A stretch of DNA of 64,000 nucleotides from an uncultured Opitutia bacterium (GTDB lineage: Bacteria > Verrucomicrobiota > Verrucomicrobiia > Opitutales > Opitutaceae): positions 62,001 to 126,000 of the forward strand of contig CAIUOU010000014.1 of the NCBI GenBank assembly GCA_903900845.1. Reading direction: 5' to 3'. Below the pieces are notes generated by a model. The model was not told where the DNA came from, ran no database searches, and saw only the letters and a list, made by a program, of their open reading frames with translations. The translations under genes and the position numbers were made by a program. This document shows, piece by piece, positions 1 through 64,000 of the stretch; the first letter of the stretch is position 1; every line of letters begins with the position of its first letter.

Positions 1-485
1 CAGGTTTTATTAACCACGGATGCACCCGGATGATGTGGCGTGCGGGAAGCGCCGCGGAATCGCTTTGCGTTGGCTAACCACGAACGGACACGAGGGGGCA
101 CGAATGCTTCGTGCGCTGAATCCGCTGACCATGCTGTAGCCGCGCCTGCAGCCGCGGACCATGCGGAGGAAAGTACCGCCGGGCTATTCGGTCCTCCCTC
201 GGTGTTTGTAACCGCGGATGTCGCGGATTCGGCGGATCGAGGTAGGGGCGGTTTCCTTTTCTGAACTCCTCGGTCCTTCTGTTCGAAGCTCGTTGCTCGC
301 GATGTGCCGCGGAATGGCTCCGGGTTTTTGACCACAGACCACGCAGAGTTCACAGATTCGGAGGACGCGGCGCCTTGGTTCGGGGGGCGTCTTCAACCAA
401 GAGGCGACTCTCGCGTGGTTGGTGGGGTTACTGGTTCCTCCTTCGAGTTGCTCCGAAGCGGGGCGGGACAACGTGGAGTTAAGAC
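1..485. repeat. Non-coding region with degenerate accacgga-type repeats
   Basis: No credible gene. The stretch holds several imperfect copies of a short motif: taaccacggatgcacccgga (about 9-28), ctaaccacgaacggacacga (about 75-94), gtaaccgcggatgtcgcgga (about 208-227) and tgaccacagaccacgcagag (about 330-349). The copies share an accac/accgc core followed by cgga- or cgaa-type blocks at roughly 10-12 nt intervals. Similar intergenic repeats recur at 14,350 and 33,285 in this window. The short open frames here look like by-products of the repeats. Confidence 0.6.
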
Positions 486-520
486 AAAACCCGTTATCCC
501 TGAAGGGCATAACGGGTTTT
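486..520 (-). terminator. Intrinsic terminator of tRNA-Asp
   Basis: A perfect 12-bp inverted repeat (486-497 with 509-520) encloses an 11-nt loop whose ccc/ggg ends can pair further. It lies 5 bp beyond the tRNA 3' end and finishes in TTTT on the minus strand, as expected for a factor-independent terminator. Confidence 0.8.
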
Positions 521-525
521 AAAAC

Positions 526-602
526 TGGCGGGATGGACGGGACTCGAACCCGCGGCCTTCTGCGTGACAGGCAGACGCTCTAACCAACTGAGCTACCACC
601 CC
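526..602 (-). tRNA. tRNA-Asp (anticodon GTC)
   Basis: On the minus strand the 77 bases fold as a standard cloverleaf. The acceptor arm is GGGGTGG paired with CCATCCC (one G-T pair), followed by discriminator G and an encoded CCA. The anticodon stem TCTGC/GCAGA encloses the loop CTGTCAC, giving anticodon GTC, which reads aspartate codons GAC/GAT. The T arm carries GGTTCGAGTCC. It stands alone with its own terminator and a candidate promoter 20-45 bp upstream. Confidence 0.95.
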
Positions 603-620
603 GAATGGGAAAGACCGGCG

Positions 621-648
621 AGAATCAGTTCGTGAAAAGCCGAGTCAA
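621..648 (-). promoter_or_regulatory. Candidate promoter of tRNA-Asp
   Basis: The minus strand reads TTGACT (648-643), a 16-bp spacer, then GATTCT (626-621). A start about 7 bp further on would leave a leader of roughly 10-12 nt before the tRNA at 602. The -10 box matches the consensus at only three positions, so this is tentative. Confidence 0.4.
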
Positions 649-680
649 GCGGTTTCCCGAGTTTTTCCGGCGCAGCTCGA

Positions 681-1589
681 TCAGACCGTGATGCCTTTGC
701 GCTTCAAGGCGGGGCGAAGAAGCCGCACGAGGTTTTCGCGGAGGATGAGGCGTTTGGCGGTGTCGGGGATGTCGGCCCCGAGCACGCGGCCGAGTTGGGA
801 GCCGAAGCTGCGGCCGTGGACATCGCTGCCGTAGAGCACGCGTTCGGCGCCGAGTTCGCGCACGGCCATCTCGACTTGGCCGGAGACGGGGTCTCCGCCC
901 CCGAGGTCGGCGTGGAGCTCCGGACGAGCGCGGATCGCGCGTATCCCGAATGCCCATTCGCCGCCGCCGGTGTGGCCGCAGACCATCGGCACGCCCGGAT
1001 GCCGGGCCGACAACTCGGCGAGCTCCATCGGCGTCGATTCCTGCGCGAGGTTGCCCTTTCCGCGCTGCTTGATCCAGGTGTGCTGGAAAATGAGGGCGTC
1101 GAGTTCGACTGCGCGACGGACGATCGGGTCGAGTTCCCGGCGCTGGGCGCGGGTGCCGACCCAGAGTTTGATGCCCACCATGGGACCGTCGGCGACGCAG
1201 CGTTCCAGCTCCGCCAAGGATTCCTTGGTGTGCACCGGGTTCAGGTAGACGAAGCCGAACGCGCGCGAGCCCCATTCCTTCAGGATGGCCAGCACATCGT
1301 CGTTGCTGCGCCGGAACTCCTCCGGTTTCGGCTCATGCTGCCAAGGCGGGCTCATGAAGATGCATAAACGCTCGACGCCGACGCGATCGGCGATGCGTAC
1401 AAGCGTCTCCATGCGTTTCGCGGGGTTGGGGCCGGGCGTGCCCACGTGCGCATGAACGTCCCACGCGCCCAGCTTGCGCAGCTCCGCGCTTCCCCACGCG
1501 GACGCGGCGGACTCGGGGGAGGCGGCGCGGACGACGGGCAGGGTGAGCGCGGCGGCGCCGCCCTTGGCGAGGAAGTCGCGGCGGTTCAT
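681..1589 (-). CDS. Tat-exported amidohydrolase-family protein
   Basis: 302 aa. The start MNRRDFLAKG gives a twin-arginine signal followed by a hydrophobic stretch, so export to the periplasm is likely. The mature part looks like an amidohydrolase_2 metal-dependent hydrolase: a WDVHAHVG motif (His-X-His) near the first beta strand, FQHTW, CGHTGGGEW and YGSDVHG near the C-terminus supply the usual His/Asp ligands. The substrate cannot be told. The ATG overlaps the TGA of the upstream gene by ATGA, so the two are probably translationally coupled. An upstream in-frame extension lies inside the neighbour and lacks signal-peptide character, so this start is preferred. Confidence 0.8.
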   Translation of the reverse strand: MNRRDFLAKGGAAALTLPVVRAASPESAASAWGSAELRKLGAWDVHAHVGTPGPNPAKRMETLVRIADRVGVERLCIFMSPPWQHEPKPEEFRRSNDDVLAILKEWGSRAFGFVYLNPVHTKESLAELERCVADGPMVGIKLWVGTRAQRRELDPIVRRAVELDALIFQHTWIKQRGKGNLAQESTPMELAELSARHPGVPMVCGHTGGGEWAFGIRAIRARPELHADLGGGDPVSGQVEMAVRELGAERVLYGSDVHGRSFGSQLGRVLGADIPDTAKRLILRENLVRLLRPALKRKGITV

Positions 1590-2425
1590 TTGCGGGAAAG
1601 GGCGAGGGCGGCGTTGGCGTGGCGCACGGCGGCGGACTGCGACGGTGTGAGATCCGACTCTTGGAGTTTGAGCAGGGCGGACTCGAAGACGAAATAGGGC
1701 GAGTGGGAGCCGAAGCACAGCCGGACCTTCGGCGAGCGGCCCAGCAAGCCCTCGATTCCGGCGACGCCCTCCAAGGTGGCTATCTCGAGGAATACCCCCG
1801 ACTGTGCGAGGCGCGACACCAACGGCGGGCCGGAGAACACCCGGGACGTCGCATTCAACAGCATCACGCGTGCGCCTGGAGTGCGGGCGAGGAGCTCCGG
1901 CAGGGCGGCGACATTGACGAACGGGGCCGTGAGCACGGGGTTTTGCGAACGGTCGTCCTCGATCGCTAGCGTGATCTGGACCAGCAGTCCTTGCCGGGCC
2001 GCCGCCGCGAGCACCCGCGCGAAGATTTCGTCCTCCAGTTTATAGAAATGATAGCCGGGAAAAAGCCGGATGCCCGGCATCCCGTGCACCTCCGCGCAAC
2101 GGCGCAAGTCCTCCTCCCAGTCGGGTGCGAGCGGGTTCACCGTACCGAACGGCCGGAGCATCGTGCCGGCGCAGGCGGCGGCGAGTCGCGCGTTCGCACC
2201 GGCGATATCCGTATGCAGCACGCCCTCCACGGTGCCGGCCCACGCTGAGGTCACGCCGTGACGGCGGAGGCGCGCGAGCAACGTGGCCGTGGAGTCGGCC
2301 CAGGAGCGCCGCACGACCCAATCACCGATCGTGACGTTGACGTCGACGAGCAGCTCGCCGTCGGAAGCGGCCGGCGAACTTGTGGCGAGCAGGGAGGGGA
2401 ACGGGAGAAAGCGACGGCGTTCCAT
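1586..2425 (-). CDS. Amidohydrolase-fold protein, partner of the downstream hydrolase
   Basis: 279 aa. The chosen start (MERRRFLPFPSLLATSS) yields a short basic, weakly hydrophobic N-terminus; a longer frame reaches 2554 but would run into the divergent promoter region. The body resembles the amidohydrolase/TIM-barrel group with LVDVNVTIGDW, FGTVNPLAPDWEEDL and GMPGIRLFPGYH. The first strand carries DVN instead of the His-X-His metal motif, so the metal site may be reduced or absent. It ends in a four-base overlap with the next gene. It may act as a non-catalytic partner or a divergent hydrolase. The function is unknown. Confidence 0.65.
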   Translation of the reverse strand: MERRRFLPFPSLLATSSPAASDGELLVDVNVTIGDWVVRRSWADSTATLLARLRRHGVTSAWAGTVEGVLHTDIAGANARLAAACAGTMLRPFGTVNPLAPDWEEDLRRCAEVHGMPGIRLFPGYHFYKLEDEIFARVLAAAARQGLLVQITLAIEDDRSQNPVLTAPFVNVAALPELLARTPGARVMLLNATSRVFSGPPLVSRLAQSGVFLEIATLEGVAGIEGLLGRSPKVRLCFGSHSPYFVFESALLKLQESDLTPSQSAAVRHANAALALSRK

Positions 2426-2557
2426 GGGGGATCGGGAGCGAAGTTCCGGAGTCGTGGCATGGCAAGCGGCGAGGGGGCTTGGCTCGGCGTTTGGGATTGC
2501 ACGGTTCGCCGGCGCAAAGGGATCGTGAAGAAACGGCGTCGGCGCCATTTCCACCCC

Positions 2558-3919
2558 ATGATTGTCCGCTTCGTTCTCCTCTTCGCCTTGGGCCTTTCAC
2601 GACTGTCGGCCGCCGAGCCGGCGATCGCGCTTCAGGTCGGTGTCGGCCGCGCCGATATCACGCCCGGCGCCGAGGTGCGGAACTGGGTGACCGGAAAACC
2701 CTATGGTACGGTGCTCGATCCGCTCGCGGTGCAGGTGCTCACGCTCGAAGATGGCAAAACGCGCGCCGCCGTGGTGCGTTGGGACCTGACGGACGTCTCG
2801 GAGTCCTCCCGTGACGAGGTACGCCGAGTAATCGAGGCGGCGACGGGAATCCCGGGCGGCAACATCCTAGTCAACGCGAGCCATACCCATTCCGCGCCGT
2901 GGTCGCCGGTCTACCGTGACGGCCACCGCGGCCGGGAGCGGGACAACTGGTGGGCATTGCGTTACATGCCCGCGCAGAACGAGCACCCGCCGTTCCGGGC
3001 ATGGATGCAGCGGCTGCTGGACGCGAGCGTGGAGGCGACGAAGGCAGCGCTGGCCGCGGCACGTCCGGCCACGCTGAGCATCGGACGCGTTTCGGTCGCG
3101 GAGTACCTCTACAACCGGCGCCCGCGAGCGCCGGCCTGGGGTTTGGCGGAGCCGAAGGCGACGCGGACGATGGCTGCGAGTAGTCCTGATTGGAACGCCG
3201 CGGTGCTGACGGGTGGAGCGACCTTTGGTCCGATGGACCGCACGCTTTCCCTCCTTTGGTTACGGGCGGAGGACGGCCGCAACCTCGCGACCCTTTACCA
3301 TACCTCGTTGCATTCAGTCTCGATCTACCCGTCGAACCCCGGAATCTCCGCCGACTGGCCGGGTCCAGCATCCGCGGCGATCGCCGGTGTGTTTGGCGGC
3401 GACGCGCTCTTCCTCCAAGGAACATGCGGTGATATCACGCCCTGGCGGCGTGGCCCGCAGGCCGTTGCGGAAATGGCGGCTGCTTTCGCGCAAAAGGCGC
3501 GAGAAGCGGCGAAGTTTTCGGTGCGCCTCGCACCGAGGCCGCTGCGGACGGGCCGCGCGACGATCGACCTCCCGCTCACGCCGGCGGCGCGGGAACGGAC
3601 CGGGACGGAAACCGTGGCTGCAGAGGTGCAGGTTATCGTCTGCGGCCCGCTCGCGTTCGTCGCGCTGCCGGGCGAGCCGCTGACGGATCTGGGCACGGTG
3701 ATCCGCGAGCAATCGCCGTTTCCGCAGACCCTGGTGCTCGGCTACAGCAACGGCATGGGCGTGCACTACGTCGGTCTCCCGGGCGAGAAGGCCCGCGGGG
3801 GGTATGAGGCCGGCGTGGCCGGTGCGGGCACCGATGAATGCGGGCGGTTGCTGGTCGAGGCCGCGGTGCGTCTGTTGCGCGAAATCCATTTCAGTCCGGG
3901 CTATCCGGAAAAACCATGA
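2558..3919 (+). CDS. Neutral/alkaline ceramidase-like secreted hydrolase
   Basis: 453 aa with signal peptide MIVRFVLLFALGLSRLSAAEP. The N-terminal part matches the neutral/alkaline non-lysosomal ceramidase domain: QVGVGRADITPG, then VNASHTHSAPWSP, whose His-X-His corresponds to the zinc ligands of that fold, and YHTSLHSVSIYP and LQGTCGDITPW further on. The C-terminal immunoglobulin-like domain of true ceramidases is not evident, so the substrate may not be ceramide. The start at 2558 is chosen because the signal peptide begins there. The following gene, from the same superfamily, begins in an ATGA overlap. Confidence 0.75.
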   Translation: MIVRFVLLFALGLSRLSAAEPAIALQVGVGRADITPGAEVRNWVTGKPYGTVLDPLAVQVLTLEDGKTRAAVVRWDLTDVSESSRDEVRRVIEAATGIPGGNILVNASHTHSAPWSPVYRDGHRGRERDNWWALRYMPAQNEHPPFRAWMQRLLDASVEATKAALAAARPATLSIGRVSVAEYLYNRRPRAPAWGLAEPKATRTMAASSPDWNAAVLTGGATFGPMDRTLSLLWLRAEDGRNLATLYHTSLHSVSIYPSNPGISADWPGPASAAIAGVFGGDALFLQGTCGDITPWRRGPQAVAEMAAAFAQKAREAAKFSVRLAPRPLRTGRATIDLPLTPAARERTGTETVAAEVQVIVCGPLAFVALPGEPLTDLGTVIREQSPFPQTLVLGYSNGMGVHYVGLPGEKARGGYEAGVAGAGTDECGRLLVEAAVRLLREIHFSPGYPEKP

Positions 3920-5295
3920 ACGCATTCACCCGCAGGGAAATACTGGCCGGCTCGTCCGCGGCCGCAGTGCTCGCCGCCACGCGCGGCCGGGCGGCGGCTT
4001 CGGGCGGGAGCGTGCACATCGCGCCCTTTCGTTTCGACGTCACGCCTCCGCTTGGCCACGCGTGCTGCGGCGGTTGGATCAAACCGGTTTCGGCCGTCGA
4101 CGATCCCCTCGAAGCGATCGGTTACGTGCTGCTCGGGGCGGGTGCGCCGGTGGTGGTTTGCGCGGTGGATTGGACCGGGATTCTCAACGAAGCCCACACT
4201 GCCTGGCGAGTTGCCTTGGCCGAGGCGGCCGGGACGACGCCGGACCGCGTAGCCGTCCATTGTGTGCACCAACATAACGCCCCGCTGGTCTGTCTTGACG
4301 CCGACCGTCTGGCTGCGGCGCACCCGGATCTGCCGCGGGTGATCGATCGCGATTTCCACCGCCGCTGCCTCGACGCGGCGCGTTCCGCAGTCGGCGCCGC
4401 GCTGCGCGCCCCGCGTGCCGTGACGCACGTCGCGCACGGCGCGGGCAAAGTGCGACAAGTCGCCTCCAATCGCCGGATCGAGCGCGGACCGGACGGCCGG
4501 ATCCTACGCATGCGCGGAAGCTCCTGCCGCAATCCGGAACAGATCGCGCTGCAGGAGGGGTTGATCGACCCGTGGCTGCGGACGATCGCGTTCTACGAAG
4601 GCAGCCGCCGTGTGGTCGCGTGCCACTACTACGCCACGCACCCGATGAGTTACTATGGTGACGGCCGGGTGAGCAGCGATTTCTGCGGGCTGGCCCGCAA
4701 GGCGCGGCAGAAGGAGGATCCGCAATGCACCCACCTGTATTTCACCGGATGCGCGGGAAACATCGCCGCGGGGAAGTACAATGACGGCAGCCCGGCGGCC
4801 CGCGAGGCGCTCACGGCGCGTATGATCGAAGGTATCACATCAGCGGAGGCCTCGCTCCGGCCGGAACCCCTGGTGCGGGCAGCCTGGCTCACGAACGAAC
4901 TGCGACCCGGGGCCAACCCTGCGATCGGGCCGGCGGCGTTGCGCGAACTGATGGAGAAGCCGAAGGACTCCCTCGTCACCCGCCTGCGTCCGGCGTTCAA
5001 GCTAGCGTGCCTTCGCCGGGTGGAACGCGGGGATCCGTTCATCCTCTCCGCGTTGCGACTCAACTCCATGACGGCGCTGCACTTGCCGGCGGAGCCGTTC
5101 ATCGAGTTTCAGTTGGAGGCGCAAGCGATCCGCGGGGCGGAACCTGTGGCCGTGGCCGCCTACGGCGACGCCGGGCCTTGGTACATTCCCACGCGGGCCG
5201 AATTTCCCGCCGGTGGCTATGAGGTGGACCATGCCTTCCTCGCCCCGGAGACCGGTGATCAGATTCGGTCGGCCTTGAAGGGAATGTTGAGCTGA
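3916..5295 (+). CDS. Second ceramidase-like hydrolase, Tat-type signal
   Basis: 459 aa. The N-terminus TRREILAGSSAAAVLAATRG has the twin arginine and Ala-rich hydrophobic core of a Tat signal. The body parallels the preceding gene: IAPFRFDVTPPLGHACCGG at the start of the mature chain and VHCVHQHNAP as the His-X-His zinc site, then ACHYYATHPMSYYGDG and YFTGCAGNIAAGKYN. The last two resemble the ceramidase-fold ligand and substrate loops. The ATG overlaps the upstream stop by four bases. The two paralogues use different export routes (Sec and Tat), which suggests distinct roles and not redundancy. The substrate is unknown. Confidence 0.72.
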   Translation: MNAFTRREILAGSSAAAVLAATRGRAAASGGSVHIAPFRFDVTPPLGHACCGGWIKPVSAVDDPLEAIGYVLLGAGAPVVVCAVDWTGILNEAHTAWRVALAEAAGTTPDRVAVHCVHQHNAPLVCLDADRLAAAHPDLPRVIDRDFHRRCLDAARSAVGAALRAPRAVTHVAHGAGKVRQVASNRRIERGPDGRILRMRGSSCRNPEQIALQEGLIDPWLRTIAFYEGSRRVVACHYYATHPMSYYGDGRVSSDFCGLARKARQKEDPQCTHLYFTGCAGNIAAGKYNDGSPAAREALTARMIEGITSAEASLRPEPLVRAAWLTNELRPGANPAIGPAALRELMEKPKDSLVTRLRPAFKLACLRRVERGDPFILSALRLNSMTALHLPAEPFIEFQLEAQAIRGAEPVAVAAYGDAGPWYIPTRAEFPAGGYEVDHAFLAPETGDQIRSALKGMLS

Positions 5296-5351
5296 TGGCC
5301 CGGCGTTCTGGAGCAGTGCACCCCGCAGGAAACGGTTCCGGATTTGCGCTT

Positions 5352-5399
5352 GCGGGAGCGTGGAAACGTCAGCAACGCTCTCCACGTTCGAGCTCCCGC
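5352..5399 (+). other. Stem-loop overlapping the tRNA-Gly 5' end
   Basis: GCGGGAGC (5352-5359) is perfectly complementary to GCTCCCGC (5392-5399). Inside it, GTGGA (5360-5364) pairs with TCCAC (5381-5385). The 3' arm includes the first two bases of tRNA-Gly. No T tract follows, so it is not a standard terminator. It could end the upstream transcript or influence processing of the tRNA 5' end. Confidence 0.45.
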
Positions 5400-5471
5400 G
5401 GGCGTAGTTCATCGGTAGAACGTGTGCTTCCCAAGCATGAGAGGCGGGTTCGATTCCCGCCGCCCGCACCA
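5398..5471 (+). tRNA. tRNA-Gly (anticodon CCC)
   Basis: The 74 bases form a cloverleaf: acceptor GCGGGCG with CGCCCGC, discriminator A and encoded CCA, D arm GTTC/GAAC, T arm GCGGG-TTCGATT-CCCGC. The anticodon stem TGTGC/GCATG encloses TTCCCAA, so the anticodon is CCC and it reads GGG. A small secreted-peptide gene starts only 39 bp downstream with no terminator between, so the two may share a transcript. Confidence 0.93.
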
Positions 5472-5510
5472 AAGCTGTCAGTTCCAACCAACAACACCCA
5501 AAACACACCC

Positions 5511-5720
5511 ATGAAGTCCATCACCACGTTCATCGCCGCCTCACTGTTCGCCGCTGGCGTCGCGTTCGCCGCCGCCGAGAGCAAGCCCGGCAAGTGCTGC
5601 GCCGCCGCCGCCAAAGACGGCAAGAAGTGCGAGCACAAGTGCTGCGTCGAGGCCGCCGCCAAGGGCGACAACTGCACGAAGTGCGGTGGCGCCGGCAAGA
5701 TCGCCAAGCCCGCCAAGTAA
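5511..5720 (+). CDS. Tiny secreted Cys-rich protein
   Basis: 69 aa. Residues 1-22 form a clear Sec signal (MKSITTFIAASLFAAGVAFA). The roughly 47-residue mature peptide is Lys-rich with seven cysteines arranged CC (29-30), C40, CC (44-45) and CTKC (55-58), with His42 beside them. Such spacing could bind metal or form disulfides. I recognise no family with certainty. It begins 39 bp after tRNA-Gly behind an A/C-rich leader without a Shine-Dalgarno sequence and is followed by a strong terminator. Candidate roles are metal sequestration or an envelope peptide. Confidence 0.75.
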   Translation: MKSITTFIAASLFAAGVAFAAAESKPGKCCAAAAKDGKKCEHKCCVEAAAKGDNCTKCGGAGKIAKPAK

Positions 5721-5746
5721 GATCAGTCGGATTTCCCGACCTTCAG

Positions 5747-5778
5747 AGCCGCGCCGGTTCGCCGTCGCGGCTTTTTTT
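5747..5778 (+). terminator. Intrinsic terminator of the Cys-rich peptide gene
   Basis: AGCCGCG (5747-5753) pairs with CGCGGCT (5766-5772) around a 12-nt loop, followed by a seven-T run (5772-5778). The T run touches the stop codon of convergent dxs. Confidence 0.8.
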
Positions 5779-7720
5779 ACGTCCCGATGTCGGCGGCCTC
5801 CGCCGCCCGCCGCACGTCGCGCCAGCGGGCGAGTACCCGCGACCGGATATCGGCGGGGGCAAGCCCGTGCCGGGCGCGCAGAATTTCCACGTTGGAACCG
5901 TGTTCGATGAAAGCGTCGGGCCAGCCGATCCGCTCGACCGCGGTGGCGCGACCGGCCGCCTGCAGTGTCTCGACCACGGCGCTGCCGAAGCCGCCGGCGA
6001 GCACATGGTCCTCCATCGTGACGATGAGCGGGGCGCCCGCGGAGTGCTCGAGCAAGAGGGATTCGTCGAGCGGTTTCACGAAGCGCGCGTTCACGACGCC
6101 GACTGAGATGCCTTCGGTCGCCGTCAGATCATCAGCGAGGGCGAGGGCGTCCTGTACCATCGGGCCAAGGGCCCAGATCATGATGTCGGACCCGTCGCGG
6201 ATCGCCTCTGCACGGCCGATCGGCAGTGCGGCGGGATGGTCCTTGATGCGCACCCCGGTGCCAGCGCCGCGGGGGTAGCGGATGAAACCCGGTCCCTCGA
6301 GTTGGAGGCTCGTGTGCAGCATGTCGACGAGTTCGTCCTCGTTGCGCGGCTGCATGACCACGGCCTTCGGCACGCAGCGCAGGTACGAGAGGTCGAAAAG
6401 ACCGTGGTGGGTGGGACCGTCGTTCGGGGACAGACCGGCGCGGTCCATGCAGAAGGTTACCGGCAGGTCCTGAAGCGCGACGTCGTGGATGACCTGGTCG
6501 TAGGCACGCTGGAGGAAAGTCGAGTAGATGGCACACACGGGGCGGAACCCTCTGGTCGCCATGCCGGCGGCAAACAACACGGCGTGTTCCTCAGCGATGC
6601 CCACGTCGAAGAACTGGCGCGGCACCGCTGCGGCCAGATGGGAGAGCCCGGTGCCGCTGGGCATGGCCCCGGTGATCCCCACGATCTGCGGGTCCGCCTT
6701 GGCGAAACGCACGAGCGCCTCACCCATCACGTCCTGGTAATTCGGCGCCGCGCCGGGCGCAGGCTTGCGGCCCTCGCCGGTGACGGGGTCGTAAGGACCC
6801 GAGCCGTGGAACCGTTCCGGATGCGCGATCGCCGCCTCCAGGCCGCGCCCCTTCTTGGTGAGTACGTGGATGACCACGGGAACATCGCAGTTCTTCGCGA
6901 ACTCCAGATTCTTGAGGAGCGCCTCGTAATCGTGCCCGTCGACCGGCCCCAGGTAGCGCAGGCCAAACTTCTCGAAGAGCGAGGACTCCATGAAGAAGTC
7001 CTTCGTCTCCCGCTTCCACCGGTGGTACACCCGGTTCATCTCGACGCCCGTCGGGAAGCTGCGGAAGAACGCCTCGAGGTCGTGGTGGATGCGATTGTAG
7101 GTAGGGCTCGTGCTGATGCGGTTCAGGTACCGCGAGATCGCGCCGACGTTCTTCGCGATCGACCACTCGTTGTCGTTGAGGATGACGATCAGCCGCTTGG
7201 TGGCGCTGACGACGTTGTTGAGCGCCTCGAGGGTTACGCCGCAAGTGAAGGCGGCGTCGCCGCACACCGCCACGACATGCTCCCCGGTGCCGCGCAAGTC
7301 CCGCGCGGTCGCCATGCCGAGCGCCGCGGAAAGCGCGGTGCCGGCGTGGCCGGCGCCGAAGGCGTCGTGCGGACTCTCGCCGCGGCACAGGAATCCGCTG
7401 GCGCCGTCCGTCTGGCGCAGGCGCCGGAAAAAGTCCCCGCCGCGCCCGGTGAGCAGCTTGTGGACGTAGCCTTGGTGGGCCACGTCGAATACGAACTGGT
7501 CGGAGGGTGTCTCGAACACCCGGTGCAGGGCGATCGTCAGCTCCACCACGCCGAGATTGGGCCCGATGTGGCCGCCGTTGCGCGCGGTGACCGCGATGAG
7601 TTCCTCGCGGATATCCTGCGCTAGCCGGGGCAGGTCGCCAGGTGGGAGCGCCTTCACGTCGGCCGGGCCGCGGATGGAATCGAGCAGGCGGGGTGAGGAG
7701 GAGGGGCGGTCGGCGTTCAT
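5777..7720 (-). CDS. dxs: 1-deoxy-D-xylulose-5-phosphate synthase
   Basis: 647 aa, usual for DXS. It joins pyruvate and glyceraldehyde 3-phosphate with thiamine diphosphate (TPP) to begin the non-mevalonate isoprenoid pathway in the cytoplasm. Visible signatures are GGHIGPNLGVVELTIALH (49-66), the TPP-binding stretch CGDAAFTCG followed by ILNDNEWSI (154-188), and the transketolase glutamate in DVGIAEEHAVLFAAG. The TPP motif reads GDA where GDG is the norm. The start MNADRP at 7720 is chosen because residues upstream would overlap xseB and lack homology. xseB ends 35 bp before it, giving the common xseB-dxs pairing. Confidence 0.95.
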   Translation of the reverse strand: MNADRPSSSPRLLDSIRGPADVKALPPGDLPRLAQDIREELIAVTARNGGHIGPNLGVVELTIALHRVFETPSDQFVFDVAHQGYVHKLLTGRGGDFFRRLRQTDGASGFLCRGESPHDAFGAGHAGTALSAALGMATARDLRGTGEHVVAVCGDAAFTCGVTLEALNNVVSATKRLIVILNDNEWSIAKNVGAISRYLNRISTSPTYNRIHHDLEAFFRSFPTGVEMNRVYHRWKRETKDFFMESSLFEKFGLRYLGPVDGHDYEALLKNLEFAKNCDVPVVIHVLTKKGRGLEAAIAHPERFHGSGPYDPVTGEGRKPAPGAAPNYQDVMGEALVRFAKADPQIVGITGAMPSGTGLSHLAAAVPRQFFDVGIAEEHAVLFAAGMATRGFRPVCAIYSTFLQRAYDQVIHDVALQDLPVTFCMDRAGLSPNDGPTHHGLFDLSYLRCVPKAVVMQPRNEDELVDMLHTSLQLEGPGFIRYPRGAGTGVRIKDHPAALPIGRAEAIRDGSDIMIWALGPMVQDALALADDLTATEGISVGVVNARFVKPLDESLLLEHSAGAPLIVTMEDHVLAGGFGSAVVETLQAAGRATAVERIGWPDAFIEHGSNVEILRARHGLAPADIRSRVLARWRDVRRAAEAADIGT

Positions 7721-7755
7721 CGTGGCTTTCGTCGGGCTTGGCGGGTCCAGGGGCG

Positions 7756-8052
7756 TCACACCTCGCGCTCCGTGTCGAATTTCTCGAACGCCACCGCACC
7801 GTCCTTCGTCTTCTTCAGTTGCTCGATCCGCAATTCGGCCTCCTTCAGGCGCGACTCGCACACCTGCAGCAGCTTGGTGCCCTGCTCGAAGCGGGCGATG
7901 AGGTCGGCGAGGGGAACCTCACCCGACTCCATCGACTCCACGATCGTCTCCAGCTTCGCGAGGGCCTCCTCGAACGACGGTTGTTCTTTCTTAGATTCCA
8001 CGGAAAGGACCACGGTTGCCGTCCGTTCCGGGCATTTCAACCCAGTTTCCAT
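7756..8052 (-). CDS. xseB: Exodeoxyribonuclease VII small subunit
   Basis: 98 aa. The core SFEEALAKLETIVESMESG and PLADLIARFEQGTKLLQVC is the helical hairpin of XseB, which binds the large subunit XseA to form the single-strand-specific exonuclease VII. XseA is not in the window. The C-terminal KKTKDG segment is lysine-rich, as usual. The ATG start at 8052 gives about 17 residues more than typical; a GTG at 8001 (VESKKEQPSFEEAL) fits the family length better. Neither has a clear ribosome-binding site. It is co-directional with dxs 35 bp away. Confidence 0.88.
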   Translation of the reverse strand: METGLKCPERTATVVLSVESKKEQPSFEEALAKLETIVESMESGEVPLADLIARFEQGTKLLQVCESRLKEAELRIEQLKKTKDGAVAFEKFDTEREV

Positions 8053-8145
8053 GTTGCGTGCGGAATCATGCGTCGTGCCCGAATTCGGGTATGCCGCGGG
8101 TATCTTTGGACTGGCGGCGGCGTTTGAATCGGGTCCATTGGCCGC

Positions 8146-9390
8146 ATGTCTCCCGTGCTCTGGATCGCGATCGGTCTCTTGTTGCTGCGCCTGGCGGCCT
8201 CGCTCGTCTTATCGGCGCTCAACCGCGCTTCCGTGCGGCGGCATGAGGGGCGCGCCCCCGAGTCGGTGGCGGCCATCATGGACGCCGAGACCTACGCCAA
8301 GGCCGGTCGCTACACGCTCGCCAAGTCGCGGTTCGGGGATGTGGGCGAGGTCTTCGACACACTGGTACTCGTGCTGGTGCTCGTGGGCGGCGTGCTCCCG
8401 GCGCTATTCGACGAGACGGCGGTCTGGGGCGGAGCGGAGTCGGTCTGGAACCAGGCGGCCTTCATCATCCTGGCCGGTCTGTTGCTGTCGGTGCCTTCGC
8501 TGCCGTTCGACTGGTGGGAGCAGTTCGGCCTGGAGCAGCGCTTCGGCTTCAACCGCAGCACTCCGCGGCTGTGGGTCCTCGACAAGATCAAGGGTGCCCT
8601 GCTGGGAATCGCGCTTGGTTTCCCGCTGCTGTGGGCGCTGCTCTCGCTGGTGCTTCTGGCGGGACCGCTTTGGTGGGTGTGGGGCTTCGCGCTGCTATTC
8701 AGCTTCCAGCTGCTGATGATGATCCTGTACCCCAAGTTGATCGTGCCGCTGTTCAACAAACTTACGCCCTTGCCCGCGGGTGACTTGCGGGACCGGCTCA
8801 TGGCGCTGGGTGAGCGCACTGGTTTCCGGGCGAGCACGATCGAGGTGATCGACGGCTCCAAGCGTTCCGGGCATTCCAACGCCTACTTCACCGGGTTTGG
8901 GCGTTTCCGCCGGATCGTGCTGTTCGACACGTTGGTCACGCAGCTGACGCCGCAGGAGCTCGAGGCGGTGCTGGCTCACGAGATCGGCCACTACCGCTGC
9001 GGTCATATCCCCCGCCTGCTCGCGCTTTCCGCCGGGATGATGTTTGCTGGCTTCGCCGCGATCGCCTGGCTCGCCGGCAGTTCCTGGTTCAACCCGGCCT
9101 TCGGGTTTCCACCGGCGCAGCTGGCCCCTTCCTTCCTGCTGTTCGGCCTGCTTAGCGGCAGCGTGACCTTCTGGTTCTCGCCGCTGGGCAATCTACTGTC
9201 GCGGCGGCATGAATACGAGGCGGATGCCTTCGCGCGCGAGGCGATGGGCGGACCGGCCTCCCTGGTTTCGGCGCTGCGCAAGCTCGCGCAGAAAAACCTC
9301 ACCAATCTCACGCCGCATCCGTGGTTCAGCGGCTTTCATTACTCGCACCCGACCCTCGTCGAGCGCGAAGCGGCGCTCCAGCGCGCCTGA
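8146..9390 (+). CDS. M48 (Ste24-type) integral-membrane zinc metalloprotease
   Basis: 414 aa. Several hydrophobic helices (about 1-22, 70-90, 103-120, 150-195, 292-345) surround the catalytic HEIGH motif at 278-282. The second zinc ligand is the Glu of HEYEADAFA. The N-terminal half with FDWWEQFGLEQRFGFN and the overall length are those of the CAAX prenyl protease 1/Ste24 group. Bacterial members probably act in membrane-protein quality control because CAAX substrates are absent. It is transcribed divergently from xseB and followed by the nuclease gene 10 bp on. Confidence 0.9.
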   Translation: MSPVLWIAIGLLLLRLAASLVLSALNRASVRRHEGRAPESVAAIMDAETYAKAGRYTLAKSRFGDVGEVFDTLVLVLVLVGGVLPALFDETAVWGGAESVWNQAAFIILAGLLLSVPSLPFDWWEQFGLEQRFGFNRSTPRLWVLDKIKGALLGIALGFPLLWALLSLVLLAGPLWWVWGFALLFSFQLLMMILYPKLIVPLFNKLTPLPAGDLRDRLMALGERTGFRASTIEVIDGSKRSGHSNAYFTGFGRFRRIVLFDTLVTQLTPQELEAVLAHEIGHYRCGHIPRLLALSAGMMFAGFAAIAWLAGSSWFNPAFGFPPAQLAPSFLLFGLLSGSVTFWFSPLGNLLSRRHEYEADAFAREAMGGPASLVSALRKLAQKNLTNLTPHPWFSGFHYSHPTLVEREAALQRA

Positions 9391-9400
9391 GGGCTCTCCT

Positions 9401-10312
9401 GTGCGGTGGGGGTTGAGGTGGCGGCTGCTGGGGTTTGGGGTGGCGCTGGTCGCGGTCTCGGGGTCCTCGGCCGCCGCGCCGGCGGCCCTGCGGATCGCGA
9501 CCTACAACGTCGAGAATTACCTGCCCGCCGACCGCATGACGGCGTCGGGTTTCCGGCCGGGCTACCCGAAGCCCGAACGCGAAAAATCCGCCTTGCGCGC
9601 GGTCATCCGCGACATGGCGGCTGATGTGCTCGTGTTGCAGGAGATGGGCCCGCGGGTCTACTTGGAGGAACTGAGGCGCGACCTGCGGGCGGAGGGCTTG
9701 GACTACCCGCATCTCGCGTGGGGCAAGGGCGCCGACGCCGAGCGGCATCTGGCAATCCTCTCGCTCCTGCCGTTACAGGGGGTCCGGATGCACGAGGACC
9801 TGTCCTTCGCCTATCTGGGCGGGCGTGAGAGCGTGAAGCGTGGGCTGCTCGAGGCTCGCGTGGAAACCGTCGGCGGTTCGATCACGGTTTTCGCGGTACA
9901 CCTGAAGAGTCGGTTGACCGAACGTGAGGACGACCCGGGGTCTGCGGTTCGTCGCGCGGCCGAGGCGGTGGCGATTCGGGATCGGGTGCTGTCACTTTTC
10001 CCCGATCCGGGGGTGGCGCGCTTTGTGGTTTTGGGCGACTGTAACGACGGCCGGACCAGTCGCCCGGCGGCTGCCCTGCAAAAACGCGGCCGGGTCGAGA
10101 TCATGACCCTGCTGCCGGCCGCGGACTCACGCGGCGAGTCGTGGACCCACGCGTGGCGCAGGGAGGAATCCTACAGCAGGGTGGACCTGATCCTCGTTTC
10201 CGGCGGGCTGGTGCCATGGGTGGCCGGAGGTTCCGCCCGGATTCATGATGGCCCCGCGGTGAGATCCGCCAGCGACCACCGGCCGGTCTCTGTTGATTTG
10301 CGGCAGCGCTGA
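9401..10312 (+). CDS. Secreted endonuclease/exonuclease/phosphatase-family protein
   Basis: 303 aa. A GTG start at 9401 is preferred because GAGGG sits 7 bp upstream and it yields a signal peptide (basic VRWGLRWR, then LLGFGVALVAVSG and an Ala-rich cleavage region). The EEP fold is shown by IATYNVENYL, VLQEMGPRVYL, VLGDCNDGR and the terminal SDHRPV, which carry the Asn, Glu, Asp/Asn and Asp/His of the DNase I-like active site. The substrate may be nucleic acid or a phosphoester. A small gap to the M48 protease suggests one transcript. Confidence 0.82.
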   Translation: MRWGLRWRLLGFGVALVAVSGSSAAAPAALRIATYNVENYLPADRMTASGFRPGYPKPEREKSALRAVIRDMAADVLVLQEMGPRVYLEELRRDLRAEGLDYPHLAWGKGADAERHLAILSLLPLQGVRMHEDLSFAYLGGRESVKRGLLEARVETVGGSITVFAVHLKSRLTEREDDPGSAVRRAAEAVAIRDRVLSLFPDPGVARFVVLGDCNDGRTSRPAAALQKRGRVEIMTLLPAADSRGESWTHAWRREESYSRVDLILVSGGLVPWVAGGSARIHDGPAVRSASDHRPVSVDLRQR

Positions 10313-10335
10313 GCGCCCCGCACCCAAGCTCGTTT

Positions 10336-11253
10336 TCAGCGCGGGGAAATCGTCACCGGCACAGTGACTTCCCCCGCTCCGAAACCCTTAAGATAAAGCG
10401 TGCCGTTGCCGGGTTTCCCGCCCTCGACCGTGACCGAAACGTTGGTCTGGCCCTGGGGGACGATGACCTCCGGCATGATGATGCTCTCGGGGACATCGGT
10501 GGCTACGTCGAGCAAGGTGCCGCCCGGAGGGGCGGGATTGGGCAAGGAGAACGTCAGCGTGGTGCGATCGCCGGTGCGCAGGGAAAGCGCGGTCGGCGCC
10601 ACACTGATTGTGCTGGCGTCGATGCGGAAGGTTCCCACGGGGGAAGTGCCGGCGGCGCTGCTGAGGGACACTTGGTAGTTGGCGTTCGCGGCCAGTGCGG
10701 GGACGTAGAAGCTCAGGGAATTAGCGGACTCGAAGTTGGTGCGGGCGGGGGTGCCGTTGAACATGATCCTGTCCTGCGTGGTGAAGCCCCGTCCGAGGAC
10801 GCTGATGCGCGCTCCGACCGGCCCACGGTTAACCTCGAGGGAAAGAACGTAGCGGCGCACGATCTGCACCGTTTCGACCTGCGTGTAGGCTTCACCCGGG
10901 GTCTGGACGTTGTTTCCCTCGACGAAGTAGTTGACGAGGAAGTAGTAGGCCACGCGGTCGCGGCCGGCGGGCAGCTGGTACTCGAACTCGTAAAGGCCCT
11001 CGCCCAGCGTGCCGGAACGCATTTGGAAACTGCGCCCGTCGATCACGATCGTCGGAGAAACCCCGGTGATGGTGTTGGATCGTTTGGCCACCCGCAGGGT
11101 GAACGTGTAGATCTGGGATGGATTCTCGGCGACCGAGCGCGGGGTCAGGTCGGTGAGCGTGACGCTGTCGCAGCCGACGAGCAGCAGGAGAGAAAAGGCG
11201 GCGAGCGCCCGCTGGATGATTTTCCTCGCGGCGGAAATTCGGGTGGTGTGCAT
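10336..11253 (-). CDS. Lipoprotein with a TIG/IPT-like domain
   Basis: 305 aa. The start MHTTRISAARKI leads a type II signal: hydrophobic LAAFSLLLLVGC with Cys as the lipidation site. The mature chain is beta-rich and Ser/Thr/Pro-rich. Residues near 150-230 (VNRGPVGARISVLGRGFTTQ, then FNGTPARTNF and FYVPALAAN) match an IPT/TIG immunoglobulin-like repeat, and the C-terminal part is another beta-sandwich. No catalytic motif is visible, so a structural or adhesion role is likely. It diverges from hemW, with 43 bp between the two starts. Confidence 0.72.
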   Translation of the reverse strand: MHTTRISAARKIIQRALAAFSLLLLVGCDSVTLTDLTPRSVAENPSQIYTFTLRVAKRSNTITGVSPTIVIDGRSFQMRSGTLGEGLYEFEYQLPAGRDRVAYYFLVNYFVEGNNVQTPGEAYTQVETVQIVRRYVLSLEVNRGPVGARISVLGRGFTTQDRIMFNGTPARTNFESANSLSFYVPALAANANYQVSLSSAAGTSPVGTFRIDASTISVAPTALSLRTGDRTTLTFSLPNPAPPGGTLLDVATDVPESIIMPEVIVPQGQTNVSVTVEGGKPGNGTLYLKGFGAGEVTVPVTISPR

Positions 11254-11296
11254 TGGACGGAAGATGATCGGGCGAACCGACGGAGGAATTTGAGTA

Positions 11297-12502
11297 ATGA
11301 CCGGGCCTGAGGCAGGGCAAGCCAAAGCTGGGCTAGCGGAGCAATCGGCGCTGCCGCCTCCACTCGGACTTTACGTCCACGTCCCGTTTTGCGCCTCAAC
11401 CTGCGATTTCTGCGCTTTCTATCAAGAGGCTCCCACGCGGAACGACGTCGCGCGGTATCTCGACGGGGTTCGCCGGGAGCTTTCGCAAGTATCGCCGGAG
11501 CGGCCGGTTGACACCGTTTTCTGGGGCGGAGGTACTCCGGGACTGCTTTCGGCCCGGGATCTCCGCGAGTTGGGACGAATCGTTCACGGCGCCTGCGGGG
11601 GAAATCCCGAGGAGTGGACGATCGAGTTGGCACCGGGCTCGGTGACGGAGGAACGGCTGGAGGCGTTGCGGGAGGTGGGCGTGACCCGGGTTTCGCTCGG
11701 GGTGCAGAGCTTTCAGCCTGAACTGCTCGAAGCGCTGGGGCGGCGGCATTCGAGGGAACAGGTTTTGCGGGCGCAGCAGCTTGTGCGCGCCGCGGGATTC
11801 GCCAGCTTCAACCTCGACCTGATGTTCGCGTTGCCGGGGCAAGCGGATGAGGCCTGGGAGGCGGATCTTGCGGAGGCGTTGGCCCTGGGGCCCGATCACG
11901 TTTCGACCTACTGTCTCACCTTCGAGGAGGACACCCGTCTGTGGGTGAAGCTCTCGCGGGGGCAGGTGCGGCGTGACGCTGAAGCCGAAGCCAGGCTCTA
12001 TGAGGCGACATGGCGCAGATTGGAGTCGGCGGGGTATCCCCAATATGAGGTTTCGAACTTCGCGCGCCCCGGCCATGCCTGCCGGCACAACGTGAACACC
12101 TGGCGGATGGGTGAATGGATCGGCATCGGTCCTTCCGCCGCCTCCCAACATCGCGGCTGGCGTGGGGCCAACGTCGCGGATCTTTCCCGCTGGCTGGAGG
12201 GTCTGGAGCAGGGCGAGCGTATGACCGAGGATCGGCGCGCCGTGACGCCCGCTTTGCTGGCCGAGGACGCGCTCGTATTCGGCTTGCGCATGAATGATGG
12301 AGTCGCCCTCGGCCCTTGGCGGACACGTACTCCCGATCTGCCGTGGACCTCGGTGATGGAGACCTTGGGGGCATTGGAGGAGGCCGGACGGCTGTTGTCG
12401 ACGGACGGGGTGGTTCGCCTCACGCCGGCCGGCCGGTTGGTTGCCGACGCGATCGGGGCCGAGATCATCTCCGCGTTTTGCCCCGAGGTGGTGGTGGCAT
12501 GA
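11297..12502 (+). CDS. hemW: Radical SAM protein HemW (coproporphyrinogen oxidase-like)
   Basis: 401 aa. The radical-SAM cluster motif C32-X3-C36-X2-C39 lies in VPFCASTCDFCAF, followed by WGGGTPGLL, LGVQSFQP and FNLDLMFALPGQ, all typical of the HemN/HemW group. Length and the C-terminal winged region fit HemW, which handles heme and assists heme insertion, better than true HemN. GGAGG lies about 10 bp before the ATG, one of the few clear ribosome-binding sites here. It heads a three-gene run whose members overlap by four bases. Confidence 0.9.
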   Translation: MTGPEAGQAKAGLAEQSALPPPLGLYVHVPFCASTCDFCAFYQEAPTRNDVARYLDGVRRELSQVSPERPVDTVFWGGGTPGLLSARDLRELGRIVHGACGGNPEEWTIELAPGSVTEERLEALREVGVTRVSLGVQSFQPELLEALGRRHSREQVLRAQQLVRAAGFASFNLDLMFALPGQADEAWEADLAEALALGPDHVSTYCLTFEEDTRLWVKLSRGQVRRDAEAEARLYEATWRRLESAGYPQYEVSNFARPGHACRHNVNTWRMGEWIGIGPSAASQHRGWRGANVADLSRWLEGLEQGERMTEDRRAVTPALLAEDALVFGLRMNDGVALGPWRTRTPDLPWTSVMETLGALEEAGRLLSTDGVVRLTPAGRLVADAIGAEIISAFCPEVVVA

Positions 12503-12987
12503 GATCTTTCCGTTTTGCCCGCGCACTGCTCGCGCTGCCGCTGCTGTTCGCCGGCTGCGCAACCCCGGGGAAGCAGGGAGAAAGTGCCGGAAGGGTCGCG
12601 CGGTTTTTTCTGGAAAGCGGCGATGGCGAGGGCGTGCCGGCGATACTGCCGCGCAGCGGCGTCGCGTTGCGCCTGAATCCGAAACCTGTCATCACGGAAT
12701 CTGACGTGGTCGGCGCCGATGTCGCCGAGGTGGATCTCGGGCGGTGCGTGCGGTTCCAACTCGCGCCGGCGGCGGCCCGGGATCTCTACCGGCTTTCCGT
12801 CGTGCATCAGGGAAGGCGACTCGTGCTGCAGGTGGACGGTGTTTTTCTCGGTGCCAGGCGGATCGACGGCGCCATTGCCGACGGACGCGTATTCACGTTT
12901 GTGGAAATTCCCGACGACTCGCTGCCGCTGCTGGTGGAGGATATCAAGGTCGGTTCGGCCGCGGCGCGGAGGAAGGATTCGAAATGA
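12499..12987 (+). CDS. Small lipoprotein of unknown function
   Basis: 162 aa. The N-terminus RALLALPLLFAGC is a lipoprotein signal with the lipidated Cys near residue 20. The mature part has an alternating beta pattern (ALRLNPKPVITESDVVGADV, then LVLQVDGVFLGARRIDGAI) that resembles the periplasmic P1 head of SecD/SecF proteins, but this is a weak impression. The start overlaps the hemW stop (ATGA) and its stop overlaps the next start in the same way, so the three genes are probably co-translated. Confidence 0.65.
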   Translation: MRSFRFARALLALPLLFAGCATPGKQGESAGRVARFFLESGDGEGVPAILPRSGVALRLNPKPVITESDVVGADVAEVDLGRCVRFQLAPAAARDLYRLSVVHQGRRLVLQVDGVFLGARRIDGAIADGRVFTFVEIPDDSLPLLVEDIKVGSAAARRKDSK

Positions 12988-14021
12988 GGAGGGATCGCGG
13001 ATGGCGGAGCGGCCTGATCGCGATCCTGCTCTGCTTGACGGGTTCGTGTGCGTCGGGAGCTGAGGGCGGGTTCCGCCTGGTCTGGCCCACACCGCATTCC
13101 GGCTGGGCGGAGGGTAAGCCGCCTTCGCAATGGCTGCAGCACGCGGGATCGGGCGATCCCGCGAGCGGCGGCTTCGGTGGGGTGAGGAGCGGGGGAACAC
13201 GTTTCCACGAGGGAATCGACATCCGGCCGGTCGGCCGGGGGCGCAACGGGGAGGCCACCGATCCGGTTTTTGCGGCGATGGCGGGCACGGTGAGGCACGT
13301 GGTCACATCCCCGGGACAGAGCGGCTATGGCCGACACGTGGTCATCGAGCACACCGACCTCGCACCTGCCATCTATACTCTTTACGCGCATCTTGCGCGC
13401 GTCGAGCCGGGCATCCGATCTGGCGTCCAAGTGATCGCCGGGAAGACGCTCGGGCTGATGGGGCACAGTTCCGGGGGGTACATGATCCCGCCGTCCCGTG
13501 CGCACTTGCATTTTGAGGTCGGCCTCGCGATCGCCGCTGATTTTCAGACCTGGTATGACCGACGGCGGTTCGGATCGCGCAACGAGCACGGCATGTGGAA
13601 CGGCATGAATCTCATCGGGGTGGATCCGCTCGCCTTTTACGCCGCGTGGCGCGACGGACGTCTCACCTCCGTCCGCGAATTCCTGTTCGCGCAACCCACC
13701 GCGGTGCGCTTGCGGATCGCGACCTTGCGCACGCCGGACTTCGTGACGCGGTACCCGGCGTTGCTGACCAAGCCACTCCCGTTGGGTCTGGTCGCGGGTT
13801 GGGAGATCCGTTTCGCGTGGACGGGCCTGCCATTCGCCTGGACGCCGCTCAGTTCCACGGAGGTCGTAGGACTGCCGACGGGGCAGCCGCAATTCGTGGA
13901 AGTCGATGGGGCGATCGAGCGACGTGAGCGCAGCAAAAGCCTCGCGGTGGCCCGGCGGGGAGGCTGGGTTCCGGGCAAGGATCTCGAGACGGTGCTGCAG
14001 CAGCTCTTTGGGGTCCGTTGA
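12984..14021 (+). CDS. M23 (LytM-type) peptidase, exported
   Basis: 345 aa. A signal sequence (IAILLCLTGSCASG) is followed by a peptidoglycan endopeptidase domain. The zinc motif H75-X3-D79 is in FHEGIDIRP, and the second motif HLHFEVG supplies H174 and H176. The linking strand GYGRHVVIEHTD and the segment GLMGHSSGG are typical of the fold. About 150 extra C-terminal residues form a beta-rich region without a recognised domain. The Cys near residue 22 could make it a lipoprotein. It is third in the hemW operon and overlaps the previous gene by four bases. Confidence 0.85.
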   Translation: MRRDRGWRSGLIAILLCLTGSCASGAEGGFRLVWPTPHSGWAEGKPPSQWLQHAGSGDPASGGFGGVRSGGTRFHEGIDIRPVGRGRNGEATDPVFAAMAGTVRHVVTSPGQSGYGRHVVIEHTDLAPAIYTLYAHLARVEPGIRSGVQVIAGKTLGLMGHSSGGYMIPPSRAHLHFEVGLAIAADFQTWYDRRRFGSRNEHGMWNGMNLIGVDPLAFYAAWRDGRLTSVREFLFAQPTAVRLRIATLRTPDFVTRYPALLTKPLPLGLVAGWEIRFAWTGLPFAWTPLSSTEVVGLPTGQPQFVEVDGAIERRERSKSLAVARRGGWVPGKDLETVLQQLFGVR

Positions 14022-14662
14022 AGATTTCTTCATCGCGCCTGCGGGTTTTTGATCGCAGGTAGCCCAGCCCGGCGGAGCCGCAACCAAAGTAACGTTCAGG
14101 CTACGCCGCGCTGGGAGGGGCGACTGAAAACGAGCGCGAGTGAGTGGGGATTGGCGGACGGAGTTTACGACGATCCGAAGGTGGCCCGCCTGAGGCGGGT
14201 AAACACCCTCGGCTACATCGCACGCGTTTCTTAACGAAATGCGTTTCGGCATTTCCGGATGAAAGGCATCCCGTGCAGGCGCGGCCGCCCGCCGCGGACC
14301 ATACCGCTTGCGTGACGGCCAAGGGCTGCTCCGAACGCAGCGAAATTGAACCGCGGATTTTCCGGATGGCGCAGATGAATGGGACGCTGGCTTTAGCGGG
14401 GAGAATCGTGCCGAAAAAAACACGCTTCAGGTACAGCGGTACTGATTCCTCAGATGGAACACGGTTTGACGTAGCTTCTGAATCGCTCCGCGGATGCCTC
14501 AAGACCGATAGCCCCGGCATGGTAATCGTCTGGTCCTGCGCCCGTGGCGTAATGCTCGTCAGCCGGAAAAGCGTCCGATGGCGCCGCGGCGTTTTCCGCG
14601 GATATTCTCGAGGCTGATTCGGTGGCAGGCACCGCCGCGGATCTTAGCTGGTGGGTAAGAAA
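14022..14662. other. Non-coding stretch with short hairpins and a repeat remnant
   Basis: About 640 bp without a convincing gene: candidate frames lack ribosome-binding sites and homology. It contains an accgcggattttccggatgg remnant of the window's intergenic repeat family (about 14,350-14,369). It also holds GAAATGC (14,236-14,242) paired with GCATTTC (14,249-14,255), then GGATG/CATCC just after. The region looks like decayed intergenic DNA lying between convergent genes. Confidence 0.5.
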
Positions 14663-14690
14663 AAGGCCGCCACGGTAAAGTGGCGGCCTT
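14663..14690 (-). terminator. Intrinsic terminator of fba
   Basis: An 11-bp perfect stem (14,663-14,673 with 14,680-14,690) has a six-base loop. On the minus strand it is followed by a short T run, 25 bp past the fba stop. Confidence 0.82.
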
Positions 14691-14714
14691 GATAGAGGGA
14701 AGGGGGGCGCCGGC

Positions 14715-15665
14715 TTACTTCTTCAGGCTGGCGCGGAGGTCGTTCAGCTGGCCGGCGCTGCCGAGCAGCTGGTTGCGGCTGGCGATGAACTTCGCGTACT
14801 CCTCCATGAAGACCTTGCCCGGCGGGCGGAAGTCGAACTCGGCGGGCTTGTCGCGGAAGAATTCGCGGTGCACGCGGGTCCAGACCAAGCGACCGTCGGT
14901 GTCGATGTTGATCTTGGTGACCCCCAGTTTGGCGGCGGGAAGGTACTCGTTGACGTCGACGCCGACCGCGCTGCCCAGCTGTCCGCCGGCGGCGTTGATG
15001 CGCTGCACCTCGTCCTGCGGGACCGAGGACGAGCCGTGCATGACCAGCGGGAAACCCGGCATGCGGCGCTGGATCTCGCGCAGCACGTCGAAGTGCAGGG
15101 ACTGACGGCCCTTGAACTTGTAGGCGCCATGGCTGGTGCCGATGGCGGCGGCGAGGCTGTCGCAGCCCGTCTTGCGCACGAAATCCTCGGCCTCCTCCGG
15201 GTTGGTGAGGGTGGCGTGGCCGTCCTCCACCTTGATGTCTTCCTCGACGCCGCCGAGCATGCCGAGCTCGGCCTCGACGGAGATGCCTTTGGCGTGCGCG
15301 GCGTCGACGACCCGTTTGGAAATCTCCACGTTCTTGTCGTACGGCTCGTGGGACGCGTCGATCATCACGGAGCTGAAAAAGCCCGAGTTGATGCACTCGT
15401 AGCAGGTCTCCTCGTCGCCATGGTCAAGGTGCACCGCGAAAATGGCCTCGGGGAAAATGTCGCCGGCGGAGCGGATGATCGCCTCGAGCATACGCTTGTC
15501 GGTGTATTTCCGGGCGCCCTTCGAAATCTGGATGATGAAGGGGGCCTGGGACTGGATGCAGCCCCGGAACAGGCCCATCGCCTGCTCGGCATTGTTGATG
15601 TTGTAGGCGCCGACGGCGTACTTGCCGTAGGCGTGCCGGAACAGCTGCGCGGTGGTTACGATCAT
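14715..15665 (-). CDS. fba: Class II fructose-bisphosphate aldolase
   Basis: 316 aa. It cleaves fructose 1,6-bisphosphate in glycolysis, and acts in reverse in gluconeogenesis, in the cytoplasm. Zinc-site and active-site signatures are VHLDHGDEETC, VEAELGMLGGVEED, IGTSHGAYKF and VMHGSSSVP, ending in NIDTDGRL. The ATG at 15,665 has no Shine-Dalgarno sequence; the leader reads caccacc just before it. It follows the membrane-anchored coiled-coil gene by 82 bp and ends at a strong terminator. Confidence 0.95.
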   Translation of the reverse strand: MIVTTAQLFRHAYGKYAVGAYNINNAEQAMGLFRGCIQSQAPFIIQISKGARKYTDKRMLEAIIRSAGDIFPEAIFAVHLDHGDEETCYECINSGFFSSVMIDASHEPYDKNVEISKRVVDAAHAKGISVEAELGMLGGVEEDIKVEDGHATLTNPEEAEDFVRKTGCDSLAAAIGTSHGAYKFKGRQSLHFDVLREIQRRMPGFPLVMHGSSSVPQDEVQRINAAGGQLGSAVGVDVNEYLPAAKLGVTKINIDTDGRLVWTRVHREFFRDKPAEFDFRPPGKVFMEEYAKFIASRNQLLGSAGQLNDLRASLKK

Positions 15666-15747
15666 GGTGGTGAGAGGAAAGAGGGAGCAGGTTCCGTTCC
15701 GTCGCTGGAGCCCGCAAGGGTTTTCTCCGGCCGACGGTCAGCCGGCT

Positions 15748-16848
15748 TCAGCGTCGAGGGGCGGGGGCCGGAGCCGGAGTCGCGGTCGCCGCGGAGCCGG
15801 AGCGATTGGCGGACGAAAGGCTCTCGCGCACGATCTGTTGCACCTGCTGCTGGGCCTGTTGCTGGCGTTGCAGATCCTTGAGGGCGCCGACCTGCGGCGC
15901 GGATAGCACCGATTGCGCCTGGACCAGCGCCGCGTCGCTGATGGCCACGCCCCCGCCGGGCATCGGCGCGAAAATCGAGGCCGCGATGGCGGGTCCGGAG
16001 CCTCCGCCCACCAGGCCGGCGAGCACGGGGCCCAGATCGGGGCCGCGCAGGAGCGGGTTTCCGCTGTCGGTCGCGGCGGCCGCCGCGGGGCGGGCTGCAG
16101 TCGGGCGCGCGACGGGATTGTTGGCCAGGATCTGGACAAGCTGCTCGGCTTGCGCGGGAGCGAGGGGCGCACCGGTACTGCCCAAGCGTTGTTGGAGATC
16201 GTTCACGACGCCGCGTTGCAGCATCGTGGCGTCGTAGGTCTGCAGAGCGGCGAAACCCGCGGGCCCGATGACGCCCTTGATCGCCGTTTCCAAATCCTCG
16301 CGCGCGGTGGCGAGCAGCCGGCGCATGCCCTCGGGATTCTCCCGCGGGTCGATGCCTTGGGAGCGCGCGGCTTCCGCTACCTCGCTCCGAAGGTTCTGCC
16401 GCTCAAGCAGCAGGCCCGTCAGCCGATTGCTCTGGTCCTCGTTCAAACCGAGGTTGCGGAACAGGGCGAGGTAGGAGGTCTCGAGCCGCGACCGCTGCTG
16501 CGAGGCCACATAGGCCTGGATCTCCGGTCTTGCGGCCAGCTCGCGGACGAAGGCGAGCTGCTGCTGGGGGGAAGGCTGGCCGGCGTTACCGGAGGACTGC
16601 GCCGCGGCGGGCGTCGCGCCTGACTTGGTTCCGGCGCGCTCCGGAGCGACCGGCGCAGCGCGCGATTGCAGTTCCCGGTTGGATTTCTCCAGGTCCCAGA
16701 GCCGCTTCTGCAGTTGCGCGCGTTCCGAGCGGTCCAGCGCGCGTGCACGCAGTTCCGAAAGCTCGTTATTCTGCCGCCACGCGATGACACCGGTGGTCGC
16801 GGTGGCGGCGGCAAGGACGGCGATCGTGACTTGGAGGGGGCGCGACAT
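15748..16848 (-). CDS. Membrane-anchored coiled-coil protein, unknown
   Basis: 366 aa, no family recognised. A single N-terminal helix (VTIAVLAAATATTGVIAW) should anchor it in the inner membrane, with the rest periplasmic. Residues about 30-65 are a charged heptad-like coiled coil (NNELSELRARALDRSERAQL). A helical region at about 95-215 is followed by a Gly/Ala/Pro-rich linker and a Gln-rich stretch (LQRQQQAQQQVQQIV). The composition suggests a structural envelope protein. It lies 48 bp after the topoisomerase and upstream of fba on the same strand. Confidence 0.65.
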   Translation of the reverse strand: MSRPLQVTIAVLAAATATTGVIAWRQNNELSELRARALDRSERAQLQKRLWDLEKSNRELQSRAAPVAPERAGTKSGATPAAAQSSGNAGQPSPQQQLAFVRELAARPEIQAYVASQQRSRLETSYLALFRNLGLNEDQSNRLTGLLLERQNLRSEVAEAARSQGIDPRENPEGMRRLLATAREDLETAIKGVIGPAGFAALQTYDATMLQRGVVNDLQQRLGSTGAPLAPAQAEQLVQILANNPVARPTAARPAAAAATDSGNPLLRGPDLGPVLAGLVGGGSGPAIAASIFAPMPGGGVAISDAALVQAQSVLSAPQVGALKDLQRQQQAQQQVQQIVRESLSSANRSGSAATATPAPAPAPRR

Positions 16849-16896
16849 CCCCGAACGATGTCCACCGCTCGGCCCGGCCGCAATCCCGCGCGCGAG

Positions 16897-19692
16897 TCAC
16901 CGCGGCGGAAACTCGAAGTCGGCCTTCGCCCCGGTGGGCGAGAGCTTCAGGTACGCGGAAAACGATCTTCCGCTCTTGCCGACCAATCCCTCGATCAAGC
17001 CGGTGCGACCGTCCTCGCAGAGCTTCCGCACTTCGTCGACGGGAAGCTCGATACCGCAGAGCTGGCGCTTCAAGGTGAATACCACGCGGTTGTCCTGATC
17101 GGGCCGTCGCACGTAATAGGCGTCCGGCGTCTCGACCAGTTCGCCGCCCTTGTGGCGCTTGCTGGGGCCGATGACGACCGCCTTGGAAAGGTCGGGGGGC
17201 GTCTTGGACTTTCGAACGACGGGGTTGCCGTCCTTGTCGAGCTTGGCCTTCCGCGGTGGAAATTCCCACGCGATCTTCGCGCCCTCGCGCTTGAGGAAGG
17301 CATCGAAGGGCCGGCCTTTCTTGGAGATGAAACCCTGGATCAGGTCGGTCTTGCCGGCGGTCACCAGCTGGACGGCTGCTTCCCTCGGGATCGACTTCTG
17401 GCACATCAGCCGGCCAACCCGGAACGACTGCTTCCATGTCTCGCCCTCGCGTTCGCGCAGGATGTAGCTGTTGCCCGACTCGCAGAGTTCGGCGCCCGAT
17501 GCGGGGTCCTTCCAGAACGACTCGAGCGTGCTGATGTCCTGTTGCTCGCCGAAGTCGTATTTCGCCTGCCACTTTCCTTTTTCCTCGTCGCGCGCGAGCC
17601 GCAGGATCGCGGCGAAGCGCGAGCGGGTGCGGGCGGAAATGAAGCCGTCGAGCGGGCCGACCTGGCGCTTCTCGACGAGCTCGGCGATCTCGGATTCCTC
17701 CATGCGCCGGCCGCCGATGACCTTGTAGAGCATCAGCTCGCCATCCTGGGACTTGTAGCCGCGCAGCGTCTCCCGCAGCGGCTTGCCGTCGGTGGGGGAG
17801 AGGATGGCGGTTTCACGCGCGACCGAGTCATCCTCCTCGAAGCCTTTCACACGCTCCACGATGCCGCGGGTCATGGAGACGATCTCCTCCATGAAGCGCT
17901 CGCGGGAGAACTTGTTGTGTTCCATCTGCCGGAGCTTGAATTCCCACTCACCGGTGAGGTCGGGCTTCGTGAGCTCCTCGGCCTTCACTGCGCCGAGGAA
18001 CTGGATCAGCTGCTCGGCCTTGGCGGTGGGGATCAGCTCGCGCTGGGGGCGATCAAGGTACTTCTGGTTGATGAGTCCCTCGATGGTGTCGGCCCGCGTG
18101 GCGGGGGTGCCGAGTCCGCGTTCCTTCATGGCCTCGGCGAGCTCGTCGTCGTCGACCAGCTTGCCGGCGCCTTCCATCGCGGAGAGCAGCGTGGCCTCGG
18201 TGTAGCGGGGCGGGGGCTTGGTGGATTCGGAGTGGAGCTCGGCGGCCGCGGTCGCGGCCCGGGCCGGATGGCCGTCGGCGGCAGAGAGCGCGGGCAGGGC
18301 GCGGGAATCGGGGGAGTCTTCGACGCTGGTCTTCCCGTAGACCGCCAGCCAGCCGGCGAAAGTGAGCACCTTGCCCTCGATGCGGAAGTCGTGGCCGGGA
18401 GCGACCGTGGAGACGCGCGTGGTGACGTCAAATTCGGCCGCCGGATGGAACGCCGCGACGAACCGGCGCGCGATCATGTCGTAAACCTTGGCCTCCATGT
18501 CCTCGAGGTTCTTGGGCTCGTTGACGGTGGGGATGATCGCGAAGTGATCGGAGATCTGCTCGTTGTTGAAGATGCGCTTGTTCGGCCGTACCCAGCCTTC
18601 GTCGAGCACCTTCTGCGCGTGGGGTGCGAGCGTGCCGCCGAGGCTGCGCAGCGTCTCGCGGCAGGTCGGGATGTAATCCTCCGGCAGGGCGCGCGAGTCC
18701 GTGCGGGGGTAGGTGATCATCTTGTGCCGCTCGTACAGGGCCTGAGCGATCTGGAGCGTGCGGCGGGCCGGGAGTCCGAAACGCGAGTTCGCCTCCCGCT
18801 GGAGGGTGGTCAGGTCGTAGAGCCGCGGGGCGGCCTGCGTGCTTGCCTTGCGTTCCTCCGTGACGGTGGCCGGCGGCTGGCCCTGGCAGGAGGCGAGCAC
18901 CGCTTCGGCCGCGGCGCGATCCCACACGCGATCGGCGCGGTCGTGCTCGTCGCCCTCGGCGCGCCGGAAGTTCGGCCGCTGGTAGGTCGCCTCGTAGCGG
19001 CCCTGCGCGACCTCGAACGTCGCGGTGATCCGCCAATAGTCACGCGGGCGGAAATTCCGGATCTCCAGTTCCCGCGCGTAAACGATCGCGAGGGTCGGGG
19101 TTTGCACGCGGCCCACCGACGCCACGTTGCCCGCCCGCGACCCGAACATCCGTTTGGTGAGCGCGCGCGTGCCGTTGATGCCGATCAGCCAGTCGCTTTC
19201 GCTGCGGCAGCGCGCGGCGTCCTCGAGTCCGCGCATCCGATCGCCGTCGCGCAGGTCCTTGAACGCGGTGCGGATGCCCTCGGTGGTCATTGTCTGCATC
19301 CAGGCGCGCCTCACCGGCAGGCGGCTCTTCGTGAGTTGGTGCAGGTAAGCGAAGATCAGTTCGCCCTCGCGGCCGGCGTCGCAGGCGTTGATCACGGTCG
19401 AGACGTCCTTGCGCGAGAGCAGCTTTTTCACCGCGGTGAAGCGCTCCTTGCTGTCTTCGATCGGCTTCAGCCCGAATTTCTCGGGCAGGATCGGTAGCGT
19501 CTCGAGGCGCCAGAACCCGTATTTCTTCCGGTCGATGTCCTCCGGCATCTCGAGTTCCACCAGATGCCCGAGCGCGTAGCTGATGACGTACTCGTCGTTT
19601 TCATAGTGGTCGCCCTTCTTCGGGATCTTGCCGAGGGCGCGCGCGAGATCCGCCGCGACGGACGGTTTCTCGGCGATGACGAGGGTCTTCAT
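16897..19692 (-). CDS. topB: Type IA DNA topoisomerase III-like with C-terminal repeats
   Basis: 931 aa. The N-terminal Toprim domain has [10 protein letters not shown] (Glu8) and CDAGREGEL (105-111). The catalytic Tyr is Y328 in [13 protein letters not shown]. This is the topoisomerase III layout, passing one DNA strand through a nick to resolve recombination and replication intermediates. Where E. coli TopB ends near 650, this protein adds about 280 residues with three related units ending in [31 protein letters not shown] and [18 protein letters not shown]. These match the C-terminal topoisomerase repeat type, not zinc fingers. The start MKTLVIAEK at 19,692 fits the family; 13 upstream residues do not. 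Confidence 0.9.
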
Positions 19693-19786
19693 GCGGCGGC
19701 GAGGCGTTAGTGCCGCCCACGTGAAGTGCAAGAACTTGTTTCGCCCGCGCGTGTTTCGAGGCGCGCGCGGATGCTTGGCGCGGCGC

Positions 19787-20878
19787 TCAGGCGGCGGGCA
19801 AGCGCGGAGTCTCGGCGAGCGCGGAGTCGAACGCGGCGAGCATGGCGGCGATCGTCTCGTCGGTCTCGTCGCCCATGTTCGAGATACGGAAGGTCTTCCC
19901 CTTGAGCTTGCCGTAGCCGCCGTCGATCACGAGATGGTGCTTCGACTTCAGCGTCTTGTTGAGCGCGGCGAGATCGTAGCCGAGGTTGTTGGCGAAGCAG
20001 TTCAGCGTGACCGATCCGTAGCCGGCCGGCGGGAACATCGTGAAGCCCTTCGCGAGAACGTGCTCGCGCACGGTGCGGTTGAGCCGCGCGTGGCGGGCGT
20101 GGCGGTTGGTGACGCCCTCGGCGCGGATGTCCTCGAGTTTCGACTGCAGCGCATAGATCAGGGAGATCGCCGGCGTGCTGGGGGTCATGCCCTGCTCGTG
20201 GTTCTTCTGGAACTCGACGAAATCGAAGTAGTAGCCGCGGCCCTCGGTGCCGGCGGCGCGCTCGAGGGCGCGGGCCGAGACCGAGACGAGCGACAGACCC
20301 GGGGGCAGGGCGAGCGCCTTCTGCGAGCCGGTGACGAGCACGTCGATGCCGAGCTCGTCCTTCGCCAGCGGCATCGCGCTGAAGGAGCTGACGGTGTCGA
20401 CGATCGAGATGACCTCAGGGAACTCGCGCAGGACCTTCATGATGGCCGGGAGGTCGCTCATGCAGCCGCAGGAGGTCTCGTTGTGGATCAGGGTGAGGGC
20501 GTCGTAGCCGCCCGTGGCGAGTTCGCGGCGCACGGCCTCGGGGTCGACGGGCTTGCCCCAGTCGAAGCGGAGCGCGGTCGCCTGTTTCCCGACGCGGAGG
20601 GCGACGTCGTACCATTTGTCGGAGAAGGCCCCGTTCATGCAGTTCAGCACCTTCTTGCGCACCACGTTCCCGATCGCGCCTTCCATCACGCCCCAGGCGC
20701 TGCTGGTGGAGAGGTACACCGGGTCCTTGGTGCCCATCAGCGACTGCAGGTCGGGCTGGATGGACTGGTACAGTGCGACGAAGTCGTTGCTGCGGTGCCC
20801 GATCATCGGGCGCGCCATGGCGCGGAGCGTCTTTTCGGAGACGGCGATCGGTCCGGGAATGAACAGTTTGTAGCTCAT
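19787..20878 (-). CDS. Class V PLP-dependent aminotransferase
   Basis: 363 aa. Start [14 protein letters not shown] is the normal beginning of the alanine/serine-glyoxylate aminotransferase group. The fold-type I markers are [40 protein letters not shown] and the Schiff-base Lys187 in [13 protein letters not shown]. Glyoxylate, phosphonopyruvate or phosphoserine-type substrates are possible; sequence alone does not decide. It lies 94 bp upstream of the topoisomerase on the same strand and diverges from lpxK across a 168-bp gap that probably carries both promoters. Confidence 0.85.
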
Positions 20879-21046
20879 GAAGGGCGACGGCGGCCCGGGA
20901 TCCGTGGCGTCCCGCGGGCGCGGCACGCGCGTCGTTCCCCCGACCGCGCAGTTGGTGTTGAAATGGAAGCCGGCGCAGGGCCGGGCGGCGGAAAACAGTT
21001 TACGCCGGCGGCGGCGTCAACCTTAGGTTTTGCCAGCGGGAACTTC

Positions 21047-22261
21047 ATGGCGAAAATCTGGCTTCGACGACGGCTGAACGAGCTCGAGCTCTTCACGGTG
21101 GACGTGATCTACGGCCGCCGGGCGGGCGCGGGCACCGCCGTGTACGGGGCTTTCCTGCAGGCGCTTTCGTGGCTCTTCAGCGGGATCACGCAGGCGCGGC
21201 TCTGGCTTTACCAGCGCCGGATCCTTCACGACCAGCCGCTCGGCTGCCTCGTGGTTGTCGTCGGCAACCTGACCGTCGGCGGCACTGGCAAGACTCCCGT
21301 GGTGGAGAAATTCGCGCGAGCCCTCCGTGATCGCGGTCGCAAGGTCGCCATCCTGAGCCGCGGCTACAAAAGCAAATCCCCGCCGCTCTGGCGCCGCGCG
21401 TGGTGGGCGCTCACCCACGCCGAACCGCCGCCGCCGCGCGTCGTGAGTGACGGCGAGCAAGTCCTCCTCGACAGCGAGCAGGCCGGCGACGAGCCCTACA
21501 TGCTCGCGCGCAACCTGCCGGGTGTCGTCGTGCTGGTGGACAAGAACCGGGTGAAGGCGGGCGAGTATGCCATCCGCCGCTTCGGCTGCGACACCCTCGT
21601 GCTCGACGACGGCTTCCAGTATCTGCCCCTGAAGGGCAGCCTGAACCTGCTCCTGGTCGACAAGACCAACCCTTTCGGCAACGGGCAGCTTCTGCCGCGC
21701 GGCATCCTGCGGGAGCCGATCAAGCACCTGCGCCGCGCCAATTACATCTTCCTCACCAAATCGGACGGACGTCGCGACCCGGAGCTCGAGCGACTGATCG
21801 CCGAGCACAACCCCGGGGCCGATGTCATCGAGTGCGCGCACCGGCCGCAGTACCTGCGACGCCTCGGTGCGCCGGCGGACGACGTCGAGGGCAGGCGCCC
21901 GTTGGAGTACCTGCGGGGCCGGCGGGTCCTCGCCTTCAGTGGCATCGCGACCCCCGAGAGTTTCGAGAAGTTTCTGCGCGACCTCGGCGCCACGCTCGTC
22001 GCGCGCGAACGTTACCTGGACCATTACCGTTTCGTGGATGAAGACTTCGCGGAACTCTTCGCCCTGGCGCTCAGGGAAGGGGCGGAGTGCCTCGTCACCA
22101 CGGAGAAGGACGCGGTGCGCATCAGCGAACGCGTGGCCTGCCCCTTGCCGATCTACTACCTGCGGCTGGAGATCGATATCCTGCGCGGCGCTGGCGATTT
22201 CGAGGAGGCGGTGGGTCGGATCTGCTTCCCCGCCGCGCGCGCGGTCCGGACGACGCCCTGA
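21047..22261 (+). CDS. lpxK: Tetraacyldisaccharide 4'-kinase
   Basis: 404 aa. LpxK phosphorylates the lipid A precursor disaccharide at the inner membrane, so this organism makes LPS. An amphipathic/hydrophobic N-terminus precedes [20 protein letters not shown], the Walker A motif at 78-84. Further family blocks are [36 protein letters not shown] and [10 protein letters not shown]. The start is set by the family N-terminus [14 protein letters not shown]; upstream frame extension is antisense to the aminotransferase. It is longer than E. coli LpxK (about 330 aa). Confidence 0.93.
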
Positions 22262-22320
22262 CCGCGCCGCGAGGGATTTCCCCTTGCGGAGGATTCGGCG
22301 CGCGCCGTTAGTCTGCCTCC

Positions 22321-23445
22321 ATGATCATCGATCCCCGTTACACGCAGTTGGCGGCGGGACTCACCGGTTTCTCAACCGCGCTCGCGAAGGGCGAACGCGT
22401 GCTCGTCGACGCGTTCGACATCCCCGACGCCATGGTCATCGCGCTCATCCGGTCCGTGCGGGCTCGCGGGGCGTATCCCTACGTGCAGATCCACCGGGCC
22501 CGGGTGACCAGGGAGTTGTCCGTCGGCGCGGAGGAGGCGCAATTCTCCGTGCACGCCGACGTCGAGCTCGCGCGCATGCAGCGGATGGATGCCTACATCG
22601 CGATTCGCGGCTCCGACAACATCTTCGAGTCGGCCGATGTTCCGGCGGGCAAGGTGCAGCTCGTCTCGCGGCTGATGAAACCGGTGCTCGACCACCGCGT
22701 GGGGCGTACCAAATGGGTCGTGCTGCGCTGGCCGAGTTCGGCGATGGCGCAGCAGGCCGGCATGAGCACGGAGGCTTTCGAGGATTTCTATTTCAAGGTT
22801 TGCACCCTCGACTACGCGCGGATGACGCCGGGCATGAAGGCGCTGGCCGACCTGATGCGACGCACCGACCGCGTGCATATCAAGGGCCCCGGCACGGACC
22901 TCCGGTTCTCGATCAAGGGCATCGGCGCGCAACCGTGCGGCGGCCTGCGCAACATCCCCGACGGCGAGGTGTTCACCTGTCCCGTGAAGGACAGCGTCGA
23001 GGGGCACGTGCAGTACAACGCTCCCACCGTCTACCTCGGCACCTCTTTCGACAACATCCGCCTCGCGTTCCGCGGCGGGCGCATCGTCGAGGCGACCTCA
23101 AGCAACACGCGCCGTCTGAACGAGATCCTCGACAGCGACGCGGGCGCGCGGTTCATCGGCGAGTTCGCGATCGGCTTCAATCCGCACATCCGCGAGCCCA
23201 TGCGCGACATCCTCTTTGACGAGAAGATCGCCGGCTCGTTCCATTTCACGCCGGGCCAGGCCTACGACAAACCGGGCAACGGCAACAAGTCGCAGGTTCA
23301 CTGGGACATGGTTTGCATCCAGCGTCCGGAGTACGGCGGCGGCGAGATCTGGTTCGACGGCAAGCTCATCCGCAAGGACGGGCTTTTTGTTCCCAAGTCG
23401 CTCCACAAGCTCAACCCCGACTACCTGCTCGGCAAGGCGGCCTGA
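22321..23445 (+). CDS. M29-family aminopeptidase
   Basis: 374 aa, close to the usual size of thermophilic-type M29 aminopeptidases (AmpS/PepS). Features include [70 protein letters not shown] and [20 protein letters not shown]. These cover the Glu/His/Asp residues that bind the two metals. It releases N-terminal amino acids in the cytoplasm. It lies 59 bp after lpxK, and its TGA overlaps the ATG of the deaminase gene (TGATG), implying coupling. Confidence 0.88.
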
Positions 23446-24422
23446 TGCGGGATTTCATTCAGGCGCTGCCCAAGACCGAGACTCATCTGCACGTCGAGGG
23501 CGCGCTGCCCTACGAGTTGCTGGTGCAGCTTGATCCCGGCCGGTGGCGTCCCGATCCGGATTTCCGCGCGCGCTCGTACCGGTACGCATCGTTCCCGGAT
23601 TTCGAGCGCATTCTTCTCGAGCATGCGCTGCCGTGGTTCACGTCGGCGGAGCGTTACCACGAGGCCGCGCGGCTGATGTTCGCGCAGCACGCCGCGCGGA
23701 ATGTCCGCTATGTCGAGACCAGTTTTCACCTTCCGGTCACCCGTTTCATCAACGTGCCCGGGCCGGAGATCATCGCGGCCATCCGTTCCGCGGCGCCGGC
23801 GGGTTTGGAGGTGCGCGTCTTCGCCGGGATGCTGCGCACCGATTTCGAGGGTGAGCTTCGGCCGGTCATCGACCGCCTTCATGAGTGGCAGGATTTGAGC
23901 GGCGTCGACCTTCACGGCCACGAGGTGCAGGCCACGCCGCGCGACGCCGCGGCGGTCTGGGCGCGTCTCCGCGCGGCCGGCAAGGTCACGAAGTGCCACG
24001 CGGGGGAATTTGACGGCGCGGAGCGGGTGCGCGAGGCGATCGAGGTGCTTGGGGTGCGGCGGATCCAGCACGGCGTGCGCGCGATCGAGGACCCCGCGGT
24101 GGTGCGACTCGCGGCCGAACGCGGGATCACTTTCGACGTCTGCCCGCTCAGCAATGTCGGCCTGAGGGTTGTTCCCGCGCTGCGCGATCATCCGATCCGG
24201 CGACTCATGGCGGCGGGCGTGCGTTGCACGGTCAGCACCGACGATCCGCTCTGTTTCGCCAACTCGGTCAACGACGAGTACGCGGCTCTGGTGGAGGAGC
24301 TTGGCTTCTCTCGCGCCGAGCTGGCCTCCGTGGCCAAAGCCGGCTGGGAGGTCGCGGACGTACCTTCGGCGGCAAGAGAGGCGATGGTGGCGTCGATCAA
24401 CCGGATCGCCGTCGCGACCTGA
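23445..24422 (+). CDS. Adenosine/adenine deaminase-family protein
   Basis: 325 aa. The start is within TGATG shared with the previous stop. The metal ligands are His14 and His16 in [15 protein letters not shown]. Other active-site segments are [10 protein letters not shown] (His and catalytic Glu), [22 protein letters not shown] and [11 protein letters not shown] (Asp-Asp). The family deaminates adenosine, adenine or 6-amino-6-deoxyfutalosine; which one applies here is unclear. No menaquinone genes are adjacent, so purine salvage is the simplest reading. Confidence 0.85.
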
Positions 24423-24423
24423 A

Positions 24424-25368
24424 ATGGAAGCTCCGAACGAACTCCTGGTCCCCGAGGGCGCGCGGCCCGCCCGCGCCGATCGCGTGCTCGCCGCGGCGTT
24501 CCCCGAGCACAGCCGCACCGCGCTGCAGCGGGCCTTCGACGCGGGACTCGTGCGCCGCGCGAACCTCGTTCTTTCCCGCGACACCGCCGTCGCGGGCGGC
24601 GACCGCATCGCTTTCTCGCTTCCCGCTGTCGCCGCCGCCGATCTGACGCCCGCCGACATCCCGCTCGACGTACTGTTCGAGGACCGCCATCTGCTCGCGG
24701 TCAACAAGGCTGCGGGCATGATCGTGCATCCCGGCGCCGCGACGGGTGAGGATACTCTGGTGCACGCGCTGCTTTCGCATTGCGCCGGCTCGCTGAGCGG
24801 CATCGGCGGCGTCGAACGGCCCGGCATCGTCCACCGCCTCGACAAGGAGACTACCGGCGTGATTGTCGTCGCGAAGAACGATCAGGCACACCGGGCTTTG
24901 GCCGACCAGTTCGCCACCCGCACGTTGACCAAGGAATACGTGACGCTCGTCGCCGGCGTGCCGCAATTGCTGAGCGGCACCATCGACCGGGCGATCGGGC
25001 GCCATCCGGTGCACCGCCATCGCATGACAATTGGCGAGGGGGGCAAGCCGGCGCGCACGGATTGGGAACGCGTGGAGGCCTTCGGCGATATCGCCGCTTT
25101 GCTTCGTTGCCGCATCTTCACCGGGCGAACCCACCAGATCCGCGTGCACTTGAAGTCGCTGGGGCACCCGATCCTAGGTGACGCGCTTTACGGGTGGAAA
25201 CCCGATCCGCGTCTCAAGGACCAGCCCGCCCGGGTCATGCTCCACGCGGAGCATCTCGTGCTGGCCCATCCCGCGACCGGCAAGCAGCTCGACCTTCGCG
25301 CGCCGTTGCCCGCCGACTTCACGGCCCTCATCCGCGCCCTTCGTAAGGTTCCGCGATCGGCTCGTTGA
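24424..25368 (+). CDS. rluD: RluA-family 23S rRNA pseudouridine synthase (RluD-like)
   Basis: 314 aa. An N-terminal S4-like RNA-binding region (ARADRVLAAAFPEHSRTALQ, then GLVRRANLVL) precedes the synthase domain. The catalytic Asp140 is in VHRLDKETTGVIVVAK, with FEDRHLLAVNKAAGMIVHPG before it and TGRTHQIRVHL after. The S4 plus catalytic arrangement is that of RluD, which modifies helix 69 of 23S rRNA. It begins 1 bp after the deaminase stop and is the last gene of the lpxK run. Confidence 0.9.
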   Translation: MEAPNELLVPEGARPARADRVLAAAFPEHSRTALQRAFDAGLVRRANLVLSRDTAVAGGDRIAFSLPAVAAADLTPADIPLDVLFEDRHLLAVNKAAGMIVHPGAATGEDTLVHALLSHCAGSLSGIGGVERPGIVHRLDKETTGVIVVAKNDQAHRALADQFATRTLTKEYVTLVAGVPQLLSGTIDRAIGRHPVHRHRMTIGEGGKPARTDWERVEAFGDIAALLRCRIFTGRTHQIRVHLKSLGHPILGDALYGWKPDPRLKDQPARVMLHAEHLVLAHPATGKQLDLRAPLPADFTALIRALRKVPRSAR

Positions 25369-25389
25369 TCGCCACCCGAGGACGCTGCG

Positions 25390-25683
25390 TCAGAGGTCAG
25401 GCGACGGGCGGTAGCGCCGTCCGGAAATCCCGCCCGGCCCCTCGTTTTCACTGAGGCGCTGGATCTCCTCGAATTGCCTTTTCGTGATCAGCCTCCGGGG
25501 GAGGCGGCGTTCCGCCTCGGCAATGAGACGCGCGCGATCGTCGTCGTTCGGTTCGTACGGTTGCCACGGGGTGTGGTGGCCCTGATGGCGCGTCCATTCG
25601 ATGTTTCCGCCGTGCACGACGGCGCTCACCTCGAACTTGCGGCCCTCTTCATCCCGGTTCCACCAGCCGAACACGATGCTCAT
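25390..25683 (-). CDS. Small conserved-looking hypothetical protein
   Basis: 97 aa, no recognised family. It is hydrophilic with a Trp/His-rich middle (EWTRHQGHHTPWQPYEPN) and a basic helical segment ending in LITKRQFEEIQRL. There is no signal peptide or membrane helix. It is accepted as real because its ATG overlaps the TGA of the upstream phosphoesterase (ATGA) and it fills the space to convergent rluD. Confidence 0.6.
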   Translation of the reverse strand: MSIVFGWWNRDEEGRKFEVSAVVHGGNIEWTRHQGHHTPWQPYEPNDDDRARLIAEAERRLPRRLITKRQFEEIQRLSENEGPGGISGRRYRPSPDL

Positions 25684-26534
25684 GGCCCTAGTGTTTCCGC
25701 GCCCGTCGCCGGCGCGGCGAGCGGAAACGCTCCTAGCGTCCGGCCGAAGCGGAATTCCGCGGAGCGCAAAACGATCTCGCGGACGGTCACTGAGTCATCC
25801 CTCACGTCCACTGCCGCGGGCGCAAGGGGGAGGGTGTAGGAGCCCGTGTTGATGACCAGCCGGCCGTCCAGTTGCCGCCAGATTCCCCGCCGGTGTGTGT
25901 GGCCGGTGACTATGAAACGTGCGTCGGGCCGGTGTCGGCGGGCGAGAGCTGCCGCCCGCTTTGGCAAGGTGCGCCAGGCGGCGAGAATCAGAAAGGCCCG
26001 GTGCGGCGGCCAGATCGTGTCCGCGAGGTAGCGTGCGATGAAGCGGAGCCGGTCTCGCTCCGCTTGATGACGTTGCGGGATATCCCGGGCCACCCACCGA
26101 TGGATTTGCAGCAAACGCTCTATGCGGAGGTTTTCCGGATCCGGCTCACGGGCGCGTAAGGCGGCGATCCGCCGGCCCGCCGCGACGGCGTCCCGGCCCC
26201 AAGGGACCATGTTGTCGAAAAGGATGTCGCCGTGCGTGACCCACACCTTCCGCTCGGCGAGCTCCAGCTCATGGTTAGCGCTCAGGTCGGCATCGTGGTT
26301 TCCCGTGATGAAAGCCGTCGTCGGCGCGTTTTCGCGGAAAAACTCCGCCACTTCGTTCCGGCAGACGGCCGAGTAGCGCGCGTCTCGTCCGGGTCGGGTA
26401 TCGAGGGTGTCCCCGTTCAACACCAATCGGTCGGCACCGTCGAGCAGCGGACGCAACTGCGCTAGACGGGACACGCGGCTCGCGTGCTCGCCATAGTGGA
26501 GGTCGGAAAGAATGCGGGTGACAGCGGCGGACAA
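25680..26534 (-). CDS. Calcineurin-like metallophosphoesterase
   Basis: 284 aa. It has all five metal-site blocks: SDLHYG (D11, H13), NGDTLD (D42), TGNHD (79-81), THGDI and TGHTHRRG near the C-terminus. The overall arrangement resembles UDP-2,3-diacylglucosamine hydrolases and other small phosphoesterases, and lpxK lies 3.4 kb away, but specificity cannot be assigned. No ATG is available at the right place; the start is TTG at 26,534. It is coupled to the 97-aa gene and diverges from the next secreted-protein gene. Confidence 0.82.
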   Translation of the reverse strand: MSAAVTRILSDLHYGEHASRVSRLAQLRPLLDGADRLVLNGDTLDTRPGRDARYSAVCRNEVAEFFRENAPTTAFITGNHDADLSANHELELAERKVWVTHGDILFDNMVPWGRDAVAAGRRIAALRAREPDPENLRIERLLQIHRWVARDIPQRHQAERDRLRFIARYLADTIWPPHRAFLILAAWRTLPKRAAALARRHRPDARFIVTGHTHRRGIWRQLDGRLVINTGSYTLPLAPAAVDVRDDSVTVREIVLRSAEFRFGRTLGAFPLAAPATGAETLGP

Positions 26535-26636
26535 GCGGGTTGCAGGTGGAAGTCAGAACGCCGTGCGCCGGTGTGTCGACACGGATGGACCAGCGACGGG
26601 CTTGTGCCAACCCGCCGTGGTCGGCACGGTTCCGGG

Positions 26637-27434
26637 ATGGCTCGCCTTCTCATCGTGCTGTTCCTCGGTGTGCTTCTCCCCGGCGCCCGCGCCGACCGCA
26701 TCGCGGAGATCACGGAGATCCACCTCGCGGCGCTTGGCGGACGTGAACGGATCGAGGCCTTGCGGTCGTTCCGCGCCGACGGGCACGTGCTCTCCGCCAC
26801 GGGAGCGCAGGTGAGGTTCACGATGCTTGCCGCACGTCCCGTGCAGGTGCGGATCGAGACGGAGCGGGGAGGACGTACGCTCATTCAGGGATGGGACGGC
26901 GTTTCGGCTCCCTGGGAGTTTGATACCGCGGCATGGCCGCCGCGTTATCGGGACATGGCCACCGGGGCGGCACGCACCTTCATGTCGGACGCGGAGTTCG
27001 ACGATCCTCTGGTGGCGGGAGAGGCGAGGGGGTTCACGTTTGATTTCGCGGGTGAGTTGGACGTCGAAGGTCGCAAGACCCTGCGCGTCCTTGTCACGCG
27101 CCGCTTGGTGGAGACGTTCACGCTCTTCTTGGATGAGGAGACCCACCTTGTGCTGATGCGGGTGGAGCAGCGGGAGAGCGCAGGTGGGCGCGCGGTGCGG
27201 GTGTCCACGCACTACACCGATTATCGTCCGGTGGAAGGCGTGCTGCTGCCGCACACGATCACGCTTACGATCGACGGTAGGGTTACCCAGCAGACGAAGA
27301 TCGCCCGGATTGAAGCTAATCCGGCCCACGAGGCCGATGGTTTCGGCCGGCCGGTGGCGCCAGTCGTGCCGGCGGTGACTGAAGCTACATCGCCGCGCCC
27401 GGCCGTTGATGCGGCGCCCGCGGAGAAGCGCTAG
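26637..27434 (+). CDS. Secreted LolA-like/outer-membrane sorting-type protein
   Basis: 265 aa. A signal peptide ([19 protein letters not shown]) is followed by [21 protein letters not shown], the opening seen in many exported LolA-fold proteins. The rest alternates short beta strands ([38 protein letters not shown]) consistent with a lipoprotein-carrier-like half-barrel. A Pro/Ala-rich tail ends the chain. No enzyme motif is seen; it may carry or sense lipid. It stands alone ahead of rpmG. Confidence 0.65.
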
Positions 27435-27493
27435 TTTGGGGTTGCGCCGCCCGTTACCGCCGGTTTCCTCCGATCCTTAACCTTTTCAACACC

Positions 27494-27658
27494 ATGCAAG
27501 AGCAAGTCATCCTGGAGTGCACCGAGGCCAAGAAGGAAGGGAAACCCGTTTCCCGTTACCTTACCTTCCGTAACAAGAAGACGGTCACCGAGCGCATCGA
27601 GAAGAAGAAGTACAACCCGCACCTCAAGCGCCACACCCTGCACAAGGAGATCAAGTAA
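27494..27658 (+). CDS. rpmG: Ribosomal protein L33
   Basis: 54 aa. The sequence [20 protein letters not shown], then [20 protein letters not shown] and a [10 protein letters not shown] end, is bL33 of the 50S subunit. Only one Cys (C9) is present, so this is the zinc-free form lacking the paired CxxC motifs. The ATG follows ttttcaacacc with no Shine-Dalgarno sequence. A strong terminator begins 25 bp after the stop. Confidence 0.93.
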
Positions 27659-27683
27659 GAATCCCTTTCAGGTTGAATAACTT

Positions 27684-27711
27684 AAAAGCCGGGCTGCTCG
27701 CCCGGCTTTTT
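27684..27711 (+). terminator. Intrinsic terminator of rpmG
   Basis: AAAAGCCGGGC (27,684-27,694) pairs with GCCCGGCTTTT (27,700-27,710) around TGCTC and ends in five Ts. Confidence 0.88.
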
Positions 27712-27846
27712 CCTTTCCGTAAATCCGCGGGCGTCGTCTGCGAGGGTGCATCGCGACTCCGTTTCCGGCTTGATTCACCGGCCCGATCACTCGGCGCATC
27801 GTGGATGCAGCCAAGGTGCCTGCCACGGGAAAGCCCGTGTGCCCTA

Positions 27847-28131
27847 TCAGGCAACCGAACCAGTTCCGGAGGTTTCGGGTGAGTTAAACGGCGAGGAGGA
27901 TTGTCCGGAGGAGATCGGGTTTTGCTGACGACGAGCGGCCCGCCATCCTTCGCGATGCTTGCGGATCCAATCCAAGAGCGCCCGTTCGAACCCGATGTCG
28001 TAACCCAGCCGCTCCGACTCCAGCCATTTGTGCCTCAGGATCTCCTCCCGCTCCGCCAGGAACTCCTGGTAGAGGCTCGACTGTTTCACAAACTCGCGAG
28101 ACGTCGGCGACTCTGGAGCGCTTTGGGACAT
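27847..28131 (-). CDS. Small helical protein, DUF4032-like
   Basis: 94 aa. Residues about 18-64 (SLYQEFLAEREEILRHKWLE, then SERLGYDIGFERALLDWIRK) form a Trp/His-containing helical domain. It resembles the HKW...SE..G.D.G segment seen in proteins labelled DUF4032; this recall is tentative. The C-terminal 25 residues are Ser/Gln/Pro-rich and probably disordered. No signal peptide. It starts 54 bp after the mrp stop on the same strand, so it is probably co-transcribed. The function is unknown. Confidence 0.65.
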   Translation of the reverse strand: MSQSAPESPTSREFVKQSSLYQEFLAEREEILRHKWLESERLGYDIGFERALLDWIRKHREGWRAARRQQNPISSGQSSSPFNSPETSGTGSVA

Positions 28132-28185
28132 GCAGCGCCTGAAGGGAGTAGGACTAAGCAGAGCCTGTCAATTCCGGCGCCGCAC

Positions 28186-29289
28186 TCAGATTGCCGGAGT
28201 TTTGCGGTTTTCGACTCGTGCGAGCAGGGCGCTCGCAATCTCCCGAAACACTCCGGCGGCCTCGCCTTCGGGGTGCTCCACCACCACTGGTGATCCGCGG
28301 TCTCCCCCGGAACGAATCTCCGGCATCAATGGAACTTGGCCTAGCAGGTCGGTGCCTAGCTTCTCGGCGGTCACCAGGCCGCCGCCCGTGCCGAAGAGTG
28401 CGTGGCGGTTTCCGGCTGGATCGGTGAAGTGGCTCATGTTTTCCGCCACGCCGAGCAGAGGGACATTCACCTTCTGGAACATCAGGCCACCCTTGCGCGC
28501 CACGTTGGTGGCGGCGGCCTGGGGGGTGGTAACCAGCACCGCACCGTCGAGCGGCAGGGTTTGCACGAGGGATAACTGAGCGTCTCCCGTTCCAGGGGGC
28601 AGATCAATCAGGAGCAGGTCGAGCTCTCCCCACTTCACGTTCTGCACGAACTGCTGCACGGTTTTCATGATCATCGGTCCGCGCCAGATGACCGGGGTGT
28701 TGTCGTCGACCAGAAAACCCATGCTCATGACCTTCACCCCGTGCGACTCCATCGGGATGAGCATGGCCTCGGCACCGTCGCCCTCCACCTCAGGTCGGCC
28801 GCTCAGCCCCATCATCAACGGCACGCTCGGGCCGTAGATGTCACAATCCATCAGTCCGACCCGGCCCGCGCGGCCGCGGGCGGTGAGCAACTGCGCCGCG
28901 GCGCAGGCGAGGTTGACGGCAAACGTGCTCTTGCCGACGCCACCTTTGCCCGAGGCAATCGCGATGGAGTGCTTGATCCCCTTCGGGGATCCGCTGTTAC
29001 CGCCGAGGTTCCCCCCGGCTGCCCCTGCGGGAGTTGCCGCCGGCCGGGTTGCGGCGACCGCGATCTCCACGAGAATGTCCTTCACCCCGGGCTGTCCTCT
29101 CAGGACGCGCTCCACGTCAGCCTTAATCTGAAGGGGCGCCTTGCTGTCGGTCGTCGTAAGGCTCAGGGCTACCTTCACGGTGCCGTCGAGGAATCCCGCG
29201 GAGCGGACCAGGCCGAACGACACGATGTCGCGGCTGAAGCCTGGATATTTCACCTGTTTGAGGAGTTCCTTGATCTGTTCGGTGGTCAC
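28186..29289 (-). CDS. mrp: Mrp/ApbC-type iron-sulfur carrier ATPase
   Basis: 367 aa. An N-terminal DUF59-like domain (IKELLKQVKYPGFSRDIVSF) and a Gly/Ala linker are followed by the deviant Walker A GKGGVGKST (114-122), then GLMDCDIYGPSVPLMMG and LLIDLPPGTGDAQLS. The family binds and transfers Fe-S clusters as a dimer. The C-terminal CxxC that holds the bridging cluster is missing: the equivalent place reads ENMSHFTDPAGNRHALFG. The start is a GTG at 29,289. It diverges from tolB. Confidence 0.88.
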   Translation of the reverse strand: MTTEQIKELLKQVKYPGFSRDIVSFGLVRSAGFLDGTVKVALSLTTTDSKAPLQIKADVERVLRGQPGVKDILVEIAVAATRPAATPAGAAGGNLGGNSGSPKGIKHSIAIASGKGGVGKSTFAVNLACAAAQLLTARGRAGRVGLMDCDIYGPSVPLMMGLSGRPEVEGDGAEAMLIPMESHGVKVMSMGFLVDDNTPVIWRGPMIMKTVQQFVQNVKWGELDLLLIDLPPGTGDAQLSLVQTLPLDGAVLVTTPQAAATNVARKGGLMFQKVNVPLLGVAENMSHFTDPAGNRHALFGTGGGLVTAEKLGTDLLGQVPLMPEIRSGGDRGSPVVVEHPEGEAAGVFREIASALLARVENRKTPAI

Positions 29290-29375
29290 GGCGTTGGCGG
29301 AAGCAGTTAAAGGTTGTTATGCCGCGATGCGGCGCAAATAGAAATGCCCCGAACCAAATCCGTGTCTTCTACGCC

Positions 29376-30572
29376 ATGCGAATTCCCTCCCGCCTGATCC
29401 TCGCTCTCGTCTCCCTCGCCACCCTGCTGCCCGCCGCACGGGGCCAGGGCGCCCGCAACATCGGTGAGGTGAGGGTCAATGTGAACAACGCCGCGATCGC
29501 GGTGCGGGTTACCGGTGCGACTCCCGAGTTGCAGGCCCTTGCCCAGACCGCGTTCAACGCCCACGGCCGCTACCGGGTCGTGGCCTCGGGGCATGCGTTT
29601 GACCTGCGCTTCTCACCGGCGGGTGCGAACCAGGTGAAGGTCGACATCGCCCGCGCCTCCGGCGCCGCCGTGCACTCCCAGGTCGTGTCGGCCTCCTCAC
29701 CGCGACAGGCCCTCCTCAAGGCCGCCGACGTCGCGGTGGAAAAAACCAACGGTCTCGGCCTGCGGGGCTTTTTCGCGGCCCGTCTCGCGTTTGTTTCCCG
29801 GCGCAGCGGGCGCGGGGAGGTGTTCACTTCGGATCTATTCCTCGGCGAGGCCAAACAGCTCACTCGTGACGGGGCGCACGTGTTGACACCCCGCTGGGCT
29901 CCGGACGGCACGCGCGTGGTTTACACGAGTTTCTTCCGCTCGAACGCGCCCGATGTCTTCGCTTCGAATGTGACGACTGGTGCCCGCGAGACGCTTATCA
30001 GTTTCCGGGGCACCAACAGCGGCGCGCGTTTCAGCCCCGACGGACGCCAGTTGGCCGTGATCATGACCGGCGAGGGCGCGCCGGACCTGTATGTGACCAG
30101 CGCGCAGGGACGCTCGCCTTCCCGCAAGACGCGGTCCGACGCGGTCAAGTCTTCCCCGTGCTGGTCGCCCGACGGCAGCCAGATCGTGTTCGCGATGGAG
30201 CCGGGGCCGCAGCTTTACGTCATGTCGGCTGCGGGCGGTGCGCCCCGCCGGCTGTCGATCGGCGTCAGCACCTATGCGGCGGAGCCGGATTGGAGCCGGA
30301 CCGATCGCAACAAGATCGCCTGCACGGTGCGCGTCGGCCGCCAGTACCAGATCGCCGTGTACGATCTCGCGGCCGGTGCCGGAAAAGTCGTTTCGAAGGC
30401 CAGCTTCGATGGAGTGGAGCCCAGTTGGCTAGCTGACGGTCGCCACATCGTGTACACCGCGCGCGACCGCAATTCGAGCTACCTCTGCGTTCTCGACACC
30501 GAAACCGGCAACAGCACGCGCCTCGGCGGCGTCGACTCCCAGGCAATGCAGGCCAGCGTCTGGAATCCCTGA
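29376..30572 (+). CDS. tolB: TolB-like periplasmic beta-propeller protein
   Basis: 398 aa. A signal peptide (LILALVSLATLLPAARG) precedes an N-terminal alpha/beta domain (about 30-145), then WD40-like PD40 repeats: LTPRWAPDGTRVVYTSFF, GARFSPDGRQLAVIM, SSPCWSPDGSQIVFAM, AEPDWSRTDRNKIACT and VEPSWLADGRHIVYTA. That layout is TolB of the Tol-Pal envelope system. No tolA, tolQ, tolR or pal is adjacent, so it could be a TolB paralogue. It diverges from mrp and ends at a hairpin shared with sod. Confidence 0.82.
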   Translation: MRIPSRLILALVSLATLLPAARGQGARNIGEVRVNVNNAAIAVRVTGATPELQALAQTAFNAHGRYRVVASGHAFDLRFSPAGANQVKVDIARASGAAVHSQVVSASSPRQALLKAADVAVEKTNGLGLRGFFAARLAFVSRRSGRGEVFTSDLFLGEAKQLTRDGAHVLTPRWAPDGTRVVYTSFFRSNAPDVFASNVTTGARETLISFRGTNSGARFSPDGRQLAVIMTGEGAPDLYVTSAQGRSPSRKTRSDAVKSSPCWSPDGSQIVFAMEPGPQLYVMSAAGGAPRRLSIGVSTYAAEPDWSRTDRNKIACTVRVGRQYQIAVYDLAAGAGKVVSKASFDGVEPSWLADGRHIVYTARDRNSSYLCVLDTETGNSTRLGGVDSQAMQASVWNP

Positions 30573-30591
30573 GGACGGAGTGGGAAAATAA

Positions 30592-30619
30592 AAAGGCCGC
30601 GCTTTCTGGCGCGGCCTTT
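30592..30619. terminator. Bidirectional terminator between tolB and sod
   Basis: An 11-bp perfect stem (30,592-30,602 with 30,609-30,619) has a TTTCTG loop. The minus-strand exit (TTTTTATTTT) is strongly T-rich for sod; the plus exit for tolB has only TTT. Confidence 0.82.
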
Positions 30620-30640
30620 CAGGAAAGGGTGGCGGGTGAT

Positions 30641-31273
30641 TCAGCTGATCGCGGCCTGGTAGTTGGCCTCAGCGGCGTCCCAGTCGACGACGTTCCACCA
30701 GGCGGTGACGTAGTCGGGGCGGCGATTCTGGAAATTCAGGTAGTAGGCGTGTTCCCACACATCGAGCCCGAGGATGGGCTTGCCCTCGATGCCGGCGACG
30801 ACCTTGCCCATCAGCGGACTATCCTGGTTGGCGGTGGAGCCGATCGCGAGTTTCTTGTCCGCTCCGACGTACAGCCAGGCCCATCCTGAGCCGAAGCGCG
30901 TCGCGGCGGCCTGCGCGAAGGCGGCCTTGAATTTATCGAAATCGCCGAAGGTGCCGCTGATGGCCGAAGCGAGGGAGCCCTTGGGGGCGCCGCCCTTCCC
31001 GGGGCCCATGATATTCCAGAAGAACGCGTGATTACTATGGCCGCCGGCGTTGTTGCGCACGCCGCCACGGATGGCCTCCGGAACCTTGGAGAGGTCGGCG
31101 ATCAGCGCGTTGACGTCCAGCGCGGCGAGGGCCGGGTGGTCTTTCAGAAGGTTGTTCGCGTTGGTGACATACGCGTTGTGGTGCTTGCCGTGGTGGATCT
31201 CCATCGTGCGCGCGTCGATGTGCGGCTCGAGGGCAGTCGGGGCGTAGGATAACTTCGGGAGTTCGTAGGCCAT
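30641..31273 (-). CDS. sodA: Superoxide dismutase, Mn type
   Basis: 210 aa, no signal peptide, so cytoplasmic. It dismutates superoxide to peroxide and oxygen. Metal ligands are H27 (MEIHHGKHH), H82 ([10 protein letters not shown]), D171 and H175 ([18 protein letters not shown]). The Gln of [10 protein letters not shown] (Q150) and the RFGSGWAWL block favour manganese over iron. The start [10 protein letters not shown] is the family start, with cccacc before the ATG and no Shine-Dalgarno sequence. It is followed by the bidirectional terminator. Confidence 0.95.
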
Positions 31274-31345
31274 GGTGGGTTGTTTCTTTGGTGATCTGGT
31301 CGGTGGAAAAACGAGTCGGGGAACATGCACCGGCCCTGGAGGGCG

Positions 31346-31891
31346 TCAACCTTGGCCGGGCGCGTCCGGCCCGCCGGGGCCGCGTTTCAGCCGGAAAAAG
31401 GTCTGCAGGAGCTGGCGGCACTCATCTTCCATGACACCGCCGGCCGTGAGCTCTAGGTGGTGGTTCACCCGCGGCAGGTCGTTCAGGTTGGTGGCACCGC
31501 CCAGGCATCCCATCTTGGGGTCGGGAACGGCGTAGCAGACGCGGCGGACGCGCGACATCAGCATCGCCCCGGAGCACATCGGACACGGCTCTTTGGTGAC
31601 GTAGACGGTCGCGCCCTCGAGGCGCCAGTCGCCCAGGTGCCTTGCGGCCTGGGTCAAGGCGAGCATCTCGGCGTGCGCGGTGGGGTCGCGGACGCCCTCA
31701 ACGGTGTTGTGCGCGGAGGCCACGATCTCGCCGCCGATCTCGATGACGGCCCCGATGGGCACCTCGTCGCGCCGCCAGGCATCTATCGCCTGGTTGTAGG
31801 CGTGCGCCATGAAGAACGTGTCGTCGCGGATCAGCTGCGAGGGGAACCGTTTTTCGAACGGGCAGGGGAGGTCGGGCTGGCTTTCGGGCAT
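31346..31891 (-). CDS. tadA: tRNA-specific adenosine deaminase
   Basis: 181 aa. TadA converts A34 to inosine in tRNA-Arg(ACG). The zinc/catalytic motifs are HAEML (73-77) and PCPMCSGAM (102-110), with DEVPIGAVIE before them. The first about 24 residues, ending in RDDTFFM, extend the usual N-terminus; a later ATG (residue 28) would cut into the first helix, so 31,891 is kept. It lies upstream of sod by 72 bp and diverges from infA. Confidence 0.93.
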   Translation of the reverse strand: MPESQPDLPCPFEKRFPSQLIRDDTFFMAHAYNQAIDAWRRDEVPIGAVIEIGGEIVASAHNTVEGVRDPTAHAEMLALTQAARHLGDWRLEGATVYVTKEPCPMCSGAMLMSRVRRVCYAVPDPKMGCLGGATNLNDLPRVNHHLELTAGGVMEDECRQLLQTFFRLKRGPGGPDAPGQG

Positions 31892-31911
31892 CGGCTCCGC
31901 GGAGGGAATCC

Positions 31912-31963
31912 TTGACTAGAGAGGTGGCTCTCTGGCTTACAAGGGCTTTTGCCAAAGCCACCT
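31912..31963 (+). promoter_or_regulatory. infA upstream region: -35-like box and overlapping inverted repeats
   Basis: TTGACT stands at 31,912-31,917. Downstream, AGGTGGCT (31,922-31,929) is an exact complement of AGCCACCT (31,956-31,963), and GGCTTT (31,944-31,949) of AAAGCC (31,954-31,959). The two 3' arms share bases, so only one stem can form at a time. It ends 31 bp before the infA ATG. Whether it is RNA structure or an operator depends on where transcription starts; a good -10 box is not evident. Confidence 0.45.
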
Positions 31964-31994
31964 ATGCCGAACACCTCTTCCCGTACTGCCGCCC

Positions 31995-32261
31995 ATGGCC
32001 TCTGATGCGAATGCGATAGAAGTGGAGGGCAAAGTGGTGGCGGTCCTCCCGGGAACCATGTTCAAGGTGCAGCTGGCCAACGGCCACGTCGTCCTTGCCC
32101 ACATCTCGGGCAAGCTGCGCAAAAACTTCATCAAGATCGCCGCCGGCGACATGGTGAAGATGGAGATGAGTCCGTACGATCTCGAGAAGGCCCGGATCAC
32201 CTTCCGCATGAAGGAGTCCACTCCGCCTCCCCCGCCCATGCCGCGGCGGCGTCACTACTGA
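31995..32261 (+). CDS. infA: Translation initiation factor IF-1
   Basis: 88 aa. The S1-like OB fold is plain: [62 protein letters not shown]-1 binds the ribosomal A site with IF-2 and IF-3 during initiation. E. coli IF-1 has 72 residues; this one adds a C-terminal tail [16 protein letters not shown], proline- then arginine-rich. The start lacks a Shine-Dalgarno sequence. It is followed 21 bp later by an intrinsic terminator. Confidence 0.95.
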
Positions 32262-32282
32262 TCCGCGTCCCCGAATCGCGTC

Positions 32283-32311
32283 GACGCCCCCTCCGCGGGG
32301 CGTCTTTTTTT
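32283..32311 (+). terminator. Intrinsic terminator of infA
   Basis: GACGCCCC (32,283-32,290) pairs with GGGGCGTC (32,297-32,304) around CTCCGC and is followed by seven Ts. The T run ends 5 bp before the xerD ATG. Confidence 0.88.
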
Positions 32312-32316
32312 CGCCC

Positions 32317-33249
32317 ATGCGGTCCGACCACAGCCGCGCGCCGGAGCGCTTCGCGGCCGACACCGAATCCTTCCTCGCGTATCTCGGCCTCGAGCGCGGC
32401 CTCTCGGCCAACACGCTCGCCGCCTACCGGCGCGACCTCGACCAGGCCGCGGATTTCCTCGACGCCCGTGGCGCGGGCGGCTGGCTCGCGGTCACGCCCG
32501 CGCTCGCCTCCGAATGGATCAGTTCCCTCGGCGCGGCGGACTACCGTGCGACGAGCCTTGCGCGGAAACTCTCCGCGCTGCGCATGCTGTCCCGTCACCT
32601 TGTGCGCGAGCGTCGCCGTGACGACGACTTCACTGCGTTGCTCACCGGCCCGAAGCCGGGCCGCCGCATCCCGCGCACGCTGCCGCCGGCGGACATAGCG
32701 AAACTCGTGGAGGCGCCGTCGGGCGGGGGCTCGTTCGCCCTGCGCGACCGCGCGATTCTCGAACTGTTTTATTCCAGCGGACTGCGCGTATCCGAGCTCG
32801 TCGCCTTGCGGATCCAAGAGGTCGACCCGAATGAGGGCTTGGTACGCGTGCTCGGCAAGGGCTCGAAGGAGCGGGTCGTGCCGGTCGGTGGGCGCGCCTG
32901 CGACGCGCTCACAACGTATTTGTCCGCCGGCCGGCCCGGGCTGGTCCGGACGCACACCGGCAGCCACGTTTTCCTGAACCATCGCGGGCGTCCGATCTCA
33001 CGCGTGGCGGTGTGGATGATCGTGAAGAAACACGCCCGGCGCGCGGGTATACCCGACACCGTGAAACCCCATGCTCTGCGTCATTCGTTCGCCTCGCACC
33101 TGCTCGGCGGCGGGGCGGACCTGAGGGCGATCCAGGAAATGCTCGGGCACGCGAGCATCTCGACCACGCAGATCTACACGGCGGTCGACCCCGGACGGAT
33201 CGTCGACCAGCACGCCCGTTTCCACCCGCGCAACCGCGAGGGCGGGTGA
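32317..33249 (+). CDS. xerD: Tyrosine recombinase XerD/XerC
   Basis: 310 aa. The SAM-like N-terminal core-binding domain (SFLAYLGLERGLSANTLAAY) is followed by the catalytic domain with all six residues: R157 (SSGLRVSEL), K181 (GKGSKERVVP), H252 and R255 (PHALRHSFASHLL), H278 (MLGHASI) and Tyr287 (TQIYTAV). Length and N-terminus fit housekeeping XerD/XerC, which resolves chromosome dimers at dif with FtsK, and not a phage integrase. Only one ATG is suitable, 5 bp after the infA terminator. Confidence 0.92.
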   Translation: MRSDHSRAPERFAADTESFLAYLGLERGLSANTLAAYRRDLDQAADFLDARGAGGWLAVTPALASEWISSLGAADYRATSLARKLSALRMLSRHLVRERRRDDDFTALLTGPKPGRRIPRTLPPADIAKLVEAPSGGGSFALRDRAILELFYSSGLRVSELVALRIQEVDPNEGLVRVLGKGSKERVVPVGGRACDALTTYLSAGRPGLVRTHTGSHVFLNHRGRPISRVAVWMIVKKHARRAGIPDTVKPHALRHSFASHLLGGGADLRAIQEMLGHASISTTQIYTAVDPGRIVDQHARFHPRNREGG

Positions 33250-33617
33250 CCCGGTGCGGCTCCGCCGCAAGGGAAGGCCTTGGGGTCACGAAACACACCA
33301 AACGCACGAAACCGAGCCGCTGCGCCCGCGTGCGGCACGGAAACCGAGTAACACGGAAACCCGTTCTCTGAACGCCGACCGTTTAGCCGCGGCCGCCAGC
33401 CGCGGAGGGTTCCGATGTAGCGTTGGATACATTGAATCGTTCTCCCAACGCGATGGTCGCAGTTCAAGGAGCTCTCAGGAGTCATCCCGCGTTCCTGATT
33501 TCCGGATTTGCTCCGTCCTCTGTGTCCTTGGCGCCTCCGTGGTGGAACCATCCCACCGCGCCGTTTCACACCCCATCAAAGGCATGGCACGCACGCCTTC
33601 GTGATCTAGCGAAAGCC
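33250..33617. repeat. Non-coding region with oppositely oriented cacgaa/cacgga repeats
   Basis: No credible gene. The left part (about 33,286-33,365) carries plus-strand copies such as tcacgaaacacaccaaacgc, gcacggaaaccgag and taacacggaaaccc. The right part (about 33,512-33,545) carries the related motif on the minus strand, reading ccaccacggaggcgccaagg then acacagaggacgga. The two clusters therefore face each other across about 150 bp. Confidence 0.55.
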
Positions 33618-34193
33618 TCAGGCGCGCGATACGCCTTCCAACGCGTCGGCCCGCCTGGCCCGCCGCGCGGCAAATTCCATTGCCGCGGCGAAAAGGCCCG
33701 TGAACACGAGATCACCGACTAGGGTGTTGCGGAAGAAGAGCAGCGTGGGCGGAAACTCGGGGCGCCCGACGGTGAGCGCCTGCCACCAACCGGCGGCAGT
33801 GCGAGCGTAAGCGGGATCGCGCAGCCAAGCGTCGGTATTGGTCGCGAGGTAGAAAAGAACCGAACCGGTGAGGGTCGCGGTGAGCAGCGACCCCCAGTTG
33901 CGCCGGCGGGAGACCGCCAGACCGATCGGCACGGCGGCGACGAAGCAGAGCGTGCGCACCAGCGCGCTGGTCCACGCCCACGTGTCACCGGCGGCGGCGT
34001 AGTGATGGTCGAGATAAAGGTCCGACAACACGAGCGCAGCGAGCGGTGCGATCCAGAGGCGGCGCGCGGGAAAATAGACGGCTCCGCAGAGTACGAGCGC
34101 CATGAGGGGCGTCACGTTGGCGAGGGCGGGGAAGTGGATCGCGGCGATCCGCCAGCCGGCGGCGAGTACGAGAACGATCAGGGCGACGGGCAT
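33618..34193 (-). CDS. DUF6580-family membrane protein, putative transporter component
   Basis: 191 aa with about five membrane helices. Diagnostic blocks are NVTPLMALVLCGAVYFP, APLAALVLSDLYLDHHY, LTGSVLFYLATNTDAWL and LLFFRNTLVGDLVFTGLF, which I associate with DUF6580 proteins. This group is S-component-like in size and topology. The ATG at 34,193 is used; an upstream TTG at 34,229 would add 12 polar residues. It follows the cobalamin adenosyltransferase by 61 bp on the same strand, so uptake of a corrinoid is a reasonable but unproved idea. Confidence 0.75.
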   Translation of the reverse strand: MPVALIVLVLAAGWRIAAIHFPALANVTPLMALVLCGAVYFPARRLWIAPLAALVLSDLYLDHHYAAAGDTWAWTSALVRTLCFVAAVPIGLAVSRRRNWGSLLTATLTGSVLFYLATNTDAWLRDPAYARTAAGWWQALTVGRPEFPPTLLFFRNTLVGDLVFTGLFAAAMEFAARRARRADALEGVSRA

Positions 34194-34254
34194 TGGGGGA
34201 AGCGTGGGTGTCCGTTCGCGGCGGTTCAAGCGCGCGGAACGGTTCGTGCTGCGC

Positions 34255-34794
34255 TCATTGCTCCGCCTCGCGGGCGAGCAGCCAAAGGAGATCCGCTAGG
34301 CGGTTGATAAACTGCCGCAACTCCGGACGCACGTGGCGGCCGGTCCTTGGCAGAGCAGTGAGCCGGCGCTCGGCGCGGCGGCAGACGGTGCGCGCGACAT
34401 CCAGTGCGGCCGAAAGCGGGTTGGCGCCCGGCGTCGCCCAGCCGTCGAAACGCAGGCCGCGGGACTCGAGGGTCGCAACCGCCTCGTCGAGGCGCGCGAT
34501 ATCAGCCGCCGCGACCTTGATGAAGGAGGATGCCGCGTAACGCGACGCGTCGGATTCGGCGCAGGCTATCTCGCCCATCAGCGCGACGAGGTTGCGTTGC
34601 ACCGTCTCGAGAAGGACGCGCACCTCCGCCTCCCGGGAGTGGCCGACGAGGACCGTCTTCGCGGCGCCGAGGGAGGTGTTCAACTCGTCGAGCGCACCCA
34701 CCGCCTCGATCTGTGGATGGTCCTTCTCCACCCGTTGCCCGTAGAGGAGTCCCGTGGTGCCGTCGTCCCCTTTTCGCGTCGAGATCGAGGCCAT
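34255..34794 (-). CDS. PduO-type ATP:cob(I)alamin adenosyltransferase
   Basis: 179 aa. The nucleotide-binding N-terminus STRKGDDGTTGLLYG and the helical-bundle blocks VGALDELNTSLG, ARTVCRRAERRL and INRLADLLWLLAR identify the PduO/MMAB family. It adenosylates reduced corrinoids to coenzyme B12. No complete B12 synthesis genes are in the window, suggesting salvage. It starts 9 bp after the oxidoreductase stop and precedes the DUF6580 membrane gene. Confidence 0.92.
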   Translation of the reverse strand: MASISTRKGDDGTTGLLYGQRVEKDHPQIEAVGALDELNTSLGAAKTVLVGHSREAEVRVLLETVQRNLVALMGEIACAESDASRYAASSFIKVAAADIARLDEAVATLESRGLRFDGWATPGANPLSAALDVARTVCRRAERRLTALPRTGRHVRPELRQFINRLADLLWLLAREAEQ

Positions 34795-34803
34795 GGTGCG
34801 ACC

Positions 34804-35886
34804 TCAGGCGATCCGGCGGGCGGCGAGTTGGGCGCGGAGGCAGAGCTCGGCCGCCTTGAAGGCGTGCGCCTGGGTCATGGCCTTTTCAGTGCGGTTGAGG
34901 CAGTCGAGGATCAGCTGTCCGAAAAACCGGAAGCCGACTTTGCCGGCGACGTGGAAGTGGTGCTCGCCGGCGTCGTCCACGAGGTAGACGTGATCGCCGG
35001 TGCGGTCGCGCGCGACGTCGACGTACTTGCGCAGTTCGAGGTAACCTTTGGTGCCCAGGATCACGGTGCGGCCGTCGCCCCACGTGGAGAGTCCGGCCGG
35101 GGTGAACCAGTCGACGCGGATGTAATTCGAGGAGCCGTTGTCGCCGAGCAGCGAGGCCTCGCCGAAGTCCTCGAACTCCGGCTTGTCGGGATTGGCGAAA
35201 TTGCCCACCGCGGCCTGCGTGACAGTTGCGTCGGTGGCGCCGGTGTAGGTGAGGAATTGCTCGAATTGATGGCTGCCGATGTCGGTGAGAATGCCGCCGT
35301 ACTTGGCGCGTTCGAAGAACCACGCGGGCCGGCCGGCCTTGCCGAGGCGGTGCGGACCGAGGCCGATCACCTGGATCACGCGGCCGATGGTGCCGGCGGC
35401 GACCAGATCCGTGGCGTACATCGCGGCCTCCACGTGCAGGCGCTCGGAAAAGTACACCATGTACTTGCGACCGGTGCGGGCGACCGCGGCCTTCGCGGCG
35501 TCGAGTTGTTCGAGGGACGTGAACGGAGTCTTGTCGGTAAAGTAGTCCCTGCCGGCCTCCATCACGCGGATGCCGAGCGGACCGCGGTCGCAGGGGACCG
35601 CGGCGGCGGTCACGAGACGTACGGCGGAATCGGCTAAAATCTCGTCCAGCGAACGTGCCACACGCACCTGAGGGTAGCGCGTTCGGAACGCCTCCACCTT
35701 GGAGGCATCGGGGTCGTAAACCCAGCGCAGCTCTCCGCCCGCCTCGAGGAGTCCGTTGCACTGACCGTAGATGTGGCCGTGGTCGAGGTGCGCCGCGGCG
35801 AAGACGAAGTCACCCGGCTGCACCACGGGGCTCGGCTTGCCCTGCGGGGCGTAATTCATGCCGTCGGATTTCTGGGGCTGGCTCAT
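34804..35886 (-). CDS. Gfo/Idh/MocA-family oxidoreductase
   Basis: 360 aa. The N-terminal Rossmann domain carries FAAAHLDHGHIYGQCNGLLE and GGELRWVYDPDASKVEAF, and the sugar-binding half has the active-site stretch YFTDKTPFTSLEQLDAAK (EKP-like Lys) and GGILTDIGSHQFEQFLTYTG. The family oxidises sugars or inositols with NAD(P). The first loop reads HLDHGH where a GxGxxG is usual, so cofactor binding may differ. It has no signal peptide. It follows def by 6 bp and leads into the adenosyltransferase gene. Confidence 0.85.
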   Translation of the reverse strand: MSQPQKSDGMNYAPQGKPSPVVQPGDFVFAAAHLDHGHIYGQCNGLLEAGGELRWVYDPDASKVEAFRTRYPQVRVARSLDEILADSAVRLVTAAAVPCDRGPLGIRVMEAGRDYFTDKTPFTSLEQLDAAKAAVARTGRKYMVYFSERLHVEAAMYATDLVAAGTIGRVIQVIGLGPHRLGKAGRPAWFFERAKYGGILTDIGSHQFEQFLTYTGATDATVTQAAVGNFANPDKPEFEDFGEASLLGDNGSSNYIRVDWFTPAGLSTWGDGRTVILGTKGYLELRKYVDVARDRTGDHVYLVDDAGEHHFHVAGKVGFRFFGQLILDCLNRTEKAMTQAHAFKAAELCLRAQLAARRIA

Positions 35887-35892
35887 GCTGGG

Positions 35893-36462
35893 TTATTTGC
35901 GGCCGGCGGCCTTGGTTTCCTTCGCGAGGATCTTCACCGCATCGTCGATTCCGGCGCGGACTTTTTTGTCCATGCGCTCGATGAAGAGCACGCCGTTCAA
36001 GTGATCGACCTCGTGCTGGATGCAGCGCGCAAAAAGGCCGTCGCAGGAAAGCTGATGCGGAGTGCCGCGCTCGTCCTGGAATGTCACCCGGATCGCGTCG
36101 GGCCGTAGCACATCGCCCCGGATGCCCGGAAAGGAGAGACATCCCTCCTCGTAGGAGGTGACTTCAGTGCCCTTCACCGGCGTGACGGCCGGGTTGGCCA
36201 GTGTCATGGGCATGAACAGTTCCAGCGGTGGCCGCGCGCCGTCCAACTCCCAGGAAAACTTCGCATCGGCGCCGCGCAGGTCGACGACGCAAAGCTGGAG
36301 GGCATGGCCGATCTGTTGCGCGGCGAGGCCGATTCCTTCCGCCTCGTGCATGGTTTCCACCATCTCGGCGGCCAGGCGCGCGAGGGCGGGATCGAAGGTC
36401 GTCACCCGCGCACCTTTGGTGCGCAGGACCGGCTTGTTGTAGTGGACGATACGGAGGGTCAT
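35893..36462 (-). CDS. def: Peptide deformylase
   Basis: 189 aa. It removes the formyl group from new proteins. The three motifs are GIGLAAQQ (43-50), EEGCLSFPGI with the metal Cys, and QHEVDHLNG with the two metal His and catalytic Glu. The C-terminal MDKKVRAGIDDAVKILAKE tail is Lys-rich, with no partner fmt gene adjacent. It heads the four-gene minus-strand run ending at DUF6580. Confidence 0.95.
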   Translation of the reverse strand: MTLRIVHYNKPVLRTKGARVTTFDPALARLAAEMVETMHEAEGIGLAAQQIGHALQLCVVDLRGADAKFSWELDGARPPLELFMPMTLANPAVTPVKGTEVTSYEEGCLSFPGIRGDVLRPDAIRVTFQDERGTPHQLSCDGLFARCIQHEVDHLNGVLFIERMDKKVRAGIDDAVKILAKETKAAGRK

Positions 36463-36544
36463 CCGGGAAGCCGCGGAACGTGGTTCCCGTCCGGAGGACC
36501 CGCAAATAAATACTGCCGCCGGAGCGCGGAGCGCGACGACGGCC

Positions 36545-37738
36545 TTACTTCTTCTTCTCCTCCCAGGCCTGCGCGCGCTCGATGCGCTCCAATTCCCTCT
36601 GCGGCGCCGAGCCGGCGGCCAACTTACCGTGCTTGATAAGATAGCGGAACGCGCGGAGCACGCCGAGGATTTCGCCCTTGCGGGACTCCAGTTCGGTCGA
36701 GGGCAGTCCCTTGAGTCCGATCGTGTAGGTGGTCGCGAGTTCCTCCACGCGCTTGGTGGCGGCGGGTTCCGACTCGTAGACCAGCGACTCCGCCAGCCGT
36801 AGTAGACGCTCGGTTCCCTGGCGTTGCTCGGCGTCCGACCGAAGGTCCGCCGCGGTCGCGCGGCGCTTGGCGGTGGTCGCGGCGGGAGTGAGCGCGCCGT
36901 CGGTGCCGCCCTCGGATGAGCGAGGCGGCAAAGGCCGGTACCAGATGTTGCGGAAACGGACCGGATTCCCGTGGTCCTGCAGTTTCAGCGGGCCGCTTTC
37001 CGGGAACGGCCCCGGCTTGGTGCGCCGCATATGTCCGCCTTGTCCTTCCAATGGAGTGTGGTCCTGCACGAGGACGCCGTTGCAGAATACGGTGAGATAA
37101 CCGGGGTCCACGACCCGCCCGTCCCGGTAAACGGGACGACGAAAAATTATGTCCACCTGCTGGAACTCACCGGGCGGGCGCAGCGGGTTAGCGAGCGGCG
37201 GGTTGGTGCCGTAGACGGAATTGGCGAAACCGTCCGCATAGGTCGGGTTCTCGTGGTTGTCCAGGACCTGCACCTCGACGAGGCCCATCAGGAAAATACC
37301 GCTGTTGCCTCGGCCCTGGCTATTGCCCTTAACCTCGCGCGGCGCAGCCCATTCAACATGCAACTGGCAGTCGCCGAACCGCGCCTTGGATCGGATGTAA
37401 CCTGACTTCGGCACGCACTCGAGGGCGCCATCCCGCACGATCCACTTGGTGGGACCTCCCTCCTTCCCGTCCGACTCCCAGTTGGCGAGCGCACTGGCGC
37501 TGCCGTCGAAGAGCACGATGGCATCGGCTGGCGGACGGCCGGGTTGGCCTGGCAGGCTGGGAGTGCCGGCCACGACCCGCGGCGGCTGCGGCCGGTTGCG
37601 GTCGTGGATTCCCCACGGGTGGGTTTCGTCGGGCGGATCGCCGTAGAACGCGGGACCGATCGAGAGCGGGACGGGGGCAGCGGCAAAGACCGGGGCGGTG
37701 AGAAGAGCGAGCGCGGCGGAGCGGAGCGAGGGGTTCAT
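36545..37738 (-). CDS. Secreted DUF1080 (3-keto-disaccharide hydrolase-type) protein
   Basis: 397 aa. A signal peptide (MNPSLRSAALALLTAPVFAA) is followed by a DUF1080 lectin-like sandwich: ADAIVLFDGSASALANWESD, KWIVRDGALECVP, GDCQLHVEWAAP, GNSGIFLMGLVEVQVLDN and PVRFRNIWYRPLP. These domains hydrolyse 3-keto-glycosides or bind glucans. A second helical region (about 300-390) ends in a Lys/Glu tail (AQAWEEKKK) and is not recognised. It diverges from the sulfatase-like gene, with 94 bp between the starts. Confidence 0.82.
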   Translation of the reverse strand: MNPSLRSAALALLTAPVFAAAPVPLSIGPAFYGDPPDETHPWGIHDRNRPQPPRVVAGTPSLPGQPGRPPADAIVLFDGSASALANWESDGKEGGPTKWIVRDGALECVPKSGYIRSKARFGDCQLHVEWAAPREVKGNSQGRGNSGIFLMGLVEVQVLDNHENPTYADGFANSVYGTNPPLANPLRPPGEFQQVDIIFRRPVYRDGRVVDPGYLTVFCNGVLVQDHTPLEGQGGHMRRTKPGPFPESGPLKLQDHGNPVRFRNIWYRPLPPRSSEGGTDGALTPAATTAKRRATAADLRSDAEQRQGTERLLRLAESLVYESEPAATKRVEELATTYTIGLKGLPSTELESRKGEILGVLRAFRYLIKHGKLAAGSAPQRELERIERAQAWEEKKK

Positions 37739-37832
37739 CGTTGGGGGGGCGGAGGAGGCGAAGCCCCGCGGCGGAGCGTGGCAATTGGATTTCGACGTCG
37801 GGAGGCCGGAGCGCCTTATTGGCGTACCAAGC

Positions 37833-39023
37833 ATGGCACCCCCAAATATCCTCTGGATCCTGACCACGCAGTGGCGGGCACGGACGTGCGGCTACGCGGG
37901 GGATCCCGACGCGCGCACCCCGGCGCTCGACGCGCTGGCGGCGGAGGCGGTTGATTTCACGGAGGCGGTGACGCCGCATCCGTTCGGACCCTTCGCGCGC
38001 GCCGCGCTTCTCACCGGCATTCCCTCTCCCGAAAACGGCGTGCGTGACTATTTCGACCCGCTTCCCCGGAACGCACGGACCATAGCGCATGACTTGGGTG
38101 AAGACGGTTACCGTACGGCATTCTTCGGCAAATGGCATCTGGCCGAAAAGCCGAACGACATGCCCCTGGTGGGTGAGGCGCACGCGCGCCTGCGGGTGGC
38201 GGAGGGCGCGCGGGGCGGGTTCGCGCATTGGCAGGGCTTCGAGGGCGGGTTTCAACTCAATGACCCGTGGCTGCACGGAACCGGAATCGACGAGCCCCGG
38301 CGGTTTTTCGGTTACCAGAGTGACGTCGTCTGCGAGCGTGCGGCCGCATGGCTCGTTTCCGCGAAAGGGTCGCCCGCATTCTGCGTGGTGAGCCTCGAGC
38401 CTCCGCACCCGCCCTACGATGCTCCGGCGGCGGGGGTGGCCCCGCGCGACCCCGCTGAAATGCGGCTGCCGGCGAATGTGCCGGCGGCGGCAGAGGCAAA
38501 GGCGCGAAAGGAGCTCTCAGGCTATCACGCTCACCTCGAGGCGACGGACCGCGCCATCGGGCGCCTGCTGGAGAAAATTGATCCGGACCGTTGCGCGGTG
38601 GTTTTCACTTCGGTGCACGGCGACATGCATGGAGCGCATGGACTTTTCAGAAAGGGCTGGCCGCACGAGGAGAGCGTTCGGGTTCCATTGCTCGTACGAT
38701 CGCCCGGTTTGGGCGCGCGCCGTGACCGCGGGGCTCTGTCATTGGTCGACCTGCCGGAGATCACGCGTGGCCTCGCGGCCGGAAAACGCCCGGAAATCAA
38801 CCGCCGTCACGCGCGGATCTCGATGCCTTCGGTTGTGGCGCTGCCTCAGCAGTGCGATCGCGTTTGGCGCGGCGTCCGCACGGCGGAGCGCAAACTCGTG
38901 CTGGGACCGGAAGGCGCGCCGTGGCTGCTTTTCGACCTCGAGCGGGACCTACTCGAGCAGGCCAATCTGGCGGAAGATCCCGCCCGCGCGGCCGAAATCG
39001 AGCGGCTGCGGTCGTTCTGTTGA
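37833..39023 (+). CDS. Sulfatase-fold protein lacking catalytic residues
   Basis: 396 aa without an evident signal peptide. Alignment by eye to the sulfatase family is clear throughout (PNILWIL, RTPALDALAAEAV, FFGKWHLAEK, LSGYHAHLEATDRAIGRLL, KGWPHEESVRVPLLVRSPG). However, the Asp metal ligand of TDQ is Thr12 (TTQ), the formylglycine Cys/Ser of the C-x-P-S-R motif is Gly52 in FGPFARAALLTG, and the Asp of SDHGD is Val261 (SVHGD). His262, Lys100 and Lys274 remain. It is probably not a working sulfatase. It could be a binding or regulatory protein, or a phosphoesterase with altered chemistry. It diverges from the DUF1080 gene. Confidence 0.82.
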   Translation: MAPPNILWILTTQWRARTCGYAGDPDARTPALDALAAEAVDFTEAVTPHPFGPFARAALLTGIPSPENGVRDYFDPLPRNARTIAHDLGEDGYRTAFFGKWHLAEKPNDMPLVGEAHARLRVAEGARGGFAHWQGFEGGFQLNDPWLHGTGIDEPRRFFGYQSDVVCERAAAWLVSAKGSPAFCVVSLEPPHPPYDAPAAGVAPRDPAEMRLPANVPAAAEAKARKELSGYHAHLEATDRAIGRLLEKIDPDRCAVVFTSVHGDMHGAHGLFRKGWPHEESVRVPLLVRSPGLGARRDRGALSLVDLPEITRGLAAGKRPEINRRHARISMPSVVALPQQCDRVWRGVRTAERKLVLGPEGAPWLLFDLERDLLEQANLAEDPARAAEIERLRSFC

Positions 39024-39644
39024 TCAGGCGTTCTTCGCCGAGGATGATTTGCGGGCCAGATACGGACAGACGAGATGGCGGGAGAATAGCACCGGCAGCA
39101 GCCCCGGAAGAATCAACGCGGTGCCTGCTCCGGCGACGTCTAGTGAAAGTTTCCCCCTTAGGAAGAGCGCCCCGAAGCCCGCGGACGTGATGGCCAGCAC
39201 CGGAAAGAACGCGGCACGTAGGTGGGTGCCGTAGGCGAAGAGGAAGGCCACGATCAATCCCGGTAGCGCCGCGTGCGGTGGAAGCAGGGTGATCGTCAGC
39301 CCGATCGCAAACGCGATGGGGGCGTTCATCGCATCGTGTTCCTTGCAGACCATCGTCTGCAGGATGGTCGCCGCGCATAGGATCATCCCCCTTAACGCCA
39401 GCGGGACGTACTTCATGAGGCCCTGCGCGTCCGGTGCGCGCGCGATTGCCTCCATCAGGAGCCAGGCTCCGGCAAAAGCGCGGATCAGATCAAAACCGTG
39501 CGTCCAAAGTCTCAACGTCCGGCCCCAGTAACCGTCCCAATCGCGCGTCAGGTCTCGGTATTGGACCCGGTGGCCGTGAAAGACGGCGGCCGGAGTCAGG
39601 AGCAGAGCAAGCGCACCGAGCAGTTTGAGCCAGTCGATGCTCAT
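39024..39644 (-). CDS. Polytopic membrane protein, unknown
   Basis: 206 aa. At least five hydrophobic helices are seen (about 5-22, 50-68, 78-95, 108-140, 145-190), connected by short loops with TRDWDGYWGRTLRLWTHGFD. I do not recognise the family. The start MSIDWLKLLG at 39,644 begins at the first helix. Its stop abuts the stop of the convergent sulfatase-like gene with no gap, and its start faces gltX across 130 bp. Confidence 0.65.
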   Translation of the reverse strand: MSIDWLKLLGALALLLTPAAVFHGHRVQYRDLTRDWDGYWGRTLRLWTHGFDLIRAFAGAWLLMEAIARAPDAQGLMKYVPLALRGMILCAATILQTMVCKEHDAMNAPIAFAIGLTITLLPPHAALPGLIVAFLFAYGTHLRAAFFPVLAITSAGFGALFLRGKLSLDVAGAGTALILPGLLPVLFSRHLVCPYLARKSSSAKNA

Positions 39645-39774
39645 GGAATGAAAGTCACCGTCGGAGTCTCGTCTGCGACCTCCCTCACGCAAGGACAGAG
39701 TCTTTGACAGCCGCGGGGCTGCGGGCGGAACCTATCGTTTCGGCGCCGGTATCCGCCGCTTCATCCTTTCCGCC

Positions 39775-41166
39775 ATGTCCAACGTCCGAGTGCGCTTCGC
39801 GCCCAGTCCCACCGGTTTCTTCCACATCGGCAGTGCCCGCACTGCGCTGTTCAACTGGCTGTACGCCCGTCACACCGGCGGCACGTTTATCCTGCGGATC
39901 GAGGACACCGACAAGGAGCGCAACAGCGAGGCGTTCCTCAGCCTGATCTACGAAAGCCTCACGTGGCTCGGTCTGAATTGGGATGAGGGTCCGCGTTTCT
40001 CCGGCAGCGGGGGCGGCGACCGCGGTCCGTACCGGCAGAGCGAGCGTGGGGACATTTACCGCGAATACGTCCAACGCCTGCGCGACTCCGGCCGCGCCTA
40101 CGAGAAAGACGGCGCCATCTGGTTCCGCCTCGAGGGCGAGCGTCACGAGGTGTTCGACGAGCACCGCAAAAAAACCGTGACCAAAGTTAAGGGCGCGCCC
40201 GTCGTGATCGAGGATCGTATCCGCGGCCGGGTGGAGCGCATGGAGGACGAGGACTTCGTCATCGTGCGTTCGGATGGTAATCCGGTGTTCCACCTCGTGA
40301 ACGTCGTCGACGACATCGCGATGGGCGTCACGCACATCATCCGTGGCGAGGACCACCTCTCGAACACGAGCAAGCACGTGCGGTTGTACGAGGGCTTCGG
40401 CGTCACGCCGCCGGCCTTCGCCCACATCCCGCTCATCCTGAAACAGAACGGTCCGGGCAAGATGTCGAAGCGCGACCAAGGGGCGCTGATCGAGGAGTAT
40501 CAGCGGCGCGGCTACCTGCCCGAGGCGCTGGTCAACTTCCTGTGCCTGCTCGGGTGGAATCCGGGCGATGATCGCGAAAAGATGCCGATCGAGGAAATCA
40601 TCCGCCTGTTCGATCTGCCCGGGGTCAACCAGAGCAACGCGCGCTTCGATGACCGTAAGCTGGCCCACATGAACATGGCCTACCTGCTCGAGTTGCCGGC
40701 CGACCGCTTCGTGGCTCTGGCGCGCGAAAACCTGGCCCGCCGTGAGGAGCCGGCGGCCCGCGCTGCCATCGCGGCCGACGCCGCGTTTTTCCGCGAGGTG
40801 ATGCTGCTCTGCCAGCCAAAGCTGAAGGGCTTGGAGGAACTGCCCGCGTACGCTGGATATTTCTTCACGGAGGATTTTGCGATCGATCCCAAGGTGCGCG
40901 AGAAGGTCTTGGCCAAGGGCGACCCGGCCGCGCGGCTGCGCGAGTTGCGCGCGGAGCTGGCCGCGATGGATTTCTCGAGCGACACGGCGATCGAGGAAGC
41001 CATCAAGGCGCTCGCCAACCGGGGGGGCTTCGGCTTCGGCGATTACCAGGGAGTGGCCCGGCTTGCGCTTTCTGGCACCAACGTTGGCCCCAGCATCACC
41101 GGCATGATGCGCGTCCTGGGGCGGGATCGGGTCTTGGCCCGTTTCGACCGGCTGCTCGCGACCTGA
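39775..41166 (+). CDS. gltX: Glutamyl-tRNA synthetase
   Basis: 463 aa. The class I motifs are HIGS (17-20) in [19 protein letters not shown] and KMSKR (229-233) in [14 protein letters not shown], with [15 protein letters not shown] and [11 protein letters not shown] between. It charges tRNA-Glu, and also tRNA-Gln if no glutaminyl enzyme exists. A Gly-rich insert [10 protein letters not shown] follows residue 74. The ATG has no Shine-Dalgarno sequence. It is convergent with the isoaspartyl peptidase, 6 bp apart. Confidence 0.96.
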
Positions 41167-41172
41167 CGGGCT

Positions 41173-42243
41173 TCAGCGGAAAATCGCGATCTCCGCGTCC
41201 CGGCCCTCGAGGCGGTGGCCGCGGTACATGCCTGGGGTATTGAAGGGCAGGGCGACGTTGCCGTGGCGATCGATTGCGATCACCCCGCCGTCGCCACCGA
41301 GCGCCCCGACTTTCGCGATCGTGGCGGCGGCCGCCTCGGCGATGGGTGCGCCCTTGTATTCCATCTGGGCGGCGATGTCCCTCGCCACCCCGACGCGGAT
41401 GAAGAACTCGCCATGGCCGGTGGCGCTGACGGCGCACGTGGCGTTGGCGGCGTAGGTGCCGGCCCCGATGATGGGCGAATCGCCGACGCGCCCGAACTTC
41501 TTGTTTGTCATGCCACCCGTGGAGGTGCCGGCCGCGAGGTTCCCGTTCTTATCCAAGGCGACGCACCCGACGGTCCCGTACTTCCGCTCGACGTCGAGGG
41601 AGTCGTTCTCGTCGATGGTCGCGAAGAGCGGGCCTGATGGGCCGCCGAGCGCGGCGCGGCGGTTGGACTGCTCCTTCTCCTTCTGTTGTGCGCGCCGGAG
41701 TTCCTCCCGCCGGCGTTCGGTTTGGAAGTACTCGTTGGTGACCAGCTCGATTCCGCCGACCTGCTCTGCAAAGCGCTCTGCGCCGGTGCCGGCGAACATG
41801 ACGTGCGGCGAGCGCTCCATCACGGCTCGGGCGAGGGTGATCGGATTCCGCACGCGCGAAACTCCCGCCACCGCTCCGGCGGCGAGCGTGCGGCCGTCCA
41901 TGATCGATGCGTCGAGCTCGCACTTGCCCTCCGCGTTCAACACCGCGCCATGGCCGGCGTTGAATAGCGGGGAGTCCTCGAGCACGCGGATCGCCGCGAC
42001 CACGGCATCGAGGGCGACGCCCCCCCCGGACAGCACGGCGTGGCCGGCGTCGAGCGCCCGGGCTAGGTCCGCGCGATAGCGGGTTTCGAGCTCGGGGCTG
42101 AGCTTCTCGCGGGTGATCACGCCGGCGCCGCCGTGGATCACGAGTCCGTAGGAGGGTTTCATCGGGGAGGCGTTGGAAGCGGATTCGGCGGCCGGACAAA
42201 TGCCGGCGAGCGTGAGAAAGAGCGCGAAGGGACGAAGGTTCAT
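41173..42243 (-). CDS. Isoaspartyl peptidase/L-asparaginase (plant type), exported
   Basis: 356 aa. A signal peptide (MNLRPFALFLTLAGICPAAE) precedes a Ntn-hydrolase precursor: LVIHGGAGVI at the start, VRVLEDSPLFNAGHGAVLN-like block near 86-103, the autocleavage/nucleophile Thr224 in YGTVGCVALDKNGNLAAGTS, and GRVGDSPIIGAGTYA and GTGAERF-type loops. The precursor should split before Thr224 into two chains. It hydrolyses isoaspartyl dipeptides or asparagine. A Lys/Glu/Arg-rich linker (REELRRAQQKEKEQSNRRA) sits before the cut. Confidence 0.9.
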   Translation of the reverse strand: MNLRPFALFLTLAGICPAAESASNASPMKPSYGLVIHGGAGVITREKLSPELETRYRADLARALDAGHAVLSGGGVALDAVVAAIRVLEDSPLFNAGHGAVLNAEGKCELDASIMDGRTLAAGAVAGVSRVRNPITLARAVMERSPHVMFAGTGAERFAEQVGGIELVTNEYFQTERRREELRRAQQKEKEQSNRRAALGGPSGPLFATIDENDSLDVERKYGTVGCVALDKNGNLAAGTSTGGMTNKKFGRVGDSPIIGAGTYAANATCAVSATGHGEFFIRVGVARDIAAQMEYKGAPIAEAAAATIAKVGALGGDGGVIAIDRHGNVALPFNTPGMYRGHRLEGRDAEIAIFR

Positions 42244-42255
42244 TTTCAGGTCAAG

Positions 42256-42768
42256 TCACGGCGCCACTCGCCGTCCCACGATCACCAGGTCGCGTTCAGC
42301 TCCGTCGAGGACCGCCACGCGCGGCAGGTGCGCCCAGCGCTCGAATCCGTGCGTGGCGAAGAGCCTCAGGCTGGGCTCGTTGTGGCCAAAGATATACCCC
42401 AGCAGCGTGTGCAGTCCGAGCGTCGGCGCTCGCTCCAGCGCGGCCTGCAGCAACCTCCGGCCATGGCCCTGCCGACGGCTGCCGGGGTCGACGTAAATCG
42501 CGATCATCGCCGTGCCGTCATACGCCGCGCGGGGGTAAAAGGTATCGAAACTCAACCAAGCCTGAATCCTCCCGGAGGACTCCGCGAGCACCCATAGTGG
42601 GCGCGAGGGTTGCTGGTGGGCGGAGAACCATGCGCGCCGAGAGTCGACCGTAACCGGCTCGAGGTCGGCCGTCACCATCCGGCCGGGAATGGTCGCGTTG
42701 TAGATCGCCACGATCGCCGGCAGGTCTGTTTCCTTGGCGTCGCGCAGGATGAAAGCATCGGCAGCCAT
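42256..42768 (-). CDS. GNAT-family N-acetyltransferase (phosphinothricin-type)
   Basis: 170 aa. The order FILRDAKETDLPAIVAIYNA, TVDSRRAWFSAHQ, YVDPGSRRQGHGRRLLQAAL (acetyl-CoA loop R-x-x-G-x-G/H) and NEPSLRLFATHGFERWAHLP matches the Pat/phosphinothricin acetyltransferase branch. The substrate is uncertain; many homologues act on methionine sulfone/sulfoximine-like compounds. The start at 42,768 begins the conserved domain; a longer frame overlaps the divergent cytochrome gene. It lies 12 bp upstream of the asparaginase-like gene. Confidence 0.82.
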   Translation of the reverse strand: MAADAFILRDAKETDLPAIVAIYNATIPGRMVTADLEPVTVDSRRAWFSAHQQPSRPLWVLAESSGRIQAWLSFDTFYPRAAYDGTAMIAIYVDPGSRRQGHGRRLLQAALERAPTLGLHTLLGYIFGHNEPSLRLFATHGFERWAHLPRVAVLDGAERDLVIVGRRVAP

Positions 42769-42886
42769 GATTCGGGTCGCAGCGTGGTGGGTGTCCTTCG
42801 GAAGGCGAGCCCGGTGGGGGAATTTCGAGCGGCGGGATCCAGTGGGTTGACGGTCGTGTTCTCGATGCCACGTTCGCGCCGTTGGT

Positions 42887-44539
42887 ATGCCCCGATTCTC
42901 TGCGCTAACATTGGCTGCCTTTTTTGCTTTCGCCCCGCCGGGGGCCGCGGCCGAAGCATCCGGCTTGGAACACGGCCGCGGCATCTATGTCGCACGGTGC
43001 GCGATGTGTCATGGCGCCACGGGCGACGGCTTCGCCGACTCCTTTCCACCGCTGGCGAAATCCGACTGGCTGGCTGTGAATCGCGATGGCTCGATCGCCG
43101 CCGTGGTCGCGGGGTTGAATCGGGAAATTGTAGTGAACGGACGCACCTACCGCGGCCAGATGCCGCCGGTGATCATCGATGACGACGAGGTCGCCTCCGT
43201 GCTGACCTTCGTCCTGAATTCCTGGGGTAACCCCGGAGGAGAGGTCACCGCCGAGGAAGTGCGGAAAGTGCGTTTCACGACGCCCTTCAAGACCTTCGCG
43301 GAACTGAAGGCGGCGGGGGACTACCGTCCGCTGCCGCCGGCTCCGCCGGGTTTCACGATCCGGGAGGTGGTGCGCTTGGCCGACTTCGGCGTTCGCCTCG
43401 CGGGCGACGGCCGCGGCGGTCCGCTGTACGTGCTGGGTCAGGCGGGCGGGGTCTGGCGGGTGGATCCGGCCTCGGGAAATCTGCGGCAGATTCTCTGGCC
43501 GCGGGACTTCCCCGGCATGAAGCCCGGAGAGTTTCAGACCCTGGGTATGGTGCTCGATCCGGAGGGCCGCCTGTGGATCACGACCAACCAGCGCGTGCCG
43601 ACGCGTCCCCACGAGACGAATGAAGTGGCGATTTACCGCACCGCTCGCCGCAGCGCCGAGGGCGATCCGGTTGATCCGCGGCTGTGGCTGCAGACCGGCT
43701 ATCCTTGGGGCAACGCCCACTTCAACCACGGCATCTCCGACCTGCGATTCGGACCCGACGGCTTCCTCTACGTGAGCAGCGGCTCGCGGACCGACGGAGG
43801 CGAGGAGGGCAAGGTCGCGCACTTCGCCAAGATCGGGGAGACTGCCATCACGGCGGCCCTATGGCGTCTCGATCCACGTTCCGAAGCGCCGCGCATCGAG
43901 GTGGTCGCGCGAGGGATTCGTAACGCGTACAGCTTCGCGTGGGATGGCGTGGGCAACCTTTTCACGGTCTCGAACGGACCTGACGCCCACGCGCCGGAGG
44001 AAATGGACCACGTGATCCCGCCGGGCCCCGGCGAAGAACCCCGGCACCATGGCTTCCCCTACCAGATGGGCGACACTCCGGCCGGAACGAAATGGTACCC
44101 CCATACGCCGGCCGCCCCGTCGGGCGCGCGCTTCGTGCTCCCGGTGCGAAACATCGGGCCGGCGGGATTGATGCACGGGAAACCCACGGCTACCTTCAAC
44201 GCGCACAGCTCGCCCGCGGGTTTGCTCTGGCTTGGCGCCGAGTGGCCGGAGTCGGTCCGCCATGGGTTCCTGATGGGACGCCTGGGCAGTTTCCTGCCGG
44301 GGCCCGGACCGGACGAGGAACACGGCTTCGACGTGCTGCACCTCCGTCTGGAGCGCCGGGCCGACGGAGGCTGGGACGCGCGCACCACGACCTTCCTATC
44401 CCAACTTGGACGCCCGATTGACGTCTTCCTCGGTGCTCCGGGCGTGCTGCATGTGCTCGAGTACACGCGGCCGACGGACCTGCGCGGCAAGGCCGGTTGG
44501 CTGCCCGGGCGGATCCTGGAGCTTTCCGTGCGCCGATGA
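42887..44539 (+). CDS. Periplasmic cytochrome c fused to a sorbosone-dehydrogenase-like propeller
   Basis: 550 aa. Signal peptide (LTLAAFFAFAPPGAAAE), then a class I cytochrome c domain with heme motif C38-A-M-C41-H42 and axial Met92 (RGQMPPVI). From about 145 a six-bladed quinoprotein glucose/sorbosone-dehydrogenase-like propeller follows (GISDLRFGPDGFLYVSSG, RGIRNAYSFAWDGVGNLFTV, then GFPYQMGDTPAG and LLWLGAEWP). The natural reading is a periplasmic dehydrogenase that hands electrons to its own heme. Cofactor and substrate are not known. zwf begins 67 bp after it. Confidence 0.85.
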   Translation: MPRFSALTLAAFFAFAPPGAAAEASGLEHGRGIYVARCAMCHGATGDGFADSFPPLAKSDWLAVNRDGSIAAVVAGLNREIVVNGRTYRGQMPPVIIDDDEVASVLTFVLNSWGNPGGEVTAEEVRKVRFTTPFKTFAELKAAGDYRPLPPAPPGFTIREVVRLADFGVRLAGDGRGGPLYVLGQAGGVWRVDPASGNLRQILWPRDFPGMKPGEFQTLGMVLDPEGRLWITTNQRVPTRPHETNEVAIYRTARRSAEGDPVDPRLWLQTGYPWGNAHFNHGISDLRFGPDGFLYVSSGSRTDGGEEGKVAHFAKIGETAITAALWRLDPRSEAPRIEVVARGIRNAYSFAWDGVGNLFTVSNGPDAHAPEEMDHVIPPGPGEEPRHHGFPYQMGDTPAGTKWYPHTPAAPSGARFVLPVRNIGPAGLMHGKPTATFNAHSSPAGLLWLGAEWPESVRHGFLMGRLGSFLPGPGPDEEHGFDVLHLRLERRADGGWDARTTTFLSQLGRPIDVFLGAPGVLHVLEYTRPTDLRGKAGWLPGRILELSVRR

Positions 44540-44606
44540 GCAGGCGTGTGCACGGGGCCATTTCCCTTGCGGCGCCGGCGGATTCGGGAGGAATACGGCG
44601 CGTTCC

Positions 44607-46148
44607 ATGATGGATTCCCCTCGGCATCCCTTCCTGCACGGCCTGAGCAAGCACCGCGGCGCCCCGCCGACGGTGGTGGTGATCTTCGGCGCTTCCGGCG
44701 ACCTGACCGCGCGCAAGCTGATCCCGGCGGTATACAACCTTGCCCACGACAACCTGCTCCCGGCGGACTTCCATCTCGTGGGCTTCGGCCGGAAGGCGAT
44801 CCCGGATGATGAATTCCGCGGCCTCGCGGCGGGGGCGATCCGGGAGTTTTCACGCCGGGAGCTCGACGCCGGTGTGTGGGAACGTGTCGCGGCGCGGACC
44901 ACCTATGTCGCAGGCGGGTATGATGAACGGGCGGCGTTTGACCGGTTGGCGGCGCACATCGCGGCGATCGAGCGCGGGCTCGGGCGCGACCTGCAGTGTC
45001 TTTTCTACATCTCCACGCCTCCCTCGGTTTTCGCGCCGATCCTGACCCATCTCGGCGCGAGCGGCCTGGCGGCGCGCCATGTGCACGGCCCCCTGCACTC
45101 GAAGGTCGTGATTGAGAAGCCCTTCGGGCGTGACTTGGTGTCGGCCCGCGGGCTCAACCGGGTCATCGGTTCCGTTTTCGAGGAACGGCAGGTCTACCGG
45201 ATTGATCACTACCTTGGGAAGGAGACCGTGCAGGACCTGCTGGTGCAGCGCTTCGCGAACGCGATCTTCGAGCCGCTCTGGAACCGTAACTACATCGACA
45301 GCGTTCAAATCACCGTGGCCGAGGATGCCGGCGTGGCTGGCCGCGGTGGCTACTACGAGCAAAGCGGCGCACTGCGCGACATGATCCAGAACCACACGAT
45401 GCAGTTGCTCGCGCTCACGGCGATGGAGCCCCCGGGTTCGCTCGATCCGGAGGCGATCCGCGATGAGAAGGTGAAGGTCCTGAATGCGATCCAGCCGCTT
45501 GGCACGGGGCCGGATGGGGACGTCGCACGCGCTCAGTATGCGGCCGGCATGATCGGAGGCGGACCGGTGCGGGGGTATCTCGAGGAGGAGGGGATCGAAG
45601 CCGGTTCGGCTACCGAGACCTATGCGGCGCTGCGCCTCTCGATCAACAACTGGCGTTGGCAAGGCGTGCCGTTCTATTTGCGTTCGGGGAAGCGTCTCGC
45701 ACGCCGGGTCTCGGAGATCGCGGTGAATTTCCGTCGCCCGCCCGGCACGTTGTTCGCGGGAGAGACCGCACGCTTCGACCTCTCGGGCAACACCCTGTCG
45801 TTCCAACTGCAACCCGACGAAGGGCTGAGCATGATCCTCAACACCAAGGTGCCGGGGCTTGAGACTCGCACCCAGCCGGTGAAAATGAGCTTTCGCTACG
45901 CGACCACCTTCGGTTCCAACACCGCCGAAGCCTACGAGCGGCTGGTGCTCGACGCCATTGTGGGCGACGGGACGCTGTTCATTCGCGGGGATGAAGCCGA
46001 GGCTTCCTGGCGGCTCTACACGCCGGTACTCGATGCGTGGGCCGGGGCGGGACGCGCCGGGATGGACACTTACTCCGCGGGTAGCTGGGGTCCGCTGGGA
46101 GCGGAGGCGCTCCTAGCGCGTCACAGTCACGTCTGGCGGCAGCCCTGA
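44607..46148 (+). CDS. zwf: Glucose-6-phosphate 1-dehydrogenase
   Basis: 513 aa. It makes 6-phosphogluconolactone and NADPH at the entry to the oxidative pentose phosphate route. Visible are FGASGDLTARKLIPAVYNL (NADP binding), VYRIDHYLGKETVQDLL with the active-site His region, and NYIDSVQITVAED. A GGGAGGA sequence 15 bp upstream of tandem ATGs (44,607 and 44,610) may serve as the ribosome site. opcA starts 10 bp beyond the stop. Confidence 0.95.
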   Translation: MMDSPRHPFLHGLSKHRGAPPTVVVIFGASGDLTARKLIPAVYNLAHDNLLPADFHLVGFGRKAIPDDEFRGLAAGAIREFSRRELDAGVWERVAARTTYVAGGYDERAAFDRLAAHIAAIERGLGRDLQCLFYISTPPSVFAPILTHLGASGLAARHVHGPLHSKVVIEKPFGRDLVSARGLNRVIGSVFEERQVYRIDHYLGKETVQDLLVQRFANAIFEPLWNRNYIDSVQITVAEDAGVAGRGGYYEQSGALRDMIQNHTMQLLALTAMEPPGSLDPEAIRDEKVKVLNAIQPLGTGPDGDVARAQYAAGMIGGGPVRGYLEEEGIEAGSATETYAALRLSINNWRWQGVPFYLRSGKRLARRVSEIAVNFRRPPGTLFAGETARFDLSGNTLSFQLQPDEGLSMILNTKVPGLETRTQPVKMSFRYATTFGSNTAEAYERLVLDAIVGDGTLFIRGDEAEASWRLYTPVLDAWAGAGRAGMDTYSAGSWGPLGAEALLARHSHVWRQP

Positions 46149-46158
46149 CACGCGGCGC

Positions 46159-47127
46159 ATGCCAGCGAATTTTGACGCCTTGCCGGGCTTGGAAGTGCCG
46201 GTTGATCGCATCCGGCGGAGTCTGGCCGATCTGTGGCGCGACGACACGGGAGCAACCGCGACCGACGACGCCAAGGCCACGCAGGTCAACTTCGTGCTGC
46301 ATCTCGGTTTGGGGACGACGCCTGAGGATGCGGTGCAGCAGTTCCGGACCGTGGTGCGTTTCGCGCAGCGCTACCCGGCGCGTGTGGTGGTGCTCTGCCC
46401 TCTCCATCGCGAGGTGCCGGGTCCGCTGATCCGCGCCAAAGTCTACGGGGAGTGTTTTCTGGGGCGCTCGCCGGCGGATCGGCGCTGCGTGGAATTCGTG
46501 ATGCTCTGTTACTCGCGCGAAGCCCGACCTTATCTGGAGGATCAGGTTTCAACCTGCCTTTCCACCGATCTCCCTCTCTATTACTGGGCGCACGCCTTTG
46601 CGGACAGTTCCCGCATGGCCGACTATCGCTACCTGCTCGGACGGTCCCGCCGGGTGCTTATCGACAGCGCGCGCTCGCCGGCTGACGCGCTCTCCTTCCC
46701 GTGGCCCAATCCGGCGGCGATCCGCGATCTCGCCTACTGCCGCGTCCTGCCGGTGCGGCAGGGGGTGGGGCAATTCCTGGCCGCCTACCCCGCACCGGCC
46801 ATCGCCGGAGGCTTGCGGGGCGTGGTTGTCACGCACGGCCCGGGGTTCGCGGCGGAGGCGCGGGTTTTGGCGGGTTGGTTGGGGCGGAGGCTCGCGGCCT
46901 GCGGAGTCGAGCCGGGCTCCGCCGGCGTGAGCGTCGAGACGGTGGGCGACGGTCTGGAAATCGATTTCACCTACGCTGACCGCGCTAAGGAGTTTCGATG
47001 GAAGGGCGACTTCGCTGCGGGCCACGCTGAATTCGAGGCCGATTTCGGCGCGGGTCCCACCCGGCTCGGCGCCGCACTGGCGTTGCTCAAGCCCGAGATG
47101 GCGCTCAGCGAGGCGATGTTTTTTTGA
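46159..47127 (+). CDS. opcA: OpcA-type glucose-6-phosphate dehydrogenase assembly/activator protein
   Basis: 322 aa. VNFVLHLGLGTTPEDAVQQF, RVVVLCPLH and the CVEFVMLCYSREARPYLEDQ, LPLYYWAHAF and SRRVLIDSARSP blocks fit OpcA, which redox-modulates or assembles G6PDH in cyanobacteria and actinobacteria. Its location 10 bp after zwf supports this. The C-terminal end overlaps the opposite-strand membrane gene by 23 bp. Confidence 0.85.
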   Translation: MPANFDALPGLEVPVDRIRRSLADLWRDDTGATATDDAKATQVNFVLHLGLGTTPEDAVQQFRTVVRFAQRYPARVVVLCPLHREVPGPLIRAKVYGECFLGRSPADRRCVEFVMLCYSREARPYLEDQVSTCLSTDLPLYYWAHAFADSSRMADYRYLLGRSRRVLIDSARSPADALSFPWPNPAAIRDLAYCRVLPVRQGVGQFLAAYPAPAIAGGLRGVVVTHGPGFAAEARVLAGWLGRRLAACGVEPGSAGVSVETVGDGLEIDFTYADRAKEFRWKGDFAAGHAEFEADFGAGPTRLGAALALLKPEMALSEAMFF

Positions 47128-47353
47128 CGTCGGGGAATTTCTGGCGCCGCAGCACCAGAAGACCTGCTCCGGCGACGAGGTCTACGAATCCCGTCAGTAG
47201 CCGCGCCGGCAGCGGGACCCGGTCGAGCATCAGGATCACGAGGCCCGCCGCGATCAGGAACCAAGCGAGCACGCCGAGTTGATGGCGTTGGCGACGGCGG
47301 TTGGGCCCGGGATCGGTTGGTTCCACCGGTGGACCGTGCGGTGCCGCGCTCAC
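47105..47353 (-). CDS. Small two-helix membrane protein
   Basis: 82 aa. Two hydrophobic helices (LGVLAWFLIAAGLVILML and LLTGFVDLVAGAGLLVLR) follow a Pro/Arg-rich N-terminus. The GTG start overlaps the stop of the histidine kinase gene (GTGA), suggesting coupling; the 3' end overlaps opcA by 23 bp on the other strand. It may be a membrane partner for the soluble kinase. No family is recognised. Confidence 0.6.
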   Translation of the reverse strand: MSAAPHGPPVEPTDPGPNRRRQRHQLGVLAWFLIAAGLVILMLDRVPLPARLLTGFVDLVAGAGLLVLRRQKFPDVKKTSPR

Positions 47354-49062
47354 TTCGCAAGCGGCAGGGTGACGCGCATCGTGGTGCCGGAGGGGCTGGT
47401 CGCCGCCAACTCGATGTCGCCACGGTGGCTGGCGAGGATTCTCTTGGCGATGGCTAGACCCAACCCGGTACCATCGGGGCGACCCGACAGGAAGGAATCG
47501 AAGATGCGGTGCCGCAGGGATTCCGGGACGCCGCCACCGGTGTCGGTGATATCCAGCCGGGCGCGCGGCGCATCGCCGCCCTCGATTACCTGCAGATGGA
47601 GACGGATGGAACCGCCGGCGGGCATCGCCTCGGTGGCGTTGAGCAGGAGGTTCAGCAGCACCTGCTGGAGCTGGCCCTTGTGGGCCTCGACGAACACGGG
47701 CCGGGCCGGCGCGGGGAACTCCACGGTGACTTTCTGTTGCGACAGCTTCAGTCGCACCAGTACGAGGGTGTCCTCGATCACCTCCGCGAGAGACCAGCGG
47801 GAGTGGAGACTGGACGGCGCCTTTGCGAAGCCCAGCACGCGGGTGACGATGGCCTCGAGTTGGTCGAGCTTCTCGCCGATCACGCGCAGGTCGGTGACAC
47901 GCGGGTCACCCGGGGCGAAATCCCCGCCGAGTCCGCCGTAGAGGAGCTTGATCACGGTGAGCGGATTCCGGATCTCGTGCGCGATTTCGGCGGCGAGGAG
48001 GCCCAGCGTGGTGAGCCGCTCGTTCTTGCGCAGCACGTCCTCGCTGCGGAAGACACGCGCGTACAGGCGGGCGTTCTGCAGCGCGACGGCGCCGAGGCCG
48101 GCGAGCGCGGCGCAGAGGCGTTTCTCGTCGTTGTCGAAACGGTGTGTGCCGGCGGAAAACACGGCCAGCACGCCCAGCACGTCGTTCTCAAACACCACGG
48201 GTGTCGAAAGCACCGATCCCAGCCCCGCTCCGCGCGGCATGTCGGGCATCTCGAGGAACTCGGGGGAGCAGAGGTTCTGGAACCAGATCTGCCGCCGCGT
48301 GTGCACGGGTGAGGCGAAGAGGCATCCTTCGAGGTCGAACTCGCCCTCCGGTACCTGGAGCTCGGGGGCAGCGGAGGATGCGGCGCAGCGCAGTCGTCGC
48401 GTGGTGGTGTCCAGCAAGTAGAACACGCAGGCGCGAGCCTCCAACATGCGGCAGGCCTCACGGGTCAGTGTGGCGAGGATCTCCTGCTGCTCGAGTTTCG
48501 CGACCAGCGACTGGCCCGCCGTGATGAGGCTCTCGAGTTGCCGCGCTTTTGCGCGAAGATGCCCCAGCTGCCAGAGCCGCTGCATCACCACGCCGGCTTC
48601 GTGCGCGAGAAGTCCGAGGGTTTCCAGGTTGGCGGCGGTGAAGGCCGCTGGCCGGTCGCTTTCCAGATCAACCACCCCGACCATCTGATCCTGGACCACA
48701 ATCGGAGCCGCCATCTCCGAACGCGTGGAGGATCTTACCGCGATATAGCGGGGCTCCAGTCTCACGTCCGGTACGAGCACGGGCCGCCGGTTCAGGGCGC
48801 ACCAGCCGGTCACGCCATGGCCGGGGCGCAGCTGGTCGGGCGCGACGGCGGCGCGTTCGTAGCCGTGCTCAACCTCGGTGACGAGGTCGCCGGTGTCGGG
48901 ACTCAGCAACGAGATCGAGCCTGCGTCGGCCCCGAGCGTGCCGACGATGACGGCGAGCGTCTCCCTGAGGGCGCCGGCCGGATCGTCGGTGGACGCGGCA
49001 AGGCGGGCGATCCGGTAGAGGGCCGCCGTGGCGCGCGGATCAATGGCCTCCGGCTCACTCAT
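47350..49062 (-). CDS. Soluble two-GAF sensor histidine kinase
   Basis: 570 aa without membrane helices. Two GAF domains (about 15-165 and 185-335) are followed by HisKA with phospho-acceptor H362 in AAEIAHEIRNPLTVI and a HATPase domain containing NLLLNATEAMP (N box), DITDTGGGVP and GTGLGLAIAKRIL. The layout suits sensing of a small cytoplasmic ligand. No response regulator is adjacent, so its partner is elsewhere. It starts 57 bp after glnD on the same strand. Confidence 0.9.
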   Translation of the reverse strand: MSEPEAIDPRATAALYRIARLAASTDDPAGALRETLAVIVGTLGADAGSISLLSPDTGDLVTEVEHGYERAAVAPDQLRPGHGVTGWCALNRRPVLVPDVRLEPRYIAVRSSTRSEMAAPIVVQDQMVGVVDLESDRPAAFTAANLETLGLLAHEAGVVMQRLWQLGHLRAKARQLESLITAGQSLVAKLEQQEILATLTREACRMLEARACVFYLLDTTTRRLRCAASSAAPELQVPEGEFDLEGCLFASPVHTRRQIWFQNLCSPEFLEMPDMPRGAGLGSVLSTPVVFENDVLGVLAVFSAGTHRFDNDEKRLCAALAGLGAVALQNARLYARVFRSEDVLRKNERLTTLGLLAAEIAHEIRNPLTVIKLLYGGLGGDFAPGDPRVTDLRVIGEKLDQLEAIVTRVLGFAKAPSSLHSRWSLAEVIEDTLVLVRLKLSQQKVTVEFPAPARPVFVEAHKGQLQQVLLNLLLNATEAMPAGGSIRLHLQVIEGGDAPRARLDITDTGGGVPESLRHRIFDSFLSGRPDGTGLGLAIAKRILASHRGDIELAATSPSGTTMRVTLPLAK

Positions 49063-49119
49063 GCGCTGGCGAGTGAAAACGGGGCCGTGAGTGCCGCCAG
49101 CTGAATCGCGGCGACCTGA

Positions 49120-51936
49120 TCAACCAGCTCCAACCGCGACCGGAAGGGCTTGCGGGGCGATGATCTCGTACAGGCTGTCCCGCAGCGCCCGGAGGCGCTC
49201 GGGGGTGGAGATCGGCTCGTGGTTGGCGCCTTCGATATAGAAGGTGTCGATGGCCACGCCCCGCTCCGTGCCGATGCGAGCGAACGTGATGTCGAAACCG
49301 TGATCGGAGATAACCTTGGCCAGACGGTAAAGGAGGCCGATCTGGTCGCGCGCTTGCACTTCGACGATCGTGCGCTCCATCGAGAGCTCGTGGTACACGT
49401 CCACGGTGGGCGGGAACGTGCTTTGAAGGGTCTCGGCCGACGAGGTGTTCAGGTAACGAGTGGCGGCGAACTTCCGGGCCTGCGCCTGAATGTCGGGGAG
49501 GAGATCGCGGTTGGCCATCAACGCGTCCTCGATGGTGCGGGCGAATTTATCCTGCGCCGCGGCGCTCTGCACGGGTCCGCGGCCCGGCTCCACCACGTGG
49601 AAGGTGTCGATCGCGATGTGGTCCGTCCGGGATATTACCTTCGCGCCGAGAATGTTCAGGCCCGCGACGCTGAAGGCGCCGGCGAGCTTGTAGAAGAGTC
49701 CGGCGCGATCCCAGGTCACCACGTTCACCACCGTGAGCGACCGGTTGATGTCGTCCTTCCACTCGATGACGGGCCGGAGCGAGCCGACCGAGTCGGTGGT
49801 CGTGATCGAGTGCAGCAGCCGGTTCACCATCTGGATGTGGAGGGCGATTTCCGACGAGTCGGTGTGCACAAAGTATCGCTCGGGAAGCAGCCCGAAGTGC
49901 GCGTTGATCTCGTCGGTGCTGATTCCGGGAATCGTTTTGGCGATGAGCTCCTGTTGCGTCATTTGGATCTGGGCTTGGAGGCTGGCGTCGGCGGCGTCGG
50001 CACCGAGCTTCAGCCGTTCGAAGGTGGTACGATAGAGGCTCGTATGTAGCGTGTCCTTGTAGCCGTTCCAGAGATCGGCCGCGGTCCCGCGGGCGTCGCA
50101 GAAGGTGTGCACGTAGAGGTGCCGGAGTCGGTCGGCGTCTCCGACGACTTCTGCAAAAGCGGCGGCCGTGCTGGGGTCATCTACATCCCGCTTCTGCCAA
50201 AATCGTGCCATCACTAGATGGTTTTTTATTGTGAACATAACTAGTTCACGTCCAGATGGTTCCACTCCAAATCGTTCCAGAATAGGGGCCGCTATCCTCA
50301 TCCCGCTCTCCGCGTGGCCGCGGATGCCTTCCGCCTTGCCGATGTCATGGAGCAGCAGCGTGAGGTAGAGCAGTGAAACGTCGGCGGTCTCGTGCAGGGC
50401 CGCCCGGTACTTGAGGGTGATCGGCTCGGCCTCCGTGTAGATGCGGTCCAGCTCGCGGATCGCGTTCAGCGTGTGCACGTCCGCCGTGTACCGGTGATAA
50501 TACTCGTGCTGCACCAGGCAGGTGAGGGCGTCGAACTCACGGATGAATCTTCCGAGCACGCCGAGTTCGTGCATGCGGCTCAGGACGGGATGGACGGCGC
50601 CAGCCTCCGACAGGATCGCACGAAAACACACGCTGGCGTCTTTGCTCTCCGTCACCGCCGGGGAGAGCAGGTCGAGCGAGGCGCGGATGAGCTCCGCGAG
50701 GTGTAGTTCAGGAGTGGCCTCGAGGGTCTGGCAGTGGCGGAACACCCGGATCAGGCGCACCGGGTCGTCGCGGAACACGCTCGCCTTCTCCGCCGCCAGC
50801 TCGCGTCCGCGGAGGATGAAGCCGTCGATGCGCTTCGTGCGTTGGAGGCGTGACGCGAGGAGGGAGTCGCGGAAGGAGCGCTTGTCGCCGTCGCCCGAGC
50901 GGCCGATTGAGAGAGCGAGCCGGTCCTCGACCAGTTTCGACACGCGGAAAATCGTCTGAGCCGCGCGGTAGTAGTCCTGCATGAACGCCTCCACTCGGGC
51001 GAGCATGTCGGGCGCCCGGTAACCCAGCGCCTCCGCGATCCTCGGTTGCTGGTCCAGGCTCATCACGTCGGTCGCCCGGGCGCTGAGGAAATGCACCTGG
51101 TTGCGGACGCGCAGCAGGAAATCGTACGCACGCTGGAACGCCACCAGATCGTCGGCCCGCAGGTACCGTTGCGCGGCCAGCTCGTCGAGGAGGGTGACGT
51201 CCAGCTTCACCCGCGCCATCCAAACGGCGTTCTGGTAGTCCCGCAGGCCGCCCACGCCGTTCTTGATGTCCGGCTCCTGGTTGAAGACCGTGTTGGCGTA
51301 CTTGGCGCGACGGGAGGCTTGGTCGTCGAGGCGCGCCTCGATGTACTGCCGGGGATTCTCGGTCGCGTAGTAGCTGCGGTACGCCTGCGCGAAGGTGTCG
51401 TGGAGTTTTTCGGAGCCGGTGATGCGGCGCGACTCCAGCAGGGCGGTTTTGGTGAGGATGTCGCGGCGGGCTTCGGCGAACGCCTCGTCGAAGGTTCGGG
51501 TGGAGTGCCCCACCTTGAGTCCGCAGTCCCACAGGATGTAGAGGATCTCGTTGGAGAGGTGCTCCTGCAGCGGTTTGGCGTCGGCGGGTTTCGTCTTCGT
51601 GGCGAAGAGGAACATGACGTCAACGTCGCTCAGAGGGGAAAGTTCGCCGCGTCCGTAACCTCCGAGGGCGACCAGCGTGACTGGCGGAACGGGCCCTCGG
51701 GCGAGCGGGGCGTAGGAGCGGATCGCGTACGCGAAAAGATGGATCAGCAGCGCGTCAATGATCTGCGCCCTTTCCCGGCAGATCGTCAGGCCCGAGGAGC
51801 CGGATTCATGCCGCTGGCGCAGGGACGCCATTTCCGCGCGCAGGAACTCCCGGCAGGCCGCGAGGCGCGCCGCCACTGGCACCTCTCCCGGAAAGGCTAG
51901 TTGTTCACCGGCGCGGACTGGGATGTTGGCGGGCAT
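49120..51936 (-). CDS. glnD: PII uridylyltransferase/uridylyl-removing enzyme
   Basis: 938 aa, the expected size. The nucleotidyltransferase motif is LGGYGRGELSPLSDVDVMFL; the HD hydrolase domain has SLLYLTLLLHDIGKAEG and FTIKNHLVMARF; two C-terminal ACT domains begin near VVTWDRAGLFYKLAGAFSVA and VQARDQIGLLYRLAKVISDH. It senses glutamine and modifies PII proteins to control nitrogen metabolism. No glnB or glnA is in the window. Confidence 0.95.
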   Translation of the reverse strand: MPANIPVRAGEQLAFPGEVPVAARLAACREFLRAEMASLRQRHESGSSGLTICRERAQIIDALLIHLFAYAIRSYAPLARGPVPPVTLVALGGYGRGELSPLSDVDVMFLFATKTKPADAKPLQEHLSNEILYILWDCGLKVGHSTRTFDEAFAEARRDILTKTALLESRRITGSEKLHDTFAQAYRSYYATENPRQYIEARLDDQASRRAKYANTVFNQEPDIKNGVGGLRDYQNAVWMARVKLDVTLLDELAAQRYLRADDLVAFQRAYDFLLRVRNQVHFLSARATDVMSLDQQPRIAEALGYRAPDMLARVEAFMQDYYRAAQTIFRVSKLVEDRLALSIGRSGDGDKRSFRDSLLASRLQRTKRIDGFILRGRELAAEKASVFRDDPVRLIRVFRHCQTLEATPELHLAELIRASLDLLSPAVTESKDASVCFRAILSEAGAVHPVLSRMHELGVLGRFIREFDALTCLVQHEYYHRYTADVHTLNAIRELDRIYTEAEPITLKYRAALHETADVSLLYLTLLLHDIGKAEGIRGHAESGMRIAAPILERFGVEPSGRELVMFTIKNHLVMARFWQKRDVDDPSTAAAFAEVVGDADRLRHLYVHTFCDARGTAADLWNGYKDTLHTSLYRTTFERLKLGADAADASLQAQIQMTQQELIAKTIPGISTDEINAHFGLLPERYFVHTDSSEIALHIQMVNRLLHSITTTDSVGSLRPVIEWKDDINRSLTVVNVVTWDRAGLFYKLAGAFSVAGLNILGAKVISRTDHIAIDTFHVVEPGRGPVQSAAAQDKFARTIEDALMANRDLLPDIQAQARKFAATRYLNTSSAETLQSTFPPTVDVYHELSMERTIVEVQARDQIGLLYRLAKVISDHGFDITFARIGTERGVAIDTFYIEGANHEPISTPERLRALRDSLYEIIAPQALPVAVGAG

Positions 51937-52100
51937 CTGGCGGCGGATGAATCAGGTACCATCCACCCAACCGGGCGGCGGTTTCAACCGCCAAAGCGAG
52001 AATCATGCCGCGTTGAAGCAGGCGGCTCCCGGAGGAGCGCGGAACTCAGCGGCCAAGCTGCCGTTCTGATTGAGGTGCGTTTGGCGTGCGCACGGTCCTG

Positions 52101-53354
52101 TCAAGGCAGGCGAGTTTGCTGCACCAGCACCTTGCGACCGCGGGGAGTGGTTTCGCCGCTGATGGATGGGACTTCCCAGCCCGCTCCCGCCACCCAGGCC
52201 GGCTGCTGGTTAATCAAGGTGATCAAACCGAGATCCACCATCCCAGCCTGCGCGGAGGCCAGTAACGTGACCGATTTCACACGATCCTCATTCTCCGAGG
52301 GCACAATCAAAACGACGCGTTCCGGCGTGATGCCGGGTTGCGTGGCGACGATACCGGCCGGGGTTGCGACAAGCCCGTGCAACCCGACGAGGGAGGCGCC
52401 CGGAGGGTGAGCCAGTTGCCGGAAGCGTCCGTCCGAAGGACTCACCGCGAATAGGCCGCGGTGGTAGTCCGCCACGATGAAATCATCCCGCCAGCGCACG
52501 ATGCCTTGGAGGGAAACGAGCGAACGTTCCTCCGCGAACCGCTGCATCTCCTCGGCGCCGGGTTCGAGTTTCCAGATGACCGGCGCCTTTGCGTCGGTTG
52601 CGTAGACCGTGCCGTCTTCGGCGACATGGAGATCACCGAGGCCATGCTCCCGGCCGTCATCGGGCACCTCCACGACGCGGACGAGTTCGCTGGTCGCGAG
52701 GCTGAAGGCGGCGAGGCCGGCGGTGCCTTTCATTTCCGGGGTGAATCCTTCCATCTCCGGGACCGCGCTCATGGCGGCCCAGAGGAGCCCGCGGGCCTCG
52801 TCGATCGCCAGACCGAAGACGCCGAGGAGCGACTCCTCCTCCGCGCTGAAGCGGGCGACGCGGCCCTCGCGGTCCCGGCGCCAGATGCCGCGGTGGCGCA
52901 CATCGCCGAGAAACAGATCCCCGGTCCGCGCGCGCCAGGCGATACCCTCAAGGATACCGGTGCGTCCGGTCAGGCTGGCCATTTCCTCCGCGACGCCGAC
53001 GGGCTCGCGGATTTGCGAAAATGCCTGGAGCACGCGTCGGAACGGGGCGGATCCCTGCAGGGTGGCGAAGCGCGGATCGCGCTCCACGGGCGGCGCGGCG
53101 CCGAGGGCGACGATCTTCTCCAAGGTCGAGATCGCGGCCGGGGCGTCGCCGCGCAGGGCGGCGACGGCGGCGAGGTCGAGTTGGAGCGACGTCGAGTCGG
53201 GCTGCGCGGCCGCGGCCTGGGTCAGGAGGCGGCGGGCGGCGTCGAGATCACCGCGGGAGGTGGCGACACGTGCTTCCTCGCGTAAACCGACGCCGGTGGG
53301 TTCCGCCGCGGAAGCGACAGAGGCGAACAGCAGGAGGAGCAGATACCGGCGCAT
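52101..53354 (-). CDS. Secreted protein with TPR-like helices and a beta-propeller
   Basis: 417 aa. Signal peptide (LLLLLFASVASAAEP), a TPR-type helical region (about 22-100: VATSRGDLDAARRLLTQAAA, QLDLAAVAALRGD), then an SMP-30/gluconolactonase-like propeller with GLAIDEARGLLWAAMS, GDLHVAEDGTVYATDAK and FIVADYHRGLFAVSPSDG. No catalytic assignment is possible. It starts 27 bp after the ABC permease stop, so it is likely part of the transporter operon. Confidence 0.75.
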   Translation of the reverse strand: MRRYLLLLLFASVASAAEPTGVGLREEARVATSRGDLDAARRLLTQAAAAQPDSTSLQLDLAAVAALRGDAPAAISTLEKIVALGAAPPVERDPRFATLQGSAPFRRVLQAFSQIREPVGVAEEMASLTGRTGILEGIAWRARTGDLFLGDVRHRGIWRRDREGRVARFSAEEESLLGVFGLAIDEARGLLWAAMSAVPEMEGFTPEMKGTAGLAAFSLATSELVRVVEVPDDGREHGLGDLHVAEDGTVYATDAKAPVIWKLEPGAEEMQRFAEERSLVSLQGIVRWRDDFIVADYHRGLFAVSPSDGRFRQLAHPPGASLVGLHGLVATPAGIVATQPGITPERVVLIVPSENEDRVKSVTLLASAQAGMVDLGLITLINQQPAWVAGAGWEVPSISGETTPRGRKVLVQQTRLP

Positions 53355-53381
53355 GGGGCTCGCGGCGCGCCGGTGGGCGCG

Positions 53382-54590
53382 TCACTCGTACCGCAGGGCG
53401 TCGATCGGGTCGAGCTGCGCGGCCTTGCGGGCGGGGTAGAAGCCGAAGAACACGCCCACGCTCGCGCTGAACCCAACCGCGATGATCACGGAGAGAGAGG
53501 AAACAAGGATGGGCCAGCCCATGTAATGGGCGACAAGCTGCGACGCGCCGACCCCAACCAGCACGCCCATTACGCCGCCCATGGTGCTAAGCAGCACGGC
53601 CTCGATGAGGAATTGGGTGAGCACATCCTTGCCGTGCGCACCGATCGCGAGCCGGATGCCAATCTCACGGGTTCGCTCGGTGACCGACACCAGCATGATG
53701 TTCATGATGCCGATGCCGCCGACGATGAGCGACACGCTTGCGATGCAGGCGAGCAGCAGCGTCATCGTGCGGTTGGTGGCGGTGAAAGTGTTGGCGAGCT
53801 CCTCCTGGGTGCGGACGATGAAGTCGGGCTCGCGGCCGCGGCGGCGCTGGGTGAGCAGGTCCTCCACGGCCACCTTGACCTTATCGATCGCCTCCGGGGT
53901 GCTGGCCTGGATCTGGATGGAGCTTACGCTGGTGCGCCGGGAGATGCGCCGCATGTGCGAAGAGTAGGGCACCAGCACGATATCGTCCTGGTCGGATCCC
54001 CAAGGTGTCACGCCCTTGGGCCCCAGCACGCCGATGACGCGGAAGGGCAGGTTCCGGATTCGGATGGTCTGGCCGACGGCATCCTCGTTGGGAAAAAGCT
54101 GCTCGGCTACGACCTTGCCGATGACGGCGACCTTCGCGAGGGATTTGACCTCTTGCTCCGAAAACATGGCCCCGGCGGTCAGCGGCCAGTTCTTCACGTA
54201 AGGGTAGTCAGGGCCGACGCCGTTGACGTTGGTGCGCCAGTTCAGGCCGTTGGCGAGCACCTGCTGGCTGTCGCGCACCTCGGGGCTGGCGCCATCGATG
54301 TTCTCGACGTCGTTGGCGATGGCCTCGAAGTCCTCGGGGACCAAGGTGGTGGAGAAGCCGAAGCCGCTGCGCATGCCGCCGGAACTGAAACTGCCGGGCA
54401 TCACGGTGATAAGGTTCTGTCCCAGAGCGGCGACCTGGGCCTCCACCATGGATTTGGCGCCGTTGCCGATGCTGACCATCGTGATGACCGCGGCGACACC
54501 GATGATGATGCCGAGTGCGGTGAGAATGGACCGCATCGTGTTACGCCGGAGAGCGCGGAGGGAGACGCGGAACGTGTTGGTGAAGCGCAT
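53382..54590 (-). CDS. MacB-type ABC transporter permease
   Basis: 402 aa. An N-terminal helix (ILTALGIIIGVAAVITMVSI) is followed by a large MacB periplasmic core domain and three C-terminal FtsX-type helices (CIASVSLIVGGIGIMNIMLV, LLSTMGGVMGVLVGVGAS and SVIIAVGFSASVGVFFGF). SVTERTREIGIRLAIGAHG and FYPARKAAQLDPIDALRYE are the typical coupling and terminal motifs. The permease is separate from its ATPase, unlike E. coli MacB. Start MRFTNTFRVSLR is 7 bp after the ATPase stop. Confidence 0.9.
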   Translation of the reverse strand: MRFTNTFRVSLRALRRNTMRSILTALGIIIGVAAVITMVSIGNGAKSMVEAQVAALGQNLITVMPGSFSSGGMRSGFGFSTTLVPEDFEAIANDVENIDGASPEVRDSQQVLANGLNWRTNVNGVGPDYPYVKNWPLTAGAMFSEQEVKSLAKVAVIGKVVAEQLFPNEDAVGQTIRIRNLPFRVIGVLGPKGVTPWGSDQDDIVLVPYSSHMRRISRRTSVSSIQIQASTPEAIDKVKVAVEDLLTQRRRGREPDFIVRTQEELANTFTATNRTMTLLLACIASVSLIVGGIGIMNIMLVSVTERTREIGIRLAIGAHGKDVLTQFLIEAVLLSTMGGVMGVLVGVGASQLVAHYMGWPILVSSLSVIIAVGFSASVGVFFGFYPARKAAQLDPIDALRYE

Positions 54591-54597
54591 GGCGGGT

Positions 54598-55374
54598 TCA
54601 GGCGGCGTTGTGCGCGATAAGTTTGGCGGCAGCCTCGGCTTCCTTGAGCCGGCGGGTCTCATGCTCGGCGATGGAGCGGTTGGAAACAAGCTCGTCGCGC
54701 ACCACCACACCATCGCGGAGGATGAGGTTGCGCTTGCAGAAGCTAGCGATGTCCAGCTCGTGCGTGACCATCACGATGGTGATACCCTGCTCGTTGAGTT
54801 TCTGGAACACGCCCATCACCTCCACGGAGGTGCGGGAGTCGAGGTTGCCGGTGGGCTCGTCGGCGAGGAGCACCTGCGGCTCGTTGACGAGGCCGCGGGC
54901 GATGGCGACGCGCTGCTGCTGGCCGCCGGAGAGTTGGTTCGGGAAGTGATCGTAGCGGTTGGCAAGGCCGACGATTTCAAGACAGTGCATGGCGCGCTCC
55001 CGGATCTCGCGGGCGGAGTGCTTGCGGTGACGGCCGTAGAGCATGGGCAACTCAACATTCTCGAGCGCGGTGGTACGGGCGAGGAGGTTGAAGCCCTGGA
55101 AGACGAAACCGAGCTTCTGATTGCGCAGGTCGGCGAGCTCGTTGCGGCCCAGTTCGGCGATGTTGATGCCGTCGAGCAGGTAGGTCCCGCGGCTGGGTCG
55201 ATCGAGGCACCCCAGCACGTTCATCAGCGTGGATTTGCCAGAGCCGCTCGCCCCCATCAGGGCGACCATTTCGCCGCGATGGATATCGAGCGATACCCCG
55301 CGCACGGCGTGCACGGGAATCTCGCCGGAGTCGTATATCTTGTGGATGTCCGTGATCTGGACAACGGGAGCCAT
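54598..55374 (-). CDS. MacB/LolD-type ABC transporter ATPase
   Basis: 258 aa. Walker A GASGSGKST (41-49), signature LSGGQQQRVAIARGL, Walker B VLLADEPTGNLDS and the His switch TIVMVTHELDIA are all intact. The N-terminal VQITDIHKIYDSGEIPVHAV and spacing fit the LolD/MacB subfamily, which powers mechanotransmission by non-transporting permeases. It sits between adaptor and permease genes. Confidence 0.93.
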   Translation of the reverse strand: MAPVVQITDIHKIYDSGEIPVHAVRGVSLDIHRGEMVALMGASGSGKSTLMNVLGCLDRPSRGTYLLDGINIAELGRNELADLRNQKLGFVFQGFNLLARTTALENVELPMLYGRHRKHSAREIRERAMHCLEIVGLANRYDHFPNQLSGGQQQRVAIARGLVNEPQVLLADEPTGNLDSRTSVEVMGVFQKLNEQGITIVMVTHELDIASFCKRNLILRDGVVVRDELVSNRSIAEHETRRLKEAEAAAKLIAHNAA

Positions 55375-55397
55375 GGGAGCGCGGCGGGGTTGGCGGA

Positions 55398-56933
55398 TCA
55401 GCGGGAACCGCGCATGCCGCTGCTGCTGGGAGGGCCTCCGCGGCTCCCGGAGAACGGATTCTGCATCCCGCCCTGCGGGGCGGCCGCGGCGGTCGCCCCT
55501 GGGATGGTAATGTTGGTGAGCACCGTGTCGCCTTCCGTCAGCCCGCCAAGCACCTCGGTGAAGAAGCCGTCGGAGATGCCCAAGCGCACTTGGACGGCTT
55601 CCAGCTTCTTCTCCTCGGCCTCGGGATTGACGATCTTGTAGAGGGTGCGGGAAACAACGGTGTTGTTGAAGCCGCGGTCTCCGCCCGGAGGTCCGCCCGG
55701 GCCGCCTCCGCCGAAGCTTCGGCTGCTGCCGCCGCGGTCACCCCCGCCGCTCTCACTGCGTTTGCGCCCACCCGGCATGGCCAGGGAGGCGGCGACGAGA
55801 TCGGGGTCCATGCCTTTGTCCTTGGCGAGGGCCTTGGCCTTCTCGATCTGTTCCGCGGTCGGCGGCGATCCGCGTTCGAAGCCCACGGTGCGCATGATCT
55901 CGAACACTGCCCGGCGGCGCTCGTCATCAGTCATGGCGGAGGCTCCGCCCTTAGCGTCGGCCTTGCCACCCTTGGCGGCGATCTCGGGGCTCTTGGGCAG
56001 CAACTCCTGCGGTACACGCACGCGCAGCGCGCCATTGCCGACCCGCAGAACGCCCGGCCTCTGGGTGACGATGATCGAGACGTTCGCCGTCATGCCGGGC
56101 TTCAATTTCATGTCGTCGTTGCCCACGTCGATGATCGTGGCGTAGGAGACGACGCTCTGGTTGGAGCTGGCGGCGTTGCGGACCATGCGGACTTTGCCGG
56201 CGAAAGTGCGGTTGGGGAAGGCATCGACGGTGAACTTCACCTCCTGGCCCGGGGCGATGCTTCCCACATCCGCCTCGGCGACGGCGGCGTTGATCTGCAT
56301 CTTGGTGAGGTCGTTCACGAGGGTGAACAGCACCGGTGCGTTCATGTTGGCGTTCACCGTACGGCCCTTGTCGGTCTTGCGGTCCAGCACCATGCCGTCG
56401 ATCGGAGCGGTGATCGTGCAGCGCGAAAGGTCGAGCTTGGCGTTCTCGACCGAAGCCGTGCGCGTAAGGAGGGTCGCGTTGGACTGGGCGAGCTGGGCTT
56501 CGGCGTTGTCGAGTTCCTGCTGGGAAACGAGCTTCTTGGCCGACAGCTCCCGGGTGCGCTCCACATTGAGCGATAGCAGACGGTTGTTGGCCTTCGCCGA
56601 CTCAAGGTCGGCCTCGGCTTGCCGGAGGCGCTGCGTCGGGGTCGCCTCGTCGATGAGCGCGAGGATGTCGCCGGCTTTGACGACCGAGTTGAAGTCGACG
56701 CGCACCTCCTTGATCTGGCCCGAAACCTGGGCGCCGATGTCGACCACCACAACCGGCTGGAGATCGCCGGTGGCAGTCACCACCTGGGTGATGTCACCCC
56801 GGCCGATCTTCAGGGACTGGAACTCGGGCTTCTTCTCGGCCCCGCGACTGAAGTAGTACCAGGCACCACCGCCGCCGGCGGCGAGGAAGATCGCGAGGAA
56901 GATTAGACCACCGTAGCTCTTGGACTTGGGCAT
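55398..56933 (-). CDS. MacA-like periplasmic adaptor with an inserted helical/Gly-rich segment
   Basis: 511 aa, about 120 longer than usual. An N-terminal anchor (LIFLAIFLAAGGGGAWYYFS), a biotinyl-lipoyl half (GDLQPVVVVDIGAQVSGQIK), an alpha-hairpin (about 100-165, SAKKLVSQQELDNAEAQLAQ), a second lipoyl half (TITAPIDGMVLDRKTD) and a beta-barrel (EVKFTVDAFPNRTFAGKV) are in order. From about 320 to 425 an insert holds a Lys/Glu helical module (TDDERRRAVFEIMRTVG, KAKALAKDKGMDPDLVAASL) and a Gly/Arg/Ser stretch. The membrane-proximal domain then resumes (RTLYKIVNPEAEEKKLEAVQ). It lies 23 bp before the ATPase. Confidence 0.85.
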   Translation of the reverse strand: MPKSKSYGGLIFLAIFLAAGGGGAWYYFSRGAEKKPEFQSLKIGRGDITQVVTATGDLQPVVVVDIGAQVSGQIKEVRVDFNSVVKAGDILALIDEATPTQRLRQAEADLESAKANNRLLSLNVERTRELSAKKLVSQQELDNAEAQLAQSNATLLTRTASVENAKLDLSRCTITAPIDGMVLDRKTDKGRTVNANMNAPVLFTLVNDLTKMQINAAVAEADVGSIAPGQEVKFTVDAFPNRTFAGKVRMVRNAASSNQSVVSYATIIDVGNDDMKLKPGMTANVSIIVTQRPGVLRVGNGALRVRVPQELLPKSPEIAAKGGKADAKGGASAMTDDERRRAVFEIMRTVGFERGSPPTAEQIEKAKALAKDKGMDPDLVAASLAMPGGRKRSESGGGDRGGSSRSFGGGGPGGPPGGDRGFNNTVVSRTLYKIVNPEAEEKKLEAVQVRLGISDGFFTEVLGGLTEGDTVLTNITIPGATAAAAPQGGMQNPFSGSRGGPPSSSGMRGSR

Positions 56934-57055
56934 GACTGTAGGAGGATGTTGTCGGCTGTATGCCGGCGGGGTTCGGTCAACGAATCGGCTAGGTGGCCGG
57001 TTCGTGCAACAAAACATTCGCGCGGTGACGCCATGACGCGCCGCGCGGGAAAACG

Positions 57056-58099
57056 TCACGCCTTTCGTGAATTCAGCGCCGTTTGGCGTGTGGTGGCCGC
57101 TTTAAGGCCGGGGATTGCTCCGTAGACCGCCGCAAGCCGGCTGGCGGTCGCCGCCACGCGCCGACGGAGTTCCGCCGGTTGCACGACCTCGGCTTCCGCT
57201 CCCCAGCCGAGCACCCAGCCCTCGACCTCGGCGAGGGCACCCAAGCGCAGGGTGATCTCCAGTCCGCCGTCCGGCAGATCCCGCCGGATCTGCGATTCGT
57301 GCCACTCCCGCTCGCGCACCCGGTCGGCGACCGTTGCGGTGAAGCGGATCACCACCGTGAAGTCGCCCGGTCCTCCCAGTACCCCGAGGGCGTTGGCGAA
57401 AAACGCCTCCGGCGAAAAGTCCTCCGGACGCACGAAACGGGCCTCGGTGAGCTCCGCGGCGTTGATGCGGGGCAGGGCGAAGGTGCGGAGCGCCGCGCGG
57501 CTGGTGTCGAAGGCGATCAGGTACCAGAGGTTCTCCCGGTGCGCGAGGTGGTAGGGCCGGACCTTCCGGCGCTCTTCCCGGCGCGACCCCGGCTTGCGGT
57601 ACTCGAACTCCACCTCCAGCTGGCGCAGAACCGCCGTGCTGAGCGTGTTGAACACCGCGAGATCGGCCCGGCCGAGCCCGGTGTTGCGGAAGGACACCGA
57701 CCGCAGCTCGTCGGCCGGGGAAAACGTGATGCGGTCGCGCAGTCCGCCGGCTAGTTTCTCGAAGGAAGCCTCCAGCTGGCGATGGAAGGGTGTCCCTCGG
57801 TATTGCTCCAGCGCCTTGCGCGCCACCAGCAGCGCGAGCAGTTCGCCCTCGGTGACCTGCACCGTGGGAAACGCGGAGACCGGGTGCGTGTAACGGTACG
57901 CGTTGATCCGGGAGTCGAACTCGATCGGCAGGTCAAGCCGGTCGCGCATGAACGCCACGTCGCGGACGATTGTCTTGCGCGAAACCTCGAGACGCTCCGC
58001 GAGCTTCGTGCAATTGGTGAAGGCGCCGCGGCGCAGCTCCTCGTGGATGCGCAGCATGCGCTCGATCGGCGGGCGGGAGAGACGGGCGTTGGTGGTCAT
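57056..58099 (-). CDS. WYL-domain transcriptional regulator
   Basis: 347 aa. An N-terminal DeoR-like helix-turn-helix (LRRGAFTNCTKLAERLEVSR, KTIVRDVAFMRDRLDLPIEF) is followed by a WYL domain (RPYHLAHRENLWYLIAFDTS) and a WCX tail. Such regulators bind nucleotide or small ligands and often control stress or efflux genes. The ATG at 58,099 is preferred to a TTG at 58,108. The adaptor gene begins 122 bp after the stop, and a perfect palindrome lies 29 bp upstream of this start, between it and the divergent orphan gene. Confidence 0.88.
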   Translation of the reverse strand: MTTNARLSRPPIERMLRIHEELRRGAFTNCTKLAERLEVSRKTIVRDVAFMRDRLDLPIEFDSRINAYRYTHPVSAFPTVQVTEGELLALLVARKALEQYRGTPFHRQLEASFEKLAGGLRDRITFSPADELRSVSFRNTGLGRADLAVFNTLSTAVLRQLEVEFEYRKPGSRREERRKVRPYHLAHRENLWYLIAFDTSRAALRTFALPRINAAELTEARFVRPEDFSPEAFFANALGVLGGPGDFTVVIRFTATVADRVREREWHESQIRRDLPDGGLEITLRLGALAEVEGWVLGWGAEAEVVQPAELRRRVAATASRLAAVYGAIPGLKAATTRQTALNSRKA

Positions 58100-58127
58100 C
58101 AGCGGCAAAAGAGACGCTTTTCAAGGC

Positions 58128-58146
58128 TGGGACAAGTAATGTCCCA
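58128..58146. promoter_or_regulatory. Perfect palindrome between the WYL regulator and the orphan gene
   Basis: TGGGACA (58,128-58,134) is an exact inverted copy of TGTCCCA (58,140-58,146) around AGTAA. This 19-bp site sits in the 69-bp divergent intergenic region, 22 bp before the plus-strand ATG and 29 bp before the regulator ATG. It is a good candidate operator for the WYL regulator, though no binding evidence exists. Confidence 0.5.
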
Positions 58147-58168
58147 CCCGGAGTGGTAACTTTTCGAA

Positions 58169-58789
58169 ATGAAATCCCGCATCACCCCCGCTTCCGCCCC
58201 CGAGCTGTCCTGGGTTCATGACGGCGCCCGCTGGCGCGTCACGGCCTGGCCCGAGGCGACGTTTCTCGTCGAGACCGCCCCGGGGTGCTGGAGTCCCGGC
58301 GTTCCCGGCGAGTCGGCGCTGGCGTCCGCCGCGCTCGGGGTGAACCCGGCCCGCTGGCGGCGCTACCTGGAGTTCGTGCCTTCCGAGGTCGGCGCTTTTC
58401 TCGGCCGCTTCGCCTTCAGTCGGATGTCGGCCTTGTTCGCCCTGACACGCTGCCCGGAGCTTTCCGGCGAGCTCCTGCGCACGCCCGCGCTGGTCGCCTT
58501 TCTGATCGCTCATCGCGGCCTGCGTGGCGGCGAGACCGAGGCATGGGGCGAGATCTCCGCGGTCTCTGAGCGCGACGGGACCTTCGGGCTCCTGCAATGG
58601 CTGGGGCTTCCGGCCTCCCGGCAGACGCTCGAGGTCTTGCGCCGCGTCGCGGATCCGGACTTGCCACGGCGTCTCCTGGAGCCTCTCCGCTCCGCCCTGT
58701 GGGACCCCGAGGTCATCTGGTCGCTCGGACGCGGAGGGGTCGTCTCCGACGAGCAGCTGGCCCGCGCCTGCCACGCCCTCGCGGCGTGA
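58169..58789 (+). CDS. Hypothetical protein divergent from the WYL regulator
   Basis: 206 aa, no family recognised. It has no signal or membrane helix and is Leu/Ala/Arg-rich and mostly helical (VGAFLGRFAFSRMSALFALT, SGELLRTPALVAFLIAHRGL, LQWLGLPASRQTLEVLRRVA). The opening ELSWVHDGARWRVTAWPEAT is beta-like. It shares the intergenic palindrome with the WYL regulator, so it may be a target of that protein. Codon pattern and length support a true gene. Confidence 0.7.
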   Translation: MKSRITPASAPELSWVHDGARWRVTAWPEATFLVETAPGCWSPGVPGESALASAALGVNPARWRRYLEFVPSEVGAFLGRFAFSRMSALFALTRCPELSGELLRTPALVAFLIAHRGLRGGETEAWGEISAVSERDGTFGLLQWLGLPASRQTLEVLRRVADPDLPRRLLEPLRSALWDPEVIWSLGRGGVVSDEQLARACHALAA

Positions 58790-58805
58790 GACGGCCGACG
58801 CTGCG

Positions 58806-59546
58806 TCACATGCCTTTCTTCACAAAAGCGATGTCGCTCGCGTTGTCCTTCAGACGGATCGTCTTCTGCCCCTGGGTGTCCTTGCCGACGTAGTCGATGC
58901 TCGCGGCCACGAGGATCGGCAGGTGTTTGCGGACATCGCGGCTCTCTCCTTCGCTCGTCACGTCGACGGTCCAGATCTCCTGCGCCGGCCGGCCCTCGAC
59001 CGCCTCCTTGTTCTCACGGGCGGACATCTTGAGGTATTTTTCGTAGACCGTGACGGTCACCATGTACTCCCGGAAGCCCGCGAATTGCGTGGTGGGAGGG
59101 TCTTGCACCGTGACCGTCTGATAGATCGGGCGGCCTTGGGAGTCGGTGCCCACCTGGATGCGCTCCACCCGCACTTGCCCGGGTACCGTGATGTAAACCG
59201 GTTCGGAGACCATCTCCTGTTTAACTTTCGGCGGACTTACCCCGTAGTCCACGTCCAGAATCATATCCGCCTTGGTGTTGGGCGGGGCCTCGTACATGCC
59301 GCGACCCGAGAGGGCGGTCTTCACGAAGCCCGCCGCTTCCTTGAAGCGCAGGGAGTCGTCGGCGACGAGCGGGTTCTTGTTCCTCACCTCGTAGGAAATG
59401 GCATCGGCGGCGCGCGGCTTGGCGATCGAGTCGACCTTTAATTCATGAGTCGTGACGCACCCTCCGAGCAGCAGTGCCGGCAGAACGATCGCCAGTCGCA
59501 GGCTGAAGCGGCGCTCAATTCGGAAGTCCAATTCTCCGGGGACCAT
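58806..59546 (-). CDS. Lipoprotein of unknown function
   Basis: 246 aa. The signal LRLAIVLPALLLGGC ends in a lipobox Cys. The mature part begins VTTHELKVDSIAKPRAADAI and has a beta-rich pattern (ISYEVRNKNPLVADDSLRFK, TKADMILDVDYGVSP, VTVTVYEKYLKMSARENKEA, ASIDYVGKDTQGQKTIRLK). It has no catalytic motifs and is probably an outer-membrane or periplasmic structural lipoprotein. The start at 59,546 is chosen from the signal. It lies 85 bp after the small membrane gene. Confidence 0.68.
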   Translation of the reverse strand: MVPGELDFRIERRFSLRLAIVLPALLLGGCVTTHELKVDSIAKPRAADAISYEVRNKNPLVADDSLRFKEAAGFVKTALSGRGMYEAPPNTKADMILDVDYGVSPPKVKQEMVSEPVYITVPGQVRVERIQVGTDSQGRPIYQTVTVQDPPTTQFAGFREYMVTVTVYEKYLKMSARENKEAVEGRPAQEIWTVDVTSEGESRDVRKHLPILVAASIDYVGKDTQGQKTIRLKDNASDIAFVKKGM

Positions 59547-59631
59547 GGTTTTTACGGATGGCCGAGACCCTAGCCGGAGTTTCCCGCGCCGCAACCGCGA
59601 CGGTGTCGCGATTGGAGCGGGGCGCCCGGCG

Positions 59632-59871
59632 TCACTTCCGGCGACTTTCGCGCTGGGCCCGCAGCACCACGCGAAACATCTGGATGCAAAGCCAGAAAAC
59701 GCCGGTCATGCAGGCCGAAGTGAGGCTGCTCCAAAGGAGAATCATCCGGCTGTCGTTCGACGGCACGTGCGGCGCGAGGACCGTGTACATGAAAGCGAAG
59801 AACGCGACGCAAAGGATCGCGTCCACCGCGAGCGAGACGGGCGTGACGTACTTCTTTTCCGGCTGGGACAT
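59632..59871 (-). CDS. Small two-helix membrane protein
   Basis: 79 aa. Two hydrophobic helices (VSLAVDAILCVAFFAFMYTV and TGVFWLCIQMFRVVLRA) with a short polar loop (HVPSNDSRM) between and basic ends. No family is recognised. It lies between the Xaa-Pro peptidase and the lipoprotein on the same strand. Confidence 0.6.
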   Translation of the reverse strand: MSQPEKKYVTPVSLAVDAILCVAFFAFMYTVLAPHVPSNDSRMILLWSSLTSACMTGVFWLCIQMFRVVLRAQRESRRK

Positions 59872-59925
59872 GTGGTCGAAAAAAGATGCAGCCTCCGCGG
59901 CTTGTCCACGGAATTCTCCGCCGGC

Positions 59926-61191
59926 CTAAGGCAGGTCCCGCGGGATCATCCTCGTGAGCACCTCGGGTGCGCCGGTCGTGACGAGAATATCGTCCTCGAT
60001 TCGCACCCCGCCGAGGTCGAGATGGCGGTCCACGAGGGGCCAGTTCACGTCAGTGGCGTACTGCGCGCGCCGCGCGGGGTCCTGCAGGAGTGGCGGGATG
60101 AAATAAAGGCCAGGCTCTACCGTCACGACCATGCCGGGCGCTAGCGGCAGATCCATGCGTAGGGAGCGCAGGCTCGGGCGAGGGTCCTTGGCGCGACCCA
60201 GGGCGCGGCCGCTGGCATCGCGCACGCCGAGTCCGAGCATGTGCCCGACCCCATGAGGGAAAAAGAGGGCATGGGCATCGCGTTCCACGAGTTCCGTCGG
60301 ATTACCGCGCATCACGTTCATCGCGACCAGCCCCTCCGCGAGATCCACGGCCGCGGCGAGGTGGATGGCCTTCCATTCCGCTCCTGGCACACAGCGTGCG
60401 ATGGCCCGGTCCAGCGTGCGGACCACCGCTTGGTGCAGGTCGCGTTGGAAACCCGTGGGGTGGCCCGCGACGTGGGTACGGGTGACATCCGCGACGTAGC
60501 GATCCACCTCGGCGCCCGCGTCCACGAGCACGAAGTCGCCTTCGCGGATCTCACGTCGGGACGGTGCGAAATGCAGCACGGCGGAATTGGAACCGGCCCC
60601 CACGATCGTCCCGTAGCCCGTGCGATTTCCCCCGTGACGGAAAAACTCGGCCTCCAGTTCAATTTGGATCTGCCGTTCGGTCACACCCGCCCGGATCAGT
60701 CCGGAAACCAAAGCGTGGCCTGCGGCCGTGGCGTCAACGGCGCGGCGGATGAGCGAGAGCTCGTGGCCATCCTTCGCGCGGCGTAGCTCGGTAAAGATCT
60801 CCCGCGCCGTCTCGGTGCCCGCGGTCGGGGAAGCCGTGCCCAGCGTCACGACGGGACGATCCCGGCGCGCCTCCAGCCAGGCCGGCAAGGCCTCGATCGA
60901 ATCCCCGGCGCTCGGCCGTCTTCCCTCCCAGACGCTTTCCGCCTCAGTCACGGGCGGAACAAAAGTGCGCCAGCCGGCGGAGGCTTCGCGCGGATCGAAG
61001 GCCACGACGCCGCCCGCGCATTCCTCTCCGGCTGCGTAAATATATTCCGCGTGTGCGCGGTACGGATACGTCTGGTCGCTGCCCTCGGGTAGAGGCACGG
61101 GAGCTCCGGCATGGATCAGCAGGAGGGCGTCGCCGAGGGGAAGTCCGGCGGCGAGGCGTCTGCGGCGCTGATGGAGGAGTTCAGGAGGCAT
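59926..61191 (-). CDS. pepP: M24-family Xaa-Pro aminopeptidase
   Basis: 421 aa. It releases N-terminal residues followed by proline in the cytoplasm. The pita-bread metal ligands are visible: LVDAGAEVDRYVADVTRTH (two Asp), PHGVGHMLGLGVRD (His), VTVEPGLYFIP (Glu) and GGVRIEDDILVT (Glu). The N-terminal domain starts LLHQRRRRLAAGLPLGDALL. It is divergent from the sulfatase pair (105 bp). Confidence 0.92.
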   Translation of the reverse strand: MPPELLHQRRRRLAAGLPLGDALLLIHAGAPVPLPEGSDQTYPYRAHAEYIYAAGEECAGGVVAFDPREASAGWRTFVPPVTEAESVWEGRRPSAGDSIEALPAWLEARRDRPVVTLGTASPTAGTETAREIFTELRRAKDGHELSLIRRAVDATAAGHALVSGLIRAGVTERQIQIELEAEFFRHGGNRTGYGTIVGAGSNSAVLHFAPSRREIREGDFVLVDAGAEVDRYVADVTRTHVAGHPTGFQRDLHQAVVRTLDRAIARCVPGAEWKAIHLAAAVDLAEGLVAMNVMRGNPTELVERDAHALFFPHGVGHMLGLGVRDASGRALGRAKDPRPSLRSLRMDLPLAPGMVVTVEPGLYFIPPLLQDPARRAQYATDVNWPLVDRHLDLGGVRIEDDILVTTGAPEVLTRMIPRDLP

Positions 61192-61295
61192 GGCGTGCGG
61201 CCGACGCTGGAAGCTTCCCGGGGACGCGCAAGCGCCCCGTGCCCGGCGAACGATCTTGCGCGGCCTGCGGCGCGGGGCTCGTCTGGACTGGCCCC

Positions 61296-62789
61296 ATGCC
61301 CGTTCCGCTTTGGCTTCGCATCCTGGTTTTCGCCGTGCTCCTGCCCGCCTCGTTTTTCGCCGCCGGCGTCGCGCGGCCCAACGTCCTGTTCATCATGGCT
61401 GATGATTACCGGCCGGAACTGGCCGCGTACGGCTCGCCGGCGCTCACGCCGAACCTCGATCGCCTCGCGCGGCGCGCGGTGCGCTTCGATCGCGCCTATT
61501 GCCAGCAGGCGGTCTGCAACCCGTCGCGGTCCTCCATGCTCACCGGTCTACGGCCCGACACGCTCGGGCTCTGGAACAACGGTACCCACTTCCGTGAACT
61601 GCGGCCCGACGCGGTCACGCTGCCCCAGCACTTCAAGGCGAACGGCTACGTCACCCGCTGCGTGGGAAAAATCTTCCACAACTGGCATACCAAGGAAAAA
61701 GGCGACGCCCGCTCTTGGAGCGCCCCCGAATTCCTGCATTACGCCTCCCACGGCCACGACGCCCCGCAGGTCGCCGGCCCGCTGCCACCCAACCTGGCTT
61801 CCGGCGGGGGCCGGCTTTATACCGACGTGCCGCTCACGGAATGCCGCGACGTGCCCGACGAGGCGTACTACGACGGCCGGGTCGCGGCCGAGGCGGTGCG
61901 AGTGCTGGGCGCAATCAACGATCAGCCCTTCTTCCTGGCCGTGGGTTTCTGGAAGCCCCATGCGCCGTTCAACGCGCCGAAGCGCTACTGGGACCTTTAC
62001 GACCGCGCCCGCCTGCCGGCGCTCGACCCGCGTCGTCCCGCGGGTGCGCCGGAAATCGCGTTTCACGACAGCCGCGAGGTGCTCGGTCTGCCCGGGCCCG
62101 GCCGCATCGCGCCCACGCCGGTGCTCGTGGCCGAGATGCGACACGGCTACTTCGCCAACATTTCCTACCTCGACGCTCAGCTGGGCAAAGTGCTCGACGC
62201 GCTGGACCGGGGAGGGCGGGCGAGTGACACGATCGTCGTGTTCGTCGGCGACCACGGATATCATCTCGGCGAGCACGGCCTTTGGGGCAAAACCTCGACC
62301 TTCGAGCTGGATGCCCGCGTGCCACTGCTCTTCGCCGCACCGGGGGTTGGTGCTGCCGGACGCGAAACCGCCGCGTTGGCGGAATTGATCGATCTGTTTC
62401 CGACGCTCTCCGACCTTTGTGGTTTGCCCAAGGTGCCGGGTCTTGAGGGCACGAGCCTCGTTCCCGTGCTGCGCGACCCCACGCATCCGGTCAAGCCGGC
62501 CGCCTACACGCAGCACCCGCGGCCGTCCTACTACGACCGGGAGCCGGAGAAGGTACCGCGCGCGATGGGTTACTCGGTCAGGACCGCCGCGGTGCGCTAC
62601 ACCGAGTGGCGCGACTGGAGGACGGGTGCGACGATCGCGCGGGAGCTATACGAGGAGGCGGATGCCCCCGCCGAGATCCGCAGCCTTCCCGATGAGGCGA
62701 GGTTGGCCGGCGCGCAGGCGGAAGCTGAACGTCTGCTCTCCGGACTTTTTCCACGCACCGCGCGGCCCGCCGCGAAGACTACTCCATGA
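61296..62789 (+). CDS. Secreted sulfatase (iduronate-2-sulfatase-like)
   Basis: 497 aa with signal peptide (WLRILVFAVLLPASFFAAGV). The formylglycine motif is CNPSRSSMLTG with C74, so a Cys-type maturing enzyme is needed; none is in the window. Metal ligands are in PNVLFIMADDYRPEL (Asp pair) and VFVGDHGYHLGEHGLWGK. The AYCQQAVCNPSRSSM and GFWKPHAPFNAPKRYWDLY blocks resemble iduronate-2-sulfatase-type enzymes acting on sulfated glycans. The next sulfatase overlaps its stop by four bases. Confidence 0.92.
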   Translation: MPVPLWLRILVFAVLLPASFFAAGVARPNVLFIMADDYRPELAAYGSPALTPNLDRLARRAVRFDRAYCQQAVCNPSRSSMLTGLRPDTLGLWNNGTHFRELRPDAVTLPQHFKANGYVTRCVGKIFHNWHTKEKGDARSWSAPEFLHYASHGHDAPQVAGPLPPNLASGGGRLYTDVPLTECRDVPDEAYYDGRVAAEAVRVLGAINDQPFFLAVGFWKPHAPFNAPKRYWDLYDRARLPALDPRRPAGAPEIAFHDSREVLGLPGPGRIAPTPVLVAEMRHGYFANISYLDAQLGKVLDALDRGGRASDTIVVFVGDHGYHLGEHGLWGKTSTFELDARVPLLFAAPGVGAAGRETAALAELIDLFPTLSDLCGLPKVPGLEGTSLVPVLRDPTHPVKPAAYTQHPRPSYYDREPEKVPRAMGYSVRTAAVRYTEWRDWRTGATIARELYEEADAPAEIRSLPDEARLAGAQAEAERLLSGLFPRTARPAAKTTP

Positions 62790-64000
62790 AACGACTGCGG
62801 TTTCTGCTGCTGGTGCTGTCCGCGGGGCTTGCCGCGGAGTTGGTCGCCGCATCCTCGCGGCGACCGAATGTGATCTTCATCCTCGCCGACGACCTCGGCT
62901 GGGGCGACCTCAGCTGTTACGGCAACACGTACCTCCGCACCCCGAATCTCGACCGGTTGGCGGCGGGGGGCTCCCTGTTCACCTCGTTCTACACCTCTGG
63001 CCCGGTCTGCTCGCCCAGCCGGGCGGGTTTTTTCACGGGGCGGTATCCCGCGCGCGATCGCATCCATGGGCACTTCGCGACGCGTGAGTTGAATGAGTCC
63101 CGCGGCATGTCGAGCTGGCTTGATCCCCGCGCCGCTAATGTCGCGGGCGCCTTCCGGTCGGCCGGTTATACGACCGCGCACGTCGGCAAATGGCATCTGG
63201 GCAACGACGCGGGCGGGCCGGCGATCGCGGATTACGGTTTCGACTTCGTGGGCTCGGGGGAGGGCGGCGGCGCGGGTGTGCGCAAGGATGATCCTTACTA
63301 TCGGGCGCGCTCCACGGCCCTGTTTGTCGACGAGGCGCTTCGTTTCATCTCCGGGCGGGGCGAGCGTCCATTCTACCTGCAGCTTTGGGCGTTGCTTCCC
63401 CACGCGACTTTGAACCCGACGCCGGAACAGATGGAACCGTTCTTACGACTGAGCAATCGGGACATCGCGCACCCCAGCGCCCGCACCCTTTACTACGCCA
63501 GTGTGGCGGACCTCGATCGTGAGATCGGCCGGCTGCTCGATCGTCTCGCCGAGCTGGGACTCGCTGACGATACGATCATCGTGTTCAGCAGCGACAACGG
63601 CCCCGAGGAGATCTTCATCCTCAACGCCGGACATTCCGGGGTGGGTTCCCCCGGTCCTTTCCGCGGCCGCAAGCGGAGCCTTTACGAAGGTGGCGTGCGC
63701 GTACCGTTTCTCGTGCGCTGGCCGGGGCGCGTACCGGCGGGCCGCGTGGATGACGCGACCGTGATCGGCGGGATCGATTTCATGCCAAGCCTCTGCGCGC
63801 TGGCCGGCGTGCGCCTGCCGGAGGGACATGCGGCGGATGGCGAGGACCTCAGCCGAGCCCTGCTCGGCGGTGTCGTCGATCGAGCGCGGCCGCTGATGTG
63901 GGAGTGGCGCTTCGGCATCGCGGGCCACGTGATCAACCGCAGCCCCCAACTCTCGATACGTGACGGGGAGTGGAAACTGCTGCTGAATCCGGACCGCAGC
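62786..64000 (+). CDS. Secreted arylsulfatase-type enzyme, 3' end beyond the window
   Basis: 405 residues are visible and the frame is still open at base 64,000. Signal peptide (RFLLLVLSAGLAAELVAAS) and intact catalytic parts: VIFILADDLGWGDLS, VCSPSRAGFFTGR (C75), VGKWHLGNDAGGP and FSSDNGPEEIFI. The start overlaps the previous stop (ATGA). The FRGRKRSLYEGGVRVPFLVR block and length fit arylsulfatase A-like enzymes. The C-terminus cannot be described. Confidence 0.9.
   Translation, partial: MKRLRFLLLVLSAGLAAELVAASSRRPNVIFILADDLGWGDLSCYGNTYLRTPNLDRLAAGGSLFTSFYTSGPVCSPSRAGFFTGRYPARDRIHGHFATRELNESRGMSSWLDPRAANVAGAFRSAGYTTAHVGKWHLGNDAGGPAIADYGFDFVGSGEGGGAGVRKDDPYYRARSTALFVDEALRFISGRGERPFYLQLWALLPHATLNPTPEQMEPFLRLSNRDIAHPSARTLYYASVADLDREIGRLLDRLAELGLADDTIIVFSSDNGPEEIFILNAGHSGVGSPGPFRGRKRSLYEGGVRVPFLVRWPGRVPAGRVDDATVIGGIDFMPSLCALAGVRLPEGHAADGEDLSRALLGGVVDRARPLMWEWRFGIAGHVINRSPQLSIRDGEWKLLLNPDRS

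Follow-up and report, generated by a model that had tools for sequence, protein, structure and literature searches.

What does a sulfatase-like protein do once the residues that would attack the sulfate ester are gone? The question is raised by a gene at positions 37833-39023 (+) of the window, by which we mean the whole stretch of 64,000 nucleotides analysed here. It is part of contig C14 of an Opitutaceae genome (G000) of 4.4 Mb, in which 108 matches to the sulfatase profile PF00884 were found, including several that are fragments of a single gene. The gene is an open frame with an ATG start, a TGA end and 396 codons plus the stop, and it was identified by this frame, a PF00884 match, the predicted fold of its product and matches throughout the family. 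The profile search matched positions 1-291 of the 301 positions of PF00884 (E 3.1e-31), with a score of 109.3 bits that exceeds the curated cut-off of 25 bits. An AlphaFold2 model, for which the window protein was combined with 55 relatives, has a mean pLDDT of 93.4 and a pTM of 0.94; its least confident block (68) comprises residues 261-270, the former metal loop. Via this predicted model, a sulfatase fold was recognized in the comparison with 2qzu (Z 42.0 over 389 of the 396 residues), and the further structural neighbours were likewise solved sulfatases, namely 6j66 (Z 40.7) and the choline sulfatase 7pth (Z 35.2). A sulfatase fold is predicted for the window protein with high confidence. 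Assignment to the choline sulfatases proper is not indicated, as the score of 103.1 bits with NCBIfam TIGR03417, reached best over residues 220-394, is far below the cut-off of 433.45. The preliminary description of this DNA had stated that the protein aligns with sulfatases along its whole length and that the gene shows no frameshift and appears to be maintained; the profile match and the structural comparison bear out the former, and the open frame together with the purifying selection described below the latter.

Three positions of the active site have been replaced. The outside comparison set consists of only nine sequences (L126-L134), 31-36% identical, and all nine contain Asp12, Cys52 and Asp261. 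In the group alignment, which holds 116 rows and 101 distinct copies, residue 12 (codon 37866..37868, +) is Thr in 99 distinct copies, Ser in one and a gap in one. Residue 52 (37986..37988, +), the formylglycine Cys/Ser of active sulfatases, is Gly in every distinct copy, and residue 261 (38613..38615, +), the Asp of the S-D-H-G motif in the outside relatives, is Val in 94 and Ala in seven. The Asp of this motif is presumably a metal ligand. Neither of the Asp metal ligands of active S1 sulfatases is retained in the family, the first of which, at site 12, is described as such in a part of a sulfatase survey (PMC5066984). The preliminary description had named Gly52, Thr12 and Val261 as replacements at catalytic positions and had proposed a search for homologues with the same changes; among the distinct copies Gly52 and Val/Ala261 recur in 101 of 101 and Thr/Ser12 in all 100 readable ones, which is far beyond chance. 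Thr12, Gly52 and Val/Ala261 are also present without exception in twelve extra copies from eight genera, although at least one of these (L147) duplicates a sequence that the alignment already contained (L120). Gln13, present throughout the family except for one gap, is not a loss because eight of the nine outside relatives also have Gln.

A misplaced nucleophile, which would have turned Gly52 into an artefact of a misread alignment, was looked for and rejected. The phmmer alignment to 2qzu is gapless around Gly52 (AVTPHPFGPFARAALLTG over AISSYPVSSPARGMLMTG), and Cys, Ser or Thr does not occur at positions 48-56 in any of the 101 distinct family rows. The signature C/S-x-P/A-x-R of active S1 sulfatases reads G-P-F-A-R in the window protein; between positions 45 and 62 it is found in none of the 101 family rows vs nine of nine outside relatives. 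A stricter published pattern (PMC5066984) is also absent from all 101 rows, but it is a weak control since it is matched by only three of the nine outside relatives.

In active sulfatases, His and Lys residues hold the sulfate and formylglycine attacks at a calcium site (PMC9063841, PMC10154612). The former set is kept in the window protein. Lys100 (38130..38132, +), His192 (38406..38408, +), His262 (38616..38618, +) and Lys274 (38652..38654, +), of which the first, second and fourth correspond by motif position to LysA, HisB and LysB, are kept in each of the 101 distinct copies, in agreement with what had been noted for Lys100, His262 and Lys274 from the window alone, and Arg56 is likewise invariant. 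In the His/Lys pairs near sulfate that are typical of S1, Lys100, His192 and Lys274 are complete and only His102 of the GKWH motif varies (78 His, 21 Gly and two Gln among the 101 distinct copies). Replacement of His102 may mark a further stage of the loss in certain lineages.

The surroundings of the former active site are the best-conserved part of the protein. The mean conservation of residues within five positions of ten active-site positions, with the ten themselves left out, is 0.908 compared with 0.694 elsewhere, a value equalled by none of 395 circular shifts. Part of this conservation reflects ancestry, because the catalytic motifs are the best-kept parts of any sulfatase. Thirty residues are specific to the family, with a fixation of 97% or more in the group and no more than one occurrence among the nine outside relatives. 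Of the 28 that are not themselves active-site residues 11 lie in the flanks vs 4.5 expected, a number reached by five of 395 shifts. Both of these comparisons measure nearness along the sequence and not in space. The fixed residues of the family near the pocket include Thr11, His49 and Trp276 and also Tyr73. His49 is present in 116 of 116 family rows and in none of the nine outside relatives. The family-specific residues Pro53 and Glu189 vary in the deep genera, where Glu189 is in some cases replaced by Asp; Thr11, His49 and Trp276 hold in the deep genera too. The matches of three copies (L121, L122 and L124, from G030, G031 and G034) are interrupted near residues 179-188, as would be expected if some genera have an insertion at this place.

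The gene is distributed throughout the Opitutaceae. At E <= 1e-60, 231 of 252 family genomes contain a match, usually one per genome, and all 49 genera are represented. In the class of good-quality genomes (at least 90% complete, at most 5% contamination) the proportion is 161 of 165. Seventeen of the 21 family genomes without a match fall outside this class and four within it, including G528, G589 and G596; losses or gaps therefore occur in the family. At the same threshold, 38 of 384 genomes sampled from the class and 37 of 387 sampled from the phylum matched, all of them members of the window's family and none from outside the Opitutaceae, in searches that scored the four top candidates per genome, so that a weakly matching copy might be overlooked where sulfatases are numerous. 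The first genomes listed without a match belong to other families. With a looser cut-off, four order-level genomes matched near 1e-43, and their proteins (L128, L129, L130 and L132) all have Asp, Cys and Asp at the three positions. The 80 named loci with a relative are records of Opitutaceae, Opitutae or other Verrucomicrobiota. In a tree of 21 group and nine outside rows, which left out own-genome paralogues and has long stems that elicited a program warning, all 21 group rows fell on one side of a branch (100/99). We infer a single disabling event, at or before the origin of the family, since when the gene would have been part of the Opitutaceae core.

Selection on the gene is purifying. The dN/dS analysis suggested in the preliminary description gave 0.115 for the window copy and its nearest relative (L041, 81% identical), an approximate value as dS is near 1.04. 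In 28 close pairs analysed by the Nei-Gojobori method, a set with some repeats because identical copies were present in two collections, dN/dS ranged from 0.06 to a maximum of 0.30 with a median of 0.146.

The absence of a signal peptide, also claimed earlier, was examined by a procedure that does not depend on the choice of the start codon. Of 96 distinct copies, 37 have an in-frame stop at most 16 residues ahead of residue 1, too close for a signal peptide to fit in between, and by a crude test a hydrophobic stretch of 12 residues within up to 45 residues upstream occurs in only three of the 96. Because of these upstream stops and the rarity of hydrophobic stretches, the pseudosulfatase is most likely cytosolic. 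Among the outside relatives, a hydrophobic leader is visible by eye in L126, L127, L129, L131, L133 and L134, four of which are flagged by the crude test, and is missing in L128, L130 and L132.

The genetic neighbourhood does not assign the gene to a pathway. An operon suggested by the initial clustering of neighbours was discarded, as most of what had been clustered were antisense shadow frames of the GC-rich DNA; an in-house GC3-based gene caller was used instead, which recovered the pseudosulfatase in 72 of 80 loci. In 69 loci a next gene follows downstream, and in 59 of these it is encoded on the opposite strand; the pseudosulfatase gene often stands alone. When 17 representatives of neighbour clusters were compared with Pfam, two matched, a peptide deformylase, relatives of which occur in 32 of 110 loci, and a cobalamin adenosyltransferase; the remainder were set aside. 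A kinase-like cluster is present in 50 of 80 loci; of its 57 members, 53 lie downstream of the pseudosulfatase and converge with it on the opposite strand. Its representative (L062:6892-10854, -), the sole member scanned, is a CHASE-PAS-HisKA-REC hybrid sensor kinase by Pfam. The cluster is not taken as evidence of pseudosulfatase function. In the window, the genes next to the pseudosulfatase do not belong to the kinase cluster. A frame at 39024-39692 (-) abuts the pseudosulfatase stop on the other strand and encodes a protein of 222 residues, which we take to be membrane-like; it had no NCBIfam match, and relatives occur in 21 of 110 loci, the window's own copy included. The frame at 39775-41166 (+) presumably encodes a glutamyl-tRNA synthetase-like protein. 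Promoter and terminator scans of the locus yielded nothing above chance.

It had been proposed that the protein may assist the active sulfatases, and sulfatase genes had been placed at about 61 kb. The latter are indeed there: two PF00884 matches lie at 61377-62423 and 62864-63811 of the window (G000:C14:123377-124423 and 124864-125811), and they and the other PF00884 matches of this genome speak for the proposal. Arguing against the proposal is the result of a PF00884 scan of 25 family genomes (10 + 15), most of which were selected because they had few candidates or represented other genera. Five of them (G035, G158, G246, G473 and G536; 94-99% complete) contain a single match, in counts that cover PF00884 alone. 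This match coincides with the place of the pseudosulfatase in G035, G158, G246 and G536, and its place in G473 is inferred. The residues were read in three of the five (L125 in G035, L144 in G158 and L147 in G246); G246 shares an identical stretch with L120, which is recorded as Cephaloticoccus capnophilus. Because the pseudosulfatase is the sole PF00884 protein in five genomes, assistance to active PF00884 sulfatases is ruled out as its general role. The lack of a leader also speaks against it, given the leaders of six of the nine outside relatives. As a general role the helper or decoy is already largely refuted, and we regard it as very improbable. The formylglycine-generating enzyme profile PF03781 and the radical-SAM maturase profile TIGR03942 had no match in G000 despite its 108 PF00884 matches. 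The nearest relative of this genome, G026, carries a strong PF03781 match, and a gap in the assembly is for this reason the likely cause of the missing PF03781.

Comparison with known systems shows where the protein departs from them. It shares with the formylglycine sulfatases (SulfAtlas S1/PF00884) the full-length fold, Arg56, Lys100, His192, His262 and Lys274, and differs from them in having no Cys/Ser nucleophile, two metal Asp residues lost, no signal peptide and fixed residues specific to the family. In the choline-O-sulfatase of E. meliloti (PMC9063841), His201/Lys309 and Lys102/His104 occupy the same motifs, matched by motif only, in an enzyme that differs from what is expected of the window protein in being active, containing FGly54 and binding metal. 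The Lys equivalent to Lys100 is more than 4 Å away from the bound sulfate in this structure, so conservation of Lys100 need not mean sulfate binding. In section 7 of the sulfatase survey (PMC5066984), the aligned sequences have Cys or Ser at the nucleophile position, and nine without the Arg are suspected to be inactive. These putative inactive sulfatases of Planctomycetes and Lentisphaerae resemble the present group as sulfatase homologues with a broken catalytic signature, but they lost the Arg and belong to an alignment described as having Cys or Ser at the nucleophile, whereas the Opitutaceae proteins lack the nucleophile and the metal ligands and have an invariant Arg. Section 7 of the survey contains no description of the Opitutaceae group (PMC5066984). 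Searches of the literature on inactive or non-catalytic sulfatases and on sulfatases of Opitutaceae, Opitutus and Verrucomicrobia likewise turned up no description of it among the matches listed. Heparanase-2 has a fold unrelated to that of sulfatases. Pseudoenzymes of the Heparanase-2 type (PMC12406646) are similar in that an inactive relative is kept for another role and dissimilar in that the protein is of animal origin.

In the best reading of these data, which we consider somewhat better than an even choice, the gene encodes a cytosolic, non-hydrolytic pseudosulfatase of the Opitutaceae core that binds one anionic ligand in its former active site. With Gly52 in place of the nucleophile and Thr12 and Val261 in place of the metal Asp residues, the formylglycine/calcium reaction should be impossible. 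The rest of the sulfate-handling pocket, Arg56 and the conserved His and Lys residues, is kept. Most likely it binds a single kind of anionic ligand, a small molecule or a sugar ester that carries sulfate or phosphate, and leaves it uncleaved; the protein would act in the cytosol as a binding or regulatory protein. The preliminary description had also named the binding of sulfated ligands and other chemistry as roles, and either may apply. It is read as a binder and not a cutter because the part that holds sulfate is kept and the formylglycine/calcium part is gone. Such strict conservation could likewise be expected of an enzyme that has acquired a new chemistry, and this is the main rival: a pocket rebuilt for a metal-independent reaction, for example that of a lyase, an isomerase or a transferring enzyme, with His49, His192, His262, Lys100, Lys274 and Asp264. 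The flanks, far better conserved than the rest, with many fixed ionisable residues, the 11 family-specific residues placed there and the exclusive His49 argue for it. The loss of the nucleophile and both metal Asp residues with no substitute near position 52, the lack of an operon pointing to a pathway and the change of the candidate Glu189 to Asp in some deep genera argue against it, and we consider it possible yet doubtful. In its boldest form, an Opitutaceae core enzyme free of metal and formylglycine that catalyses a reaction new to the alkaline phosphatase superfamily on a cytosolic anionic metabolite, it is rather unlikely.

Service as a scaffold or partner protein is a common fate of pseudoenzymes. 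Here the outer surface would matter and the pocket would be a relic; the gene often stands alone, so a partner could be encoded elsewhere. The conservation pattern, with flanks exceeding the remainder of the protein, is the opposite of that expected of a relic pocket and makes such a role improbable. A decaying pseudogene or a misread alignment, for which the three lost catalytic positions might speak, is excluded for practical purposes by the open frames, the purifying selection, the identical changes in 101 distinct copies and the confident fold.

As the gene is kept in nearly all family genomes searched, even in some without any other PF00884 protein, the pseudosulfatase probably does a job other than sulfate removal. 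Proteins that match PF00884 are readily annotated as sulfatases, by which the whole group would be misnamed and nearly every genome of the family would be credited with one false sulfatase. The group provides a clear example from nature of a hydrolase fold that lost its catalytic centre and is under strict selection in nearly every family genome searched, and in which the surroundings of the active site are still the best-kept part of a disabled hydrolase. The genomes in which the pseudosulfatase is the sole PF00884 protein make its role in the Opitutaceae directly testable.
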